64,000 nt of DNA from an uncultured Bacteriovoracaceae bacterium (lineage in GTDB: Bacteria; Bdellovibrionota; Bacteriovoracia; Bacteriovoracales; Bacteriovoracaceae), in the NCBI GenBank assembly GCA_937923325.1, contig CAKZUQ010000011.1, positions 1 to 64,000 on the forward strand, written 5' to 3'. Positions 1 through 64,000 of the stretch are shown in pieces. The notes below the pieces were generated by a model. The model saw only the letters and a list, made by a program, of their open reading frames with translations. It was not told the DNA's origin and did not search any database. The translations under genes and the position numbers were made by a program. Position 1 is the first letter of the stretch; every line of letters starts with the position of its first letter.

Positions 1-94
1 TTTTTATTGTAAGCTTTTCACTATCAGTATGTCTGCAAGAAAGTAAATGTTATAAGAGATTATTACTTTAATCTTCTTTACAACAAAGGCTACT

Positions 95-1210
95 TTGAAA
101 GTTTTAGCATTCTTAACATTAATACTTATATCTAGCTGTGCCAAAAGACTTGAAAAAAATAACGTTAACTCTAGACTTATTATCTCTGATCAGAGCTCAA
201 GCCCTCAAATTTTATCCGAAGAGCTCGAAGTTCAAACCAAACTTAAACAGGCCATAAAAACATCCTCTCTTAATTTGGTAAGAACAGCTTTAAAGCGAGG
301 AGCAAAACCTGACTTGGTAATGATCGGACAAGAAACGGCTTTAACCTATTCAATAAAAAATCATTATAATTTTATCGCGAGCACACTAGTAAACTCAGGA
401 GCAGATACTGATTTGGCCAATAGCTATAACGAAACTCCACTTCATATCGCAATAACAAATAATGATGCTATTTTAACTCGAATTTTACTTAGCAAAAAGA
501 AAACCAATATCGATAGGCCATATAATTCAGGTGAAACGCCTTTAATTAGAGCAATAAGACAAAAAAATAAGAGAATTGCACTAATGCTTATAAGGGCAAA
601 TGCTGATCTAGAAATAAGAAGCCCCTCAGGAGACTTAGTTGAGAATATTGCATATCAAAACTTAAATGAAAGAATTGCTATCCTCATAGAACGATTAAGA
701 AAGTTTAATAACAACTTAACAAGAGTTGATACCATAAGAAAAATAATTAATGACAAAGATACCTTTACACTTAATTATATAAAAAATATTCACCAAGAAA
801 AGAATCTACGGTTTGGGACCAAGTTTTTAAAGCAGTCGATCATAAATGAAGATGATAACTTTTCAAAAGAAATAATTAATACTTTTTTTTCAATATCAAA
901 AATACCTGTATATACACAATATTTAATGCTGATAGAGACTATTAAAAATAAAAACTTGGACTTAATTAAACATCTATATCAAATATTAACGTATAAAGAC
1001 CCAAACTTTTATGACAATGAAGATAGAACTTTACTTAGTTATGCAGTAGAAAGTTTGAAGTATAAAAGTGCTTTATTTTTTAGAAAAAAAGGTTCTGAAA
1101 CATACTTTAAAACCAGAGAAGATAAAGTCATAAATTCATGTAACTTCTTAAATAAAAGAAGACTTAAAAGAAAGTCGTTTAGAAGTTTCAAAAATATGCT
1201 TGGCTGCTAA
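95..1210 (+). CDS. Ankyrin-repeat lipoprotein
   Basis: Predicted lipoprotein with ankyrin repeats, probably a protein-binding envelope component. Residues 1-15 form a signal peptide ending in a lipobox (ISSC, Cys15). About residues 47-180 hold three to four ankyrin-like helical repeats with recognisable ETPLHIAI and ETPLIRAI cores near 113 and 147. The remaining C-terminal half is Lys-rich and I cannot assign it. The start is TTG at 95, preceded by an AAAGG-type ribosome site at 85-89. The stop codon overlaps the convergent AmpG-like gene by 4 bp. The domain call is fairly firm, the binding partner unknown. Confidence 0.75.
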   Translation: MKVLAFLTLILISSCAKRLEKNNVNSRLIISDQSSSPQILSEELEVQTKLKQAIKTSSLNLVRTALKRGAKPDLVMIGQETALTYSIKNHYNFIASTLVNSGADTDLANSYNETPLHIAITNNDAILTRILLSKKKTNIDRPYNSGETPLIRAIRQKNKRIALMLIRANADLEIRSPSGDLVENIAYQNLNERIAILIERLRKFNNNLTRVDTIRKIINDKDTFTLNYIKNIHQEKNLRFGTKFLKQSIINEDDNFSKEIINTFFSISKIPVYTQYLMLIETIKNKNLDLIKHLYQILTYKDPNFYDNEDRTLLSYAVESLKYKSALFFRKKGSETYFKTREDKVINSCNFLNKRRLKRKSFRSFKNMLGC

Positions 1211-2463
1211 TCCCTTTTATTAAAGGGAGCGACCCAAATAAGTAAAATCATCCCAGGAACAGCTAACAAAGTACAAACGTAAAAGAAATTTGTATAACCT
1301 ATACCGCCAAACGACTCACTCCCCTCGATTAAATACCCAGCAAGAACACCAGAAAAAGATTTAGGTACTGCAAACAATGAAGTCAAAAGGGCCAATTGAG
1401 TACCTGTGAATTTTTTATTCGTGCTCTTCGCTATAAATGCCATTAATGCAGCAGAACCAAGACCAACACCAAGGTATTCAAATCCAATAACAACACCTAA
1501 AATCCAAACAATAGGGCCAGCTTCACTTAAAACAGCAAAACCTAATATTGAAAGCATCTGAACAAGACCAAAAATCCAAAGGGCCTTATTAATACCTGTA
1601 CGATACATCATCAGACCACCTAAAAATCCACCTATCACCATAGACCAAAATCCAACAGCTTTTCCAAGAGAACCAATTACTGTATTAGAAAAACCAACAT
1701 CTATATAAAAAGGAGTGATTAAAGAAGTCGCGACTGTATCTCCAAATTTATAAAAAAAGATAAAAAATAGAATTAAAATACCTGATTTAAAACCATCCCT
1801 TTGAAAAAATTCAAATAATGGATCTACAACTGCTTCTTTTAAGCTTTTAGGTTTTTCTTCTTCTAAATCTAAATCTGGAATTAGCAAAGTACTTATAATA
1901 CCTATGAACATAAACAACGAAACAATAATAAATACATACATCCAAGAAAGGTGATCAGAGAGGATTAAACCAAGACTTCCGGGAACAAATCCTGCAATTC
2001 TATATGCGTTAGCATAAAATGAATTACCAAGTCCAAGCTCTTTATCCTCTAATAACTCTCTTCTATATGCATCTAGAACAATGTCTTGAGAAGCGGAAAA
2101 GAAACCTATTGCTAAACCTGAGTACATAATTAAATTAATAGATGTTTTAGGATCCATAAATGCTTGAGAGATCATAAATATCAAAAGAGCAACTTGAGAA
2201 ATTATCATCCACCCTCGCCTTCTACCAAATAAAGGAGGTGTATAACGATCTAAAAGTGGAGCCCAAGCATATTTAAAGGCGAAAGGAATCATTACCAACC
2301 CAAAGAAACCAATTGTCTTAAGGTCAACTCCTTCGCTCCTTAACCATGCGGGGATCAGTTGTGCCAAAAAATACATTGGTAACCCAGCCGTGAAGCCGTT
2401 AAAAATGCAAATAAGGACTTTTTTATTAAGGAGTGCTTCTTTTAAGCTTAATTTTTTATTCAT
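1207..2463 (-). CDS. ampG: AmpG-like MFS muropeptide permease
   Basis: Major facilitator superfamily permease of the AmpG type, which brings anhydro-muropeptides from the periplasm into the cytoplasm for peptidoglycan recycling. About twelve hydrophobic segments span 418 residues, somewhat shorter than E. coli AmpG. The family hallmarks seen are GFTAGLPM near residue 23, the cytoplasmic GRRRGW loop near 80, and SQDIVLDAYRRELL near 124-137. In a predator it could also handle prey-derived muropeptides, which is inference. The acetyl-CoA transporter group is a related alternative. It is transcribed alone, and its stop overlaps the ankyrin lipoprotein stop by 4 bp. Confidence 0.8.
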   Translation of the reverse strand: MNKKLSLKEALLNKKVLICIFNGFTAGLPMYFLAQLIPAWLRSEGVDLKTIGFFGLVMIPFAFKYAWAPLLDRYTPPLFGRRRGWMIISQVALLIFMISQAFMDPKTSINLIMYSGLAIGFFSASQDIVLDAYRRELLEDKELGLGNSFYANAYRIAGFVPGSLGLILSDHLSWMYVFIIVSLFMFIGIISTLLIPDLDLEEEKPKSLKEAVVDPLFEFFQRDGFKSGILILFFIFFYKFGDTVATSLITPFYIDVGFSNTVIGSLGKAVGFWSMVIGGFLGGLMMYRTGINKALWIFGLVQMLSILGFAVLSEAGPIVWILGVVIGFEYLGVGLGSAALMAFIAKSTNKKFTGTQLALLTSLFAVPKSFSGVLAGYLIEGSESFGGIGYTNFFYVCTLLAVPGMILLIWVAPFNKRD

Positions 2464-2542
2464 AGAAATAGCTTAGTCTAATAAACACGATACTGTATAG
2501 GATAAAATACTGACATAAGAAGGTAGCAATTTGATACTAACT

Positions 2543-3661
2543 TTAGAGATAAGTTGATTTTTTATATGTGAAGGCACTTTTTAAAATATTTTTATTTAAA
2601 GTATTTTTCTTTGTTTTATTATTAAATTTTATTGATTTAATTGTTTCACCTATCGCCTTCGCCATTTGAGGTGGTACAGCATTACCTATTTGTCTGAATT
2701 GAGCTGTTAAGCTACCTTGAAATACAAAATCATTTGGAAAGCTTTGAAGCTTTGCTGCTTCGCGAACAGTTAAATATCTATTCTCTTCAGGATGATAATA
2801 CATAGATCTTGAAGTCAAAATAGTAGGAGATGGAAGGTCTAGAGGTAACCTTTGAAGTCTAGTTTGTCTGAATCTTTGCTCAGATATTTCACTCCAAACA
2901 ACATCATATCGAAGAGACTTTGGTAGGAATTCAAGCTCATCTCTTTGATAGCGTATTCCTCTACCAGATGGGATATGACACAATCTTTTAAAATCTAATT
3001 TGTTTTTGATCTGAGCACTATCAACATCATGATTATAGACTTTTTTATTTTTTGCCTTAAGAGATTTAAGAGCTTTTTTTACAGTTATTAATTTTAAAGA
3101 ACCTCGTTCTCCATGAGTAATCTCAGGGTAAATAGCTTCTCCCCCCCTAACTCCGATGAGAATAGTTCTTCTTCTTTTGGATGGAACACCATATTCCTCC
3201 GCGCTCATAACACGTGCATCAAGATTATAACCAATTTTGGCAAAAGCCTTAAAGATTGCATCTAAAGTACCTTGGTTTTTCTTGGCAAGCATACCTGTTA
3301 CATTCTCAAAAATTACAATCTTAGGCTGAGTTAACTTTACAACTCTTATGAACTGCTTAAAGAGTGAATTTCTTGAGTCATCGGCTGAGCCTTTACCAAC
3401 AGTAGAAAATCCCTGACAAGGAGGGCCACCAATGACCATGTCGACAGAAGTTATATCAATTAGACTCTCCAATTTCTTTTTTGTTAGTTTATGTATGTCC
3501 ATACATACGCCAATCGAGTTTGGATGATTGTGTTTAAAGCTCTCTACTGCTCTTTCATCATAGTCAACACCAAGCAAACACTGGTGTCCAGCCATTTCCA
3601 TACCCGTGGAGAAACCTCCGCAACCGGAGAATAAATCAATAAACTTAAAGGACTTTGTCAT
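2543..3661 (-). CDS. DNA (cytosine-5) methyltransferase
   Basis: S-adenosylmethionine-dependent C5-cytosine DNA methyltransferase with the standard motif order: motif I DLFSGCGG (9-16), motif IV GPPCQGFS with catalytic Cys82, motif VI ENV (119-121), motif VIII VPSKRRR, and motif X QIGNAVPP near residue 330. The target-recognition region lies between motifs VIII and IX. The 372-residue length is normal for Dcm/HaeIII-type enzymes. A Lys/Asn-rich tail of about 25 residues follows motif X. No restriction endonuclease is adjacent, since its neighbours are a permease and a glycosyltransferase, so it may be a solitary regulatory or protective methylase. Confidence 0.92.
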   Translation of the reverse strand: MTKSFKFIDLFSGCGGFSTGMEMAGHQCLLGVDYDERAVESFKHNHPNSIGVCMDIHKLTKKKLESLIDITSVDMVIGGPPCQGFSTVGKGSADDSRNSLFKQFIRVVKLTQPKIVIFENVTGMLAKKNQGTLDAIFKAFAKIGYNLDARVMSAEEYGVPSKRRRTILIGVRGGEAIYPEITHGERGSLKLITVKKALKSLKAKNKKVYNHDVDSAQIKNKLDFKRLCHIPSGRGIRYQRDELEFLPKSLRYDVVWSEISEQRFRQTRLQRLPLDLPSPTILTSRSMYYHPEENRYLTVREAAKLQSFPNDFVFQGSLTAQFRQIGNAVPPQMAKAIGETIKSIKFNNKTKKNTLNKNILKSAFTYKKSTYL

Positions 3662-3806
3662 ATCCGAGTATATTATTTAGAAAGTAAATCTTTGTCTAGG
3701 TATAATCGTTCAATTGATTAAATTCAAGGGTGTATTATATATATACTTTAGATAAATTGAATCAAAACTTTGCATAACAGTACGACTCTAACTATTATAG
3801 TTAACT

Positions 3807-4505
3807 ATGATAAGTGTAATTCTACCAACATTTAATGAGAGAAAAAATCCCTACTTTAAGAAAATTCTTGAACGATTTAAAGATGTGGATCAATTAATCA
3901 TCGCTGACTCTAACAGCTCAGATGAAACAGTAAAAATTGCAGCTCAGTATACAAAAGATATTTACAATTGTGATATAAATTCACGATCCGAAAGAATAAA
4001 CCTTGGAATTGAAAAGGCCAAAAACGATATCATTATTATTCATCATCCAAGAAGCCTTCTTGCTAAAGATGCAGAAAAAGAACTATTAAGTATTAGTGAT
4101 GCAGTACAATGGGGAGCTTTTACACATAAATTCGACATAAAACACTTCTTACTAAGATTTACCTCATGGTATTCCAATCAAATAAGGGGTGATAAAAAGA
4201 ATATATATTACCTAGATCATTGCATATTTTTAAGAAAAGAAATTGTAAAAAATGTTTTTCCAATACCCACTATGGATATTTTTGAAGATACTGAAATTTG
4301 TTTAAGACTAGCTAAATACAATAATAAAAGATTGAAAACCATTAGTACGACTTCGGCAATAAGATTTACAAAAAATGGAATTCTAAAGCAGTGCCTTACT
4401 AATCTCTATCTTAAATATAAATATAAAAAGGATTCTAACCTAGAACAAATGAATAAACTTTACGAAAAAAATACGAGGCTAAATAACAACTATGACGATA
4501 ACTGA
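3807..4505 (+). CDS. Family 2 glycosyltransferase
   Basis: GT-A fold family 2 glycosyltransferase, probably transferring a sugar from a nucleotide donor to an envelope glycan or lipid. The N-terminus shows the typical nucleotide-binding start VILPTFNER (3-12) and ADSNSSDET (33-41). A later acidic patch with IFEDTEICLRL resembles the acceptor-side ED motif. There is no clear transmembrane helix, so it is probably cytoplasmic and membrane-associated. Its 3' end overlaps the next gene, a membrane fatty-acid-hydroxylase homologue, by 14 bp, suggesting coupled translation and possibly a joint role in lipid modification. The acceptor is unknown. Confidence 0.8.
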   Translation: MISVILPTFNERKNPYFKKILERFKDVDQLIIADSNSSDETVKIAAQYTKDIYNCDINSRSERINLGIEKAKNDIIIIHHPRSLLAKDAEKELLSISDAVQWGAFTHKFDIKHFLLRFTSWYSNQIRGDKKNIYYLDHCIFLRKEIVKNVFPIPTMDIFEDTEICLRLAKYNNKRLKTISTTSAIRFTKNGILKQCLTNLYLKYKYKKDSNLEQMNKLYEKNTRLNNNYDDN

Positions 4506-5235
4506 AATACGTCCCTTTATATTTTTAGTAACGTTCACACTTTTATATTTACTACAAAAAGTGGTTCCACTATTTAAAATGAAAGATCACGCAAGAATAA
4601 TACATAACTGGTACGTTTTTGTACTTTCCGTACTCTTGCTAAGAGTTTTTTTTCCAAAAGGGATAATGAGCAATGGAATTATAAACTTTGGATATACAGA
4701 AGGTTTAAATTCACTAACTTTTGGAGTTGATCTTATGGCGACTCTCTTTATTTTTGATTTTGCGATTTACCTTCAACATAGGGCCACACATCACTTTAAC
4801 TTTTTATGGCGCTTTCACAAAGTACACCACAGCGATCAAGAGATGGATACAACATCTGCTTTGAGGTTTCACCCAATAGAAATACTACTATCTGCACTCT
4901 ACAAAACTTTACTGATTATAGTCTTAAGGCCAAGGGTTGAAACATTTATTATATATGAAATAACATTGAATGCATTCGCACTATTTAATCATTCAAATCT
5001 TAGGTTACCTAAAAAGCTGGACCAAATACTTAGGACTCTTTTTGTGACACCTGCTATGCACTACCCTCATCACTCTACAGAAAACAAATTAATGAATATG
5101 AACTTTGGAAATATATTCTCTTTGTGGGATAAAATCTTTAATACATATACATCACAAGAAAATAAAATATTTGGCATTAAAGAATTTCAAAAAAAACTCA
5201 CTGTCAAAGATGTATTGTTTATGCCTTTTAGGTAA
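4492..5235 (+). CDS. Fatty acid hydroxylase / sterol desaturase family membrane protein
   Basis: Integral membrane di-iron oxygenase of the fatty acid hydroxylase superfamily, which hydroxylates or desaturates lipid chains. The histidine clusters that bind iron are all visible: HRATHH (96-101), HKVHH (109-113), a single His at 127, NHSN (166-169) and HYPHH (190-194). Four or so hydrophobic helices surround them. At 247 residues it matches the compact bacterial members (sterol desaturase-like) rather than larger fusions. It overlaps the upstream glycosyltransferase by 14 bp, so the two probably act together, perhaps on a glycolipid. The substrate cannot be read from sequence. Its 3' end overlaps the convergent HNH gene. 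Confidence 0.85.
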   Translation: MTITEIRPFIFLVTFTLLYLLQKVVPLFKMKDHARIIHNWYVFVLSVLLLRVFFPKGIMSNGIINFGYTEGLNSLTFGVDLMATLFIFDFAIYLQHRATHHFNFLWRFHKVHHSDQEMDTTSALRFHPIEILLSALYKTLLIIVLRPRVETFIIYEITLNAFALFNHSNLRLPKKLDQILRTLFVTPAMHYPHHSTENKLMNMNFGNIFSLWDKIFNTYTSQENKIFGIKEFQKKLTVKDVLFMPFR

Positions 5236-5731
5236 GCCAATTTTTAAAGCTAGATATTTTTTCTCTTTTAATTTTCTTGAGGATCATACTAAATGAGCTT
5301 GGTTCTCTAGGTCTCGACAATAGTGGCATCTTGGCTTCACAAGGTGTTTTATCTGCCTTTTTATTGTTACAGGGCTTACAAGCGGCTACTATGTTTTTCC
5401 AACTAGTGTCGCCTCCTCTACTCTTTGGATAAACATGATCAAGTGTTAATTCAGATTTCATAAAGTGAGTTCCACAATACTGACATTTAAAATTGTCTCT
5501 GTGAAATATATGATCTCTGGAAAATTTGACATAAGAAGAATGCTTAAACTTTGAAACTAGCCTAATGACCTTAGGAAATTTAAAACTTTGATTGGGAGAA
5601 TTAATAATTTTGCTCTCATGATGCTCGACAATCTGAGCTCTACCACCAAAAAATAAACTCATGGCCTTTTGCCAGTTAATAATTCGTATGGGGTAAAAGG
5701 TAGAATCTAGTAATAATACATTCATCTCCAT
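5228..5731 (-). CDS. HNH endonuclease family protein
   Basis: Small HNH-fold protein with a zinc-binding four-cysteine arrangement: CQYCG near residue 83-87 and CKPCNNKKADKTP near 117-129, enclosing the HNH signature LTLDHVYPKSRGG near residue 97-109. This is the stand-alone HNH family found on many bacterial chromosomes, with an N-terminal beta-rich segment (VLLLDSTFYPIRIINW). Family members are nucleases in principle, but the cellular role of these chromosomal copies is generally not established. It is monocistronic and overlaps the convergent hydroxylase gene by 8 bp. A GGAG-like ribosome site is not obvious, and the MEM start could be either Met. Confidence 0.85.
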   Translation of the reverse strand: MEMNVLLLDSTFYPIRIINWQKAMSLFFGGRAQIVEHHESKIINSPNQSFKFPKVIRLVSKFKHSSYVKFSRDHIFHRDNFKCQYCGTHFMKSELTLDHVYPKSRGGDTSWKNIVAACKPCNNKKADKTPCEAKMPLLSRPREPSSFSMILKKIKREKISSFKNWLT

Positions 5732-5881
5732 CGTATAACTCCTTGTAGAAGGTATCTAGAGTATTTTACACTCAAAATGGATAAACAACAAATATACGAA
5801 TCTAATACTAGCTAACTATCAAATATTACTGGCCAAAAGATAAGAATTTAGGCATTATTTTCTATAATCAAACCTACATAT

Positions 5882-5966
5882 GCGGATATGGTGGAATTGG
5901 TAGACACGTGCCCTTGAGGGGGGTATGCCGCAAGGCGTGGAGGTTCAAGTCCTCTTATCCGCACCA
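5882..5966 (+). tRNA. tRNA-Leu(GAG)
   Basis: Folded by eye. A 7-bp acceptor stem GCGGATA/TATCCGC pairs perfectly. A D-arm follows, then anticodon stem TGCCC/GGGTA (one G-T pair) with loop TTGAGGG, giving anticodon GAG (Leu, CUC/CUU codons). A long class-II variable arm with a GCC-GCAA-GGC hairpin comes next, then T-stem GGAGG/CCTCT around loop TTCAAGT. The CCA end is encoded. The long variable arm agrees with leucine. A TATAAT box lies at 5863-5868, just upstream. Confidence 0.96.
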
Positions 5967-6317
5967 ACTATCTCCATAATTTTTAAGATTCCAAATCTCC
6001 CTAACCTTTTAATTAAGAATCGCTTGGTTCGCACAATCCAATTTATTTAAATTACTGCGCTTAAAATAAATTTTAAAAGTCACAAAATCTTCTTATTTTT
6101 TTAAATTTAGAAGAACATATATTTTTTGACAGGACATCTTCGCTATATGGTAACTGTAGGTCATAATCTCTGTATATCTACATAAGATTCAATTATTGTA
6201 GTTTATGGCATATCTCTTGCTTAATAAAATACAATATAATTAAAACTGTTAAGTAAATGATCATGTTTCCAGCCAAAAGCTGTTTATACTTTGATCAACT
6301 GTAAAGGAGAGAGACAG
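5967..6317. other. Intergenic region with leader of the 6318 lipoprotein gene
   Basis: About 350 bp without a credible gene. A perfect TATAAT at 6235-6240 is a reasonable -10 box for the downstream lipoprotein, but I see no good -35 at normal spacing. A small CAGC/GCTG hairpin (about 6271-6283) lies in the presumed leader, and an AAAGGAGAGA ribosome site is at 6303-6312. No tRNA terminator hairpin was found right after the tRNA. The rest is plain AT-rich sequence. Confidence 0.4.
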
Positions 6318-7607
6318 ATGAAGGCGAAATCACTACTAATTATCCCGATGGTATTAACACTATTTTCTTGTAACCAAGAAACAAAATCAACCAAAGCTCC
6401 AAATGTAATCGAGAAGCAGGTTAACTCTAAAAGACTTTCAATCGAAAATGACAAAGAGTATGCAGCTAAGCTTGCTCGAATTGGTGAAATTTTAGTTAAT
6501 AACCCTGTTGGAGTTACTCATGCTCATGACATGTTTAATAGAGCGCTGGAGATAGATCCTCAAAACAATAAGGCTCTTTTTTATAGTGCATTTACAGAGA
6601 TTTTAATGGCTATGAAAGGATCAATGAATAGAGGCAAGAGTCTTTTGGATGACCCTAAAGATTATGATGCTTATATAGAGCATCTAACTAATAAAGTTAA
6701 ATACCCTGAATTTGTCGATTTTGTTATTGGCAGGGATTCTCAATCAAAATTTAAAGACTATCAAGATATAAAAAGATTTGTACAAAATGAAATTGTAGAA
6801 GCATTTGAAAACGCTAGTACTAAACTGAATAAAGTTAATGGTGATGTTAATATTATTTTAACACAACTAAAGACTGAAAATACAGAATTAGAATACAATT
6901 GTCAGGATATTGTTGAAGATGAGTATAGTTATACAAACTGTGAGTTAAAAGAAGAAATGTCTAGTATGGAAGCATTACCAGCCGAAACAGTAACAGTTGA
7001 TTTGAATGATGTTAAAATTCTTGCAAGTGGACTAAAGGGATACTCTACAGTTTTCAAGCTTTATACAGCGTATTCAATTAAGGGACAAAAACACTTATCT
7101 AATGAAATTCGAGTGAAGGAGTTAGATCTTGGTAGAGATCTTACCGATAAAGAGCTGCATAGAATTGTATCTCGATATGACGATTATTTGACACTTGAAG
7201 AAGATCATAAAATGGGCGAAATTGTTCAGGATCTAGAAAAAGTTGTTGAAGCCGGAATGGATCTTGAAACATTAAATAATCAGTTTTGTGATAATGATTT
7301 AAGAATTAATAACTTAGTAAAAGCTATTTGTTTTTCTCAGACAGCGAGAGAAGATATGCAAAAATCGTTAGATTATCTTTCTGGGCCTCAAGAAATTGTT
7401 ATTGGGAAAAAAGTTGATGGACTGGATGTGAAAATCATGATCGACTTACCAGCTTATCTTAATAATCCAGTTCAAGATTTAAAGACTTTGATACCAACAG
7501 AGTACAACGAAGACGGATCAACGAAATATACAGTTGAGCCTGATTTGAATGGTCTTTTTCCTAACAAGGATTTACTTGAGAAGCTAAACAAATTAAAATC
7601 TGAATAA
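6318..7607 (+). CDS. Lipoprotein with a TPR-like N-terminal segment
   Basis: Predicted lipoprotein of unknown function. The start was chosen at ATG 6318, after the strong AAAGGAGAGA site, instead of an in-frame TTG at 6291. The signal peptide ends in the lipobox LFSC (Cys18). Residues 42-85 look like a tetratricopeptide repeat (HAHDMFNRALEIDPQNNKA), after which the protein is acidic and helical with one cysteine pair near residues 193 and 205 and others later. The next gene begins on the last base of this stop codon (TAATG), so the two proteins are made together, and both are exported. Lineage-specific as far as I can tell. Confidence 0.75.
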   Translation: MKAKSLLIIPMVLTLFSCNQETKSTKAPNVIEKQVNSKRLSIENDKEYAAKLARIGEILVNNPVGVTHAHDMFNRALEIDPQNNKALFYSAFTEILMAMKGSMNRGKSLLDDPKDYDAYIEHLTNKVKYPEFVDFVIGRDSQSKFKDYQDIKRFVQNEIVEAFENASTKLNKVNGDVNIILTQLKTENTELEYNCQDIVEDEYSYTNCELKEEMSSMEALPAETVTVDLNDVKILASGLKGYSTVFKLYTAYSIKGQKHLSNEIRVKELDLGRDLTDKELHRIVSRYDDYLTLEEDHKMGEIVQDLEKVVEAGMDLETLNNQFCDNDLRINNLVKAICFSQTAREDMQKSLDYLSGPQEIVIGKKVDGLDVKIMIDLPAYLNNPVQDLKTLIPTEYNEDGSTKYTVEPDLNGLFPNKDLLEKLNKLKSE

Positions 7608-8050
7608 TGATTAATAGCTTATTCTCTAAACTTTATATTATAGCGATTTGGGCAACTTTTAGTTGCCCTTTCGCTTTTTCTTCTTGCAACCTTGATATGC
7701 GTGAAGTCAAATATTACTTTAACAATCAATCTATTTATAAAGTAAATATAAACATGGCTAAAGTTTGCTCATCCAACGTAATTTACAAAAGAAAAATTTC
7801 AAACATTGAGATGAATATCTACAAAAATAATAAGAAATTACTTTCATACACTTTTGATAATGGTCTTTGGATGCCGTCGCAAAGCAAGTTTTTCTTAAAA
7901 ACGAAAGAGACTTTAAAATCAGGTTGCTTTAAAGGTACCAAAGCTCTAACTTTGAACCTAGACTCAAATATTATTAATTCGACTAAGGGCCATTACTTTA
8001 ATTTGTCATCAGGTAAATATCTAAACATTAATTGTTCAGAACTGATCTAA
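7607..8050 (+). CDS. Small exported protein of unknown function
   Basis: A 147-residue protein with an N-terminal hydrophobic segment typical of a signal peptide (about residues 8-25). SSC follows it and could even serve as a weak lipobox. Four cysteines (about 27, 53, 105 and 144) could form two disulphides in the periplasm. The ATG overlaps the upstream lipoprotein stop by one base, so translation is coupled, and the two probably work in one envelope complex. No family recognised. Confidence 0.65.
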   Translation: MINSLFSKLYIIAIWATFSCPFAFSSCNLDMREVKYYFNNQSIYKVNINMAKVCSSNVIYKRKISNIEMNIYKNNKKLLSYTFDNGLWMPSQSKFFLKTKETLKSGCFKGTKALTLNLDSNIINSTKGHYFNLSSGKYLNINCSELI

Positions 8051-8168
8051 AAGTAACGTAAAAAAAGTGGCTAACCTTTAAACATCTATGAATAGATTTC
8101 ACGAAGTGATCTTGCCCAATAAAACGGACACTCTTTTAACAGCACAACTTATAGGATAAGAGTACATT

Positions 8169-8456
8169 ATGAAAAAGAACAAAAAAAGAAAACCTTACTC
8201 CCCAGAATATAAAAACCAAGTAATTGAGCTGACCAAAAACATTGAAGTCGCAGAGGTTACTAGAAAGCTTGGGATTAAGAATATTAAAACTCCCGCTACT
8301 TGGGTTAGGTATTGAAGTAAAATGGTGCAGACGAAGACTATCAAAATATTGAAGCTTTAAAAGCTGAGGTAAAAAATTAAAGCGAGAGCTCATAAAAGAG
8401 AAAAAAGTTGTTGCAATCCTAAAAGATGCTGAGGCTATTTTTGTATGGATCGGCTA
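8169..8456 (+). pseudogene. IS3-family orfA remnant
   Basis: The reading frame opens at ATG 8169 behind a GGATAAG site and encodes the helix-turn-helix start of an IS3 OrfA (YSPEYKNQVIELTKN, then VAEVTRKLGIKN). A TGA at 8313-8315 ends the frame after 48 residues. The downstream leucine-zipper part (NIEALKAEVK, then KREL and VAILKDAEAIF) can be read only by changing frame. The DNA-binding half survives as sequence but not as a functional protein. Confidence 0.8.
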
Positions 8457-9200
8457 AAGTTAAGTTCAGAGAAATAGTTCTTTTAAAAGAAGAAGGATAT
8501 ACCGTTAAAACTTGTTGTAAGCTTCTGAAGGTCTCCTGTCATGGCTTCTATGAATGGAGGTGAAGACCTCCATCAAAAAGAGCACAGAGAAATTTGAAGC
8601 TCTCAAGATAAAGTAAAAAGTATACTTGATATTACTAAAGATCGCTATAGCTCGCCAAGAATTCATAAAGAGCTCGAGGCTCTGGTGGAGAAAGTTAGTA
8701 AGAATAAAGTCACAAAGTCATTAAAGAGGATGATTACAAGGTTAAAAAAGAAAATGAGCTCTGGACGTCCGACTTAACTTATACCAGAACGAAAGAAGGC
8801 TTTTGCTATTTAACTGTTCTTGTGGATTTATGGAACAAAGACATTAAGGGCGCTAACTTAGCTAATAATATGACAACTACAAATATTCTTGGAGGCTGTT
8901 TAAATTAGCTCTGAGAGACTTAACAAGGCAATCTTTCACTCTGACCACAGAGTTCAATATTGCTCAAAAGAAGTTAAAAACAAGCTTAAAATCCTTAAGA
9001 TGACTCAATCTATCTCTAGGAAAGGAAACTGCTATGACAATGCTTTTATGGAAAGTTTTTTTCATAGTTTAAACACAGACCTTGGGTACAAAGTTTTTGA
9101 GAATTTAAAGAAGCTAGAAAAGAATTTTTTGAATATATAATATAAATTGATATAATAATGAAAGGTTATGTTCTTAACTTAGCTATTTGAATCCAAAAGA
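8453..9200 (+). pseudogene. IS3-family orfB (DDE transposase) remnant
   Basis: Pieces of the DDE integrase-like transposase can be followed across several frames: KVKFREIVLLKEEGY and CHGFYEWR at the start, RYSSPRIHKEL, then ELWTSDLTYTRTKEG with the first catalytic Asp near 8775. FHSDHRVQYCS carries the second Asp near 8940, and NAFMESFFHSL carries the Glu near 9050. In-frame stops follow GFYEWR and the GGCLN segment, and further stops break the N-terminal and C-terminal parts. All three catalytic residues remain in the DNA, which points to fairly recent inactivation. Confidence 0.8.
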
Positions 9201-9334
9201 TTATATTTAAAACAAAGAATAAAAACGTTGTTTAAAACGTGTCCGCTATACGTGAGCAAGATCATGAAGTCTGAAATAACATATAAAAGATCTAACCTAA
9301 ATATTAAACTTAGATCGAATTTAAAAAATAAAAA

Positions 9335-9673
9335 TTATAAATCATCAAGATAAAATTTAATTCTCTTTGTATCTTCATTGATTCTTTCAATTTGAGAACT
9401 TACTTTATCTACAATCGAGTTTAATGAGTCCGAGAAATCTGCTTTGTAATCCCATTGTTTCTTATCGTGATGAAAAATATAGTCATCTTTAAATTGATGG
9501 CTATCAATAAGAGAATCAAATTCATTCAAAAGCTCTTTTGCACTATCTTCGACAGGATAATGTTTACTTGCCGGATGTGAAATTTCAATAGGAACATCTT
9601 TTTTAATTGGCCCATCACTAAACTTCACTTGAATTACATTTGAGTGAACATCAACTTCATTTACATCTTTCAT
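9335..9673 (-). CDS. Hypothetical acidic protein
   Basis: A 112-residue soluble, acidic protein with no signal peptide or cysteine. The N-terminal part (VIQVKFSDGPIKKDVP) looks like a short beta-hairpin and the C-terminal 35 residues look like an amphipathic helix, possibly coiled (VDKVSSQIERINEDTKRI). It lies beside the dead IS element and is divergent from the potassium channel, with a 16-bp perfect palindrome in the shared upstream region. I do not recognise a family. Confidence 0.6.
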   Translation of the reverse strand: MKDVNEVDVHSNVIQVKFSDGPIKKDVPIEISHPASKHYPVEDSAKELLNEFDSLIDSHQFKDDYIFHHDKKQWDYKADFSDSLNSIVDKVSSQIERINEDTKRIKFYLDDL

Positions 9674-9765
9674 TACGATTAACTTCCTTAGTAATTATTC
9701 TCACATTATTGTATGCACTCTGGATGCCAAGGTGGATCTTTTTAAATATATAAATTCTCTCGTAA

Positions 9766-9781
9766 TACTAAGTACTTAGTA
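9766..9781. repeat. 16-bp perfect palindrome between divergent genes
   Basis: TACTAAGTACTTAGTA reads the same on both strands. It lies 93 bp upstream of the 9335-9673 gene start on the minus strand and 109 bp upstream of the ion-channel start on the plus strand. A perfect 16-bp dyad in a divergent promoter region is the usual form of a dimeric regulator site. No regulator gene is adjacent, so the binding protein is unknown. Confidence 0.45.
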
Positions 9782-9889
9782 CTGTAGTGTAATTTTTTTA
9801 TGAAAACACAATAGTCAGTTAATGTTTTTTTGCCAATTTTTTAAACATTTCTCATCCTCTACCGATATGCATTGTGGAGAATCTCATAA

Positions 9890-11194
9890 ATGCTTGAAAA
9901 CTATAACATTTCCGATAAAGAAAATAGGTTTACACTTGTAGGTGTAAGTATAGTATTTCTTTGCGTTGTTTGGACATGTTTTGAAGCCCCACTTTCATTT
10001 GTCTTAAATAAACAACTAAAAGAGCACCATCTTTGGTGGGATGGTCTCTTTAGCTTAATATTTACGTTAGATATATATTTTAAAATAAAAAATAAATACA
10101 ATATGCCAACCTTAGAAATGAATGATGAGCTACCTCAATATCATAAATCAAAATGGTTTTGGATAGATATAGTAGCATCGATACCATATGACATAATTGC
10201 TTCTGTATTTGGACTTAATATTGTGAATAATACTATAATGGCCCTAAGACTACTTAGAGTTGCTCGAATAGTAAAAATTCGATCTATAATTAAGATTGCA
10301 AAGTTTTTACCAAGAAGTATAAAAATAATATTAACTCTAACAGCAATTGCTTTAGTTATACATTTACTTGCATGTGGTTGGATGATGATATCTCCAAGGT
10401 CAGACTTAGACCTCATTTCATTTTATAATGTTTCTTTGTACTGGGCCGTATCAACGCTTACAACAGTTGGTTACGGAGATATAACACCTGTAACAAATAT
10501 TGGTAGAGCATACACGATGATTGTAATGGTTATTGGAGCTGCTAGTTATGGTATTATCATTGGTAATTTCTCAAAAATGATTATGCTCGCAGATAAATAC
10601 AAAGAAGAGAAAAAAGAAAAATTAAACTCTCTAAATCAATTTATGAAATATTATAATATTCCTAGAGGTCTACAGAAACAAACACTAATGTTTTATAATC
10701 ACCTATTAACACAAAATATATCAAAAGAAGAGGAAATGATCGTAAAAGATCTTCCACAGGCCCTACAAAATGAATTAAATATTTATAAAAGAATCAAGAT
10801 ATTAAGAAATGTACATATTTTTAAAGACTGCTCAACTCCATGCTTAAAGATGATTGCAAATAAACTAGAGCAAACATTCCACTCTCCAAATGAATATATT
10901 ATTAAAAGAGGAGATGCAGGAGATGCTATGTTTATAATTGGTCATGGGGAATTTGAAGTATCAAATGGTGAAAAAATTTACGCAACTTTAAAAGATGGAC
11001 AGTTCTTTGGAGAGATGGCGCTACTTGAAGATACAATTAGATCAATGGATATAATAAGTAAGTCTTATTGTGATCTATACGGATTTAAAAAAGAGGATTT
11101 CAAGGCCGTAATTGAGAAGTATCCTAATCTTCAAGAGAAGTTTCAATCAAAATATAAAAGACGAAACGAAGATAGATCACTTAAGGTTGCATAA
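9890..11194 (+). CDS. Six-helix K+ channel with cyclic-nucleotide-binding domain
   Basis: Cation channel of the voltage-gated/CNG superfamily in the inner membrane. S1-S3 lie at about residues 15-110. A charged S4 (117-138, [16 protein letters not shown]) has Arg/Lys about every third residue, as in voltage sensors. The pore carries the potassium selectivity filter TTVGYGD (191-197). After S6 comes a C-linker (about 230-305), then a cyclic-nucleotide-binding domain (about 310-420). Its phosphate-binding cassette [13 protein letters not shown] (373-385) keeps the GE and Arg contacts. The architecture matches bacterial homologues of HCN/EAG channels such as SthK. It is the first gene after a divergent promoter region containing a 16-bp palindrome, with GGAG at 9871-9874. 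Confidence 0.92.
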
Positions 11195-11220
11195 TACTTA
11201 AACTTAGTTATTATTAAGTT

Positions 11221-11427
11221 ATGAATCCGAATTGCAATAGATGTAAACATTACTTTATAACATTTGATAAGAGTGCTTCCAAAGGGTGTAAAATATTTGG
11301 TATAAAATCAAATACCTTACCTTCAACTATTGTTAAATCAGCAAATGGAAGAGACTGTAATGGCTTTGAACTCAAAGATAGATTCAAAAATAAGGCTAAA
11401 GACCTGAATGATTCTAAGAATTGGTAA
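11221..11427 (+). CDS. Conserved small Cys-rich protein
   Basis: A 68-residue protein whose conserved-looking core is CNRCKHYFITFD, a Cys at 23 inside GCKIFG, LPS, and a Cys at 46 in GRDCNGF. The four cysteines (5, 8, 23, 46) could hold one zinc. Similar short proteins with CxxCxHY...GCxxFGxKS...C occur in many proteobacteria without an established function. It follows the channel gene by 26 bp and may share its transcript. Its end overlaps the convergent mnmA by 14 bp. Confidence 0.7.
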   Translation: MNPNCNRCKHYFITFDKSASKGCKIFGIKSNTLPSTIVKSANGRDCNGFELKDRFKNKAKDLNDSKNW

Positions 11428-12595
11428 CTTTTTGATCATATAAAGTCTCGCCTCGAGACTTTATAATAGCTCCACCTAAACACTCATTATCTTTATAAAG
11501 CACTACTGATTGCCTTATTGCAATTGCTCTTTGGGGCTTATCGAATTTTACAAAAAGCTCTCCATCAACTTTAGTCACTGTACAAGCTTGGTCTTGCTGT
11601 CTGTATCTAATTTTCGCAAAGCAGTTTAGCGGAAAATCGGGTTCAGTATTAACCCAAGAAATTTCTGTTGCAACAAGTTCACTTGAAAATAAAGAGGGGT
11701 GTGCGTCTCCTTCGACAACATAGACAGTATTTGTAGTAATATCTTTACTACAAACAAACCAAGGACCACCAGGTCCACCTAGTCCAAGTCCCTTTCTTTG
11801 ACCAATCGTGTAAAAACATGCTCCATCATGTGGGCCTAAAACTTTATTTGTTTCAAGGTTTACGAAATCCCCCTTTTGGCCCTTAACGTAAGTTGAAAGA
11901 AAATTCTTAAAATTTCTTTCGCCAATAAAGCAAATTCCCGTGGAGTCTTTCTTGTTATGAGTAATTAAATCAAAGTCTTTAGCAATTTGCCTAACGACCT
12001 TCTTTTCAATACTACCTATTGGAAAAAGAACATTCTTAAGAACTTCCTCTTGAATAGTGTATAAGAAGTAAGTTTGATCTTTATTTGAATCACGACCTTT
12101 TAAAAGCTGATTATCAGAAGATTTCTGACAATAGTGACCAGTTGCAAGAAAGTTAGCACCTAAAGACATGGCCTTATCATAAAAGACTTTAAATTTAATC
12201 TCTCTATTGCATAATATATCAGGATTAGGAGTATAGCCTAGTTCGTATTCTTTCACGAAATGCTTAAATACATTTTCCTCATAATCTCTCACAAAGTTTA
12301 CGCTATAATATGGAATATCAAGTTTTTCACAAACGCTTATTACATCAGCGTAGTCTTTTTCTGAAGAACAAACTCCATTCTCATCTTTTTCTTCCCAGTT
12401 CTTCATAAACATTCCGATAACATTGTACCCTTGAAGTTTTAAAACTGCTGCACATGAAGAAGAGTCAACTCCCCCACTCATGCCGAGAATAACTTTTTTT
12501 CTACGATTAAACTCAAATTCTTCATTAGTTAATGAGATACCGTACTTAGTTAGAGTTTCTTTTGATTCTTGAAAATTCATAAACGCGTTATACAT
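11414..12595 (-). CDS. mnmA: tRNA-specific 2-thiouridylase MnmA
   Basis: Adenylates and thiolates U34 of Lys, Glu and Gln tRNAs, taking sulphur from the Tus/IscS relay. On the longest reading from TTG 12610 (398 residues) the PP-loop SGGVDSS is at 45-51, the first catalytic Cys in NPDILCNREIKF is Cys134, TGHY follows near 157, and the second catalytic Cys in STGICFIG is Cys227. The C-terminal beta-barrel RNA-binding part is complete. The start is uncertain: TTG 12610, ATG 12595 and ATG 12580 are all possible, none with a good ribosome site, and about 30 extra residues precede the family core. It lies directly downstream of a degenerate MnmA paralogue, with only a short gap, so they are probably co-transcribed. 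Confidence 0.95.
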   Translation of the reverse strand: MYNAFMNFQESKETLTKYGISLTNEEFEFNRRKKVILGMSGGVDSSSCAAVLKLQGYNVIGMFMKNWEEKDENGVCSSEKDYADVISVCEKLDIPYYSVNFVRDYEENVFKHFVKEYELGYTPNPDILCNREIKFKVFYDKAMSLGANFLATGHYCQKSSDNQLLKGRDSNKDQTYFLYTIQEEVLKNVLFPIGSIEKKVVRQIAKDFDLITHNKKDSTGICFIGERNFKNFLSTYVKGQKGDFVNLETNKVLGPHDGACFYTIGQRKGLGLGGPGGPWFVCSKDITTNTVYVVEGDAHPSLFSSELVATEISWVNTEPDFPLNCFAKIRYRQQDQACTVTKVDGELFVKFDKPQRAIAIRQSVVLYKDNECLGGAIIKSRGETLYDQKVTNS

Positions 12596-12624
12596 GAAGT
12601 AAAATGACAAGTAAATTGTAAAGC

Positions 12625-13614
12625 TTACCTATTGGGCTTAAAGACTCTTCCTGACCCTAGTAGCCTAGAATTTCGATGATCTGAATCGTATATATTAACA
12701 ATTTGACCAACATACAGGCTAAGATCAAGATCTTCTATAAATTCGATACGAAAACGATTCAATGTATAAAAAGTTAATAAAACTGAATGGTATTCTACTG
12801 AGTTGGAAACTCGAACAAATAAATTACGTGAAAGAGGCTCAGGTTTTAATGTAGATAGGGAGCATTCATAAATTTTAGTCTCAATATATTTTAAGCTATC
12901 TCCCTCAAGAATAAAGGTTGTATCTACATCTTGCGAGAAGTTACTAAGTTCAAACTCAGTATTCTTGAATACCTCACTATTAAATTCAATTCGCTTGATC
13001 AAAGATTCAGGAACAAAATCAGAAAAACTTAAGAAATTTAAATCTTTAGATTCTATATTTGAAACACGATAATCTTTAACAAGCTTCTCTCTTTCCCTTA
13101 AGGCTAAATCTCCAAGAGGGGAAATAAGTCCGTCCAATTTTGCAAGATTCATATCTGAAAATAGGTACGATTGATCTAAACTTGAGTCTGAATGCATCAA
13201 AATTTGAACAGAAGAAGTATGCTTTAAAAGTTTTACATAATGTCCTGTTGCTATACTTTCAAAGTCTTCACTTAAACGATTAATTAGAAATTTTGAAATT
13301 AACTGACAATAGTTGACATAAGTAAACGAAATTCTTGAAGATATAACACTATCCAATACTTCATCGATAAAATAATTTGTAACATCAACAACTGTTAGAT
13401 CTATCGCAATCTCATTTGCCTTTGACAAAACAAGGTCTTTTTCACGAGTAAATTTTGAAATAATACTTGAGGGAATATTAAATATCTTCTCAGGGTTAAT
13501 GTAGTAATAAACTCCAGTAACGCTATAACCTTGCTTAGATAAAAGGATTCCAGTAAGTTGTGAGTCACGGTCTCCATTAAAGCCAAGTACTATATATTTT
13601 TTTTTTATTTCCAT
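12625..13614 (-). CDS. Divergent MnmA-like protein, probably not an active thiouridylase
   Basis: It can be aligned by eye with MnmA over its first 200 residues: strand-loop IVLGFNGDRDSQLTG, GYSVTGVY, ATGHYVKL (122-129), SLDQSYLF (145-152), and ISPLGDL corresponding to FPIGSIE. The PP-loop SGGVDSS is replaced by NGDRDSQ (13-19), losing the Gly-Gly-Val and final Ser-Ser pattern needed for ATP. The first catalytic Cys position seems kept (Cys103 in YVNYCQL), but the second is Asn193 in SKDLNFL. The C-terminal third resembles the MnmA barrel only in outline (LFVRVSNS, then YVGQIVNIYDSD). At 329 residues it is only slightly shorter than MnmA. It sits immediately upstream of true mnmA, suggesting duplication and loss of catalysis, perhaps as a partner subunit or regulator. 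Confidence 0.72.
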   Translation of the reverse strand: MEIKKKYIVLGFNGDRDSQLTGILLSKQGYSVTGVYYYINPEKIFNIPSSIISKFTREKDLVLSKANEIAIDLTVVDVTNYFIDEVLDSVISSRISFTYVNYCQLISKFLINRLSEDFESIATGHYVKLLKHTSSVQILMHSDSSLDQSYLFSDMNLAKLDGLISPLGDLALREREKLVKDYRVSNIESKDLNFLSFSDFVPESLIKRIEFNSEVFKNTEFELSNFSQDVDTTFILEGDSLKYIETKIYECSLSTLKPEPLSRNLFVRVSNSVEYHSVLLTFYTLNRFRIEFIEDLDLSLYVGQIVNIYDSDHRNSRLLGSGRVFKPNR

Positions 13615-13676
13615 AATCTAACCTAGGCAAATTATATCTCAACTCACATTTTCTTAAAAGAGAGTAAAATAAAGTT

Positions 13677-14294
13677 ATGGAAAATAAAAATATTTACATT
13701 ATTCAAAATCATAACAAAGTAAACTTGGTATCGATCTATAGTAGTTTTATAAAGTCTAAATTAAGTACAAGCGAAAAATTTCAAATTGTATCCGTAAAAG
13801 ATAAATTCCAAAGAAAAATAACACTAAAAGAAATTTTAGAATTTGATACAACTGCTCAAAGCTTAACTGTAGATACTAAGAAATATATATCTAAAATGAT
13901 ATCTAAACATAATAACGAGTTCGTTCTAGAGTTGTATAAAGAAATACCAGACCTAGGATCTTTTTTTGATGAAATTTCAAAAGAACAAAAAGTTATCTTT
14001 TCATTTTTAAGAAGTATCATTAAAGATTCCAAGACAATCCTAGTGGAAAATATGGATGGTATCATAAGAAAAGATTCTTTTAAAACAATAAAGAAATCAA
14101 TAAACCAAATGGCAAAAGAGAGTAAATATAATTTCATAATTGAGACGAATACACCTGAGTTTTGGAGTGATATCTGTAGTCACTACGTAAGGGTGCAAGA
14201 AACAAGCGTGGAGTTCACTAAAAATAAACTTGATATGAATGAGCTAGAAGATAGTATAAATAAAGATCAGACTGGCCTTCAAATAGCGCTATAG
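13677..14294 (+). CDS. Protein of unknown function, possible ABC-ATPase relic
   Basis: A 205-residue Lys/Ser-rich soluble protein. No clear family is recognised. The stretch at about 99-160 has the order of features in the second half of an ABC ATPase: SKEQKVIFSFLRSIIKDSK in the place of the signature helix, TILVEN in the place of Walker B (LLLDEP), and IIETNTPE in the place of the H-loop. A Walker A P-loop is absent from the N-terminus. The resemblance is weak and could be chance. The gene is divergent from the MnmA paralogue and ends 5 bp before the convergent gene at 14300. Confidence 0.55.
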   Translation: MENKNIYIIQNHNKVNLVSIYSSFIKSKLSTSEKFQIVSVKDKFQRKITLKEILEFDTTAQSLTVDTKKYISKMISKHNNEFVLELYKEIPDLGSFFDEISKEQKVIFSFLRSIIKDSKTILVENMDGIIRKDSFKTIKKSINQMAKESKYNFIIETNTPEFWSDICSHYVRVQETSVEFTKNKLDMNELEDSINKDQTGLQIAL

Positions 14295-14299
14295 TTAAA

Positions 14300-15271
14300 T
14301 TAAAGATACCTTACAGAGCAATTTACTTTGAAGGATTTATTGATAAATCTGTTCATGGCCTTAATTCTGATAATCAAACAAATATTTTTGAATTTTATTT
14401 CAAAGTATGAAGTAGAGTCAGAGTTTATTATTTCGAAGTCATTTTCAAGAATACCTTTAGAACTAAAAACTTGATATTCCCCTTGGTCATAATTATCTCT
14501 ATGGTAACAAGTGGCCTGTATCACTGAGCTTTTACTAAATCCTATTAAAGAAAATATCGATTTTATAAAATTTTTACTGTTAGATAACTCAACTACAGCA
14601 TCGTAAAACAATTTTGATGATTTATGTAAAAACTTAAGATATTCTTCACGACTACTACCTGTAAGCTCGCCAGGTAAACCTGGTAAACCTCTCATGCACC
14701 ATTCATTAAAATTTCTATCCCACTCTAAACCATTCTCTTCATGGATAGCAAAGCTAAATTCATCAAATATTTTATCAAACTCTTTACTAACATTACTCTG
14801 TAAACTATCAGCATCATAAAAGTACTTAGATAAAAAGCTCTTAACACCAGCACTTTTAGTATTCGTTGCTGCTTTATGCTTATTTAGCTTAATACTTACT
14901 GGATAGGTTTGATCTAAAGAAACAATAAGAATATCTGCTTCTCCATAATCCCCTTCTGTATCAGAAGCAGCAGTCTTTCCAACGAGACGTATGTTAGAAA
15001 TACTAGTTAGATTTAGAGTTTTCAGTATTTCCTCACTAAGAGATTTTGCAAGTAGTGGTAACTTACTTAAAAGATCTGGATAAAAGCTACGAATAAAGCT
15101 TTCTTGTTGCTTTAACATCAAAAGGAATGATTTGGAAAGTTCACTTAAGAACTTAGACTCTAAGTCACTTTTCTTTGCTAATTGAACACAGACAAGAAAC
15201 TCAAATAGATTTCCTTTATATTCATTAAGCAAAGCTTCTTGTCGTGCAGAGAAAGACACTACTTTCTCCAA
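14300..15271 (-). CDS. Uncharacterised protein, possible PD-(D/E)XK-fold nuclease
   Basis: No family recognised with confidence. The N-terminus EYKGNLFEFLVCVQLA (17-32) resembles the first helix of many restriction-type nucleases, with Glu24 in place. Residues 108-128 read DYGEADILIV then YPVSIKLN, which fits a D-x(n)-SxK version of the PD-(D/E)XK centre with Asp113, Ser126 and Lys128. The expected acidic residue is replaced by Ser, so activity is not assured. There is no signal peptide. The start overlaps the 3' end of gsk by 13 bp, implying coupled expression with a nucleoside kinase. The methyltransferase is more than 10 kb away. Confidence 0.55.
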   Translation of the reverse strand: MEKVVSFSARQEALLNEYKGNLFEFLVCVQLAKKSDLESKFLSELSKSFLLMLKQQESFIRSFYPDLLSKLPLLAKSLSEEILKTLNLTSISNIRLVGKTAASDTEGDYGEADILIVSLDQTYPVSIKLNKHKAATNTKSAGVKSFLSKYFYDADSLQSNVSKEFDKIFDEFSFAIHEENGLEWDRNFNEWCMRGLPGLPGELTGSSREEYLKFLHKSSKLFYDAVVELSNSKNFIKSIFSLIGFSKSSVIQATCYHRDNYDQGEYQVFSSKGILENDFEIINSDSTSYFEIKFKNICLIIRIKAMNRFINKSFKVNCSVRYL

Positions 15272-16560
15272 TAAGCATCATCTAAGGAATCTTCTTTTTG
15301 AGGAAGGGCTCTAAAGAGTCGAGGTGAATTTTGACTAAGAACCTCAAAACTAACCCTATTTGCATACTTACTAATTTGAGAAATAGAAGAGTAAGTTAAG
15401 TAATCTTGAGAGTGTTTTGGAGAATTTGGAATAGTTTCTCTATGGTAAATATTTGCAGCAATATCATGAAGTAATGCTGAAAGTGCAGCATCTCCTGCAC
15501 CATTGGTATTTTTTATCATACTTGGTCCACCTTTAAATGGACTTATATGTGTGTAGATCTTTATAGGATTATTACACTTAGTTCTTTTCATACTTCTACT
15601 GTATTCAAATTCATTGTAATTAACTATAGACTTAGAAACTAAAGGTGAATTAGTCATACGCTTAAAGTCGTCTTCGACATGACCACCAAGGTATAGACCC
15701 TTTTTACCGACAGTCAAAAGAACTAAATCTGTTGAATCTAAGAGTTCCTCTATAATTAACAATGGATCATTTTGTCCAGTTAGTTCTAATGCTTCATCTT
15801 GATTCATAGCAAGAACAGAAACATATTTTTTAATAAAGCTATAAAAGAAATCCCTTTTTTCTTTAACCAAGTCACTTGTCCCGAGTGAAAAGACTACAGG
15901 TATCTCATTTGCCAAGGCAATCTCACAAGACTTAATAGTCGAGTTATAAATTGGATCTTCTTCACTTCTTAAAGTATATGCAGATACTAAAACAGCAGAT
16001 GACTTAGATACTATTTCACTTGGTATGCTTTCACTTTTAAGGTCATTCATGCACCCCTTACTAATTGCAAAGGTTCTTTCAAGATCAGGAGTGATAAAAC
16101 ACAAAGCTCTTCCCATAGGCTTTTCGGAGGGTTGAAGATAAGTAAGATCCACAATTCCATTTGTCTTAGAAAGGTATTTAAAGGCATAATCGCCTACTTC
16201 AATTTGTTTTTTTATAGCTCCTAACGCATAGGAAGGTGTGTCACTAAGAATGGAAAAGTTATGAAGCGTGTTTCCAATTGCTCCCCCGGGATACTCTCCA
16301 GTAACCTTATTTAAATCTTTGAACTTATAGTAAATCGAATCAGCTAAGTTGTCTGAAATTAGAAAAGATTGTCCCTTTGAAAAGTTATGTTCAGCTAAGA
16401 ATTGATCATCTACCTCAATTTCAATATCGACTAACAACTGATCAATACCAACGATATAAGGCATCTCAACAGTTTTGCCATTATTTGAATCAACCGATGG
16501 CTTACTTGTTTCTGTAACAGGAAAGTAGTGTTTTGTATCTCTTCTACCAGGGAACTTCAT
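15259..16560 (-). CDS. gsk: Inosine-guanosine kinase
   Basis: PfkB/ribokinase-superfamily nucleoside kinase that phosphorylates guanosine and inosine to GMP and IMP in purine salvage. At 433 residues it is almost the same length as E. coli Gsk (434). It shares with it MKFPGRRDTKHYFPV at the start, VVGIDQ-like IVGIDQLLVDIE, GGAIGNTLHN, AMNQDEALELTGQNDPLL, the PfkB anion-hole signature NTNGAGDAALSALLHDI and a closing EDSLDDAYW. The Asp of NGAGD is the expected catalytic base. A minus-strand promoter candidate lies just upstream (16641-16668). It heads a two-gene unit with the 14300-15271 gene. Confidence 0.95.
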   Translation of the reverse strand: MKFPGRRDTKHYFPVTETSKPSVDSNNGKTVEMPYIVGIDQLLVDIEIEVDDQFLAEHNFSKGQSFLISDNLADSIYYKFKDLNKVTGEYPGGAIGNTLHNFSILSDTPSYALGAIKKQIEVGDYAFKYLSKTNGIVDLTYLQPSEKPMGRALCFITPDLERTFAISKGCMNDLKSESIPSEIVSKSSAVLVSAYTLRSEEDPIYNSTIKSCEIALANEIPVVFSLGTSDLVKEKRDFFYSFIKKYVSVLAMNQDEALELTGQNDPLLIIEELLDSTDLVLLTVGKKGLYLGGHVEDDFKRMTNSPLVSKSIVNYNEFEYSRSMKRTKCNNPIKIYTHISPFKGGPSMIKNTNGAGDAALSALLHDIAANIYHRETIPNSPKHSQDYLTYSSISQISKYANRVSFEVLSQNSPRLFRALPQKEDSLDDAYWRK

Positions 16561-16640
16561 AAAAAACCTATTCTAAAATGTATTTATTGCTAAGGTTTAT
16601 ACCACTATTCGAAGTTCAAAGAAACAAATGAGTAAACTTT

Positions 16641-16668
16641 ATAATAATGATCCCAACAAGAGGTGCAA
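16641..16668 (-). promoter_or_regulatory. Candidate promoter for gsk
   Basis: On the minus strand, TTGCAC (16668-16663) and TATTAT (16646-16641) are separated by 16 bp, a good fit to sigma-70 elements (TTGACA/TATAAT). Transcription would begin about 75 bp before the gsk start codon. Confidence 0.45.
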
Positions 16669-16708
16669 CTCAACGCAACATCACAAAACAATATAAGACC
16701 ATTACCTA

Positions 16709-16990
16709 CTAATACCTAGCACATTTTTTTCCTGGAAGTTTTACCATTTGCATCACCTCTAAAGGTGCACTAATTCCTTTTTGATGAACTGAAAATTCAT
16801 TAATTAATGGATACGTATGTAAAGTGCCTTCATACCTAACTTTAGAAAAAACAAGGTTCTCCTTTTTTAGAGTCTTCTTAAATTGTCTCTTACACCTCTT
16901 TGCCTCAAAGTATGAATATGGATCAGCAGAAACTGATAAAGAAGTAAGAATGGTTATTAATATTAATAGTTTAAACATGGTTGTCATCAA
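16709..16990 (-). CDS. Small exported basic protein
   Basis: A 93-residue protein with a clear signal peptide (about residues 5-22, cleavage after SVSA). The mature part is short, basic and has two cysteines (about 33 and 90) that could form a disulphide. No family recognised. It has a GTG-free MMTTM start region, so Met1, Met2 or Met5 may be used. It is probably periplasmic and stands alone between gsk and another small exported protein. Confidence 0.55.
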   Translation of the reverse strand: MMTTMFKLLILITILTSLSVSADPYSYFEAKRCKRQFKKTLKKENLVFSKVRYEGTLHTYPLINEFSVHQKGISAPLEVMQMVKLPGKKCARY

Positions 16991-17114
16991 TTTAGTTTAT
17001 AGGTTTTAATAAATCTTGATTCAGTGTTTTTGTGAAATATTCCTAAGTAACCACTCAATCTTTTAAATCTTCTATCCGAAACATTAAAGTTTTTGTCAGC
17101 AATAGATACTTTAT

Positions 17115-17525
17115 TTAAATCTTGAAATCTCTGTTATAGCTTATATTGTCAATACCAACCCTTGGTAAAGAAACTAAATAAACGACTAAGGCAACAGGAC
17201 TTAAGAAAAGAACCTCAGCAACACGGCCTACCTCTCGCTTGCTCTGCATATTTCTCCAAGTCTCAGGTCCACAAACTCCATCATAGTTAGATATAGTTTT
17301 AGTAACATTAGGAAGATTCCTTCTTACAAAGTTGAACCTATATTCTGACTTTGAAATTCTTCTTAAAGGCAATTCTTTATACTCCGAATTTGTATGGATT
17401 TGTAGAACCTCTGCATTTTCAAGAAGGTTAATCTCAAATGACTCCATAGTTTTTTTATTCACTATAATTCCAGAAGAGGCAAAGAAACAATGTAAAGATA
17501 ATGCAACAGTAATAATTTTTTTCAT
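17115..17525 (-). CDS. Small exported protein with C-terminal hydrophobic helix
   Basis: A 136-residue protein with an N-terminal signal sequence (about residues 2-18) and a second hydrophobic segment at about 105-122 (VLFLSPVALVVYLVSLP). The middle is basic with GVCGPETW near residue 85. It is likely to sit in the inner membrane with its centre in the periplasm. A good ribosome site (AGGGAG) lies upstream of the ATG at 17525. Function unknown, with no paired gene. Confidence 0.6.
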   Translation of the reverse strand: MKKIITVALSLHCFFASSGIIVNKKTMESFEINLLENAEVLQIHTNSEYKELPLRRISKSEYRFNFVRRNLPNVTKTISNYDGVCGPETWRNMQSKREVGRVAEVLFLSPVALVVYLVSLPRVGIDNISYNRDFKI

Positions 17526-17733
17526 TTTATACTCCCTTTAAGTCCTTATGATTAAATTAACTACTTTTATCTTGAGTTCTAATTTTTTTCCCACTTCAAG
17601 AGAATCTATTGACTCCATTTTGAGACCACAAATTTTTTACAAACACCATAAAGAATTTTAAAGAAGCCCTATAAAGAACATTGGCTTTTTCTTTCACAAG
17701 AAAATCTGCTACAGTAATAACAAAGGAACTACT

Positions 17734-18537
17734 ATGTTAAATAAAGAAATATCAAAATTTTATCTTCCTAAGGGGCCAGTAAAGGCTATCCTTTCAATAC
17801 CTCATTCAGGTGAAGACTTTCCATCTGAATTTAAAGGTTACCTAACTCAAGATATTAGAGCGCTACAAGAAGATGTAGACTACAAGGTTCACGAGCTTGT
17901 TAACATAGAAGAACTGAATAATAGTGGAGTTGCAGTTTTAGTATCATCCATTCACAGAACTTGTATTGACCTAAATAGATCTGAAGACCTAGCAGTCATT
18001 GCATGGAAAAAAAATTCTAAAGGTATACAACTTGAAATAAAAGAAATGAATTCTGAGTTTAAGGAAAAATTACTAGATAAATATCATAAACCATACTTTT
18101 ATCAACTAAAGTCTACTATAGAGACTCTTTTAGAAACACAACTTAAACCTGTTGTAATAGACCTGCACTCAATGCCAAGTCGTCCAACTGAATACCACTT
18201 AAAGGTTACCCCTAATCAGCCGCGAATAAGACCACACTTTTGTGTATCAGACATTGAAGGCCTATCTTGCAGCAAAGAATTTATTGAGAGTATGGAGAAC
18301 GAACTTAAAAGTTTCACTCCTGAAGTAACTCAGAATATTCCTTACTATGGTGGGCACATAACTAGATGGCTAAACAAAGAATTCCCAGAAATTGAAAATA
18401 TCCAAATTGAAATAAGTAGAGATATTTATATGAATGAAACTGACAAGACTCTAATAAAGGAAAAGGTTGATAATTTAAAACCTAAGCTTACGCAAGCTCT
18501 CATAAATCAGTTTAACAAATTTATAATAGAAAAATAA
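17734..18537 (+). CDS. N-formylglutamate amidohydrolase family protein
   Basis: Member of the N-formylglutamate amidohydrolase (FGase/HutG2-like) superfamily, zinc hydrolases that remove formyl from N-formyl-Glu at the end of histidine breakdown or cleave related amides. The hallmarks are ILSIPHSGEDFP (19-30), the acidic VDYKVHEL region, IDLNR near residue 86, VVIDLHSMPSRP near 144-155, YYGGHITR and a final IQIEISRDIYM. No hut genes are nearby, so histidine catabolism is not implied. AAAGGAAC precedes the ATG. The family call is firm, the substrate is not. Confidence 0.85.
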   Translation: MLNKEISKFYLPKGPVKAILSIPHSGEDFPSEFKGYLTQDIRALQEDVDYKVHELVNIEELNNSGVAVLVSSIHRTCIDLNRSEDLAVIAWKKNSKGIQLEIKEMNSEFKEKLLDKYHKPYFYQLKSTIETLLETQLKPVVIDLHSMPSRPTEYHLKVTPNQPRIRPHFCVSDIEGLSCSKEFIESMENELKSFTPEVTQNIPYYGGHITRWLNKEFPEIENIQIEISRDIYMNETDKTLIKEKVDNLKPKLTQALINQFNKFIIEK

Positions 18538-18546
18538 AGACAAATC

Positions 18547-19770
18547 TTAATCTATAATCATTCTAGTTTTTTTGGATTCGACGGCCTCTCTAACTTCTCT
18601 TTTCTTTCTCTCGAAGATAGTTTCTTCTTCAATCTCTGGCTCTAAGCTAATACGTTCTAATCTCTTTTTAAATTCTTTAGTATTTTTTAAAGACTCGATT
18701 TCCATCATAGCCTTCAGTTGAGTTTTAGATTTTAAATTCAATCCTTTAACCTGCCTTGTTAGATTTGTTTTTCCATATCTAGAGAAACTGTATTCTACTA
18801 AAGGTTGTAATTGCTTTTGATTAGATGTCCCTCTTTCAAGATAAGAAATAAGCTCTTTCATCAAAGATTCATTACCTTGATCATGACTCCAAGATGAAAT
18901 AAGATACAACATACCAAGGTGGTCTGTTTTCTCTTGATAACTTAAGTTTTTAAACTCTTGATATATAATTCTAGATAAATACTCAGAGCCTCCACGAAAC
19001 TTAACTCCATGTAAAAGCCTCGATCGTAACTTTTGTGATTCATCATCCTTAATTTTAGACACCAATAGATATGAATAAATAAATCCTCTAGATTTCGTTA
19101 GCACTAACTCAGATTTATAATCTTTATTTTTACTAATTAATTCTATTACGGCAGAATTACTTCCTTTGATTAATGAATAACTTTTAATATTCTTAGGAAC
19201 TACTCTAGATCTAAGCTCCAATAGATATAAATTATAAAGCATTTCATCAAAAGGAATGTTCCAAGCACTAATATTTTTTGAAAATAAGTCTTTCCAAAGC
19301 TCGGAATCTTTTTTCTGATTGAGAACCTCTTTGGCAAGAGGTAATTTGAAAATTTTTTGATTATTTATCACACTCGGCATAGAAGAATTTTTGTTGAAAT
19401 ATATTTTAAGTAGCTCTTTTCCACTAGTACCGTAAACAACCAGCCCTAAATTATTAATCTTTGCCTTCTTATTATATCTAATATCTACAGTAACATTATA
19501 AAAAGGGTTTTTAACTGGTAATGGAACAACAACATCCATAAAATGGAACTGCGACCAAAGATCTTCGTTACTGGCCTCTGGCTCAACAAGAGAGATACTT
19601 TTTGCTGGAACCAATAAAGATTCTCTATAGTTTCGAACTCGAAACCAGTCTGAATCATAATCGGCTTTCAGCATTCGACTATAAATATAAAACGGGTAGG
19701 CGGCAGCAGCTGATGCTAAAATCAGAACAAAAGACGCTATAAATATTAAAAATAAAATAACTTTTTTCAT
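18547..19770 (-). CDS. Membrane-anchored periplasmic protein of unknown function
   Basis: A 407-residue protein with one N-terminal hydrophobic helix (about residues 3-30), which may act as a signal anchor because it lacks a clear cleavage site and has no lipobox. The mature part has a mixed beta/alpha first half and a helical, strongly charged last 80 residues with many Lys/Glu (EIEEETIFERKKREVREAV). No family recognised. The gene stands alone, divergent from a lipoprotein gene and convergent with the FGase homologue. Confidence 0.6.
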   Translation of the reverse strand: MKKVILFLIFIASFVLILASAAAAYPFYIYSRMLKADYDSDWFRVRNYRESLLVPAKSISLVEPEASNEDLWSQFHFMDVVVPLPVKNPFYNVTVDIRYNKKAKINNLGLVVYGTSGKELLKIYFNKNSSMPSVINNQKIFKLPLAKEVLNQKKDSELWKDLFSKNISAWNIPFDEMLYNLYLLELRSRVVPKNIKSYSLIKGSNSAVIELISKNKDYKSELVLTKSRGFIYSYLLVSKIKDDESQKLRSRLLHGVKFRGGSEYLSRIIYQEFKNLSYQEKTDHLGMLYLISSWSHDQGNESLMKELISYLERGTSNQKQLQPLVEYSFSRYGKTNLTRQVKGLNLKSKTQLKAMMEIESLKNTKEFKKRLERISLEPEIEEETIFERKKREVREAVESKKTRMIID

Positions 19771-19882
19771 AAAACAACTATATATTTCAATATCTTAGCA
19801 CTGATATAAAAAAAATTATATATTTAATTTTTTCCAATTTTTACCGATAAATTTATAGAGAAAATAAGTTTAGGAATTAAAC

Positions 19883-20614
19883 ATGAAAAATAACATACTT
19901 TTTTTAGCGGCTATCACGATCTTTATTTCCTGCAACGCCACGAGCCCGCAAAATTCGATTGAAGATCTAAACTCATCAAGTGCAACTATTAATACTATTC
20001 CTATAGATAACCAAGATAATAATGTACCAGTTTTAACTGACGATAGCTCCAATGTCACAGCACCAGGTTATGAACATTGCTCTAATACCACACCATTTAA
20101 TGGTCAAAGTATTGGAATGTTTGGTTTATGTAGACATTCTTCAGATGAGAGAAAATTTAGAGTCAAGTTTGCTAATGGTTCAACAAGTGGAACATGCTTT
20201 GTACCTACACACAGACTCAATAATGGTACTTCATTTAAGCTTGGGATCGCAGAGTGTGTGCACAATCAAGCAGGTTTTTCATATTATATGACTCTTAACA
20301 AAGAAACAGTTGCACCAACCTTTACAAATACTAGAAGTGAACCTATTAACTCAGTAATGGTATTGAGTGCAAATGCAGTTAACGCTTATATGGGATGTAT
20401 GAATGCAAAAGAATCATATCTTTTATCAGCAAGACAAATACTTGGTAATAATAGATCTCCTGCCTGTTGCTATCAGGCAGTTAATTCGCCAACAGGCCTA
20501 AGATGTCTTCAAACAAATCCTAATTGTGAACAAGCTGCTAATAGTCATGCAAGTACAGTATGTAGTGATTTCGTACAAAACTATTCAAGACAATATAAAC
20601 AGGTAATTTTTTAA
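19883..20614 (+). CDS. Cys-rich lipoprotein of unknown function
   Basis: Short signal peptide with lipobox IFISC (Cys17), then a Ser/Asn-rich linker of about 40 residues and a globular domain with roughly ten cysteines, including adjacent CC near residue 197. The domain holds short beta-like segments (GMFGLCRHSSDERKFRVKFANG) and a C-terminal helix. The many paired cysteines suggest a disulphide-bonded surface or periplasmic protein. It is probably lineage-specific. Confidence 0.65.
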   Translation: MKNNILFLAAITIFISCNATSPQNSIEDLNSSSATINTIPIDNQDNNVPVLTDDSSNVTAPGYEHCSNTTPFNGQSIGMFGLCRHSSDERKFRVKFANGSTSGTCFVPTHRLNNGTSFKLGIAECVHNQAGFSYYMTLNKETVAPTFTNTRSEPINSVMVLSANAVNAYMGCMNAKESYLLSARQILGNNRSPACCYQAVNSPTGLRCLQTNPNCEQAANSHASTVCSDFVQNYSRQYKQVIF

Positions 20615-20615
20615 C

Positions 20616-21485
20616 TTAATTTTTAAGTCTACCAGTTTCACTTTCACCTATAGCATAGAACTTATAAAGGTCTTTATCTATAGATGGAAAACTTATAACT
20701 GGTAAAAGAGCTAATTTAGTAGATCCTTCATCTGTAATTTCTAATTTTTGGCAAGTAACGACATAATAAAAGTCTTTTCTAAACTTTTGAAAAGATTTAA
20801 TATAGTTAACTAACTCATCTCCAGCCTCATCTTCAAAGTTAAAAATAGAATCTGGATCCTCTAGAGTCAAAGTTAAATAATCATCATATACAGAGAATGT
20901 TTCAAAAGGTATATCTGCATCCTTTCTTCTTTCTAGAAGTAGCGCTAACTGTTCAGATTTTTTCTGCTCTAAATCTTCAAGTGCCTCATCTGGAATCTTA
21001 ACACTTTCAAGTTTATTATTAATTTCATCATGGTTCTGTTCCCTACTAAAAAAGTCTTCATACTTACTAACTAACTTTTTATCTTTCGTTATTAATTTAC
21101 TATAAATAAAAGAAGCTTTTTTATCGTAGTGAGAACAAATTATTAAAAAATAAACATTAAGCTCTGAAAAGAACTTTATATGCAGAAAATAAGATGAGTC
21201 AATTTCGCTGATATATTCAATTTCGTTATCTGGCTCATTAGTAAGACTAGATAGGAGGTCATTGTCATTATAATACCCTGTATAGTCATCAAACTCATCT
21301 ATGTTCAATTCATTCTTAAATTTAATTTCAAGATTTGAAAAGAAACTAAGTAAAGGTTTATAGTGTTCCATAATGCAAATTTCACTACAAAAACCTCTTG
21401 TATGAGACTCTTCTACAAACAATAGATTATCAATTTTAGCAACTTCTTCATTACAATTTGTACAAAAATATGGAATTTTATTCAA
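20616..21485 (-). CDS. Protein with N-terminal Cys4 zinc finger
   Basis: A 289-residue acidic cytoplasmic protein. The N-terminus holds CTNC (8-11) and FCSEIC (32-37), spaced like a treble-clef or FCS/TRASH-type zinc finger, followed by MEHY. The rest is Asp/Glu-rich without a known domain. A helical middle (about 165-190) is LEQKKSEQLALLLERRK-like. No enzyme motif is visible. The stop is 1 bp from the convergent lipoprotein gene. Confidence 0.6.
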   Translation of the reverse strand: MNKIPYFCTNCNEEVAKIDNLLFVEESHTRGFCSEICIMEHYKPLLSFFSNLEIKFKNELNIDEFDDYTGYYNDNDLLSSLTNEPDNEIEYISEIDSSYFLHIKFFSELNVYFLIICSHYDKKASFIYSKLITKDKKLVSKYEDFFSREQNHDEINNKLESVKIPDEALEDLEQKKSEQLALLLERRKDADIPFETFSVYDDYLTLTLEDPDSIFNFEDEAGDELVNYIKSFQKFRKDFYYVVTCQKLEITDEGSTKLALLPVISFPSIDKDLYKFYAIGESETGRLKN

Positions 21486-21615
21486 CCTTCACCTCTTTAT
21501 AAGTACTTATATTAAACCAAAGATGGCTTAGTCCCAATTAAAGGAAAAAAGCTCCCAATCGCTATAAATCTTAAATTATTATAAAATTAATATCAGAAAT
21601 CTCATGGAGAGAACC

Positions 21616-21912
21616 TTGAATAAAATAAATACAAAACATGAAATTGAAAATTACTTAACTATGGCCCAAAATGGACATCTACCACTTTTTTTTAAAGAAT
21701 GGATTAGTGCACCAAAATCAAAAAATATTTCATATATCAATGCAACAAGAAATGTAAAAAGTGTCTTTAAAGATTTATCAAGACATAGAACACTTTCAAA
21801 AATGCAGACTGCAATCATATCTATGGAAGCAAATAAAAGGAATGAATTTATGTATTCATTTTTTAAGATGGTAGAACACAAGAATCTAAAAGAGACAACT
21901 TTACTCCAATAA
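21616..21912 (+). CDS. Small basic protein of unknown function
   Basis: About 98 residues, basic and helical, with no signal peptide. The start was set at TTG 21616 because GGAGA (21606-21610) sits five bases before it. An in-frame ATG at 21604 has no ribosome site and would add four residues. The stop codon overlaps the next ATG by one base, so this gene begins a tightly coupled three-gene unit whose last member is the coiled-coil/Hsp20-like protein. No family recognised. Confidence 0.6.
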   Translation: MNKINTKHEIENYLTMAQNGHLPLFFKEWISAPKSKNISYINATRNVKSVFKDLSRHRTLSKMQTAIISMEANKRNEFMYSFFKMVEHKNLKETTLLQ

Positions 21913-22178
21913 TGAAGTATTATACTTTAATCCTATTGATATCGAGTACTCTATTCGCAGAATATAGAGCATATCAATATGCATTAAAGGATGAAAATAC
22001 AGGCTCAGCGAGTAAAATAATAACTTCCACCTTGAATCCACGCGCATATCTATCATATAATGGAATCGAAGGGCTCAGTGTTGATCTAATGAGAACGTGG
22101 ATATGTCCAGGCTACACAGGAAGAAAAAAACAAATTTGTAAGAGTCCCTACGAAAAGATGAGAAACAAGGAACTATAG
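21912..22178 (+). CDS. Small exported protein in coiled-coil operon
   Basis: An 88-residue protein with a short signal sequence (about 1-16, ending near LFAEY). The mature 70 residues include two cysteines (about 68 and 77). The ATG overlaps the preceding stop by one base, and its own stop is directly followed by the TTG of the next gene. The C-terminal RNKEL stretch also encodes the AAGGA ribosome site used by that gene. Function unknown. Confidence 0.6.
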   Translation: MKYYTLILLISSTLFAEYRAYQYALKDENTGSASKIITSTLNPRAYLSYNGIEGLSVDLMRTWICPGYTGRKKQICKSPYEKMRNKEL

Positions 22179-23342
22179 TTGAACTCTATTTCTAGTGAAC
22201 ATTCAAAGATACACCAAAAGAAGTTAAAAAATCTGATTTCTGAACAAAAGAATGAGATCGAGAAACTTAAAATCAATCACAATAAAAACAAAAACATAAT
22301 TAGAAATGAAAATGACAAAGATATTGTATCGTTAAAATTAAACAATCAAGAAAAAAGAATCAATGAAATAAAAAAGCACGAAGATATACTTCAAGAGCTT
22401 CAAAAAAACTTAGAAAAGGTTAAAGAACAAACGAGTAAAGAGTTAAGTCTGACGAAAGATACACACGAAAACAGACTTAGTGATGAAAAGAGAATATTCT
22501 CTCAAGATCTGTTAAATTTAAAATCGAAAAATGCACTACTAGCTCAAGAGGCTGAGCAGATTGCTAATAGTGACCTTAAAAGAATTAAAAAAAATCTTGA
22601 GCAAGACAAAGCTGATCTCACAAGATCTAACCTAGAAGACATATCTCAACAAAAAGCAAACGCAACATCAAAAAAACGTTTAACTCAAAATGAGTTTCTG
22701 AGGCAACAAACACAGGAAACTAACAAATATAATAAAAAATTAAATAAACTGAAAACAGAAAACAAGAAAATCTTAAATTCCAGTCGAGAAAAACTCACGT
22801 CACAGCTACTAAAACAAGAACAAACTCAAAAAGACGCCCTCGAGCTTTTAAAAAGAAACAATGATCTACAAACAATTTCGGAACATAAAATTTTCGAAAA
22901 ATCTTATCAGACTAACATAAAGCGAAATGAATCCGAACTTCAGAGCATGCTTTCAAAAAAAGAAGTTCTATTAAACGAATTAGAAACTAAATTAAAAAAT
23001 AGATCCGAGCTAGTCTTGAATAGAAAAGACGATAGCTTTTATACAATGGGAAAAATTGATTTTTCAGTATCTGAATTAAATAATAATAAAGGCTACGAAG
23101 TTAAAATTAAGATAAATGAAGAAGAAGCTCAAAATATAGATTTTAAAGCAGAGAAAAGAGAGCTAAGGCTCTCACTTCAAAGATCTCACAAATTCAAGAC
23201 TCAAGAGGATGGAAGAAAGGACTCAATAAGTAAAATCGAAACATACATGAGTAAAGTTCCTGTAGAGCATATCATTGATCCTAAAAAAGTAACAAAATCT
23301 TATTCAAATGGAGTTCTTTCATTTAAAATTGGACTGGCCTAA
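22179..23342 (+). CDS. Long coiled-coil protein with C-terminal Hsp20-like domain
   Basis: About residues 5-285 are an almost unbroken charged coiled coil rich in Lys, Glu, Asn and Gln (for example KNLEKVKEQTSKELSLTKD). The last 100 residues look like an alpha-crystallin domain: GYEVKIKINEEEAQNIDFKA corresponds to the early strands of Hsp20, then RELRLSL, and a closing KSYSNGVLSFKIG matching the NGVL-x-I ending of small heat-shock proteins. There is no signal peptide, so the protein is cytoplasmic. The start is TTG with AAGGA seven bases before. It is translated as the third gene of a coupled operon, and its stop overlaps the convergent acylphosphatase by 4 bp. Confidence 0.75.
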   Translation: MNSISSEHSKIHQKKLKNLISEQKNEIEKLKINHNKNKNIIRNENDKDIVSLKLNNQEKRINEIKKHEDILQELQKNLEKVKEQTSKELSLTKDTHENRLSDEKRIFSQDLLNLKSKNALLAQEAEQIANSDLKRIKKNLEQDKADLTRSNLEDISQQKANATSKKRLTQNEFLRQQTQETNKYNKKLNKLKTENKKILNSSREKLTSQLLKQEQTQKDALELLKRNNDLQTISEHKIFEKSYQTNIKRNESELQSMLSKKEVLLNELETKLKNRSELVLNRKDDSFYTMGKIDFSVSELNNNKGYEVKIKINEEEAQNIDFKAEKRELRLSLQRSHKFKTQEDGRKDSISKIETYMSKVPVEHIIDPKKVTKSYSNGVLSFKIGLA

Positions 23343-23620
23343 TAAGTTACACTAAAAACATCATAAGTTATTTTATGTATTTCGTGGAAGACTTCTTCAA
23401 CATCACGAATTTTACTTTTCAAACTTCCATCTACAGCGATTCGACGTAAATCTTTTAAAGATTCAATATCTCCTTGACCAAGTATTTCGACAGTCCCATT
23501 AGGTTTATTTAGAATATAGCCATAAACAGTCACTTGTTCAGCTTCTATTTTATCTAGAACTGCGTACCTATAACCGACGCCTTGAACTTTTCCATGTATA
23601 GTAAGTTTCATTTCTAACAT
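23339..23620 (-). CDS. acyP: Acylphosphatase
   Basis: Small enzyme that hydrolyses acyl-phosphates such as acetyl phosphate or acylated protein residues. The core reads MKLTIHGKVQGVGYRYAV, with the phosphate-binding Arg in GVGYR, followed by YILNKPNGTVEILGQG containing the catalytic Asn. The start was chosen at ATG 23620 because AAAAAGGAAAAA precedes it. A longer frame from 23641 has no ribosome site. At about 93 residues it is the usual size. It is monocistronic, convergent with the coiled-coil gene. Confidence 0.93.
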   Translation of the reverse strand: MLEMKLTIHGKVQGVGYRYAVLDKIEAEQVTVYGYILNKPNGTVEILGQGDIESLKDLRRIAVDGSLKSKIRDVEEVFHEIHKITYDVFSVTY

Positions 23621-23677
23621 TTTTTTCCTTTTTATATACAAATTATCAAATTTATAAAGTAAAATGTCTATGCATAT

Positions 23678-24733
23678 ATGAAAAGACCATTTCTAGTTAA
23701 CTTTCTCGCTATTAAAAACTCTATAGATATAGCTATAAAAGCTTATATCTCAGATGATTTTAATCAAACACCTAAGAATATCCAAATTCCATTTAAAAGC
23801 ATTGCTTTAATAAAAAAGAAGTCCTATCGAATGAAGTTAATAGCAATTGACGAAAAAAATAATATTATTCTTCAAAAGCAATACGAGACAGATCATTACG
23901 GGACTTTAGAAGTGAAGATGCCTCTTAGTTCTCAGCTAGAAAAAATTAAGGCATTCCATATCTACGAAACTTCTAGTGAAGAAGGTATAAGCTTTCTTTT
24001 AGGAACGTTTTATGTCTTGCATGTTCAAGAAGATAATAAAATTGTAATAAGTGATTTCGATAAAACAATTTGTGACACAAAATTTTCGTCACTTAAAGAC
24101 ATATATAATTCCTTAAATAGCCCTCTGGAAGAATTTCCACCAATAAAAGAAACAATTGATTATATTAAAACTCTTATGAAGAATAACTATGAAGCGTTTA
24201 TCTTAAGCGCATCACCTCACTTTTATGAGCAAGCGATTACTGACTGGCTATACAAAAATGAAATCAACACATCAAGTGTATTCCTAAAGGACTATAGAGA
24301 CTTCTTCAGCATCTCAAAAAGTATACTCAGTATTAAGGATGTTAAAAAACAGGGTTTTTATAAATTAAATCAACTTGTAAAAATACTATCCATGACCGGA
24401 ATTCCTAAAGAAATCATTCTCATAGGTGATGGTTTTGAAGCTGATGTTTTAATTTACTTAACTCTCTACTCTATTCTTGTAGACAAAGAAGATCCTTGGA
24501 TGGTTTGGAATACTTTAAAGAACAATAAAGTTTTCAGATTAACTCATAGACAGCATTCACTTTTTTTATCCAAGCTGTATTCACTTGCAGAACAGTCAAA
24601 GAAATTAGATATATTTATATTTTCAATTAGAATTAGATGTAACCAAGAAATTTATGACAAAGCACATCAAAAACGTTACAACATTCCATTTATAGATAAA
24701 AATCTTCACTTAATAGACTTTTATGTTAGTTAA
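23678..24733 (+). CDS. App1-like HAD phosphatase
   Basis: HAD-superfamily phosphatase resembling the DUF2183/App1 family, whose yeast namesake dephosphorylates phosphatidate. The N-terminal 120 residues form a beta-rich domain. The HAD core then shows DFDKT (126-130, nucleophile Asp126 and acid/base Asp128), ILSASPHFY (175-183), the conserved Lys region KKQGFYKL (223-230), and GDGFEAD (250-256). There is no signal peptide. The last 11 bp overlap the next gene, an Ntn-hydrolase of the ceramidase/penicillin-acylase group, so the pair is probably co-translated. The substrate could be a lipid phosphate or other organic phosphate. Confidence 0.75.
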   Translation: MKRPFLVNFLAIKNSIDIAIKAYISDDFNQTPKNIQIPFKSIALIKKKSYRMKLIAIDEKNNIILQKQYETDHYGTLEVKMPLSSQLEKIKAFHIYETSSEEGISFLLGTFYVLHVQEDNKIVISDFDKTICDTKFSSLKDIYNSLNSPLEEFPPIKETIDYIKTLMKNNYEAFILSASPHFYEQAITDWLYKNEINTSSVFLKDYRDFFSISKSILSIKDVKKQGFYKLNQLVKILSMTGIPKEIILIGDGFEADVLIYLTLYSILVDKEDPWMVWNTLKNNKVFRLTHRQHSLFLSKLYSLAEQSKKLDIFIFSIRIRCNQEIYDKAHQKRYNIPFIDKNLHLIDFYVS

Positions 24734-26306
24734 ATTCCAAAAAAAAATTGAAAGTAATAAAGACTTCATAAATCTTGGAAAAATAGATAAAGATGATTTT
24801 AGACATTTAAATGAGAACTACTCTAAAATCGCAGTTGACAACCCAATATTTAAAATGGCACTTGATAGTATAACAAAGTGGCAACAGAAGAAAATCAAAA
24901 AGATTGAAAGTTGTCGTCCAATGATTCAAGCATACGCACAAGGTTTAGGAGTAGCAGAGGATGATGTATATTCTTCAATGCTGGTCCCAGAAATCATAGC
25001 AAGCTTTAATAAGTGGCTACCAAATCTCTTAGGCTTGGTTCCTGGTTGCTCAAGTTTATTCACCCAAGACTCCACAAACAATGGTATCATTCACACAAGA
25101 CTTCTAGACTATATGGCCGGAGCTGAACTCATCCAAACAGAAAGAGCTTTACATATATCCAATAAAAATCAAAATGACATTTTTGGATTTAGCTTTGCTG
25201 GTCACCCAATCGCTTCCACAAGTGCAATCAATTCAAACGGCCTCACTATGGCAATACACTACAAACATGGAAGCTTCTTTAACATTGAAGGGTCTTCAAT
25301 ATTTGAAATCTGTTATGAACTTTTACTAGAATGTAGCACTATAGATGAGGTAAAACGACGAATCAAAAGATATTCAAGTATAGCTCACTGGGGGATTTAT
25401 TTAAGTGACAGAACAAATACGATCGCGAGTATAGATATCAGAGGGAATGAAATAAACTTTGAGTCATATCGAATGAAAGATTATAAGTTCTTATATTTTA
25501 ATAATCAAAAAATGAATATTGACAATAAAACTAGCGTTCTCCAACCATATGGACATGATTTTCAGTGTTCAATGAGACGTAAGACATTAAAGAAAAACAT
25601 AAATATTTTCAACATCGACAATAAAGAAGAAGCTCTAAAATGCTTAACTTATATTGAGAGTTCACAAAACAAAAAATCATGGAGTCTCGCTCCATTAACA
25701 GTAGCAACAGCACAAGCCTACTCTTTTAATAATAAAGACCTTAGCTCTATTTTTATAAAAGGTGATATACCCAAATTTTTTTCTAGAAAAAAGGTATTCT
25801 CATCTAATGTATTCGAATCAATTTTTGATGAGAAAAGCTCGAACGAACAATCATTAAATAAATTTGAAATAGCATATGCAAATCTTTCAAAGGCTCAGTA
25901 TTCTATTGACATCAAAAATTTTGAAAAAGCATATTTCCACATTCAAATGGCCATCGCTGGTTTCAAAGGCACAAGTGAGGAATATATTGCAAAATTTTAT
26001 TTTTACGTACTAGAGTATATAACAAACTCAGACTCTGAAGATCTTTATTATATTTTAAAAAATTTCAAAAGAATTAATTCCCATCTTCCCATATATCTAA
26101 GAGATCATTGTTACTTATTCCAATTTAGAATTTTAAAGCTGCTTTCAGAACCTTATAAATTTGAAGACTTTAATTCTAAGATCAATACTAAGAATTTAAA
26201 AACAATTTTAGAAAAAGAGCATAAGCTAAATAATTTTTCTCTCAAGATGCTAAAAAAGTTGATTTATCTAAAGATAGAAATTTCAGATATCATTTACGCT
26301 TATTAA
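24723..26306 (+). CDS. Ntn-hydrolase of the C45 / acid-ceramidase-like group
   Basis: Predicted self-processing amidohydrolase. A roughly 108-residue N-terminal propeptide precedes GCSSLFTQDS, where Cys109 should become the free N-terminal nucleophile after cleavage. It is followed by IHTRLLDYM with the family Arg126 and Asp129. AINSNGLTMAIHY and HWGIYLSDR match later beta-strands of penicillin acylase, NAAA and acid ceramidase relatives. The C-terminal 170 residues are helical, TPR-like (KAYFHIQMAIAGFKG), and not part of the catalytic domain. It starts 11 bp inside the App1-like gene. No signal peptide is evident. It is possibly a lipid-amide or N-acyl-amino-acid hydrolase. The family is clear, the substrate is not. 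Confidence 0.78.
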   Translation: MLVKFQKKIESNKDFINLGKIDKDDFRHLNENYSKIAVDNPIFKMALDSITKWQQKKIKKIESCRPMIQAYAQGLGVAEDDVYSSMLVPEIIASFNKWLPNLLGLVPGCSSLFTQDSTNNGIIHTRLLDYMAGAELIQTERALHISNKNQNDIFGFSFAGHPIASTSAINSNGLTMAIHYKHGSFFNIEGSSIFEICYELLLECSTIDEVKRRIKRYSSIAHWGIYLSDRTNTIASIDIRGNEINFESYRMKDYKFLYFNNQKMNIDNKTSVLQPYGHDFQCSMRRKTLKKNINIFNIDNKEEALKCLTYIESSQNKKSWSLAPLTVATAQAYSFNNKDLSSIFIKGDIPKFFSRKKVFSSNVFESIFDEKSSNEQSLNKFEIAYANLSKAQYSIDIKNFEKAYFHIQMAIAGFKGTSEEYIAKFYFYVLEYITNSDSEDLYYILKNFKRINSHLPIYLRDHCYLFQFRILKLLSEPYKFEDFNSKINTKNLKTILEKEHKLNNFSLKMLKKLIYLKIEISDIIYAY

Positions 26307-27133
26307 TAGCTGTAATGAAGCCCTAAGTTTATTTTCACTCCACTAAGTGTTGGCCGATAAGAATCTATGACTAAAAACTCAGGTAAATCTACAGATAGCT
26401 TCTCATATCTATAATTTCCATTTAAAGATGCACTAAACTTATCAGTGAAATTATAATTCAATTCTACATCAGCCGCAATACCATATCCGCTTCCATTTTG
26501 AGTAAAGTCAGAACCATATTTATAAGAGAACAAAGGAGTTACAATAGCCCCAAGAGCGTAGTAAAGATTGAATTTTGAAACTTTATACAGGAGTCTTTGA
26601 TAATAAAGCTCTAACTTTATAAAATTAAACTCCTCAACACCAATACTTCCAAAGGTCCCTGAAAAATTAATCTTAAAAGCATCTTCATATATTGGTCGTA
26701 TATGACGACCGACTAAAGAAAGTTCTGTCACAGATAAGGACTTACTATTAATACCATCATAAGATACGTCACTTAAAAGATTGAACATACCAATCCCAGA
26801 AGATAAACCAATTTTTTGATAAGGGTTACCTGATTTTGTTTTTTTTGCAATTCGCTCCATTGCAGAACTGAGAGCTAGCAATTCATCAGATGTCTGAATA
26901 TCTATTGCTCTAATGTAAAGAATCTTTTTTTGATAAATAAAAGGGTAAACCTGACCTCTATTTCTAGGCTTATCTCCTATTCTTACTTTTTTATTTTTTT
27001 TCAAAAAGCCAACCCCTGATGTCATGTCTTTATCAGCAAAAACTACTGCTTTTTCAACTTTAACAGTTGCCCAGCTTGCGCAGAAACCATTAAAAGACAA
27101 AAGTGATAATAATAATAGGATTAACTTTCTCAT
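26303..27133 (-). CDS. Exported SH3-like and beta-barrel-like protein
   Basis: The signal peptide (residues 1-19, ending near GFCAS) is followed by a region of about 80 residues resembling a bacterial SH3-type fold (ATVKVEKAVVFADKD, VRIGDKPRNRGQVYPF). A C-terminal region of alternating beta-strands with many Tyr/Phe ends in GVKINLGLHYSY, which suggests a small outer-membrane barrel closed by an aromatic C-terminus. The start was chosen at ATG 27133 because the longer frame begins with TTG and lacks a ribosome site. It lies 24 bp after the lipoprotein gene at 27158 on the same strand. Confidence 0.6.
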   Translation of the reverse strand: MRKLILLLLSLLSFNGFCASWATVKVEKAVVFADKDMTSGVGFLKKNKKVRIGDKPRNRGQVYPFIYQKKILYIRAIDIQTSDELLALSSAMERIAKKTKSGNPYQKIGLSSGIGMFNLLSDVSYDGINSKSLSVTELSLVGRHIRPIYEDAFKINFSGTFGSIGVEEFNFIKLELYYQRLLYKVSKFNLYYALGAIVTPLFSYKYGSDFTQNGSGYGIAADVELNYNFTDKFSASLNGNYRYEKLSVDLPEFLVIDSYRPTLSGVKINLGLHYSY

Positions 27134-27157
27134 GCTTTGAGTGTACAAGGTCTATAT

Positions 27158-28726
27158 CTAAATACCAGGAAAATTATCTTTACCATGATTAACATCTGTA
27201 GAAGGTTCATTAACTAATGTAGAGCACATATTATCTACAAAGATTGGATTTGCAACAGAATCAAAGAAATCATCCCAATCCGCATAATCATTCCAGTTTA
27301 TATCTGTGTCGTAAACTCCATTATTATCCATCCTAGAAAGACCGCTTGCTTCGTTTGATTTATCGCTAACTCTTGCAAGATAGATATTATTCTCTTCAAA
27401 TGATCTATCCCACTCTCTGATATGTAGTCTTATTTGAGCTTTAACATCTCTTGCCCTATCAAGGCACCTAATCGCATAGTATGGACTAGTAGAGTATCTA
27501 TTACCATTTATAGAATCACCATATACTGTTCCCTTAAAAGGATGATCTGCATAGACTTTAGAATCTAATATCCCATCGCCATTTACATCTACATCGGTAA
27601 TCGAAAAATTATACGAAATTCTTTCATTCTCCACACCACTATAAGTTAAGGAATCAAAGATAGATGGTGTATTTTTATTTGTAGATGTATCAGCACACAC
27701 TCTAGAAAAATTTGCGATATGAAGGTTAGAATTAAATTCTCTTGAGTCATTTAATTCAATAGGAGGACTAATTCTAAACTCTTCAACATAGTCTAAATCT
27801 TCAGAGTAAAATAAAGTAAAAGGATCAGCATCTGTCCCTTCTTCTACCCCTGCTCCTGCTAAGCAGGCTTTTAACTCTCCACCACATTCATCTTCCTCAT
27901 CATCATCAGGAGATCTCAAATATGTAATACTTGATCCAGCAGTAGCTGCAGTAGGCTCCCCATCCCCTTCACAATAAGTTGCACCTACCCAAGAACCACC
28001 ATTTGTTTCACATGCCGTTTGATCGTTACCAGGCGCACCTTCACATGATTCATAGTAATAACCCTCAATCAAATAAGACTCAACATTAACTTGTCCAATA
28101 TCACATAAAGCCTCTATATCATTATCATTACCAGTATCTACATTATAATTAAAAGTACATAGAGGTTTATTTGAATCTTCAAATTCAGAAGTTAAATCAT
28201 TTGTGAATAAAGATAAACTATAATTTCCACTAGTTGCGGCTGTAGTTTGATCATAGTATCGATCACACTCTTCAGGTCTAGCGGCACCACATGCATCATC
28301 ACAAATTGTTTTAAAAATTGTTCTTTCGGTCTTTCCAGGTTGATGCTTAAAGTATCTATAGGGTTGGTATTCGAGATACTCGCACATTCTGTTGTCTACC
28401 TGAACTTCAAAGCTCGCTCCATGGAAGTGTAAATCTAATTCTTCAACATCCATAACACAATCAACGTTTCTGACAAGATCAGCCTTTGAATAATCTTCAG
28501 CACGAAGTCCACTAGCAGGAGGAAGCAAAGAGCAAGCACTACTGAGGCTTCCCATGGAATGAATAGTATGAGAAAGATCTTGATCCATAGTACTAACTAC
28601 TCTAATTTCTTGAAATATTGGATCTATTACAACTTCATCTGGAGTCTCTTGTAAATCTTCAGAAACTTCTTCATTACAAGAAATAAACAGAGTTAACAAA
28701 AGTGATAATAAAATTAAATTTTTCAT
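27158..28726 (-). CDS. Large lipoprotein of unknown function
   Basis: About 522 residues starting at ATG 28726 behind AAGGGAAACT. Seven N-terminal residues of a longer frame are dropped for that reason. The signal ends in FISC. The mature part is acidic and Cys-rich with several disulphide-like pairs (CDDACGAARPEEC, CEGAPGNDQTACETNGGSW). Short Asp-rich loops (DVNGDGILDSK, DNNGVYDTDINW) look like EF-hand-type calcium sites. No domain family recognised beyond that. It lies upstream of, and probably with, the barrel-like gene at 26303 on the same strand, suggesting a surface assembly. Confidence 0.65.
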   Translation of the reverse strand: MKNLILLSLLLTLFISCNEEVSEDLQETPDEVVIDPIFQEIRVVSTMDQDLSHTIHSMGSLSSACSLLPPASGLRAEDYSKADLVRNVDCVMDVEELDLHFHGASFEVQVDNRMCEYLEYQPYRYFKHQPGKTERTIFKTICDDACGAARPEECDRYYDQTTAATSGNYSLSLFTNDLTSEFEDSNKPLCTFNYNVDTGNDNDIEALCDIGQVNVESYLIEGYYYESCEGAPGNDQTACETNGGSWVGATYCEGDGEPTAATAGSSITYLRSPDDDEEDECGGELKACLAGAGVEEGTDADPFTLFYSEDLDYVEEFRISPPIELNDSREFNSNLHIANFSRVCADTSTNKNTPSIFDSLTYSGVENERISYNFSITDVDVNGDGILDSKVYADHPFKGTVYGDSINGNRYSTSPYYAIRCLDRARDVKAQIRLHIREWDRSFEENNIYLARVSDKSNEASGLSRMDNNGVYDTDINWNDYADWDDFFDSVANPIFVDNMCSTLVNEPSTDVNHGKDNFPGI

Positions 28727-28980
28727 ATAGTTTCCCTTACCATTCAAGTAGTTATCGGGATTCTAAAATTTTTATTTAATAAAATAAAAATCAAGCACGA
28801 TGCATATAAATATTTTCCCTATAAATAAATTTCAATTAACTTACTGAGGGGATATATTAAATTTTCAATATTAAAAATAATTAATATCATAAAATATAGA
28901 TATTCGTAGGGCGTATATAAGTAGTGTAAAGATCTATGATTTAATGTCGGTACAGAGAAGTCAGACAATTTTTGTAAGAA

Positions 28981-29006
28981 AAGTCGACCAGGGAGATGGC
29001 CGACTT
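28981..29006 (-). terminator. Rho-independent terminator after POT transporter
   Basis: On the minus strand AAGTCGGCCA - TCTCCC - TGGTCGACTT forms a 10-bp stem with one mismatch and a 6-nt loop, followed directly by TTTTCTT. It sits 14 bp after the POT transporter stop codon, so it should end that transcript. Confidence 0.8.
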
Positions 29007-29020
29007 ACTAAGTGCATTAA

Positions 29021-30385
29021 TTAATCTTCCATATAACTTTTCATTTCATAATTCTTTGCAATTAATGCAAAAATAACTGCAAAAACGGCCATTAAAATAG
29101 CGAAGAACATAAAGAAGTTTCCACCTGAAAAAATATTAATTTTTGCAATATAAGCAGTTATCATATTTCCAAAAAATACTGTAAGAAGATACATACTCAT
29201 GATTGTCGATTTCATAGATTTAGGTGCTTGAGTGTAAGCAAACTCTAATCCAGTAATAGAAACCATAACTTCGGCCATTGTAATAATTAAAAATGGAATC
29301 ACTTGCCATAAAACAGAAATTTTATCTCCGCCATCTAGCATGTATTGATAAATAGCAACAAAAACAAAACTAGATGCAGCTACGAACATTCCTGCGCCCA
29401 TTCTTCTTAATGGAGTCATTTTAATTCCCATTTTTTCAAAAAATGGATAAATACCAAAAGTAAAAACAGGGATTAAGATCATAACCATAATTGGGTTAAG
29501 ACCAGGTATTTGAGATGGTAATAAATCAAAAGTTGAACCAAACATATTAACAGTTAAATTCATTTCTTTTGCTTGCAAAACCCAACTTGATCCATGTTGA
29601 TCAAATAGAGCCCAAAAGACTGAAATAGCAGCAAAAATCTTTGTAACACCCATTGCAGCTTGAACATCTTCAACATTTTCTTTTGGATGATCCAATAAGG
29701 CTCCTCCGAGTAGACCATTATCCCCTCTTTTAGAGAAATTTTTAACAGCACTTAAAAGAACTTTACCAGTACTATGAGGTTGTTTACCAGTAGGAGGAAT
29801 GTGAACATAGGTTCTATTTCCAAGCCAGAAAATAAGAGTGGCTATTGCCATTAGAACTCCAGGAACACCAAAAGCAATTCCAGGTCCATAAGCATTAAGA
29901 GTCCAAGGGGTAATCATTGTAGAGAAGAAAGATCCAAAATTAATCATAAAATAAAATAAATCAAAAATTTTCTTTAACTTATCTTCTTGCCCTTTAACAA
30001 ACTGATCACCAACGTGAGCAGAAACACAAGGCTTGATACCACCAGAACCTACGGCAATTAACATAAGACCTGTATAAAACCCCATATAACTATGCTCAAA
30101 GAGAGCTAAAAACAAATGCCCAATACAATACACAATCGAAAGAAAAAGAATTGTTTTATATTTTCCTAAGAATCTATCTGAAACATATGCACCAATAACA
30201 GGAAAAAAATAACAAAGACCGGCGAATAAATGATAGTCCCCAAGAGCCGTAGCCTTATCAATCATTAAGTACGTAGTTAAAAAGATAACTAATATGGACT
30301 TCATTCCATAATAACTATATCTTTCAGCTGCTTCATTCCATACAATATACTTAATACCTTTTGGGTATCCAGATAAAAAACTCAT
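29021..30385 (-). CDS. POT family proton-dependent peptide transporter
   Basis: Inner-membrane peptide:proton symporter of the POT/PTR family. The N-terminal signature NEAAERYSYYGMK (17-29) contains the E-x-x-E-R proton-coupling motif, and later GSGGIKPCVSAHVGDQF is the family's PTR2 signature. About twelve or more hydrophobic segments span 454 residues, within the usual 450-500 range. It takes up di- and tripeptides, fitting for a proteolytic predator, which is inference. Its start overlaps the ferredoxin stop by one base, so it ends the dut-PHA-fdx-POT operon, and a terminator follows. Confidence 0.9.
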   Translation of the reverse strand: MSFLSGYPKGIKYIVWNEAAERYSYYGMKSILVIFLTTYLMIDKATALGDYHLFAGLCYFFPVIGAYVSDRFLGKYKTILFLSIVYCIGHLFLALFEHSYMGFYTGLMLIAVGSGGIKPCVSAHVGDQFVKGQEDKLKKIFDLFYFMINFGSFFSTMITPWTLNAYGPGIAFGVPGVLMAIATLIFWLGNRTYVHIPPTGKQPHSTGKVLLSAVKNFSKRGDNGLLGGALLDHPKENVEDVQAAMGVTKIFAAISVFWALFDQHGSSWVLQAKEMNLTVNMFGSTFDLLPSQIPGLNPIMVMILIPVFTFGIYPFFEKMGIKMTPLRRMGAGMFVAASSFVFVAIYQYMLDGGDKISVLWQVIPFLIITMAEVMVSITGLEFAYTQAPKSMKSTIMSMYLLTVFFGNMITAYIAKINIFSGGNFFMFFAILMAVFAVIFALIAKNYEMKSYMED

Positions 30386-30831
30386 TATTCCTCTCCTTCA
30401 TTTGTAAACTTAAAAGGCTTTGGTTTCTTACCACCACCAAGCTTCTTAGGCTTTTCAGCTCTTTTTTCATATCGCTCTTGCTTAATAGCAATAACTTCTT
30501 CTTTTTTTCTAATTAAAGGTTTAGCTTTTGTTTTTACTTTTTCAGCATGCATTGAAATATCTATAGTCACATCACCACTCATAGTAGTTTGACAAGATAA
30601 TCTCTCTTTTGTTATGTGAAATGTATTTCCAAGAATTTGTTTTTCTTCAAAGCTAACATCATTTAAATTATCTTCACCGCTATCTATTACAATTATGCAA
30701 TGAGAACAACTCGCGCATCCGCCGCAAGAATTCTTAACGAAAATATTATTTTCTTTTAAAACAGAAAGAAGGTTTTTATCTTCTTCAACGTATAACTCTG
30801 TGTTTTGTGGAAGTACTGTTAATTTATTCAT
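30385..30831 (-). CDS. fdx: 2Fe-2S ferredoxin, adrenodoxin-type
   Basis: Low-potential electron carrier. The iron-sulphur ligands fit the adrenodoxin pattern Cys36-X5-Cys42-X2-Cys45-X34-Cys80, and an extra Cys39 lies in the loop CGGCASCSHC. The fold covers about residues 1-95. After it comes a Lys-rich tail of about 50 residues (KKEEVIAIKQERYEKRAEKPKK), unusual for this family and possibly a nucleic-acid or membrane contact. It overlaps the POT gene by one base and follows the PHA-type gene by one base. Electron partners are unknown; ISC-type ferredoxin is one option, though no isc genes are nearby. Confidence 0.85.
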   Translation of the reverse strand: MNKLTVLPQNTELYVEEDKNLLSVLKENNIFVKNSCGGCASCSHCIIVIDSGEDNLNDVSFEEKQILGNTFHITKERLSCQTTMSGDVTIDISMHAEKVKTKAKPLIRKKEEVIAIKQERYEKRAEKPKKLGGGKKPKPFKFTNEGEE

Positions 30832-30832
30832 A

Positions 30833-31117
30833 TTATAAAACTCTATTGAGCTCTTTTTCGAGCTCTGTATTAATTTTTGATCTTAATGGTTTAAGTAAGA
30901 AAGACAGATTTAAATCTGCAACAACTTTTGAATCTAAAAAATTAAGATTCAATTCAAACCCCTTGCCTTTTGCAACAATTTTTTTGGCCGTATCATCAGT
31001 ATTAACTTTTGCCGAGACTTTAAACTTTTTCATCATCTCTTCATTAACTTTAGATTTAACAGCATCATACGCTTCATCTTTCGAAGCAGATTTAATATAA
31101 TTTAATTCAAGGCTCAT
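30833..31117 (-). CDS. Putative polyhydroxyalkanoic acid system family protein
   Basis: A 94-residue basic protein with the pattern of the PHA_gran_rgn family: an N-terminal Ala/Lys helix (DEAYDAVKSKVNEEMMKKF), a central beta hairpin (IVAKGKGFELNLNF, VVADLNLSFLL) and a C-terminal amphipathic helix (PLRSKINTELEKEL). The family is linked to storage granules but often occurs without PHA genes, and no pha genes are seen here. It is packed 1 bp from dut and from the ferredoxin gene. Confidence 0.6.
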   Translation of the reverse strand: MSLELNYIKSASKDEAYDAVKSKVNEEMMKKFKVSAKVNTDDTAKKIVAKGKGFELNLNFLDSKVVADLNLSFLLKPLRSKINTELEKELNRVL

Positions 31118-31118
31118 T

Positions 31119-31574
31119 TTACTTCACCCCAGTGGAACCAAATCCACCACTTCCTCTATCTGTTTCAGATAAGGTCTCAACAAGCTCAAAACTAGCTTGA
31201 GTAATAGGAGCTAAAACAATTTGAGCAATTCTATCACCGTGGTTAATGACAAAATCCTTATCCCCCATATTACCAAGAATAACTTTAACCTCTCCTCTAT
31301 AATCAGCATCAATAGTTCCAGGAGCGTTAACGACTAAAAGGTCTGTCTTTAAAGAGAGACCAGATCTTGGACGTACTTGAACCTCAAATCCAGGAGAAAT
31401 TTCAAAACTAAGGCCAGTAGGTAGTAAAACTCTTTCTTTCGCTTTAATAGTAAACGAACCTTTGTTTTCAAACGATGCTCTAATATCTGCACCTGCAGCA
31501 TCTTTAGTCTCATAAGTTGGAAGAGGTAGCGACTCATCAAAATGATTTAATTTTTTTATTTTTACTATGGACAT
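31119..31574 (-). CDS. dut: dUTP diphosphatase
   Basis: Homotrimeric dUTPase that keeps uracil out of DNA and makes dUMP for thymidylate synthesis. All five family motifs are visible: DAAGADIRA, PRSGLSLK, GTIDADYRGEVKV, HGDRIAQIVL and the flexible C-terminal RGSGGFGSTG. The 151 residues match the bacterial norm. It starts the four-gene operon dut-PHA-fdx-POT, lies downstream of pnp and is separated from it by a terminator. Confidence 0.97.
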   Translation of the reverse strand: MSIVKIKKLNHFDESLPLPTYETKDAAGADIRASFENKGSFTIKAKERVLLPTGLSFEISPGFEVQVRPRSGLSLKTDLLVVNAPGTIDADYRGEVKVILGNMGDKDFVINHGDRIAQIVLAPITQASFELVETLSETDRGSGGFGSTGVK

Positions 31575-31593
31575 ACTTTAAACCTATAAAATA

Positions 31594-31627
31594 AAAAAGA
31601 CCAAAAGAGTAATCTTTCGGCCTTTTT
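31594..31627 (-). terminator. Terminator of pnp
   Basis: On the minus strand the transcript reads AAAAAGGCCGAAAGA, a short loop, then TCTTTTGGTCTTTTT: a 15-bp stem with two G-U pairs followed by T-rich sequence. It lies 17 bp after the pnp stop. On the plus strand the same stem would have two A-C mismatches, so minus-strand use is favoured. Confidence 0.75.
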
Positions 31628-31644
31628 ATTAATTACAACAATAT

Positions 31645-33768
31645 TTATGCGTTTTTATTCTTAATAGACTCTACAGCTTTAGCAGATAATTTGATTTTTC
31701 CAAATCTATCGACCTCTAAAACTTTTACTTTTATAGTGTCACCTTCAGAAACATAATCGTTAACGTCTTTTACTCTTTCATCAGCAATTTCTGAAACGTG
31801 AACTAATCCAGAGATTCCAGCAGCGATATCAACAAATGCACCATATTCTTTAATAGTTACAACTTTTGCATCGTAAACAGAATCAATTTTTGGACCATTA
31901 ATTTGCATGTCAACTAATGTGATAACTTCATCAAGTTTAGCAACGTCAGTTCCTAAAATTTTAACTTCACCTTCTTCAGTAATCTCAATTGTCACTTCAT
32001 GAGCTTCTTGAATAGCTTTAATGTTTTTTCCACCTGGACCAATTAAAGCTCCAATTTTATCTTTTGGAATATGAGTTGATTTAATTTGAGGTACACCATC
32101 TTTGAACTTAGGTCTTGTTGTTGAAATAGTCTTAGCCATTTCTCCAAGAATATGAAGTCTTCCTTCTTTGGCCTGTGCCATTGCTTTAGTGAAGATCTCT
32201 TCTGTGATACCAGTAATTTTGATGTCCATCTGAATAGCTGTAATACCATCTGTAGTACCAGCTACTTTAAAGTCCATATCACCTAAGTGATCTTCATCAC
32301 CTAAAATATCTGTAAGAATAGTGAATTTTTCACCTTCTTTAATTAATCCCATTGCTACACCAGCAACTGGTTTTTTAAGAGGCACACCAGCGTCCATTAA
32401 TGCCATAGAACCAGAACATACAGATCCCATAGAACTTGAACCATTTGATTCAGTTACTTCACAAGTAACTCTTACTGTGTATGGAAAATCTTCAGTTGGC
32501 ATCATTTTTCTAATAGCTCTTTCTGCTAAGTTTCCATGACCAACTTCACGTCTACCAACACCTCTATACCCTCTAGCTTCACCAACAGAGTAAGGAGCAA
32601 AAGTGTAATGTAAGTAAAAGTTATCATAGCTTACACCATGAATACTGTCAGACATTTGCTCACCTTCTTTACCACCTAAAGTTACAGTAGCAAGAACTTG
32701 AGTTTCACCTCTAGTAAACAATGAAGAACCATGTGGTTTCTTAAGTACAGAAGTTTCAGTCTCTATTGCTCTAACTTCAGTTAATCCTCTACCAGCAATT
32801 CTCTTACCGTCGTTTAGGATATCCCCTCTCATCATAGTGTATAGTAAGTCATCTACACCTTTATAGGCTTCAGCTCCAGCATTTGATGCATCTTCTAAAC
32901 CATAAGCTTCAAAGTTTTCTTTGATGTCAGCTTTAACTTTTTTAGTAAAAGTTTTGATGGCCTTACTTCTTAACTGCTTATCAGTAATCGTTAAAATTTC
33001 TCTGGCATCGTTTGAAAAGTCTGCTGTTACTTTTTTTATTAACTGATCATTAGCTACAAGTGTTTCCCACTCTCTAGCTTCTTTTCCACATTCTTTTTTC
33101 ATTGTATCTAAAACAGTACAGAACTCTTTGATACTTTTATGACCAAACATTAAAGCTTCCATCATATCTTCTTCAGATACTTCGTTAGCTTCACCTTCAA
33201 CCATTAAAATAGCATCTTTAGATGCTGCTAGAACTAACTCTATTTCAGAGTTTTCCCAAGCTCCAACTGTTGGATTTAAAGTAAGTTTCCCATCAATTTT
33301 TCCAACTTTACAAAAACCAATTGGTCCCGCAAATGGAATATCAGATACAGCTAAAGCAGCAGAAGTACCTAGTCCTGCTAGAACTTCTGGATCTGTTTCT
33401 CCATCATATGAAAGAACTTGGGCCATAATAATAGTTTCGGCCATATACCCTTCAGGAAATAAAGGTCTTAAAGGTCTGTCAATCATTCTCATAAGAAGGA
33501 TTTCTGAATTAGAAGGTCTTCCTTCTCTTTTCATAAATCCACCTAGAAACTTTCCAGCTGCAGAAAACTTCTCTTTGTAATCTACCATTAAAGGAAAGAA
33601 ATCTTGTCCATCTTTTACATCAGTTGCAGAACAAACTGTAACTAAAACCTGTGTCTCACCACTTGTTACCATTACTGCACCATCAGCTTGCTTAGCAAGT
33701 CTTCCAGTTTCGATGATTACTTCTTTTTCACCATAGTTAAATTTAAACTCTTTTTTGTTGTTGATCAT
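31645..33768 (-). CDS. pnp: Polynucleotide phosphorylase
   Basis: Phosphorolytic 3'-5' exoribonuclease that degrades mRNA and can add tails in reverse, usually within a degradosome. The domain order is complete: two RNase PH-like domains (about 1-220 and 310-540), a KH domain with LIGPGGKNIKAIQ near residue 575, and an S1 domain ending near 700. GRPLRPLFPEG-like RPLRPLF and the second-domain SSMGSVCSGSMALMDAG signature are seen. At 707 residues it is of normal size. A GGAG site precedes the ATG. Its leader holds a long hairpin and rpsO lies upstream with an unrelated gene in between. Confidence 0.97.
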   Translation of the reverse strand: MINNKKEFKFNYGEKEVIIETGRLAKQADGAVMVTSGETQVLVTVCSATDVKDGQDFFPLMVDYKEKFSAAGKFLGGFMKREGRPSNSEILLMRMIDRPLRPLFPEGYMAETIIMAQVLSYDGETDPEVLAGLGTSAALAVSDIPFAGPIGFCKVGKIDGKLTLNPTVGAWENSEIELVLAASKDAILMVEGEANEVSEEDMMEALMFGHKSIKEFCTVLDTMKKECGKEAREWETLVANDQLIKKVTADFSNDAREILTITDKQLRSKAIKTFTKKVKADIKENFEAYGLEDASNAGAEAYKGVDDLLYTMMRGDILNDGKRIAGRGLTEVRAIETETSVLKKPHGSSLFTRGETQVLATVTLGGKEGEQMSDSIHGVSYDNFYLHYTFAPYSVGEARGYRGVGRREVGHGNLAERAIRKMMPTEDFPYTVRVTCEVTESNGSSSMGSVCSGSMALMDAGVPLKKPVAGVAMGLIKEGEKFTILTDILGDEDHLGDMDFKVAGTTDGITAIQMDIKITGITEEIFTKAMAQAKEGRLHILGEMAKTISTTRPKFKDGVPQIKSTHIPKDKIGALIGPGGKNIKAIQEAHEVTIEITEEGEVKILGTDVAKLDEVITLVDMQINGPKIDSVYDAKVVTIKEYGAFVDIAAGISGLVHVSEIADERVKDVNDYVSEGDTIKVKVLEVDRFGKIKLSAKAVESIKNKNA

Positions 33769-34254
33769 TATAAGATCTCCATTGTATTAACACTGGCTCA
33801 AGGTAGACTTGATCATTTAAAAAGATATAGAGTCCCAAACAACTCAATAGTTTCAAGCTTTTGAAGCTCTATATCCTTTAAAATAAATCACTTACCTACC
33901 TATCGTAGTGCTTATGTTAGTAATTACAGTAGTATAGTTAATTAATCCTTCTTTTAAAACAAAAAAATCGTTATCTCCTTAGTCATTTGGAAAGAAATCA
34001 TGCAGTAGCTTAGATTTGAGCTATAAATCTCAAATCACAGAAAAAGCGAAGAACGCATGGCACAAACACTGAAGACTTTCACTCAAATCAAAAGTACGCT
34101 ACATGGATCGGCTATGAAGAGCTAAGAGGTTTTGTCCTACTTGATGTATGAATTACAAAGGATTCAGACATAAGAACATATATCGATCTACACTAAGCAA
34201 AAGCATTAAAGTTCGAATTGCATTACCTAGATGCTTTTAGTAACGTTTTGATCA
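33769..34254. other. Intergenic leader region of pnp and M23 peptidase
   Basis: No complete gene is seen in these 486 bp. The pnp side has the leader hairpin described separately. An 8-bp stem GATTTGAG/CTCAAATC lies at 34013-34036. Around 34071-34250 one plus-strand frame reads as unusually protein-like text (KYATWIGYEELRGFVLLDV, then a stop, then ITKDSDIRTYIDLH, then a stop), possibly a decayed short gene, though chance is not excluded. A minus-strand TATACT-like element lies near 33935. The peptidase has no clear ribosome site before its ATG. Confidence 0.35.
33824..33875 (-). promoter_or_regulatory. Stem-loop in pnp 5' leader
   Basis: The outer arms GATATAGAG (33824-33832) and CTCTATATC (33867-33875) pair perfectly over 9 bp. 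Nested inside is TTCAA-GCTT-TTGAA. The structure ends about 56 bp before the pnp start codon. In E. coli, pnp is autoregulated through RNase III cleavage of a leader hairpin followed by PNPase action, so this hairpin is a plausible equivalent. That function is an inference from position and shape. Confidence 0.5.
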
Positions 34255-35253
34255 ATGAAAAAAATAATTTATATCTTTCTGGTCTTCAGTTCCTCATTCC
34301 TTTTTGCAGCAAAAAGCCATCCTCACTGCAAACCAACAACAACAAAAGCTGATAAATATGCTTGGGCCAAAGACTACTCGCTAGAAACAATCAATAATTC
34401 TATTTGGCCTTATAAAGCTTTATCCATTGGTAACTCCATGCAATCATATCAAAACTATGGCAGTCCCTATTGGCATGATGGATTAGATATTCGTGGCGCA
34501 GCCTTAGAAAACGTCTTTTCTTCAGTCGACGGAAAAGTAGTAAATATTGAGAAGTATGGAAGAAGTGATCTCTATTGGGAAGTTGCAATTTTAGATGACT
34601 ATGGCTTCGTTTGGAAATATCACCATGTTGATAAGAATACTATTTCAAAAGATATCTATAAAAAATTAAAAAACGGAACCAAAGTAAAACAAGGTGAATT
34701 CATTGGAAAGGTTGTAACTTGGCCAGTTAGCTCATACCGAGAAGTGTTTCATCATATTCATTTATTAATTGTTGATGGAAATGGACATTACATAAATCCA
34801 TTTACTATGCTCCCTAAATTACTCGATATTTCAGAGCCCGTAATAAAAAAAATTGGGTTATTTAAAAACCTAAAACCGATAAAAACAGACAAAGTCCGAG
34901 GAGCTCACGGTTTATACATTGAAGCCTATGATACTGTTTTACATAAGGACTTTTTACTCACTCCATACTTAATCAAATACACACTAGACAACAAAGCCGA
35001 AAGAGTTGTTTGGAGATTTGATAAGTTACCTGATCCTAAAAGTGACTTAACATACATAAATCAATTCTATCTAAAAGGAACTTGTGGCAACTATACTTGT
35101 AGGAAGTTTTATATAAATTTAAATTTTGACATCAATGAGCCAAAAGCAACTAAATACTTCAAACTCAAAAAGGGAATTCACAATATTTCAGTTACTGTTG
35201 AAGACTTTATAGGTAACTCCACAACAAAGAATTATTCTTATCAAGTTTATTAA
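34255..35253 (+). CDS. Exported M23 family metallopeptidase
   Basis: Secreted zinc endopeptidase of the LytM/M23 group, which cleaves peptidoglycan cross-bridges. The signal peptide covers residues 1-19 (SSSFLFAAKS). Zinc ligands fit HDGLD (His74, Asp78) and FHHIH (His167, His169), with YHHVD near 122 as the supporting His. The C-terminal 150 residues form an Ig-like or beta-sandwich extension (SVTVEDFIGNSTTKNYSY) typical of M23 proteins with cell-wall targeting. The gene interrupts the usual rpsO-pnp neighbourhood and points the other way. A terminator shared with rpsO follows it. Confidence 0.85.
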   Translation: MKKIIYIFLVFSSSFLFAAKSHPHCKPTTTKADKYAWAKDYSLETINNSIWPYKALSIGNSMQSYQNYGSPYWHDGLDIRGAALENVFSSVDGKVVNIEKYGRSDLYWEVAILDDYGFVWKYHHVDKNTISKDIYKKLKNGTKVKQGEFIGKVVTWPVSSYREVFHHIHLLIVDGNGHYINPFTMLPKLLDISEPVIKKIGLFKNLKPIKTDKVRGAHGLYIEAYDTVLHKDFLLTPYLIKYTLDNKAERVVWRFDKLPDPKSDLTYINQFYLKGTCGNYTCRKFYINLNFDINEPKATKYFKLKKGIHNISVTVEDFIGNSTTKNYSYQVY

Positions 35254-35261
35254 ATATAAAA

Positions 35262-35290
35262 AAAAGGCCTCTAATATTTAGAGACCTTTT
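35262..35290. terminator. Bidirectional terminator between M23 peptidase and rpsO
   Basis: AAAAAGGCCTCT - AATATTT - AGAGACCTTTT folds as a stem with a single internal mismatch. T-rich tracts follow on both strands (TTTTGATTTT on plus, a run of T on minus). It lies between two convergent stop codons and should serve both genes. Confidence 0.75.
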
Positions 35291-35314
35291 GATTTTATTC
35301 AATTTGAATTTAAA

Positions 35315-35581
35315 TTACTTTCTTAATCCAAGCTCAGAAATTAAAGTTTGGTATCTGTCTTGAGACTTAGATCCAATATACTTTAATAATCTTCTTCTCT
35401 TTCCAATTAATTTCATTAGACCTCTTTTTGAGTGGTGATCTAATTTGTGATCAGCAAAGTGGCTTGTTAAGTTTTTAATTCTAGCTGTCATGATAGCAAC
35501 TTGAACTTCTGGAGTTCCAGTGTTCCCTTCTTTACCACCAAACTTTGTTACTAATTCTGCTTTTTCTGCTTTTGAAATCAT
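35315..35581 (-). CDS. rpsO: 30S ribosomal protein S15
   Basis: The 88-residue primary 16S rRNA-binding protein of the small subunit platform. The conserved sequence TPEVQVAIMTARIKNLTSHF, then DHHSKRGLMKLIGKRRRLL, leaves no doubt. The start is ATG at 35581 after GGAG. In many bacteria pnp follows directly; here an oppositely oriented M23 peptidase and about 500 bp lie between them. Confidence 0.98.
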   Translation of the reverse strand: MISKAEKAELVTKFGGKEGNTGTPEVQVAIMTARIKNLTSHFADHKLDHHSKRGLMKLIGKRRRLLKYIGSKSQDRYQTLISELGLRK

Positions 35582-35662
35582 TTTATTCTCCTATACCATT
35601 CATTCCTAGATTAAATTTTATATCTAAACCAAGATATGAATTAAAATTATGATGCAATGTAT

Positions 35663-36598
35663 TTAACTGATTATATCAGACATGTAAACCTTTAATTTAT
35701 CCAATAATCTAGCCTCAATCTGCCTGATTCTCTCTCTAGATACGCCATAATCATCAGCAATAGACTGAAGACTGGGTGGAACCTCGCTAAGAAGCCGTTT
35801 CTTAAAAATTTCTCTATCCCGATCTTTAAGATCGACCAAAAAGTCTTTCAGATTATCTTGTAAAAGCTCAATACTCTCCATACTGGCCAGTTGATCGTCA
35901 ACAGGAGTATCCGCAGCTTCCAACAAAGAAGCTAAAGTGGCTTGCTGCCCATCAGTACCAATTGGTGTATCAAAACTCATCTCAGCACCTGAGCTACTTA
36001 ATCTATGATCCATCTCTACTACAGACTTTTCAGATACACCTAAAGACTCTGAAAGGAGTTTTGAACTTGGCGTTATCCCCTGATTTTCCAATTTTTCCTT
36101 CTCGCGAACCAAGTTGTAAAAAAGTTTTTTTTGCTCTGCTGTAGTACCTATTTTAATTAACCTAAAGTTATCTAGAATGAATTTAAGGATATAAGACTTA
36201 ATCCACCAACTTGCATAATAAGAAAGCTTAGCTCCTTTTTCGGGATTATATTTTGATACAGCCTTCATCAAGCCAATATTACCTTCTTGGATTAAATCCA
36301 TTATATTTTTGTAAGCGCTCTTATACTCCATGGCAATTTTTACAACTAATCTTAAATTCGCGTAAACTAATTTTTTCGCAACTTCAATATCACCTGTTTC
36401 AACCAAAAGGTTTACAAGTTCTTTTTCTTCATCTTTTGATAGTAGTTTATATTTAGAAATTTCTTTAATATATAACTTAAGAGGATCTTCGGTAGCTAAT
36501 GATTGACTAGAAACTATTAATTCTTTAGAACCAATATTTGAAATAATCTTCAATTGTTCATCAACGGTTTTTAAGTTCTTATCATTTTCATTTGTCAT
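35663..36598 (-). CDS. rpoH: RNA polymerase sigma-32 type factor
   Basis: Heat-shock sigma factor of the sigma-70 family group with regions 1.2 to 4. Region 2 contains NLRLVVKIAMEYKS and DLIQEGNIGLMKAVSKYNP (81-119), with region 2.4 WWIKSYILKFIL. The RpoH box AEQKKLFYNL (154-163) separates it from general sigma factors, where this stretch differs. Region 4 carries the helix-turn-helix SIADDYGVSRERIRQIEARLL (279-299). Its 311 residues are close to the usual 285-300, with an extra 35-residue N-terminus. Directs expression of chaperone and protease genes. A single-gene unit. Confidence 0.88.
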   Translation of the reverse strand: MTNENDKNLKTVDEQLKIISNIGSKELIVSSQSLATEDPLKLYIKEISKYKLLSKDEEKELVNLLVETGDIEVAKKLVYANLRLVVKIAMEYKSAYKNIMDLIQEGNIGLMKAVSKYNPEKGAKLSYYASWWIKSYILKFILDNFRLIKIGTTAEQKKLFYNLVREKEKLENQGITPSSKLLSESLGVSEKSVVEMDHRLSSSGAEMSFDTPIGTDGQQATLASLLEAADTPVDDQLASMESIELLQDNLKDFLVDLKDRDREIFKKRLLSEVPPSLQSIADDYGVSRERIRQIEARLLDKLKVYMSDIIS

Positions 36599-36633
36599 AG
36601 GTAGCTTATAGCATATTCACATTAAGATATTAA

Positions 36634-38166
36634 CTATTTTTTTTTAAATATGGATTCTTTTATAAAATTTGCCTTGTATTTATTTCTAAAATATTTCAAA
36701 GCGAAGACTCCAAATTCCATTTTTAGTGGAACTTGCAACTTAAAATTTTTAGTTTTATCTATTTTTATTTTAGAATAAAGAATTTGACTACTAAGCTCTT
36801 CAACAATAATGTCGCTCATACTTTCATTCCATAAATTAGTTAAAAAGAATGTACTTTTTTTACTTAGAATAATATCAACTCTATCTTTAAGATTTTTTTT
36901 GATACTAGCTATTTGAGCGTACTTACTTCTATTTTTCAAGAAGATATACCTTTGTCTAAACCAAGAGATATAAGAACTATCAAATTCTAAATTAAAATGA
37001 GCATCAACTTTATCTAAGCTATCAAACATGCGATCAAATTCACCAACTGTATATCGAAATAAAAGAGATAATTTTTGGCCTGATTGTTTTTTCTCGTTTG
37101 TCATAGGAATAAGGTCAACGTTCAATGACTCTTCATAAGAAAGAGAATATGAATTTTGATCTAATTCATCACTTGCCTTTTTATCCCAATAAGAAGAAAT
37201 ATTTTCAATATAGAGGTTTAACAATTCTCCTGTAAAGTTAACACCATTTAAAATATCAGGTCTTTGGGTAACGAGTGATAAGTAACTCATTACTTCACTT
37301 TTCACTTGAATCTCGCTTTTACTCTTAATTAGTGAGTTTATTTTTTTAGATTTAGTTTTTTCTAATACTTTATGTCTAAACTCTTCACAATATAAAGATT
37401 CCAAGTCATCTTTTAAAGAAACAGCTCCAACCATACGAGGGAAATTAACGACAAAACTTCGGTTAGTTGCTTTTCGACATAAAGAATCTTTACAGACAAC
37501 TCTTTTTGTTTTTTGATCAGGAACAATAATTACTTCGTTTGTCTCGTGATTCCATGAGGGCTTAACTTGTAGAATATTATTAAATACGTCAGTCATAATA
37601 TAAGGGTTAGATAAATACGGTGCAAGCAAACGATAGCTCGATTCTAAGTGACTCCAGGAACAAAAGGCTCTAAAGTTTTCAACGGTATTTTTAAATTCAT
37701 TTAACTTAGTTTCTTTACTTTGAAGAATAGCTTTCACACTCTCTTGAAAATCTAAAGAATTTCTAAAACTAGGTATTATACTAGAATTATCCTTTTCAAA
37801 AGACTTATTAAATAATGAATGAAGGCCTTTTTGACTAAGGACTGATAGATTTTTTGAACATTCATTGTTAATTAAGTTAGTATATAAGAGTTTAAATTCA
37901 CCTTTAGAGTATTCAAAAAGTTTTGCATACTCACTAATAGCAATAATTGTTCTTTCAAGCCCCAACAATTGTAAAGTACCAACAATGCTATCTTTGGCAA
38001 GCTTAGCTTTATATTCAGTCTCATATTTAGGTCTAACCTTAATTTTCTCACATTGGATATCTAAAAGTTCACTTTGATTATAAAAAGCATAATCTAGCAT
38101 ATCCTTAGATGACTTACTGGCAAAGGCATTATTAAATAAGAATGTTATAAACAATAAGTATTTCAT
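36634..38166 (-). CDS. Exported protein of unknown function
   Basis: A 510-residue, largely helical protein with a signal peptide (about residues 1-16, cut after FASK). It has several cysteines but no lipobox and no recognisable enzyme motif. A short segment with C-K-D-S-L-C (near 220) suggests a small disulphide loop in the middle. Probably periplasmic or secreted. It is divergent from the TPR-like protein at 38212, sharing a 45-bp intergenic gap and probably its regulation. Confidence 0.6.
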   Translation of the reverse strand: MKYLLFITFLFNNAFASKSSKDMLDYAFYNQSELLDIQCEKIKVRPKYETEYKAKLAKDSIVGTLQLLGLERTIIAISEYAKLFEYSKGEFKLLYTNLINNECSKNLSVLSQKGLHSLFNKSFEKDNSSIIPSFRNSLDFQESVKAILQSKETKLNEFKNTVENFRAFCSWSHLESSYRLLAPYLSNPYIMTDVFNNILQVKPSWNHETNEVIIVPDQKTKRVVCKDSLCRKATNRSFVVNFPRMVGAVSLKDDLESLYCEEFRHKVLEKTKSKKINSLIKSKSEIQVKSEVMSYLSLVTQRPDILNGVNFTGELLNLYIENISSYWDKKASDELDQNSYSLSYEESLNVDLIPMTNEKKQSGQKLSLLFRYTVGEFDRMFDSLDKVDAHFNLEFDSSYISWFRQRYIFLKNRSKYAQIASIKKNLKDRVDIILSKKSTFFLTNLWNESMSDIIVEELSSQILYSKIKIDKTKNFKLQVPLKMEFGVFALKYFRNKYKANFIKESIFKKK

Positions 38167-38211
38167 ATCTTGATATAAACTTATCGGAGCGAAATACCGA
38201 TAAATAAAGTA

Positions 38212-39546
38212 ATGAATTACATTTTACCGCAAATATTCTTGATCCTTTTAATCTCTTTGCAATCTCTCTCTAAAGAGTCAAGTAAAGAATACTTGAAGTC
38301 TGACTTAGCAAAGAGGCAAGAAAGTAAAGAACTTGAGTATTATAACAACGTACTTTTAAAAGAAAAACTGGCAAAAATTAAATTTGAAATTATTAGAGGA
38401 AATACTTATAAAGCGAATGAACTACTAGCTCAAGCAAAGTATACGAATGGATTTTCTCAAGGTGTCCAGTACCGATATAAGGCCTTATCACTTTTTGTAG
38501 ATTCAAAATATATTGATGTAATCGATACTCTAAAACATAAAACTTTTAACTTAACAAAAAACTATCAAAAAATATGCTCAATAAAGACATTTAGTTATCT
38601 TGCTCTTAGAAAGTTTGAACTTGCTAGAAAAGAGTGGAAAAAATGCTTCAAAACAACATATCTTCGATCTAAAAGCACTAATATATGGCTAGACAGTTTT
38701 GTAAACAACAAGAATTTCAAACCTAGCTTTATAAGGGAAACTTTCAAGCGAGCTGAGGTTGACTCTTTAAGGTTAATTTTAAAACTGGCCATCTACCTTA
38801 ATCAACAAGGAGAGATATTAAAGTATCTTAGTCATATCAGTACAAAGACTTTAGCAGATTTAGAAATAAGAGAGTTAATTGCATTTAGCTACTATAAGCA
38901 AGGCGAAATCATTAAAGCTTATGAATTTTTGAAAGATATAAAAACCGGTAATCTTTTGAACGTTAAAGGAAATCTTCTCTTACTACAAAATAAAAATGAA
39001 ATGGCATATGCACAATTTAAAATGGCGTTTAAAAAGAAAAACACATCTCAGAATGCTTTGAAAAGACTAGTCCCTCTTTCGTGGCTTTATAAACAGTGGG
39101 ATGATGCACTAATATATAGTTCAAACATTCAGCCAGTTAGTAGCAATAATAGATTCTTCCAAGCAGCTGTATTAATTCAAAAAGGAAAATATAAAGATTC
39201 AAACAATATTTTGTTATATGAAATTAAAAACAAAAGTAAAAACTATGATTCAAAAAATATAAATTTATTAGTATCTTACAATTTTTTGAGTTTAAAAAGA
39301 AACAGTAGAGCAAAGCGCTTCATAGAGAAAGCATGCATACAAAATGATGGATTAAGCTGTTTATATCAATTTCATTTATCTTACTGGGATAATTTTTCAA
39401 AAATAATTGCAAATTCAAAAAAAATAAAAAGGTCAGATCTAATTGAGAAGTATAAAAGTCAAAAGGTAGAAGATCCAATAAAGGATAGAGAAATTATAAA
39501 TCAGAGAAATCTTGAATTACTAGATAAGCAACAGGGCTATATTTAA
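38212..39546 (+). CDS. Exported TPR-like helical protein
   Basis: A 444-residue basic protein with a short signal sequence (about 1-18). The rest looks like an alpha-solenoid with tetratricopeptide-style helix pairs (KLAKIKFEIIRGNTYKANELL, YLALRKFELARKEWKKCF, KQGEIIKAYEFL). Such proteins usually hold other proteins together. It is divergent from the helical exported protein at 36634 and could pair with it. The 3' end is 37 bp before the aminotransferase gene. Function unknown. Confidence 0.65.
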   Translation: MNYILPQIFLILLISLQSLSKESSKEYLKSDLAKRQESKELEYYNNVLLKEKLAKIKFEIIRGNTYKANELLAQAKYTNGFSQGVQYRYKALSLFVDSKYIDVIDTLKHKTFNLTKNYQKICSIKTFSYLALRKFELARKEWKKCFKTTYLRSKSTNIWLDSFVNNKNFKPSFIRETFKRAEVDSLRLILKLAIYLNQQGEILKYLSHISTKTLADLEIRELIAFSYYKQGEIIKAYEFLKDIKTGNLLNVKGNLLLLQNKNEMAYAQFKMAFKKKNTSQNALKRLVPLSWLYKQWDDALIYSSNIQPVSSNNRFFQAAVLIQKGKYKDSNNILLYEIKNKSKNYDSKNINLLVSYNFLSLKRNSRAKRFIEKACIQNDGLSCLYQFHLSYWDNFSKIIANSKKIKRSDLIEKYKSQKVEDPIKDREIINQRNLELLDKQQGYI

Positions 39547-39583
39547 CTTTGCAAATGCACTTAGAATAGAATAAATTTAAGCT

Positions 39584-40489
39584 ATGAAAGACTACTATAG
39601 AAATACAACAATTAATATTAATGGTAAGATAGTAAAAGATGAGGACGCTCAAATTTCAGTATTTGACAGAGGCTTTTTATTTGGAGACTCGATATATGAG
39701 GTCAGCTACACAAAGGATAGAGCTCTACTCTTTTGGCCAGAACATCTTCAAAGGCTTTTAAACTCAGCGAGACTACTCAATATTGAACTAGACTATACAG
39801 AAGAAGAAATCACTAAGCAGGTTTTAGAAACATTAAGAATTTCAAATATATCAGATGCATATTTCAGAGTAATAATTACCAGAGGCTGCTCAGAGATTAA
39901 TTTAAACCCTAACATAGCCACACATAATAATTTAATCATAATTGTAAAACCAAAACCAGTATACTCACACAAAATGTATTCAGATGGCATTGAACTTTTA
40001 TTAAGTTCTGTACACAGAAACTCGTCCAAATCAACAGATCCGAATGCCAAATCTGGGAACTACTTAAATAGTGTAATGGCAATAGATGAAGCAAAGGCAA
40101 AAGGAATTTATGATTCAGTGATGGTAAACTCAGAAGGTCAACTGACTGAAGGGACATCGTTTAATCTTTGGCTAATAAAAGATAATAAAATAATAACACC
40201 TAAAAAAGGAAGTGGTCTACTTCTTGGGATTACAAGAGCAAAAATACTAAGTTTCAAAAAACTAAATGAATATCAAATCTTAGATGAAATTTTATTGCCA
40301 GAAGACTTGAATTCGTCTCAAGAGATGTTTATAACATCATCCACAAGAGGTGTGATGCCAGTTAAAAGAATTTACCTAAACGAAAGTAGCTATATCGATT
40401 TTCCATCTCAAGATGTAACAAATCAACTAAAAGAAATTTATGATCAATACGTTATTAACAGTATTAAAAGTACAAGTTTGCAATATTAA
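39584..40489 (+). CDS. Class IV aminotransferase (branched-chain / D-amino acid type)
   Basis: PLP-dependent fold type IV aminotransferase. DRGFLFGDSIYEVSY (28-42) is the family opening. The PLP Lys is Lys156 in DPNAKSGNYLN, Glu189 in LTEGTSFN contacts the pyridine ring, and ITSSTRGVMPV lies near the end. Size (301) and these motifs fit IlvE, D-alanine aminotransferase and aminodeoxychorismate lyase alike. NAKSGNYLN looks more like the branched-chain type, but the substrate is uncertain. The stop overlaps the convergent SpoVR gene by 4 bp. Confidence 0.82.
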   Translation: MKDYYRNTTININGKIVKDEDAQISVFDRGFLFGDSIYEVSYTKDRALLFWPEHLQRLLNSARLLNIELDYTEEEITKQVLETLRISNISDAYFRVIITRGCSEINLNPNIATHNNLIIIVKPKPVYSHKMYSDGIELLLSSVHRNSSKSTDPNAKSGNYLNSVMAIDEAKAKGIYDSVMVNSEGQLTEGTSFNLWLIKDNKIITPKKGSGLLLGITRAKILSFKKLNEYQILDEILLPEDLNSSQEMFITSSTRGVMPVKRIYLNESSYIDFPSQDVTNQLKEIYDQYVINSIKSTSLQY

Positions 40490-41991
40490 GAATTAGCTGA
40501 AAAAACCTTCCCATCAAATCTAAATACAACTTCTTTTTCTTCATAAGTGGTCGAAAGGTTTATAGGCCTTTTCCATATTGCATGAAGATTCTTCATTGTT
40601 TGATGAGCAAACTCGGCATCTAGGTCAACACCACCATGTACATGTTTTAAAAGTAGCTCCTTAGCATTTTTGAAGTTAGAATCAGCAACTTCAATAACGG
40701 GTGAACCAAAGTTTGTTAACTGTGTTAACATCTTTTGCTTTATTGCCAAAAAGTCTCTTGAGTCAATCTCCATTCTTTTTGATCGAGGATTATATTTATA
40801 AGTAAAAACCTGTTGTCTATTACAAAACTCTGGAGTCAAAAATTCATCGAGGAAGGTAATGTCATTATGTGATTTTCTAACATCAAATATTTTTTGACGC
40901 CCTAAATTTGTGTCCATTTTCCAGTTTTCTTTTTCTTCCATATTAGTACATTCATTATACTCTTTACCGAATTTCCCTGTATCCCACCTATGTTCGATAT
41001 CACGCATCAGCTCGATACCTATCTTATAAGGGTTGATATTTTGTTTGGACATTGCCATAACACCAGAGTGAATAGCTGCAAAATCGATAAATTCACTTGA
41101 GTCCATTGCTTTTGTAGTTAGAATTTTTGAATGCCAATAACTGGCCCATCCCTCATTCATAATCTTCGTCATTCTTTGAGGTAAAAAGTAATAGGCTTCT
41201 TCTCTTAAGCACCCTATTATATCTGCTTGCCACTCTTCAACAGGAGCCTCAGCAATTAGAAATCTTAATATATCTCGATGTCCACTCCAATCAGTACTCT
41301 CTTTTGCAACTAATTCTTGAACTTCTTGCTGAACAACTTTTACATCTGTTTCTTTACGTTTTCGCATAAAAGATTTTAAAGCTTCAGATCTGTCGTCAAA
41401 ATCGTAACCATTGTTATTTCTTTGTATTTGGGCTTCTAATTCTTTATCTTCTCTACTTTGGATTATTTCTTTAGTTTCAAATAAATGATTGATATCTATT
41501 AAATTTTCTAATGATAAAACTTTATCAATAAAAGATTCAACCTGATCAACTCCGTACTTATCCATATAACGTCGGATTTTAGTTCCATTATTGGCCATAA
41601 CATCCATCATTTTTCTATTTGTACCACCAAACCACATATTATTTTTAAAGAAATCATTATGGCCATAGACATGTGCCATAACTAACTTTTGATCCAACCA
41701 ATTATTAACCTCTAAAAGGTAGGCATAACAAGGGTCTGAGTTAATAACCATTTCATAAATTTTTTGTAAGCCAAATCTATAGCCTTTAGACATTTGATCA
41801 TAATCCATTCCAAATTTCCAATGAGGATATCTTTTTGGAAAACCTCCCTGAGCAGCAAGGATGTTGATTGTGTCGTAATCACACATCTCAAATATCTGTG
41901 GGAAATAATCTAAACCGAATTCATCTGCATAACCTTGAATCTCTCTTTGTAATTCAAGTAGCTTGCCACTAATTGGTTTTGATCTATTCAT
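40486..41991 (-). CDS. SpoVR/YcgB family protein
   Basis: Member of the SpoVR family (COG2719; E. coli YcgB), whose biochemical role is unsettled. The typical segments are YPHWKFGMDYDQMSKGYRFG, LEVNNWLDQKLVMAHVYGH, NEGWASYWHSKI and INPYKIGIELMRDIEHRW. At 501 residues it is near the E. coli length. It is the last of three genes (prkA, DUF444, spoVR), a linkage seen in many proteobacteria, and its ATG overlaps the DUF444 stop by one base. Known associations are stress or stationary phase and, in spore formers, the cortex. Here it may belong to a starvation response, as inference. Confidence 0.93.
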   Translation of the reverse strand: MNRSKPISGKLLELQREIQGYADEFGLDYFPQIFEMCDYDTINILAAQGGFPKRYPHWKFGMDYDQMSKGYRFGLQKIYEMVINSDPCYAYLLEVNNWLDQKLVMAHVYGHNDFFKNNMWFGGTNRKMMDVMANNGTKIRRYMDKYGVDQVESFIDKVLSLENLIDINHLFETKEIIQSREDKELEAQIQRNNNGYDFDDRSEALKSFMRKRKETDVKVVQQEVQELVAKESTDWSGHRDILRFLIAEAPVEEWQADIIGCLREEAYYFLPQRMTKIMNEGWASYWHSKILTTKAMDSSEFIDFAAIHSGVMAMSKQNINPYKIGIELMRDIEHRWDTGKFGKEYNECTNMEEKENWKMDTNLGRQKIFDVRKSHNDITFLDEFLTPEFCNRQQVFTYKYNPRSKRMEIDSRDFLAIKQKMLTQLTNFGSPVIEVADSNFKNAKELLLKHVHGGVDLDAEFAHQTMKNLHAIWKRPINLSTTYEEKEVVFRFDGKVFSANS

Positions 41992-43109
41992 TATTTACCT
42001 TTTCCTAGAAAATCTTTAATAGAATCCAGGATTCCTTCTTTATTAGCTATTTTACTCAGAATGACATCATCATTGTTTTCACCATACTTTTGGGCGAGAT
42101 CTTTATAAAACTGTCCCGATCCATAGCGACTTTCAACTTGTCCATAACAGAACATATTTGAATTTGGTAAAAGAAACTCGTCTAATAACTGTAGACAAAG
42201 CTTTGTGTCGTCTCCAGACCAATTATCTCCATCACTAAAATGAAATGGATAAATATTCCATTCGTCAGGATTGTAATCAGTTTCAATAATATGTTTACAA
42301 AGTTTAAATGCGGAAGATATTAATGTTCCACCACTTTCTTTTGTTCTAAAAAACTCTTCCTCTTCAACTTCTTTAGCAGAAGCATCATGAATAATATATC
42401 GAACTTCAATATCTTTGTATTGGCTCTTAAGCCATAAGTTAATCCAAAAAGATTCGGTACGAACAATTTCTTTTTGCTCATCTCCCATTGACCCAGAAAC
42501 ATCCATCATATAAATGACAACAGCACTATTTTGCATGGAAATTTTTGTATCTGCAGCTCTATATCGATAGTCTGCTCTAATTGGTACAACTCTGGGATTA
42601 CTAGGGTCATAAGTCCCCATAGTCATTTGTCTTCGAAGAGCATTTTTATATGTTCTTTTTAAGTGTTTAAGCGAGTCAGGCCCAACAGTACCAATTGATG
42701 TATACTTATCAACAGTGCTAGATAGTTGTTTCTTTCCTTTAGGTTCAATATTTGGGAGCTCAAGTTCTTCAGCTAAAATAGAGGCTAATTCTTCCATCTC
42801 CATTTCAACTTCAAGTTCTTTTTTTCCTTCATTATCTCCAGCCTCACCTTCTCCAGGTTGACCGTCTTCAGAAGCTTGGCCATCTACAGGGTCACCTTTT
42901 TCTCCACTTCCTTGACCTGCTCCACCTTGGGACTCTCCACCAAACTTAAAGCGTGGGATATCAATACTAGGCATAGGAACAGTAAATTTGTCCCCACCTT
43001 TAGGGATAATTTGTTCTCCTGTAGAGATATACTTTCTAAGATTATCCCTAATCTTACCTTTTACAATTTTTTTAAACCGTGAATGGTCTCTTTTTATTGG
43101 ATGATCCAA
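41991..43109 (-). CDS. DUF444 family (YeaH-type) protein
   Basis: DUF444/YeaH protein with a von Willebrand A-like domain. The first 60 residues are basic, followed by a Gly/Glu/Gln-rich spacer (about 58-110, GGAGQGSGEKGDPVDGQ). The MIDAS metal site DVSGSMG (203-209) and its downstream acidic contacts are in the last 180 residues. It is translated between PrkA and SpoVR, gap 20 bp upstream and 1-bp overlap downstream. In E. coli YeaH works with the YeaG kinase. The partners' substrate is unknown. Confidence 0.92.
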   Translation of the reverse strand: MDHPIKRDHSRFKKIVKGKIRDNLRKYISTGEQIIPKGGDKFTVPMPSIDIPRFKFGGESQGGAGQGSGEKGDPVDGQASEDGQPGEGEAGDNEGKKELEVEMEMEELASILAEELELPNIEPKGKKQLSSTVDKYTSIGTVGPDSLKHLKRTYKNALRRQMTMGTYDPSNPRVVPIRADYRYRAADTKISMQNSAVVIYMMDVSGSMGDEQKEIVRTESFWINLWLKSQYKDIEVRYIIHDASAKEVEEEEFFRTKESGGTLISSAFKLCKHIIETDYNPDEWNIYPFHFSDGDNWSGDDTKLCLQLLDEFLLPNSNMFCYGQVESRYGSGQFYKDLAQKYGENNDDVILSKIANKEGILDSIKDFLGKGK

Positions 43110-43129
43110 AATTAACTCTCCTCACTAAA

Positions 43130-45184
43130 TTATGATTTAATCGAATCACCTTTTGCAAAAATACTTGCAACAAAGTTTAGAGCATCAGTTGCGGAAACCT
43201 CACAGTAACCGAAGTTTTTAATTAGCCTAGATTTAACAACATCAATTTTTTCCTGTGTTTGCTTATCAACAACATTCGAAATAATAGTTGTAAGTTTAAT
43301 GCTATCTTTTTGATCTTCAAACAACTTAAGCTCAAGTGCCCTATGAAGTCTTTCATTCATTTTGTAATCAAATTGCTTTCCTTCAATTGCAAGAGCACCA
43401 ATATAGTTCATAATTTCACGTCTAAAGTCGTCTTTTCTTGATTCAGGAATATCAATTTTCTCTTCTATAGACCTCATAAACCTTTCATCAGATCCTTCTA
43501 GTTTTCCAGAATATTTATTTCTAATTTTTTCTTTTTGAGTATAGGCTTTAACATTATCAATATAATTGGTGCATAGAGTTTGAATTGCTCCCTCGTCAAC
43601 ACTAATAGCCTTTTGAACATCATTCTTCACAATGTCTTCATACTCTTGTCTTGTAACTGCAAGCATTTCTTTGTAATGATCAATAACATCCGGTGAACTG
43701 ATTAGTGTATGATGCTTAAGACCAGATTCCAATTCATTAAAAATCATAAAAGGATTCAGGCAACCACAGTCTGCATTTTTTACTAATGCATTAGAAATTT
43801 TATCTTGAATATATCTTGGAGATATCCCGTCTAATCCCTCTCTTACAGCCTCTTTTCTAAGCTCTTTTACATTGTCTTCATTATAACCAGGAAGGGTCTT
43901 TCCATTATAAAGTTTAAGTTTTTGAAGCTTTGTTAAATCTGCTTTTTTTGGCTCCTCAAGCCTAGTTAGTATTGCCCACATACTGGCCATTTCAAGAGTG
44001 TGAGGAGCAATATTCATATGCGGAATTGTCTCAGAGTTGAAGTCTTTTTGATAAATTTTGACCTCTTGATCTAGCCTTGTAATGTAAGGAACATCAATTT
44101 TTACTGTTCTATCTCGCAATGCCTCCATAAACTCATTAGATTGAAGCTTTCGAAATTCAGGTTCATTGGTATGACCTAATATAACTTCATCAATATCTGT
44201 CTGAGCAAATTTTTTCGGTTTTATAGATTGCTCTTGAGAAGCTCCAAGTAAGTCGTACAAGAAAGCAACATCAAGTTTTAACATCTCTATAAATTCAACA
44301 ATACCTCTGTTTGAAATATTGAATTCTCCATCAAAATTAAATGCTCTTGGATCAGAATCAGAACCATACAAAGCAATTTTCCTATAATTAATGTCTCCTG
44401 TTAATTCCGTTGAATCTTGATTCTTTTCATCTTTAGGCTGAAAAGTACCTATACCAACCCTATCTTTCTCAGAAAGAATTAGTCTTTTAACTCTTATATG
44501 ACTCATCACCTTATTCCAGTCTCCATCATATTTTTTCATATATTCATTTAAAATATATCTACAAGCTGGATTTACTTCACCTTTAATTTTTAATTTATAT
44601 TCACTATCTACAGAGTCATTCAAATCAGCAAGTAATTTTGTTCTTACTTCCATAGGTATTAACTTTAATGGATCCTCATGCATAGGGCTTGGAAATACGT
44701 TATCTCCACCTAGAATTTCAGTCTTTTCTTCATCAAACCACTCATAGGTATACATTGCACCTTCATCGGTTCTTGAATAATGCTCTAAACCTTTTTTAAG
44801 AAGTCTGGAAATTGAAGATTTAGCAGACCCTACTGGACCATGAAGTAATAAAACCCTTTTTTCAGTACCGTATCCACGAGCAGCAGATTTAAAGAAATTC
44901 ACAAACTTCATCAAATGAACGTCAGTACCAAAGATAGCATCTTTACCATCATTCAAAGGGTCATCAAAAAAATGATATCGAGTTATTTCTTTTTTGTATT
45001 CAGTGTAAGTTGAAGTTCCAAAGGACATAATCATATCATGAACTCTTTGAAATGAATTTCTGGCGATGTAAGGATTACTAGTCACTAAATCGATATAATC
45101 TTGAAGATTTCCACTCCAATTTAAATGTGAAAAGTCTTGTGCTGAAAAATTTTCTTTAATGAATTTATGTATATCAATACTCAT
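43130..45184 (-). CDS. prkA: PrkA-type serine protein kinase
   Basis: AAA-like N-terminal domain with Walker [10 protein letters not shown] (116-124), and a C-terminal kinase-like region. This is the PrkA/YeaG family of bacterial Ser/Thr protein kinases linked to nitrogen starvation and stress (also called YeaG). At 684 residues it is slightly longer than the E. coli protein (644). It heads the operon with DUF444 and SpoVR. The start ATG at 45184 is 280 bp from the divergent PP2C phosphatase gene, making a kinase/phosphatase pair around one promoter region. Confidence 0.92.
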
Positions 45185-45406
45185 CTTCTAGTCCTTTACC
45201 AATTGGCACTTAGAGTTATCTTATACATTATAACCTGAGTTCGAGATTGAACTACAGTTTTTTTTAAGATTTCTCAAAAGTGTCACTTTGATACTTGAAT
45301 TAATTATATAGTTATCTTGTCGGTTATCTCAGAGCTAAACCTTAGGACAAATTTAAAATCAATATACAAAGCTAAATCGTGAGAATCAAAGGATAAAACT
45401 TCCAAT

Positions 45407-45434
45407 TTGTTAATAATACAATTTTCTATATAAT
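45407..45434 (+). promoter_or_regulatory. Promoter of PP2C phosphatase gene
   Basis: TTGTTA (45407-45412) and TATAAT (45429-45434) with 16-bp spacing make a good sigma-70-type promoter. A GGAGA ribosome site lies near 45453. A 24-bp dyad spans its -10 region. The other 200 bp of the gap to prkA hold no gene. Confidence 0.65.
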
Positions 45435-45439
45435 TGTAT
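45416..45439. repeat. Inverted repeat over the PP2C promoter
   Basis: ATACAATT (45416-45423) and AATTGTAT (45432-45439) are perfect 8-bp inverted arms with an 8-bp centre. The right arm overlaps the -10 box, so a bound protein would block transcription. This is a plausible operator. The regulator is unknown. Confidence 0.5.
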
Positions 45440-45464
45440 AAAATAGTAATTTGGAGAATTTAAA

Positions 45465-46208
45465 ATGCCTTTAATATCAGCAGGACTTACAGATATTGGA
45501 ATGAAAAGAAAAACAAATCAAGACTCTATCTGTCTATACCCAAAAAGAGCTGCGTTTGCTCTTGCAGATGGCATGGGAGGTCACAACGGTGGTGACATTG
45601 CTTCTGGAATATGCAAAGAGCATTTTCCAACAACAATCGAAGAATCGATAGCCCTTGAAAATAATAATCATGTTGAGTATGCAATAAAAAAAATTAATCA
45701 AGCAATTTTTGATCATGGGTCAAAAAATGAACAACTAAAAGGAATGGGAACAACCATAACCTGTGCTTTTATTGAAGAAGGTGAAATAATGATTGGAAAT
45801 GTTGGAGATTCAAGAGCTTATCTCTATAAAAACAATCAGATATTTCAACTAACAAAAGATCACTCTCTTGTTCAAGAAAAGCTTAATGTAGGTATCTATA
45901 ATAGAGAGCAAGCAAATAAGGATCCACAAAAGAACATACTTACAAGGACTGTAGGATTTGAAGAGAAAGTAGAAGTAGATACTTTCAAATACACGATTGC
46001 AAAGAATGATTTATTTTTATTATGCTCTGATGGACTTCATGGAAAAGTGAGCGATGAAGACATGAGATTTATTATTGAAAAGAATATAAAAGAGTCCGAG
46101 TCTTTAACTCAAGATACTTTTAACAAGCTTAACCAAAATCTTATTGACCAAGCAAATGCCAATGGAGGCCAAGACAACATCTCGGTGATTATAATTTATT
46201 GCCAATAA
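45465..46208 (+). CDS. stp: PP2C family Ser/Thr protein phosphatase
   Basis: Metal-dependent phosphatase of the bacterial Stp/PrpC group. The motifs are complete: RKTNQDS near 15-21, ADGMGGHNGGDIAS (34-47), GMGTTITCA, VGDSRAYLY, LLCSDGLHGKVSDEDM and GGQDNISVIII at the end. Its 247 residues are the family size. It removes phosphate from Ser/Thr-phosphorylated proteins and opposes Ser/Thr kinases. The nearest kinase gene is divergent prkA. Four co-directional genes follow (M23, secA, acidic protein, GlpD-like), but the 63-bp gap to M23 leaves linkage uncertain. Confidence 0.93.
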   Translation: MPLISAGLTDIGMKRKTNQDSICLYPKRAAFALADGMGGHNGGDIASGICKEHFPTTIEESIALENNNHVEYAIKKINQAIFDHGSKNEQLKGMGTTITCAFIEEGEIMIGNVGDSRAYLYKNNQIFQLTKDHSLVQEKLNVGIYNREQANKDPQKNILTRTVGFEEKVEVDTFKYTIAKNDLFLLCSDGLHGKVSDEDMRFIIEKNIKESESLTQDTFNKLNQNLIDQANANGGQDNISVIIIYCQ

Positions 46209-46271
46209 CTTATTGCAATCATTGCAAATACGCAATATTGACCTTAAAATACTATGTAAATTAAATAACCT

Positions 46272-47369
46272 GTGAGATCAAATTTGGATAAGCACTATAC
46301 AGTAATGATAGTTCCTGAAAGAAATAAGGAAATCAAATCATTCAAAATTCCTGGTTTTCTTTTTAAATCAATGGCCCTTATTGTTGTTGTTCTTTCTGCA
46401 CTGATTGCAATCTTTGCTTACGATTACTCACAGATATTAGGCAAAATTCATGAAAATAAACATTTGGGTTTAGAAAATAGACAACTAAGAGAACAAATAC
46501 AACTTTTTCAGATGAAACTTAATTCACTTAGTGATGATTTAAACAGAATTAATACATTCGAAAGAAAATTAAGGATCATAACTGGACTTGAAGACATAGA
46601 AAAGTCTCAGAGACCTATAATAAAGGATAATCAGTCGCAAATGATGGATGATCATTCTCATTCAATTAAAGATGACTCAAAAAAAGAAGCTCCTCAAGAA
46701 GTACTTTATAAGTTTAATTTTAAAAATATGAAAGACGACCCATTATACCTAAACTATAAAGAGACTTATGACAAAAAAATTGCTGGTAATCTAGGTTTTA
46801 AATCTAACTACGATATTACCAAGAGGTGGTCTGACTTAATAAAAAATAGTCTATCACTTTCAAAAGTATTTGCCAGTTTTGATTACAAATACCTAAAGAT
46901 TAAAGAAAAAACTTCATCAATAGAAAAGAACATAACCAAGCTAGATGAATATTTGCTAGATAAGGACTCAATCTTAAAGTCAACACCTACCATACTTCCT
47001 TCTAATGGGTGGATAACAAGTTACTTTGGAACCAGAATATCTCCAACATCTGGAAAACTTAAAATGCATGAAGGACTAGATATAGGTGGAAGATATGGAA
47101 CTCCAATAATTGCACCGGCCGATGCCATAGTCACTTACTCTGGAGAAAAGTCAGGCTTTGGTCTATTTGTTCAACTTGATCATGGATATGGAATTGAAAC
47201 TTTATATGCTCACTCGCAAAAGTTACACGTCAAAAAGGGCGACAAGGTATCAAGAGGTAACTTAATCGCAGAAATTGGAAATACAGGGTACTCTACCGGG
47301 CCACATCTTCATTACGAAGTTAGAGTTAATGGTATTGCAGTAGATCCACTATATTTTATTTTAAAATAA
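46272..47369 (+). CDS. Membrane-anchored M23 metallopeptidase
   Basis: Murein endopeptidase or amidase activator with the MepM/EnvC-like layout. Residues 32-50 form one transmembrane helix, about 55-110 a coiled coil (SQILGKIHENKHLGLENRQ), and the LytM domain fills 246-365. Zinc ligands are intact: His266 and Asp270 in MHEGLD, and His345/His347 in PHLHYE. Therefore it is likely to be an active hydrolase, unlike degenerate EnvC. GTG start at 46272, without a clear ribosome site. The cytoplasmic tail VMIVPERNKEIKSF is typical of the family. Confidence 0.85.
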   Translation: MRSNLDKHYTVMIVPERNKEIKSFKIPGFLFKSMALIVVVLSALIAIFAYDYSQILGKIHENKHLGLENRQLREQIQLFQMKLNSLSDDLNRINTFERKLRIITGLEDIEKSQRPIIKDNQSQMMDDHSHSIKDDSKKEAPQEVLYKFNFKNMKDDPLYLNYKETYDKKIAGNLGFKSNYDITKRWSDLIKNSLSLSKVFASFDYKYLKIKEKTSSIEKNITKLDEYLLDKDSILKSTPTILPSNGWITSYFGTRISPTSGKLKMHEGLDIGGRYGTPIIAPADAIVTYSGEKSGFGLFVQLDHGYGIETLYAHSQKLHVKKGDKVSRGNLIAEIGNTGYSTGPHLHYEVRVNGIAVDPLYFILK

Positions 47370-47393
47370 TACAACAACTAGGAGTATATATAA

Positions 47394-49946
47394 ATGTTAA
47401 CTAAAGTAATGAAATCAGTATTTGGAACAAAGCAAGATAGAGATATTAAAGTCTTAAAGCCAATACTCAACAAAATAAACTCATTTGCCGATTCTATTTC
47501 TGCTCTATCAGACGAGCAGCTTAAATCAAAAACACCTTATTTTAGAGAACAACTTAACAGTGGAAAATCAATGGAAGAAATTCTTCCAGAAGCTTTTGCA
47601 GTAGTTCGAGAAGCAGCAAAAAGAGTTTTAAATATGACTCCTTATGATGTTCAGGTAATTGGTGGATTAGTCTTGAGCCAAGGGAAAATTGCAGAAATGA
47701 AAACTGGGGAGGGAAAGACCCTAACTGCAGCTCTACCTATGTACATGCATGGATTAACTGGTAAAGGAGCTCATCTAGTTACAGTAAATGACTACCTTGC
47801 CTCAAGAGATGCTGAAGAGATGGGTGTTCTTTATAAGTGGCTAGGACTAACTGTTGGATGTATTACTCATGATATGGATGATGAACAAAGAAAAGAGGCA
47901 TATAAGTGTGACATAACTTACGGTACAAATAATGAGTTCGCCTTTGACTACCTAAGAGATAATATGAAATTTGATCTTGAGGAATACGTTCAAAGACCAC
48001 ATAATTTTTGTATTGTAGATGAGGTTGACTCAATTTTAATTGATGAGGCCAGAACTCCCCTTCTAATATCTGGACCAAGTGAAGGTAAAAGTGATTTATA
48101 TATCTATGCGAACAAACTAATTCCACAGCTTAAAAAAGAAACTCACTTTACAACTGATGAAAAATCAAACACTGCAGTTCTTACAGATGAAGGAGTTATT
48201 AAGCTTCAAGAGTTACTTGGTATTGAGAACTTATTTGATGTTGAAAATATGGCCTTGTTACACCACTGTAATCAGGCTCTAAGAGCACATCATTTATTCA
48301 CAATCGATAACCAATATGTAGTTAAAGATGGAAAAGTAATTATTGTTGATGAATTTACAGGTCGTTTAAAAGAAGGATCTAGATGGTCTGATGGTCTACA
48401 CCAATCAATTGAAGCAAAAGAAGGTGTTCCAATAAAAAGTGAAAACCAAACTCTTGCATCTATAACATTTCAAAACTACTTCAAACTTTACAATAGACTT
48501 GCTGGTATGACAGGTACTGCTGATACTGAAGCAGAAGAATTTAAAAAGATATATAACTTAGAAGTTATTGTTATACCAACAAATCTACCTATTATCCGTA
48601 AAGATCATGCTGATTTAATATATGGAACTAAGCTAGCTAAGTATAAAGCTGTAGCTGAACTTATCAAAGAATGTAATTTAAAAAAACAACCTGTTCTAGT
48701 TGGAACAATTACAATTGATAGCTCGGAAATCATCTCTAAATTCTTATCTGAATTAGGTGTTAAGCATGAGGTTTTAAATGCAAAACAACACGAAAGAGAA
48801 GCAGAGATTGTTACTAATGCTGGTCAACCAGGATCAGTAACGATTGCAACAAACATGGCCGGTCGTGGAACAGACATAAAACTGACTCAAGAAACTCTTG
48901 ATGCAGGTGGTTTATACATAATAGGAACAGAAAGACATGAGTCTAGAAGAATTGATAACCAACTTAGAGGTCGTTCTGGTAGACAAGGTGACCCAGGAGC
49001 ATCTAGGTTCTTCTTATCCCTAGAAGATGACTTGATGAGAATCTTTGGTTCTGACAGAATTAAAAATTTCATGACAAAGATGGGGATGAAAGAAGATGAA
49101 CCAATAGAACATAAAATGATCTCTAATGCTATCGCTAAAGCCCAAAAGAAAGTTGAAGGCCATAACTTTGATATTAGAAAACATTTATTAGACTTTGATG
49201 ATGTTATGAATGAACAAAGGAAAGTCATATACAGATTAAGAAAAGAAATCTTAGATGACGAAGGAAATGTTCAACTAGTCGACGAAATGATTGATGATGT
49301 CTCTGCTCTACTTGTATCTTTAAATGAACCAGATAGAAAAACACCTCTTAATGAATGGCCATGGGCTGACATAAACAGTGGATTCCAAGCAGTTTTTGCA
49401 ACAGATCTTGAACTCAATGTTAACGATTGCTCAGATAACTACAATAGTAATTTAGAAGAGTACATAAAAGTAAAAGCCAAAGAAATTCTAACAAAAAAAC
49501 TTAGTGAATATGAGCCTGAACAAGTGAAACTTACATACAGAGAGGTTTTACTTTCAACTTTTGATCAATTTTGGAAAGACCATTTACTGAATATGGATAA
49601 TCTTAAAGAAGGGATTAACTTGAGAAGTTATGGCCAAAAAGATCCTCTTGTTGAGTACAAAAGAGAAGCTTTTCACCTATACGAACAAATGAAAGAGGAA
49701 ATTAGAAAAGCTATTGTTGAAAGGATCTATTCTGTAAGGCTATATACAGAAGAAGAAATAGAACAAATTAAAAGAGCTCAACAAGCAGAGCTTGAAGCAC
49801 AACTTGAAGCTCACAAAAGAGCTAGAGAAGCTCAAGAAAGAAAAGAAGAAGCACAAACATTTAAAAGGTCTGCGAACAAGGTTGGAAGAAACGATCCATG
49901 TCCATGTGGATCAGGTAAAAAATTTAAACACTGCCATGGAGCTTAA
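47394..49946 (+). CDS. secA: Preprotein translocase ATPase SecA
   Basis: Motor of the Sec export pathway, driving proteins through SecYEG. Walker [11 protein letters not shown] (about 100-109), Walker B-type [16 protein letters not shown], the NMAGRGTDI and [10 protein letters not shown] helicase motifs, and the C-terminal zinc-binding SEC-C motif [13 protein letters not shown] are all present. At 850 residues it is of normal length. AGGAG is 8 bases before the ATG. Two bases separate it from the acidic protein gene, so they are co-translated. It is essential and a reliable marker for phylogeny. Confidence 0.98.
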
Positions 49947-49948
49947 TA

Positions 49949-51370
49949 TTGAGTGATGATAACAAAGGGTCTCAAGACTTAACAAGGATTGAAGACCTTT
50001 CTGACTTTATTCATAATGAAGATGAAGAAATTTCGTTACTAGATGATAACGAGTCTAATTCTATGATGGATATGGAGAAGGAATCCTTTGGTGATTCAAC
50101 ATCATTTATTCAAGTACCAGAAGAACTATCATCGGATATATCTGATGATGAAATTGAAGATATAAGCTCACCTACATCTTTTAATGACTTTGATGAAGAA
50201 ACACAAACTTTCTCAAATAACTTTGATGAAGAACTAAACAGTAAAGATCAAGAATTTTCAATTGATAATGATAATAATGATAATCAATTCATCAATGATG
50301 ATTTCGTAGCACCAGATGAAACATTTGATAGTTCTGATGAAGATGAATTTATATCTGACAATTTTTTAGAAAATGAACTTTCAGATGACACTTTTAATGA
50401 TAGTAATTTTTCTAACGACAGCTTTGATGAGAATGTTCAGTCTGATAATAATTTTGAAAGTAGTGATTTTACAGATACGAACCTATCAGAAGATGTTTTG
50501 GTAGATTCTACAGACAAGAATGAAGAGGAAATATTAACAGATACAGATCACTCACTTGATAATCTATCCAACTCAGAAGATATTCCGGAGGTCGTTGAAG
50601 AAAAAAAAGAAGAGCCAAAAACAACTACTCCACCTCCAATTACAGCGCCAAAAAACTTCAAAGAGCCAGAATCTCTTAATGATGTAAAAGATTTTGCTGA
50701 AGTCATTACTGCAACGGATTTATCTATCGAAGGCAATCCACCATTTAGTGTTATTTTATCTAAAATTAAATATCATGAAGACTCTTTGGAAATACTAGAT
50801 ATTTTAAAGGAACTTCAAATCATCAAAGAAGATAATGATGAAGATGCTCGTGCATCTCTTGAACGAGGACAAATTTTAATACCTAGACTGAGTGAATATG
50901 CAGCAATAGTACTATGTCATAAGATGAGAAGATTTGATTTAAATTTAAAGATGGGACTAAGTCAGGAGATTCACGCGAATTCAACGTTTGAAAAATCAGA
51001 TAAAGGACTAATTAGTAGAAAATCGATACTATCTAACAAAAAGATTACTGAATCCTTCAAAGAAAGTGACATAAAACTTGAAGATATTCAGATAACGACA
51101 CTAAGTAGTTTTGAAAATCACAGTGTCTTAAAAAATCTAGGAATTATTTCTAAATCAAAGTCAATACCTAACGAAGAGCTTACAAGTGATCTATTTGAGA
51201 CAACATACAAAACGACTAGTGAAGAACTGATGCTTGAACTTAAAAATGAGGCAAAGAAGCTCAATGTAAATGGTCTTCTAGGAGTAACAATAAATCTTAT
51301 AAATAATCCTATCGAAGGACAAACGAACTTCATCTGTACAGCAAATACAGTTCTTGTGAGTGAAAAATAA
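49949..51370 (+). CDS. Acidic protein with C-terminal UPF0145-like domain
   Basis: A 473-residue protein with an unusually Asp/Glu/Ser/Asn-rich first half (residues 1-215, probably unstructured, many DxD and FD/DE repeats such as NDNNDNQ). It then has a Pro-Thr-rich linker and a structured C-terminus. About 255-335 is a small alpha/beta unit (PFSVILSKIKYHEDSLEILDI). About 360-473 resembles the UPF0145/YbjQ family (ITTLSSFENHSVLKNLGII, then NVNGLLGVTI and FICTANTVLV). The start is TTG. It sits 2 bp after secA and overlaps the next ATG by one base. The acidic arm could bind basic proteins, as inference. Function unknown. Confidence 0.75.
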   Translation: MSDDNKGSQDLTRIEDLSDFIHNEDEEISLLDDNESNSMMDMEKESFGDSTSFIQVPEELSSDISDDEIEDISSPTSFNDFDEETQTFSNNFDEELNSKDQEFSIDNDNNDNQFINDDFVAPDETFDSSDEDEFISDNFLENELSDDTFNDSNFSNDSFDENVQSDNNFESSDFTDTNLSEDVLVDSTDKNEEEILTDTDHSLDNLSNSEDIPEVVEEKKEEPKTTTPPPITAPKNFKEPESLNDVKDFAEVITATDLSIEGNPPFSVILSKIKYHEDSLEILDILKELQIIKEDNDEDARASLERGQILIPRLSEYAAIVLCHKMRRFDLNLKMGLSQEIHANSTFEKSDKGLISRKSILSNKKITESFKESDIKLEDIQITTLSSFENHSVLKNLGIISKSKSIPNEELTSDLFETTYKTTSEELMLELKNEAKKLNVNGLLGVTINLINNPIEGQTNFICTANTVLVSEK

Positions 51371-52485
51371 TGAAAACAACTAGTGCTGACATCATTATAA
51401 TTGGTGCAGGCATTGTGGGAAGTTCGATAGCTCTTGAACTCTCAAGTAGTAATAATAAAATTATAACCTTAGAAGCTAAAACCATTTCATCTCAAACCTC
51501 AAGTAGCTCATCCAAGATGCTCCATGGAGGTATAAGATACCTAGAAAACTTTGATTTTAAATTGGTCTTTGAAGCGTTAAAGGAAAAGAATTACTGGCTA
51601 AAAGAGAAACCACACCTTACAAGAGAATCAGTATTTTATCTACCAGTGTACAAAGAATCAAAATGGCCATTAATCGCTATGAAGTTTGGTGTTTTTTTAT
51701 ATAATCTACTTTCTGGTTTCAAAAATAGCAGATATTCCTCCTTAAGCAAAAGTGAACTTCTTAATAAATTTCCAATGATAAAAAGTGAAGGCCTTAAAGG
51801 TGCAGCAGCATATAGTGATGCAATAATAGATGATAAACAATTTACGATTGAAATCGCACAACAAGCAAAAGACAAAGGGGTTTCCTTTTATGAGAATACC
51901 GAAGTTCTTGCGATAAATAAGAATAACGATCATTATGAAATATTAACCAACAATGGAAGCTTTAATTGTAAAAAGATTATAGTAGCTTGTGGCCCATTTA
52001 CTGATAAGATAATGAAAGTTTTTGATAAGGATTGGAAAAACATAATGCTCCTATCTAAGGGAGTACACTTATGGATAAAAAAGGATTCACTAAAAATAGA
52101 TAGTAATATAGTTTTACAAACAAAAGACAATAGGATTATTTTTATTATAGATCATCTTGATAAGATTCTAATAGGAACGACAGAAAAAGTAATACCATAT
52201 AATGAACTGGATTTTGACTTAGAAGCTGATAAAGATGAAGTTTCATACATCTTAAAAAACGTTAATGAATACCTCAAGACCAATGAAAATTTAAATAGAA
52301 CTGATATAATTAGTAGCTACAGTGGAATAAGACCATTAGTTAAGGATCAATCAAAGAGCTCATCAAAAACATCTCGAGAGCATGTCATACTTAATCCTTC
52401 GAAAGATTTTTACGTAATCACTGGAGGAAAGTATACAACTTGCAGAGTCATGGCCCAGCAAGTAGTAAAGAAAGTCCTCTCTTAG
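51370..52485 (+). CDS. FAD-dependent glycerol-3-phosphate dehydrogenase-like oxidoreductase
   Basis: FAD-binding oxidoreductase of the GlpD/DAO superfamily. The nucleotide-binding start IIIIGAGIVGSSIALELS (9-26) is followed by SSSSKMLHGGIRYLENFDFKL (47-67), the GlpD-typical region LHGGIRYLE, then a substrate region VHLWIKKDS and YSGIRPLV near the end. At 371 residues it is shorter than E. coli GlpD (501) and lacks the C-terminal helical domain, so another 2-hydroxy acid or amine substrate is possible. ATG overlaps the upstream stop by one base. Its stop overlaps the convergent 52482 gene by 4 bp. Confidence 0.75.
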   Translation: MKTTSADIIIIGAGIVGSSIALELSSSNNKIITLEAKTISSQTSSSSSKMLHGGIRYLENFDFKLVFEALKEKNYWLKEKPHLTRESVFYLPVYKESKWPLIAMKFGVFLYNLLSGFKNSRYSSLSKSELLNKFPMIKSEGLKGAAAYSDAIIDDKQFTIEIAQQAKDKGVSFYENTEVLAINKNNDHYEILTNNGSFNCKKIIVACGPFTDKIMKVFDKDWKNIMLLSKGVHLWIKKDSLKIDSNIVLQTKDNRIIFIIDHLDKILIGTTEKVIPYNELDFDLEADKDEVSYILKNVNEYLKTNENLNRTDIISSYSGIRPLVKDQSKSSSKTSREHVILNPSKDFYVITGGKYTTCRVMAQQVVKKVLS

Positions 52486-53558
52486 AAACGGTAGGAAGCT
52501 CCAAACATAAATCTAGGCCCAGCCTGTGATTTTGTATATTCATTTGCATTAACAACGGCTTGAGCGAATTTTATCGACCTAGATATGTATTCTAATTTAA
52601 CTCTAAAACCAAGACCAAAACTTGATAAATACTTAATCCCACCCCCAAAGCCAAGAGCCGTACTAGATCCAGTTGTATTATTTTCTGTAGCAGCACTAGT
52701 TCCTTCTCCTGGAGTATATGATGAGGTAATAGTACCTAATAAAAAAGAAGTATCTAAAAAAGGATTAATTATAGAAACATCTTTTGTAGATTTAAAATGG
52801 TAACTGAGCCCACCTCCATACTCATTAATAGCCTCTTTAGTCGTAGTCCCTTCATATGAAATAGTATTCGAATTGTTTAAACCGTAAATAAATCTTAAAG
52901 AAAGGTTACCAAGTTTACCATCTAAAGAATTTAGATAGTATTCCAAGAAAAGATTCAGATTAACTTTATTATCTGCTCCCGAGAACTCAGTATTTTCACT
53001 ACTCGTTACAGATGAATTTGCTTCATATGTACCTGATGCACCTAGCTCTATACGTTTTGAACTTGAACGAACTATTCTACTTGTATTTGTTGACTCAAGT
53101 TCTTCAACATCTTTAGTCAAATCACTAACCTCTAGACCTTTTACATCATCTGCTCCTTCGGCCAAAGGTATTCCCAAATCTCTTGGGTTTCTATTAGTAA
53201 CAAAAGATTGATCATCAGATACAAGGCTTCTACTTTCATCTTTTGTTACTTTTAGCTCTGTTGTAATTTTTAACTTTAAGACTTGGTCTTTAACTATATA
53301 GTTGTTATTAACAATGCGATAAAGAGACCATACAGATCTAGTTGGAGAAACTTTAACAACAACTCCCCTAGCGACAACACCAGTCGAGACATAAAACTTT
53401 GCATGATTATTTTTTACAAGTCCATCTTCAACCCCACGATTAATGAGTATTGTCTTTTGTGAACTTGATACCTTAACTACTCTAAGTGTTAACTTAGAAT
53501 CTACCTCTAAAGAAAAAGCTAACAATGGTAATAAAAACAAAATAACTAAAAACTTCAT
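52482..53558 (-). CDS. Exported protein with barrel-like C-terminus (paralogue A)
   Basis: The signal peptide is followed by a small N-terminal domain (about 20-105, LTLRVVKVSSSQKTILINRGVEDG, residues 25 onward). A Ser/Glu linker separates it from a C-terminal region of alternating strands ending FMFGASYRF, typical of an outer-membrane barrel (FLEYYLNSLDG, LSLRFIYGLNNS). The start was moved to ATG 53558, which has AAAGG about 7 bases before it. The N-terminal domain matches that of the upstream gene at 53568, so the two are tandem paralogues. No enzyme motif is seen. Surface or outer-membrane location is inferred. Confidence 0.65.
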   Translation of the reverse strand: MKFLVILFLLPLLAFSLEVDSKLTLRVVKVSSSQKTILINRGVEDGLVKNNHAKFYVSTGVVARGVVVKVSPTRSVWSLYRIVNNNYIVKDQVLKLKITTELKVTKDESRSLVSDDQSFVTNRNPRDLGIPLAEGADDVKGLEVSDLTKDVEELESTNTSRIVRSSSKRIELGASGTYEANSSVTSSENTEFSGADNKVNLNLFLEYYLNSLDGKLGNLSLRFIYGLNNSNTISYEGTTTKEAINEYGGGLSYHFKSTKDVSIINPFLDTSFLLGTITSSYTPGEGTSAATENNTTGSSTALGFGGGIKYLSSFGLGFRVKLEYISRSIKFAQAVVNANEYTKSQAGPRFMFGASYRF

Positions 53559-53567
53559 ACTCATCCT

Positions 53568-55007
53568 TTAATAAAACTTACTTATAGCTAAAACTGCACT
53601 TGGATTACTATATGTCTTTTCAGACTCAAAACTATCAGAACCACTTTGATAAGTCATCGAAACAGACTCTACTTGATAATATATCCGAGCTGCAAAACTT
53701 TGAGAAAAATTATATTTCATCCCCAATCTCAAACTAGGAAAAGTCACTGACTGATATTTGGCATTCTCTTGTAATTGAGACACAAAGACATTAAAGAAAC
53801 TTGCCTTTGTACCAAGACTAACAAACCAAAGACCAGATTGTAGTAATGCGGGATTCTTAAAAGGGTACCAGTTCAAAAATCCAGTAACCGACAATTCAGA
53901 TAAAGAGGCATTATAATCTTCCAGACCAATTAAAGATTTAGTATAACCACCTTCTATTTCAAAAGTTAGCCTTCTTAAATTTTGGAAGTTTTTTAAAGCA
54001 AACAATTCAGCAGAAATAAGAAGTCCAAAATTACTTCCATCTACGACTTCAGCATCAGGATTCAAAGAGGTTGATGTCTTAGTAGATAGGCCAAGGTAAA
54101 ATTGCCCATAAAACTGCTGAGCACTAATATGACTTCTTCTATCTCTTTCTTTTAACTGTCCAACTCTAAATAATAATCGAGATAAGTCTTCATCACTTAA
54201 ATCATCAGACCAAGACTCTCCTTTGTCTAGATAAAGCTTAGATAATTTTTCAATGTTTTCATCTTTTCTTTGTTCAAAACGTTCTAACTTTTGAGAAGAA
54301 CTTAAATAGATTTGATCAGTTTCTAACTCTACTATTTTTTTGGAATTGCTATTTTTAAGAAAGGCATAGATCATTTTATCAAATTTAACAATACTCTTAG
54401 AGTGTAAATATTTCGTATTTGAAGGGCTCTTATAAATAGGTTTCCCTTTTTTAATATTTAGAACAAGTTCTTCTCTATCTACATCAACTAACTTTAAGTC
54501 ATGATGAGTATCAAGTTCGATATTTATATCCAAAGGTACAGTTGTAAAATCATTTTTTTTCTTAGATAACTTATGATCGTTTAAAGAAAGCGAATCTTTA
54601 ATGTTTTCTTTTTGATTTTCCTTTGAAGTTAGTATTTTCTTTCTAGAAACTTTTATAGGTGAACGACCTTTTAAAAAATCACTCAATGTAAAAAAAAGGT
54701 ACTTCTCATTTAAAGCTACTTCAGTCTTAAACTGTTCAATAACTAACCAAATCGACTTTTTCTGACCTTCTTTAACTAGCTTCATTTTAATTGATGGATA
54801 ATAAACGTAGCGATCATTAATCTTTTGTGAACCTAATAAATAAGCGATATCATCCTTATAAAAAGAGTTTTTCTCTCCACGATCTATAATTATAGTCTTT
54901 CCTGATTTGGATATTTGAATAACTTTTGCGACGTGATCCCCAATATTTACGGCCAAAGCTAAATGGCCACAAAATAGAAAAAGCAAAGCGCTTAAAACTT
55001 TTATCAT
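53568..55007 (-). CDS. Exported protein with barrel-like C-terminus (paralogue B)
   Basis: A 479-residue protein with a signal peptide (about 1-19). The N-terminal VAKVIQISKSGKTIIIDRGEKN segment mirrors the first domain of the downstream gene (VVKVSSSQKTILINRGVEDG). This pattern of a conserved KTIxIxRG core is FlgT-like in style but short. Then comes a Lys-rich central part of about 170 residues and a beta-strand-rich end (GQFYLGLSTKTSTS, then AVLAISKFY). The next gene begins 3 bp after its stop. Both are probably outer-membrane proteins working together. Function unknown. Confidence 0.65.
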   Translation of the reverse strand: MIKVLSALLFLFCGHLALAVNIGDHVAKVIQISKSGKTIIIDRGEKNSFYKDDIAYLLGSQKINDRYVYYPSIKMKLVKEGQKKSIWLVIEQFKTEVALNEKYLFFTLSDFLKGRSPIKVSRKKILTSKENQKENIKDSLSLNDHKLSKKKNDFTTVPLDINIELDTHHDLKLVDVDREELVLNIKKGKPIYKSPSNTKYLHSKSIVKFDKMIYAFLKNSNSKKIVELETDQIYLSSSQKLERFEQRKDENIEKLSKLYLDKGESWSDDLSDEDLSRLLFRVGQLKERDRRSHISAQQFYGQFYLGLSTKTSTSLNPDAEVVDGSNFGLLISAELFALKNFQNLRRLTFEIEGGYTKSLIGLEDYNASLSELSVTGFLNWYPFKNPALLQSGLWFVSLGTKASFFNVFVSQLQENAKYQSVTFPSLRLGMKYNFSQSFAARIYYQVESVSMTYQSGSDSFESEKTYSNPSAVLAISKFY

Positions 55008-55089
55008 ACTACTATTGTAACCATTTGATTTTGTTTGAAAACAAAATGCGTCAAATTAATAAAAAAACATTACGCGCCAGGCGTTAAAG

Positions 55090-55118
55090 TTGATAGATAC
55101 AATAAGATCATATATTAT
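55090..55118 (+). promoter_or_regulatory. Promoter of the 55157-trxB unit
   Basis: TTGATA (55090-55095) and TATTAT (55113-55118) are separated by exactly 17 bp, close to the sigma-70 consensus. The start site would be near 55125, giving a leader of about 30 bases to the small gene at 55157. Confidence 0.65.
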
Positions 55119-55156
55119 GCATAATTAAACAGTAGAACTTAACAAAAGAGCTAAAA

Positions 55157-55387
55157 ATGGCAAAAAGAAGAAAAGAAAAACGTACTTACAAATATTCTTG
55201 TAACTTAACAGGAGAAGAGTTTGTTTTAACTAAGAAAGTCGATAACCCAGATGATCTAATGAGTGTTAAAGCTTATTATGAAATGAACCCTGAAGACGAT
55301 GATAGACCAGAAGACGTTAAGAAATTAATTGGCGTTATTGCAAAACAAAATGAAGCTATAATTTCTTCAGAATCAGAGGATAAGTAA
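55157..55387 (+). CDS. Small basic-acidic protein upstream of trxB
   Basis: A 76-residue protein with a very basic start (MAKRRKEKRTYKYSC) and an acidic middle and end (NPEDDDRPEDVKK), with one cysteine. It may be a small RNA- or ribosome-associated protein, but I recognise no family. Three bases separate its stop from trxB, so they share the promoter at 55090-55118 and are co-translated. Confidence 0.65.
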   Translation: MAKRRKEKRTYKYSCNLTGEEFVLTKKVDNPDDLMSVKAYYEMNPEDDDRPEDVKKLIGVIAKQNEAIISSESEDK

Positions 55388-55390
55388 AAG

Positions 55391-56320
55391 ATGGAAAACA
55401 GAGAATTAATAATCATTGGATCAGGCCCTGCTGGATATACTGCTGCAATTTATGCTTCAAGAGCTGATTTAAAACCTTTAATGATTCAAGGTCACGAACC
55501 AGGTGGACAATTAACAACAACTACAGACGTTGAAAACTTTCCTGGATTCCCAGAAGGAATCATGGGCCCAGCGTTAATGGAAAACATGAAGAAACAGGCT
55601 GAAAGATTTGGAACTCAATTTCTTTCGACACATGTAACAAATGTCGACTTATCAAAAAGACCTTTCATTATAGAGTGTGAAAACGGTGATAAATTTTCTG
55701 CAAACTCTCTTATCATCTCCACAGGAGCTAGTGCTAAATACCTAGGACTTCCAAATGAAATGGAACTTATCGGTAAAGGTGTAAGTGCATGTGCTACCTG
55801 TGATGGATTCTTCTATAGAGACCAAATTGTACACGTTGTTGGTGGTGGTGATACAGCAATGGAAGAAGCTATGTTCCTATCTAAATTTGCAAAGCAAGTT
55901 TACATTCTTCATAGAAGAGATGAATTAAGAGCAAGTAAACCAATGCAGCAAAGAGTATTTGATAATCCTAAAATTGATATCATTTGGAACTCTGGAGTTT
56001 CTGAAATTTTAGCAAATGATGCCGGTGTTTACGCAATAAAAGTTAAAGACACAGTTACCGGAAAAGAAACTGAAAGAGAAACAAATGGCCTATTCATGGG
56101 TATTGGACATAAACCAAATACTGACTTCCTTAACGGTCAAATAGATACTGATGACCACGGGTTCATCATAACAAAAGGTAAACATCCAGATACAAATGTT
56201 GATGGTGTTTTTGCTTGTGGAGATGTTCAAGACTCTCACTACAGACAGGCAATCAGTGCAGCAGGCTCAGGATGCATGGCCGCTATGCAAGCTGAAAAAT
56301 TTCTAGAAGCAAACTCTTAA
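55391..56320 (+). CDS. trxB: Thioredoxin-disulfide reductase
   Basis: NADPH:thioredoxin oxidoreductase, low-molecular-weight bacterial type. FAD motif GSGPAGYTAAIYA (10-22), redox-active ACATC (Cys-Ala-Thr-Cys near 135), NADPH motif GGGDTAMEEA and FACGDV near the C-terminus are all present. At 309 residues it has the standard length. It is the second gene after the promoter at 55090-55118, paired with a small unknown protein. Confidence 0.97.
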   Translation: MENRELIIIGSGPAGYTAAIYASRADLKPLMIQGHEPGGQLTTTTDVENFPGFPEGIMGPALMENMKKQAERFGTQFLSTHVTNVDLSKRPFIIECENGDKFSANSLIISTGASAKYLGLPNEMELIGKGVSACATCDGFFYRDQIVHVVGGGDTAMEEAMFLSKFAKQVYILHRRDELRASKPMQQRVFDNPKIDIIWNSGVSEILANDAGVYAIKVKDTVTGKETERETNGLFMGIGHKPNTDFLNGQIDTDDHGFIITKGKHPDTNVDGVFACGDVQDSHYRQAISAAGSGCMAAMQAEKFLEANS

Positions 56321-56323
56321 ATA

Positions 56324-56353
56324 TTAAGGTCTTTTTATTATAAAAGACCTTAA
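56324..56353 (+). terminator. Hairpin after trxB
   Basis: TTAAGGTCTTTT - ATTAT - AAAAGACCTTAA is a perfect 12-bp stem directly after the trxB stop. It is followed by GAGCCCCCC rather than a T-tract, so termination through it is uncertain. RNA stabilisation is an alternative. Confidence 0.45.
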
Positions 56354-56528
56354 GAGCCCCCCTCCTCAATAAAACTCCTTATATTATTGGCACAAAATAA
56401 GATGTAAAATAATAATGAATATCTATAACTAACTAAAACCATTAGTTTTTATGATTTATTTACTCACTTTCTTTTAGTCAAACTCTGAAATATCATAAAA
56501 TAAATTAACTGATTTATAGGGGAAAAAT

Positions 56529-58076
56529 ATGAAAAAAATGCTTCAATCACAAAGCGGTATGTCTATGATTAATGTGATGATCGCAGGCGCTCTAGTTGCA
56601 GGTATGGCATTAACTGTCTCAAAGATGGGAAAAAGTACCAGACAACTTACCAAATCAAGCGAAACTACAACTGACTTACTTCAGGTTCAAAATCGTATTG
56701 AAAGAACACTTTTGGATGACAGAGGGTGTATGAACAATCTTTATAAGGTTAAATTACAAGACCCTGGAACAAAGGGAACTAGTACATCAGTAAATTTATC
56801 AAAGATTGTTGATTCATCAAACAGAACAATCATAGAGTCAAATGAATCGGTACAAGGATCAAAAAATATAAGTGTCCAAGATATAGAATTACTAAGACAC
56901 TACAAGGCAGATATTGCTAACACAACAACATCAACTAAAAAATCTGAACTAGAGCTTATTGTTACTTTTTTCAAAGGAGACATTAAAGATGCGATAGTTC
57001 TAGACGAGGAAGGAAACGAAAGAGTTGGAAAAGCAAACACTAGAGGAAAAGATGTGTTAGGAGGGGGATCAATCAAGAAAAGATTTTACCTATCTGCACT
57101 TTTTGATAAAGATGGCAATGTTGATAAATGCTATTCACAACTAGAAGCTGCTGTAAACACAGCAAGAAGGCAAACTTGTAATGATGTTGGAGGAGTATTT
57201 GAAACAATTTCAACAGAAGACAAGTATATTTTAGCAGGTAGAAACTCATGGATAAGAAGAATAACGACAGGTAGATTTTGTAGAAACTTTTCAGGCTGTC
57301 CAAGTAACTACCCAGACTTAAAATCGTCACCACTTCGAAGCAATGGATGTACAGCACTATGTACTCGCCCACTAAGCAAGACGATTGAAAAATGTAACTT
57401 ACTCCCAAGAACTAAAGCAAATATCGTCCTGGAGCCATTTAAAAAACTCCCTGAACAAATTGGAGTACCACTTTACAAAAATGAAGCAGGAGCAATTGTA
57501 GCAGACCAGACAGCAACAGATAAGCAAGAAATCACAAGCGGAAATAGTACAAACTATTACTGTAACTGTCGATATCCTAGTGACTCAGAAATGGATTCAA
57601 GGTGCTCAAGCAAACTTGGACAAGGATGGACATATGATACAAGACTTGGATCAAGCAAAAGGTGTTCAAAAGGTAAAAGAAAAGGGAGATGCTCTCTTAA
57701 AAGGACGCGTAACACATATATAACTTGCGCTAAAGAACCTGTATTATTTGGTTACTTAATTCAACCATTTTCAGAGGAAGTTCCAGATATCGAACAATGT
57801 ACAGATACAAAGTGGTTTCCGGATACAGAACATGTTGCATCACTGTGCGCCACAGAGCAAATACAACAGAGAAGTAACTGCGGTAGAATTAGAGTTGTTA
57901 ACGGTGGGACAGAAGAAACTTGGATTCATACAAGTCAAACAACCCAGGTAGAAACAAACATAGAAAGTGTATGCTCAAGTGAGCAAAGAGAATTCGAAAA
58001 TACATGTACTGGTGAAGTCAAAACAATGAATGGAGAGAAAACATGCCTCTCTGACCTACAACGACAAAGTAACTAA
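56529..58076 (+). CDS. Prepilin-like Cys-rich exported protein
   Basis: The N-terminus looks like a type IV prepilin or pseudopilin: a short basic leader, Gly10 then a hydrophobic helix (about 12-28, SMINVMIAGALVAGMALTV). The +5 residue is Asn15 where most prepilins have Glu. A linker follows, then a 400-residue, strongly Cys-rich secreted part (more than 20 Cys), with several CxxC-like and CNC motifs. Family members with this form can be minor pilins or surface adhesins. The start is ATG after GGGGAAAA. A terminator ends the gene. No pilus biogenesis gene is adjacent. Confidence 0.65.
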   Translation: MKKMLQSQSGMSMINVMIAGALVAGMALTVSKMGKSTRQLTKSSETTTDLLQVQNRIERTLLDDRGCMNNLYKVKLQDPGTKGTSTSVNLSKIVDSSNRTIIESNESVQGSKNISVQDIELLRHYKADIANTTTSTKKSELELIVTFFKGDIKDAIVLDEEGNERVGKANTRGKDVLGGGSIKKRFYLSALFDKDGNVDKCYSQLEAAVNTARRQTCNDVGGVFETISTEDKYILAGRNSWIRRITTGRFCRNFSGCPSNYPDLKSSPLRSNGCTALCTRPLSKTIEKCNLLPRTKANIVLEPFKKLPEQIGVPLYKNEAGAIVADQTATDKQEITSGNSTNYYCNCRYPSDSEMDSRCSSKLGQGWTYDTRLGSSKRCSKGKRKGRCSLKRTRNTYITCAKEPVLFGYLIQPFSEEVPDIEQCTDTKWFPDTEHVASLCATEQIQQRSNCGRIRVVNGGTEETWIHTSQTTQVETNIESVCSSEQREFENTCTGEVKTMNGEKTCLSDLQRQSN

Positions 58077-58098
58077 CAAAAATAATTTTAACGATATG

Positions 58099-58124
58099 GC
58101 CTCTGAGAATAATCAGAGGCTTTT
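58099..58124 (+). terminator. Terminator of prepilin-like gene
   Basis: GCCTCTGA - GAATAA - TCAGAGGC is a perfect 8-bp stem with 6-nt loop followed by TTTT, 22 bp after the stop codon. A standard intrinsic terminator. Confidence 0.85.
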
Positions 58125-58227
58125 AAAAAAATCAGAATCAACACAACATCAAAGCAAAAACCACACAGAAAACTTTACCGACTAGATTGGTTAAGTAACC
58201 AAAATACTTACAATACCTTAATTCACT

Positions 58228-58257
58228 TTGACATTAAGACAGCTTAATTTATACAAT
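58228..58257 (+). promoter_or_regulatory. Candidate promoter of the crotonase gene
   Basis: TTGACA (58228-58233), a perfect -35 box, and TACAAT (58252-58257) stand 18 bp apart. The leader to the ATG at 58330 would be about 65 bases, ending in AAGGATGG. Confidence 0.55.
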
Positions 58258-58329
58258 ATAAATATTGATGCGAGCAGGATGCTTAATTCAATATAATAAA
58301 ATTAGAACTTAATCCAAGGATGGAATAAA

Positions 58330-59175
58330 ATGCAATCTCTTTTTAATTATCAAACACTAAATGTCTCATTAACAAAACAAACAAGAACACTTAAGGTAGA
58401 ACTAAATAGAAAAGAGAATCAAAATGCAATAAATCTTGAAATGCTATTTGAACTAGAATCATTATTTGCTTGGGCAAGTAATAGAGTTGAAATAAGATCA
58501 ATACTCCTTACAAGTTCAACTCAGTTGTTCTCTCAAGGTTTTGATAAAGATCACCTAAAAGCACTTAATGAAAATCAAATAATTAAAATAAATGAAAAAC
58601 TTCAAAAAATTGTTCATGCGATGACTCACCTACCACAAACTGTAATCATCGATCTTAAGGAAGGTGCAAGCAGTCTTGGTGCAGAACTATCTCTTGGAGC
58701 GGATATCAGAATTGCACATGAAGGTGTTAAAATCAATTTTAACCATGCAAACTTAGGTTTAACTCCTGGCGCAGGAGGCATGGGACTTCTAACAGCAATG
58801 GTTGGTCAAATGAACGCCAGAAACTGGTTATTAAGCGCTAAAGAATTAACAGTGAAGCAACTTACACAGACAGGGTTCTTAATAGATACCTACAATAAAA
58901 AAGAAGAGAAAAACTTTGTAACAGAAGAACTTCTTGAGAATATTTATAATCAAGCTCCTGTTGCAAGAATACAAACTAAACTAGGAATTCTAAGTCCATT
59001 TATTGAACAGTTTGAAAAAGCAAATCAGTTAGAAAAAAGAATTTCAAAAGCAACTCTTTCCACTGGTGATTGGAAAAATAACAATACTAATGAATCAATG
59101 AAAGCTAAAAGTATGAGCTATTCTGTAAAACTTAGCTTAGTTAAAAATGAAGACAATCCTAGTTTAAGAAATTAA
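58330..59175 (+). CDS. Enoyl-CoA hydratase/isomerase family protein
   Basis: Crotonase-fold protein of 281 residues acting on an acyl-CoA thioester. The family opening VELNRKENQNAINLEML (22-38) and the oxyanion-hole region SQGFDKDH near 75 (usually FSAGxD) can be seen. The second half has LGAELSLGADIRIAHE and LGLTPGAGGM near 140-160, where the catalytic Glu pair of true hydratases would sit. It reads NHANLGLTPGAGG instead of the GLxPGxGGT norm. Substrate unknown. The mevalonate operon lies opposite, overlapping its end by 12 bp, without implying a shared pathway. Confidence 0.82.
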   Translation: MQSLFNYQTLNVSLTKQTRTLKVELNRKENQNAINLEMLFELESLFAWASNRVEIRSILLTSSTQLFSQGFDKDHLKALNENQIIKINEKLQKIVHAMTHLPQTVIIDLKEGASSLGAELSLGADIRIAHEGVKINFNHANLGLTPGAGGMGLLTAMVGQMNARNWLLSAKELTVKQLTQTGFLIDTYNKKEEKNFVTEELLENIYNQAPVARIQTKLGILSPFIEQFEKANQLEKRISKATLSTGDWKNNNTNESMKAKSMSYSVKLSLVKNEDNPSLRN

Positions 59176-60018
59176 TGACAGATTATCTAGTTGAGGTGTA
59201 GCTGCTTCGGAATAACAAATGAAAAAGCCACCTCCACCAGCACCGCAAAGCTTGAGATAAAATTCATCTGATTCAAGACCGAGCTTCCAAGTTGATAATA
59301 GAGTTTTAGGAATCATATTTTTAAAGAAATTTAATTGAAATTCAGATATTAACTTAAAATTTTGTCTAAACTTCACCTTATCATTTTTAAATAGATTATC
59401 TATACAAGTATTTGAAAGCTTAATAAAACTCTTTAACTCCTCGGCCAAAGATGGGTCTGAAAAGTCTTTTAAAAAGCTATGCACTAATGGAGCTGTTTGT
59501 CTTTGAATATTGGAATTTAAAAGATGAAACTTACCTAACTCTTTAAGGTTTGGCCTTTCTACAATGGATGTTTTTTTATCACTATCAATATATAAAGTCT
59601 CCTTTACAAAAGACACTAGCGGATCGACACCTGATGATTTTCCATGAAAATGAGACTCCATCAAAGAGAAGTATTCTTTAAGTAATTCAAATTCAGTTTT
59701 ATTATCAAAAGCATACTTATGAAAAACAGCTGAACACAATGCACCACTACTTCCCAATCCCATACCTTGAGGAATATTAGAAACAAAACGTAAACCATTT
59801 TTTATATCATATCTTAGTTGTTGCAAATCAAGTTGAGACTTTAAAATCATCGATTCATTTAAAGACTCATAAAAACTCCACAAATTTTTATCAACTTCTA
59901 AATTTGTAACTTCAAGATATCCACTATAGTTTTCACAAGGAAGGATTAATGCATCAGCACCTTTAATAACTGCGTATTCACCGAAAAGAATAATTTTACT
60001 CGGAAACTTAGTCATCAA
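59164..60018 (-). CDS. mvk: Mevalonate kinase-like GHMP kinase
   Basis: GHMP kinase that phosphorylates mevalonate at C5 (first ATP step of the lower mevalonate pathway). The opening PSKIILFGEYAVIKG (6-20) is the mevalonate-kinase-type start. The ATP loop GLGSSGALCSAVFH lies at 87-100, ESHFHGKSSGVDP (121-133) holds the catalytic Asp132 with the conserved Lys/Ser pair, and GAGGGGFF ends the active-site shell. Its 284 residues are shorter than yeast but usual for bacteria. It is last in the mevalonate operon and starts 11 bp inside mvaD. Confidence 0.88.
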   Translation of the reverse strand: MMTKFPSKIILFGEYAVIKGADALILPCENYSGYLEVTNLEVDKNLWSFYESLNESMILKSQLDLQQLRYDIKNGLRFVSNIPQGMGLGSSGALCSAVFHKYAFDNKTEFELLKEYFSLMESHFHGKSSGVDPLVSFVKETLYIDSDKKTSIVERPNLKELGKFHLLNSNIQRQTAPLVHSFLKDFSDPSLAEELKSFIKLSNTCIDNLFKNDKVKFRQNFKLISEFQLNFFKNMIPKTLLSTWKLGLESDEFYLKLCGAGGGGFFICYSEAATPQLDNLSLIS

Positions 60019-61057
60019 AAGAACTCTCTAATACTTCAGGACCAGTCCCTATCTGATCGTGTATAACTCTTTGATTAACACAAAGACTCTTAAGTTCATT
60101 CTCAATAAATCTAACTACTTCTTGTTTCGAGCTTTCAGGATAAAGTAAATGAATATTTGCACCTGCATCTATAGTAAAATATAGGTGATGACCAGTTTTC
60201 TCTCGAAAACCTCTTACTCTTTCAATGGCCAGTAAAGAATTTGGTTTTAGTAAAATGACAGAGGGATCAGAGGTCATCATAAGTCCATGAAGAGTAAGAG
60301 CTTCATTCTCTAATATTTTTCCAAAAACGCTAAAGTCACCAACTCTTAGTGAATCTAAGATATCACTCATATTGGAATTCGCCTGCTTAACTCGAGATTC
60401 TTTAAAGAAATGGGTATCCATTAAACTATGTCCAAAAGAACTTGAAAAATTCTTTTCTTTATTATCGATTATTAGAACAGAATCTTGCAATGTTAAAAAA
60501 GAATCGTGTATATCAGAAACTGCAATAGCATATTCATCTGATGATCCTTTTAAAAAGTTCTTTCCCCATTGAACAATGTGAGGGTAAAGACTTCGAGAGG
60601 CGCTACCTGAAGCGAGTCTAGATACACGACTTGCTTTCTTTAGATCCGCTACACTCTTAAAAGTAAAGGATTCATAGCTCACAAGAGCAAAGACTAATGC
60701 ACTCATCGCTGAAGCAGAAGATGCAATACCTGAAGAATGAGGAAAAGTATTGTGGCATTGAATGCTTATAGAAAACTTTGAAAAAAAGGAAAACTCTCTT
60801 TGTACTTTTTTTAAGAATTTTTCCATTCTATTTTGAAACTTTAAATTCTTTGCACCCTCAAATTCAAAGCTATGAATTAGCGAGTTTTGACGAGGAATAA
60901 ATTCGATCTCAAAAATCGAAACACAATTTTTAAGAGTCATACTTATAGAAGGGTTTATAGGTAATTGATCACCATACTTTCCCCAATATTTTACAAAAGC
61001 AATATTAGAAGGAGAAGAAACTTTAATATAGTTTTTTTTAAACTCTGATATCGTCAT
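60008..61057 (-). CDS. mvaD: Diphosphomevalonate decarboxylase
   Basis: ATP-dependent enzyme that turns mevalonate 5-diphosphate to isopentenyl diphosphate. The key segments are SNIAFVKYWGK (17-27), the P-loop-like PHSSGIASSASA (106-117) and FTIDAGANIH (294-303), with Asp297 in the catalytic position. ASRVSRLASGSASRS (142-156) is the family signature. Its 349 residues fit. The gene overlaps the upstream GHMP kinase by 20 bp and the downstream kinase by 11 bp, so translation is coupled throughout. Confidence 0.94.
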   Translation of the reverse strand: MTISEFKKNYIKVSSPSNIAFVKYWGKYGDQLPINPSISMTLKNCVSIFEIEFIPRQNSLIHSFEFEGAKNLKFQNRMEKFLKKVQREFSFFSKFSISIQCHNTFPHSSGIASSASAMSALVFALVSYESFTFKSVADLKKASRVSRLASGSASRSLYPHIVQWGKNFLKGSSDEYAIAVSDIHDSFLTLQDSVLIIDNKEKNFSSSFGHSLMDTHFFKESRVKQANSNMSDILDSLRVGDFSVFGKILENEALTLHGLMMTSDPSVILLKPNSLLAIERVRGFREKTGHHLYFTIDAGANIHLLYPESSKQEVVRFIENELKSLCVNQRVIHDQIGTGPEVLESSFDD

Positions 61058-62027
61058 CGTTCTTTATAAAGTCTGCACTATAAGAGTTTGTATTTCTTTG
61101 AGAAATCAACTCATCAAATGTTAAAAGTGTTTTAAAGCCTCTTAATCTAAAATATTCCTGAGTCTCTTTTGCTGTTCGATTAGAAGTAACTAAAGCAAAA
61201 TCTCCACCCCAGGCACCAAGAGATTTAACGGCTCCCCAATAATCAGAGAAATATAAATCTTTTACCTTCTTAAGTTGAAGTGAACTTGAAATAATATTTT
61301 CATGTTCATATACTAAATTTTCAAAGTCATTCAGATCAACGGACTCCGTCATAAGATCACAAATATGATTTAGTTGCTTTATAATTTCGCCTTTATCTTT
61401 AAGCTCAATATTATAGTAATTATTAATAGCGTCACGTGTATTTTGTTTCTTATTCAAATAAACAAAATATAATCGATCTTTAAAGATAGGGTTAAACTCA
61501 GTTGCTTCCCAGCTATGTGTTAATTTCTTTTTTTGAAATAAAATTGGCCCAAGAGATTGAGCGCATGCAATATCATAACCGGATCCACCAAATGTTTTAT
61601 CTTGTAATTCAAATGGAGAAATGTATGCCAATTGAGCAATATTATAAATTAAAGAAGAACTACTGCCCAGGCCCCAAGTTAGTGGAAATTCTAATCTTGT
61701 CTCGACTATAGTATCAACCTCTTCTCTAAGAAAGTGTATATTTTGTTTTCTCGCCTGTCTTAAAATAGATTGTAAAACTAGCGCTTCTTCAGACTCGATA
61801 CCATCTAAAGTGTTGAATCTCCAAATATCATAATTACATTCAAACCATAATTTTCCATTTGAATCATAGCTTTTCCAAATTATTTTTGGATCATCAGAAC
61901 GTTGGTACTTAACACTCATATTTTGACCAAGGACTGTTGGGAGGGCCAGTGCCTTTGCACCATCAAGTACAAAGTATTCGGAGCATAGTAACAGCTTCCC
62001 ATGGCCATAGTAATAGTTTCCAGACAT
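61038..62027 (-). CDS. GYDIA family GHMP kinase, likely phosphomevalonate kinase
   Basis: GHMP superfamily kinase with the GYDIA motif (150-154, GYDIACAQSLG), a group best known from Bacteroidetes-type mevalonate clusters. The ATP loop GLGSSSSL is at 119-126, and the end GAWGGDFALVTS replaces the usual GAGxGG. HGKLLLCSEYFVLDGA (9-24) is the GHMP start. As the second kinase of an operon that already has a mevalonate kinase, phosphomevalonate kinase is the most likely role, an inference from position. The start is 16 bp after the HMG-CoA reductase stop. Confidence 0.82.
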   Translation of the reverse strand: MSGNYYYGHGKLLLCSEYFVLDGAKALALPTVLGQNMSVKYQRSDDPKIIWKSYDSNGKLWFECNYDIWRFNTLDGIESEEALVLQSILRQARKQNIHFLREEVDTIVETRLEFPLTWGLGSSSSLIYNIAQLAYISPFELQDKTFGGSGYDIACAQSLGPILFQKKKLTHSWEATEFNPIFKDRLYFVYLNKKQNTRDAINNYYNIELKDKGEIIKQLNHICDLMTESVDLNDFENLVYEHENIISSSLQLKKVKDLYFSDYWGAVKSLGAWGGDFALVTSNRTAKETQEYFRLRGFKTLLTFDELISQRNTNSYSADFIKNDDDIRV

Positions 62028-62043
62028 TTTTTCTATTCCTCTC

Positions 62044-63312
62044 TCAATGAATATTTAAAAAGTTTCGAACTTCATTATATGAAATCACTTTATCTTTGAA
62101 GAACTTTTTGGCCTCCTCAACTTGACCTTTATTTGCATTTAATTGATTTAAAATATTTAATAAATGCATTTTCATATGCCCTTTTTGAATACCTGTCGTT
62201 ACCAAAGAGCTTATTGCTCCAAAGTTTTGAGCAAGTCCAACAGATGCAATTATCATCATTAACTCTTTAGCCGACGGGTGCTCTAAAATTTGCAGACTTG
62301 CTTTAGCTAAAGGATGCAATGAAGTTAGACCACCTACAGTTCCCACAGATAAAGGTATTGTTAGTGAAAATTCAAAATTATCATCTTGTATTAAGCAATT
62401 TGATAGACCTCTATATTGCCCATCTATAGATGCATGGGCATGACAAGCTGCCTCAACAGCTCTAAAATCATTACCAGTGGCCAATACAATAGAATCTATA
62501 CCGTTAAGGATCCCTTTGTTATGAGTTACGGCCCTAGAAACATCAACTTTAGAAATATCTATAGCTCTTTTGAATTTACTAGCAAATTCTTCTCCCGATA
62601 AATCAGTAGTTATCTCATCTAACTCAGAAATTGGACATTTTACAGCGACCTCAACAAGACAATCAGGCGTATAGTTACTTAGAATTGACATGTTAATTTC
62701 AACAGAGGGAATACTCGCTCTTAAAGACTCAGCAATTTTTTCAAGAGTGGTATTTATGAAGTTAGCTCCCATTGCATCACATGTTTCAAACTTAGCTTCT
62801 ATTTGGAAGTAATTTTCAAGATCATTAGTTTTATCAATGAAGTCAATATCTAAAATACCACCTCCACGAGACTTCATATTTGCATTTATATCTTGTACTT
62901 GTTCAAGAAAGAAGCATTTATTTTTAACAAATAATTCTTCTAATTCTTTGGGGTCAAGACTTGAAGTAAAGTGAACGTGACCAAGTTTAACAGAGTTTAA
63001 GACTCTTGCTTTAAAGCCACCTCTTTTAGACCAAAACTTTGCTGCCTTACTTGCAGCAGCAACAACACTACTCTCTTCAATAACCATAGGTACAGAATAC
63101 ACTTTATTATTAAGAACAAAGTTTGGAGCAATACCATAAGGCATTAAAAAGTTTGAGATTGTATTTTCACTAAGGTCATCAAGCTTTTTTTGAGAATCAG
63201 AACAACTCAGCCAAAAGTTCTTAAACATTTCTTCTTTGACATTTGAAGACGAAGAAAGCCAAGAAACTTTCTCTGCTTTTGATAACTTAGAAAAACCACT
63301 TATATAATCCAT
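62044..63312 (-). CDS. mvaA: Hydroxymethylglutaryl-CoA reductase, class II
   Basis: Reduces (or in some species oxidises) HMG-CoA to mevalonate, using NAD(P)H. Class II features are the lack of a membrane domain, a 422-residue size, and the conserved segments ISGFSKLS, VPMVIEESSVVAAASKAAKFW (with catalytic Glu), CDAMGANFIN, THNKGILNGIDS (catalytic Lys), TGNDFRAVEA (catalytic Asp) and GTVGGLTSLHPLAK. His in QKGHMKMHL completes the active site. It overlaps the IPP isomerase stop by one base. mvaS (HMG-CoA synthase) is not in this window. Confidence 0.96.
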   Translation of the reverse strand: MDYISGFSKLSKAEKVSWLSSSSNVKEEMFKNFWLSCSDSQKKLDDLSENTISNFLMPYGIAPNFVLNNKVYSVPMVIEESSVVAAASKAAKFWSKRGGFKARVLNSVKLGHVHFTSSLDPKELEELFVKNKCFFLEQVQDINANMKSRGGGILDIDFIDKTNDLENYFQIEAKFETCDAMGANFINTTLEKIAESLRASIPSVEINMSILSNYTPDCLVEVAVKCPISELDEITTDLSGEEFASKFKRAIDISKVDVSRAVTHNKGILNGIDSIVLATGNDFRAVEAACHAHASIDGQYRGLSNCLIQDDNFEFSLTIPLSVGTVGGLTSLHPLAKASLQILEHPSAKELMMIIASVGLAQNFGAISSLVTTGIQKGHMKMHLLNILNQLNANKGQVEEAKKFFKDKVISYNEVRNFLNIH

Positions 63313-64000
63313 TAACTGTTAACCTCAAATAAATTATTAGCGAGCTTTAAATTCTCAATCTCACTATGTATAAATTCATCAAGAGCATTAAAATCTTTAG
63401 CGTACTTTAGTAAAGTTGAGCCATAACCAACTACTGATTTTGCTTTTAACTTCTTAGAAAGAACATATCCTTCCAAAGAACTACTAATACCACCAGAAAT
63501 GATTATCTCGTTACAGTTAATCACAGAAGAATCTATTTCATTATAGAAAGAGATCATCTCTTCTTTAGTATGACCTACATAAGCTAAATGCCCTAAGGAC
63601 TGTTTTTTACCTGATTCTGATGCTGTATGTCTACTTTGTTCTAAAAGAGTGAAATTAGTACCACCAAGAGAAGCAAATTCAATAGCTTGAAGCTTTAACT
63701 TAGCTAAAGCTTTCATACTTTTTGGGCCAAAACCTTGACCAACCTCTTTAACGACAATTGGAATATCCGTAACTTGAAGTATTAAACTGATTAATGCTAC
63801 TGGAGATGTGTGATAGCGATCTCCCTCTGGCTGTGCCCATTCTTGTAATGGATTGACATGAATTATTAAACCATCGGCACGAAGTTTATCTTGAAGATTG
63901 ATTAACTTTTTATAATCAGAAGATCTAACAATCTTTTCAATTTGAGCAATGCCAATGTTTGTGTAAAGTGGAGAATTAGGCATTAAAGACTTAATGTCAA
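63312..64000 (-). CDS. fni: Type 2 isopentenyl-diphosphate isomerase (partial, cut by window edge)
   Basis: FMN- and NADPH-dependent IPP isomerase that interconverts IPP and DMAPP. The visible C-terminal part shows the family segments YTNIGIAQI, GLIIHVNPLQEWAQPEGDR, PIVVKEVGQGFGP, EFASLGGTNFTLLEQ and IISGGISSS. The frame stays open through the end of the window with DIKSL before the Met at 63983, so that Met is internal and about 100 or more N-terminal residues lie beyond 64000. It is the first visible gene of the mevalonate operon and shares its stop codon base with mvaA. Confidence 0.93.
   Translation of the reverse strand, partial: DIKSLMPNSPLYTNIGIAQIEKIVRSSDYKKLINLQDKLRADGLIIHVNPLQEWAQPEGDRYHTSPVALISLILQVTDIPIVVKEVGQGFGPKSMKALAKLKLQAIEFASLGGTNFTLLEQSRHTASESGKKQSLGHLAYVGHTKEEMISFYNEIDSSVINCNEIIISGGISSSLEGYVLSKKLKAKSVVGYGSTLLKYAKDFNALDEFIHSEIENLKLANNLFEVNS

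Follow-up and report, generated by a model that had tools for sequence, protein, structure and literature searches.

Why should a bacterium keep, directly upstream of an intact gene for the tRNA thiolase MnmA, a second gene whose product follows MnmA motif by motif and has a broken active site? The question arises in the window, by which we mean the whole 64,000-nucleotide stretch analyzed here (contig CAKZUQ010000011.1, positions 1 to 64,000, from an uncultured Bacteriovoracaceae bacterium, a relative of predatory bacteria). An earlier note on this DNA proposed that a tandem duplication had produced a pseudoenzyme kept beside the enzyme, perhaps as a partner of MnmA or as a scavenger of persulphide.

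The locus

The gene is a 329-codon open reading frame at 12625..13614 on the minus strand, assigned by its reading frame, a Pfam match and profile alignment to an MnmA-like pseudoenzyme of what is termed below the second family; its product is designated P0001. Directly downstream on the same strand lies canonical mnmA (11414..12595, minus strand), 393 amino acids (aa) long in its database copy, P0140. That this neighbor is the true enzyme, as the earlier note held, is clear from its intact SGGVDSS loop, both catalytic cysteines and a MnmA equivalog score of 439.2 bits against a cut-off of 284; it also carries the D-type motif NPDILCN. Its longest frame in the window opens with a TTG at 12610, and P0140 starts at 12595. 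If the latter start is the right one, the two genes are separated by a gap of 29 nt (12596..12624, minus strand), in which no terminator-like site is listed upstream of mnmA. In codon usage the P0001 gene resembles mnmA (0.172 and 0.171), against a background in which the 39 window frames of at least 250 aa span 0.116 to 0.335 and 500 random synonymous versions average −0.26.

A divergent 205-aa frame (13677..14294, plus strand) begins 62 nt from the start of the second-family gene and matches nothing in Pfam or NCBIfam at E values up to 1. The same holds for a 323-aa frame at 14300..15271 (minus strand), whose listed start overlaps the end of an inosine/guanosine kinase gene (15259..16560; 567.4 bits). 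On the other side, convergent with mnmA, an ion channel with a cyclic-nucleotide-binding domain is encoded at 9890..11194 (plus strand).

A full-length homologue of MnmA

Judged by its alignments, P0001 is an MnmA homologue over its full length, far beyond chance. The HUP domain PF03054 is the sole Pfam domain matched (57.7 bits, E 1.7e-15, cut-off 20.6). The MnmA-like order of motifs on which the earlier note had relied can be located in full, with TGHY at residues 123–126, SLDQSYLF at 145–152 and PLGDL at 166–170, and HMM–HMM comparison confirms the kinship: a profile of P0001 and its relative P0002 aligns with 34 canonical MnmA proteins over residues 4–327 (hhalign, E 2.4e-19, score 138.8). 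Against 40 second-family members the same profile reaches E 9.1e-35 and a score of 239.5. The protein consists of a degenerate HUP domain (Pfam match at residues 8–191), a shortened middle part and a C-terminal part that aligns with the C-terminal barrel of MnmA; there is no C-terminal tail. Its scores against the MnmA equivalog models are far short of the cut-offs (67.6 versus 284 bits; 59.2 versus 236.95 bits).

An older, second MnmA-like family

A profile built from P0001, P0002 and P0006 was used to search for the family; 7,994 candidates were scored, and the best 120 of 3,558 matches were used. The second family is defined here as the 61 of these 120 that lack the TPNP signature of MnmA, one fragment being excluded. 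It comprises P0001, P0002 and 59 others (P0006, most of P0023–P0080, and more); the fragments P0098 (253 aa) and P0083 (228 aa) were left out of motif counts and trees. Database entries that name these proteins call them hypothetical or tRNA-specific 2-thiouridylase. Nine of the 61 listed rows carry an organism name (Bacteriovoracales, Bacteriovoracaceae twice, Peredibacter, Bacteriovorax three times and Oligoflexia twice), and all nine belong to the Bdellovibrionota. All 40 members scanned match the NCBI MnmA models at E values up to 1e-3, the best at 5.1e-73, and even this best match would score under the 284-bit cut-off. The Pfam middle and C-terminal domains are matched by 10 and 11 of the 40, respectively.

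Two indels mark the family. All 59 other second-family members show a spacing of 5 from the second Cys of the CxxC motif to the Phe of IKF (C129–F135), and so do P0001 and P0002, where for P0001 it is read from an alignment without an anchor residue at that place; in canonical MnmA proteins the spacing is 6 (196 of 196). The C-terminal hairpin has 11–12 residues in all 59 and 11 in P0001 and P0002, against 7–8 in 191 of 196 canonical proteins and 11 in the other five. Even second-family members with an intact loop have lost residues that are invariant in MnmA: of the 59, one keeps K172 (canonical sequences: 37 of 37 in one set, 196 of 196 in another), two keep R267 and none keeps G269. A C-terminal Phe ends 51 of the 59 members and only 8 of 120 listed canonical proteins, and Asp and Glu make up on average 32% of positions −25 to −3 in the family versus 13% over the whole protein. 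The tail is common and not universal; in P0001 and P0002 the protein stops at the barrel. An acid-rich tail with a terminal Phe is reminiscent of the SSB tail, and in the second family it looks like a possible docking motif.

In a quick tree of 98 hand-picked rows, a single branch (SH-aLRT 100) divides the 61 second-family rows from the 37 canonical ones. A careful tree of 42 rows (26 and 16), likewise picked by hand, groups P0001 and P0002 with 11 second-family rows at 98/98. Their position within the family is looser: in the quick tree, placement outside all other second-family rows has a p-AU of 0.54, and joining them to a clade of 14 rows, most of which have TGRxDS loops, improved on the unconstrained tree by 9.38 log units (p-AU 0.729), which shows that the unconstrained quick search had missed the optimum. 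The branch leading to the pair is very long, at 2.34 and 3.07 changes per column in the 98-row and 42-row trees, and is open to long-branch artefacts. Taken together, the indels, the trees and the profile comparison support the view that P0001 belongs, in strongly degenerate form, to a second and older MnmA-like family that occurs in Bacteriovoracales and elsewhere in the Bdellovibrionota.

Clustered conservation in the window lineage

Only one close relative of P0001, P0002, appears among the matches listed in a single-sequence protein search, a kind of search that may overlook fast-evolving second-family members. At 328 aa it is nearly as long as P0001, and the two are identical in 165 of 329 columns (50% identity). 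These identities are not evenly spread. The longest identical run is 17 columns, a length reached in 14 of 20,000 shuffles, which marks the conservation as clustered; identities are densest in residues 1–30, around the former PP-loop, and in residues 151–180. Both NGDRDSQL and PLGDLALREREKLVKDY are identical between the two proteins. Such clustering would hardly be expected of a merely drifting protein.

A dismantled active site

The SGGxDS pattern of the PP-loop is absent from P0001 and P0002, both of which read NGDRDS. The degenerate loop NGDRDSQL, the same in both, occupies residues 13–20 of P0001 (13555..13578, minus strand), and its first seven residues face SGGVDSS of the neighbor, so the altered ATP loop described in the earlier note is real. 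Variants of Asp99, Cys102 and Cys199 are reported to be inactive in E. coli (PMC11784392). The earlier note took Cys103 of P0001 for the first catalytic Cys. This reading holds in BLASTP with the neighbor and in two of three printed PDB alignments, which set it at Cys102; it does not hold in the profile and MAFFT alignments, where Cys103 falls at the Asp99 position (the first Cys of the CxxC in relatives) and Ile106 at Cys102. P0002 has Ala103. Opposite the second catalytic Cys (Cys199), the profile–profile alignments place Asn193, in agreement with the earlier note, while pairwise alignment gives Ser196 and MAFFT a gap; it is never a Cys, and P0002 has Glu193 and Asp196 in this area. In all, P0001 has just two cysteines, Cys103 and Cys251.

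With the PP-loop and the second Cys gone, the first Cys doubtful and missing from P0002, and the middle part shortened, P0001 should not run the known MnmA reaction. Because the position of Cys103 shifts between alignments and P0002 has Ala there, a conserved persulphide or sulphur role for this residue is also unlikely, and the scavenging function suggested in the earlier note is not supported.

The rest of the family has gone part of the way. The [ST]GGxDS loop is changed in 44 of the 61 listed rows, with Arg in place of the second Gly in 19 and the milder TGGxES in 10. The loop and both cysteines are intact in 17 rows; the loop is changed and the Cys kept at all three positions in 29 (for example P0029, P0030, P0033 and P0054); another 15 combine a changed loop with the loss of one or more Cys; an intact loop with a lost Cys occurs in none. 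None of the three Cys is present in 13 of the 61. Since changed loops with cysteines kept are common and the reverse combination does not occur, the counts suggest that in the other members the ATP step was the first to go. On the quick tree, at least 7 state changes are needed for the loop and 3 for the Cys, many branches being weak. One set combines TGGxES with none of the three Cys (P0058, P0059, P0061–P0063, P0065–P0067, P0070 and P0084), and three of its members are named Bacteriovorax.

Signs of recurrent linkage to mnmA

If the second family is tied to MnmA, its genes might be expected to keep company with mnmA elsewhere. Canonical proteins were collected with the residues encoded at 11414–12502 of the window as query, the best 120 of 8,000 matches being used. 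As a proxy for linkage, we took longest contigs of exactly equal size for a second-family and a canonical protein. Hand-copied sizes were compared for 61 rows of the second family, with P0098 included and P0078 omitted for want of a contig size, and for 154 canonical rows (the 120 listed and 34 hand-picked). Seven pairs emerged, the window's own and six more: P0023/P0105, P0029/P0228, P0030/P0220, P0033/P0161, P0035/P0148 and P0046/P0193. Three unequal pairs lay within 5 bases of each other, from which about 0.3 equal pairs would be expected by chance. In two cases the shared size is only 5,340 and 6,623 bases, and if the contigs of each pair are the same, the two genes there have to lie close together. 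These equal sizes suggest that linkage of the second family to canonical mnmA recurs. Together with the altered loop common to P0001 and P0002 and the clustered conservation, this upholds the core of the earlier note, a pseudoenzyme kept beside mnmA.

All six canonical partners outside the window have intact MnmA motifs. Five of the six are D-type (NPDILCN), as in the window, and each of these five is paired with a changed second-family loop; the sixth pair joins a C-type partner to an intact second-family loop, a sample too small for a rule. The nearest organism-named relative of the window's mnmA among the matches listed is P0145, from a Bacteriovoracaceae MAG (77% identity), in keeping with the Bacteriovoracales origin assumed by the earlier note. 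It is one of the six canonical proteins nearest the window's (P0141–P0146, 73–84% identical), none of which has an equal-size contig among the listed second-family members. The earlier note held that absence from close relatives would tell against a retained gene, and for these six that objection may still apply.

Wider searches brought in other lineages. A scan of genome contigs returned two loci, both from Caldimicrobium, and PF03054 is present in both genomes. P0054 searched against 99 genomes near Caldimicrobium found a match in 59 at E values up to 1e-20, and in each of the five loci read the loop and Cys motifs were canonical. P0140 searched against 39 relatives of genome G099, a set of no Bdellovibrionota and many overlaps with the Caldimicrobium set, gave 0 of 39 at E values up to 1e-80. 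No relative was confirmed in viral contigs.

What the degenerate protein may do

The explanation that we consider best, at a probability of roughly 0.45 and by analogy with Ctu2/Ncs2, is that P0001 is a degenerate second-family member acting as a noncatalytic companion of MnmA. The protein would retain both its HUP fold and its C-terminal barrel, would be expressed together with mnmA, and would bind MnmA, tRNA or both, positioning or stabilizing the substrate as has been proposed for Ctu2/Ncs2 with Ctu1/Ncs6. Full-length homology, the shared indels, the careful tree, clustered conservation, codon usage and linkage all speak for this; the missing tail, the very long branch, the undecided quick tree and the lack of a listed partner for the six nearest canonical MnmA proteins speak against it.

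Its main rivals are gene decay and a family task unrelated to MnmA. Under decay, the second family would have lost its purpose in the window's lineage, and the gene would be drifting toward loss, its frame open by chance or through weak residual constraint. The loss of tail, loop and cysteines, the truncation relative to other members, the very long P0001/P0002 branch and the missing equal-size contig pairs for the six nearest MnmA proteins, among the matches listed, all fit such a course. However, P0002 has the same length and the same altered loop at half identity, with conservation in clusters, the codon usage is still host-like, and a frame free of constraint could scarcely be expected to remain open across so much divergence; we regard decay as unlikely. 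Similarly improbable is a task of the family's own, whether docking through the acid-rich, Phe-ending tail or work on some other RNA, with P0001 as a tail-less offshoot. The prevalence of that tail relative to canonical MnmA and the disappearance of K172, R267 and G269 even where the loop is intact are in its favor, but it sits poorly with the repeated linkage to mnmA and with P0001 itself, which adjoins mnmA yet has no tail.

A sulphur relay, in which the triad formed by the CxxC and a further Cys would hold a persulphide or an Fe–S cluster and pass sulphur on to MnmA, draws on the 29 members that keep three cysteines behind a changed ATP loop; with two cysteines in P0001, Ala103 in P0002 and none of the three in 13 rows, it is very improbable here and at most valid for other members. 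Least credible is the degenerate tandem duplicate of the neighboring mnmA that the earlier note envisaged, for which adjacency and the quick tree (where the duplication constraint costs 15.27 log units, p-AU 0.199) leave a little room, and against which stand 25% identity to the neighbor, the two indels in common with the second family and the careful tree, where constraining P0001 and P0002 with ten Bacteriovoracales-type MnmA proteins is 29.41 log units worse (p-AU 0.0019).

Within the open-licence literature, we found no earlier description of a second MnmA-like family or of an MnmA pseudoenzyme. Whether MnmA works through a persulphide or an Fe–S cluster is described as an open question (PMC11784392), and the second family offers natural active-site variants, with loop changed and Cys kept, on which it can be addressed.

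Comparison with known systems

Relative to MnmA/TrmU, the tRNA 2-thiouridine(34) synthase (PF03054, NF001138, TIGR00420), P0001 has the same order of parts and the TGHY, DQS and PLG motifs; unlike it, P0001 has a broken PP-loop and two indels, lacks the second catalytic Cys and is shortened in its middle part. With the second family of Bdellovibrionota it has in common both indels, the loss of K172, its position in the tree and linkage to canonical mnmA. The 59 other members are 374–469 aa long, 46 with the Cys triad and 51 ending in Phe, whereas P0001 has neither triad nor terminal Phe.

The closest functional parallel to a companion of MnmA is eukaryotic. There, U34 thiolation is carried out by the homologous proteins Ctu1 and Ctu2 (Ncs6 and Ncs2), of which the second has diverged and most likely serves to orient the tRNA; for the fission yeast pair, association is reported and a heterodimer has been modelled (PMC10067955). 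According to the same source, U34 thiolation is carried out by an MnmA-type enzyme in bacteria and by a complex of two homologues in eukaryotes (PMC10067955). P0001 has what a Ctu2-like protein would show, a diverged active site and coexistence with an intact MnmA homologue. If catalysis is frequently lost in the second family while its genes remain close to mnmA, bacteria too may have evolved a noncatalytic partner for this reaction. It is conceivable, if doubtful, that Bacteriovoracales have a two-protein U34 thiolase, MnmA plus an MnmA-derived noncatalytic subunit, in parallel to Ctu1/Ctu2 and Ncs6/Ncs2; the partner would have lost its ATP loop several times and, in the window copy, nearly the whole active site. 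Ctu2/Ncs2 belongs to another PP-loop subclass; in both cases, a diverged homologue of the U34 thiolase coexists with the catalytic one, as described for Ctu2/Ncs2 and Ctu1/Ncs6 (PMC10067955) and as seen here for P0001 and MnmA.
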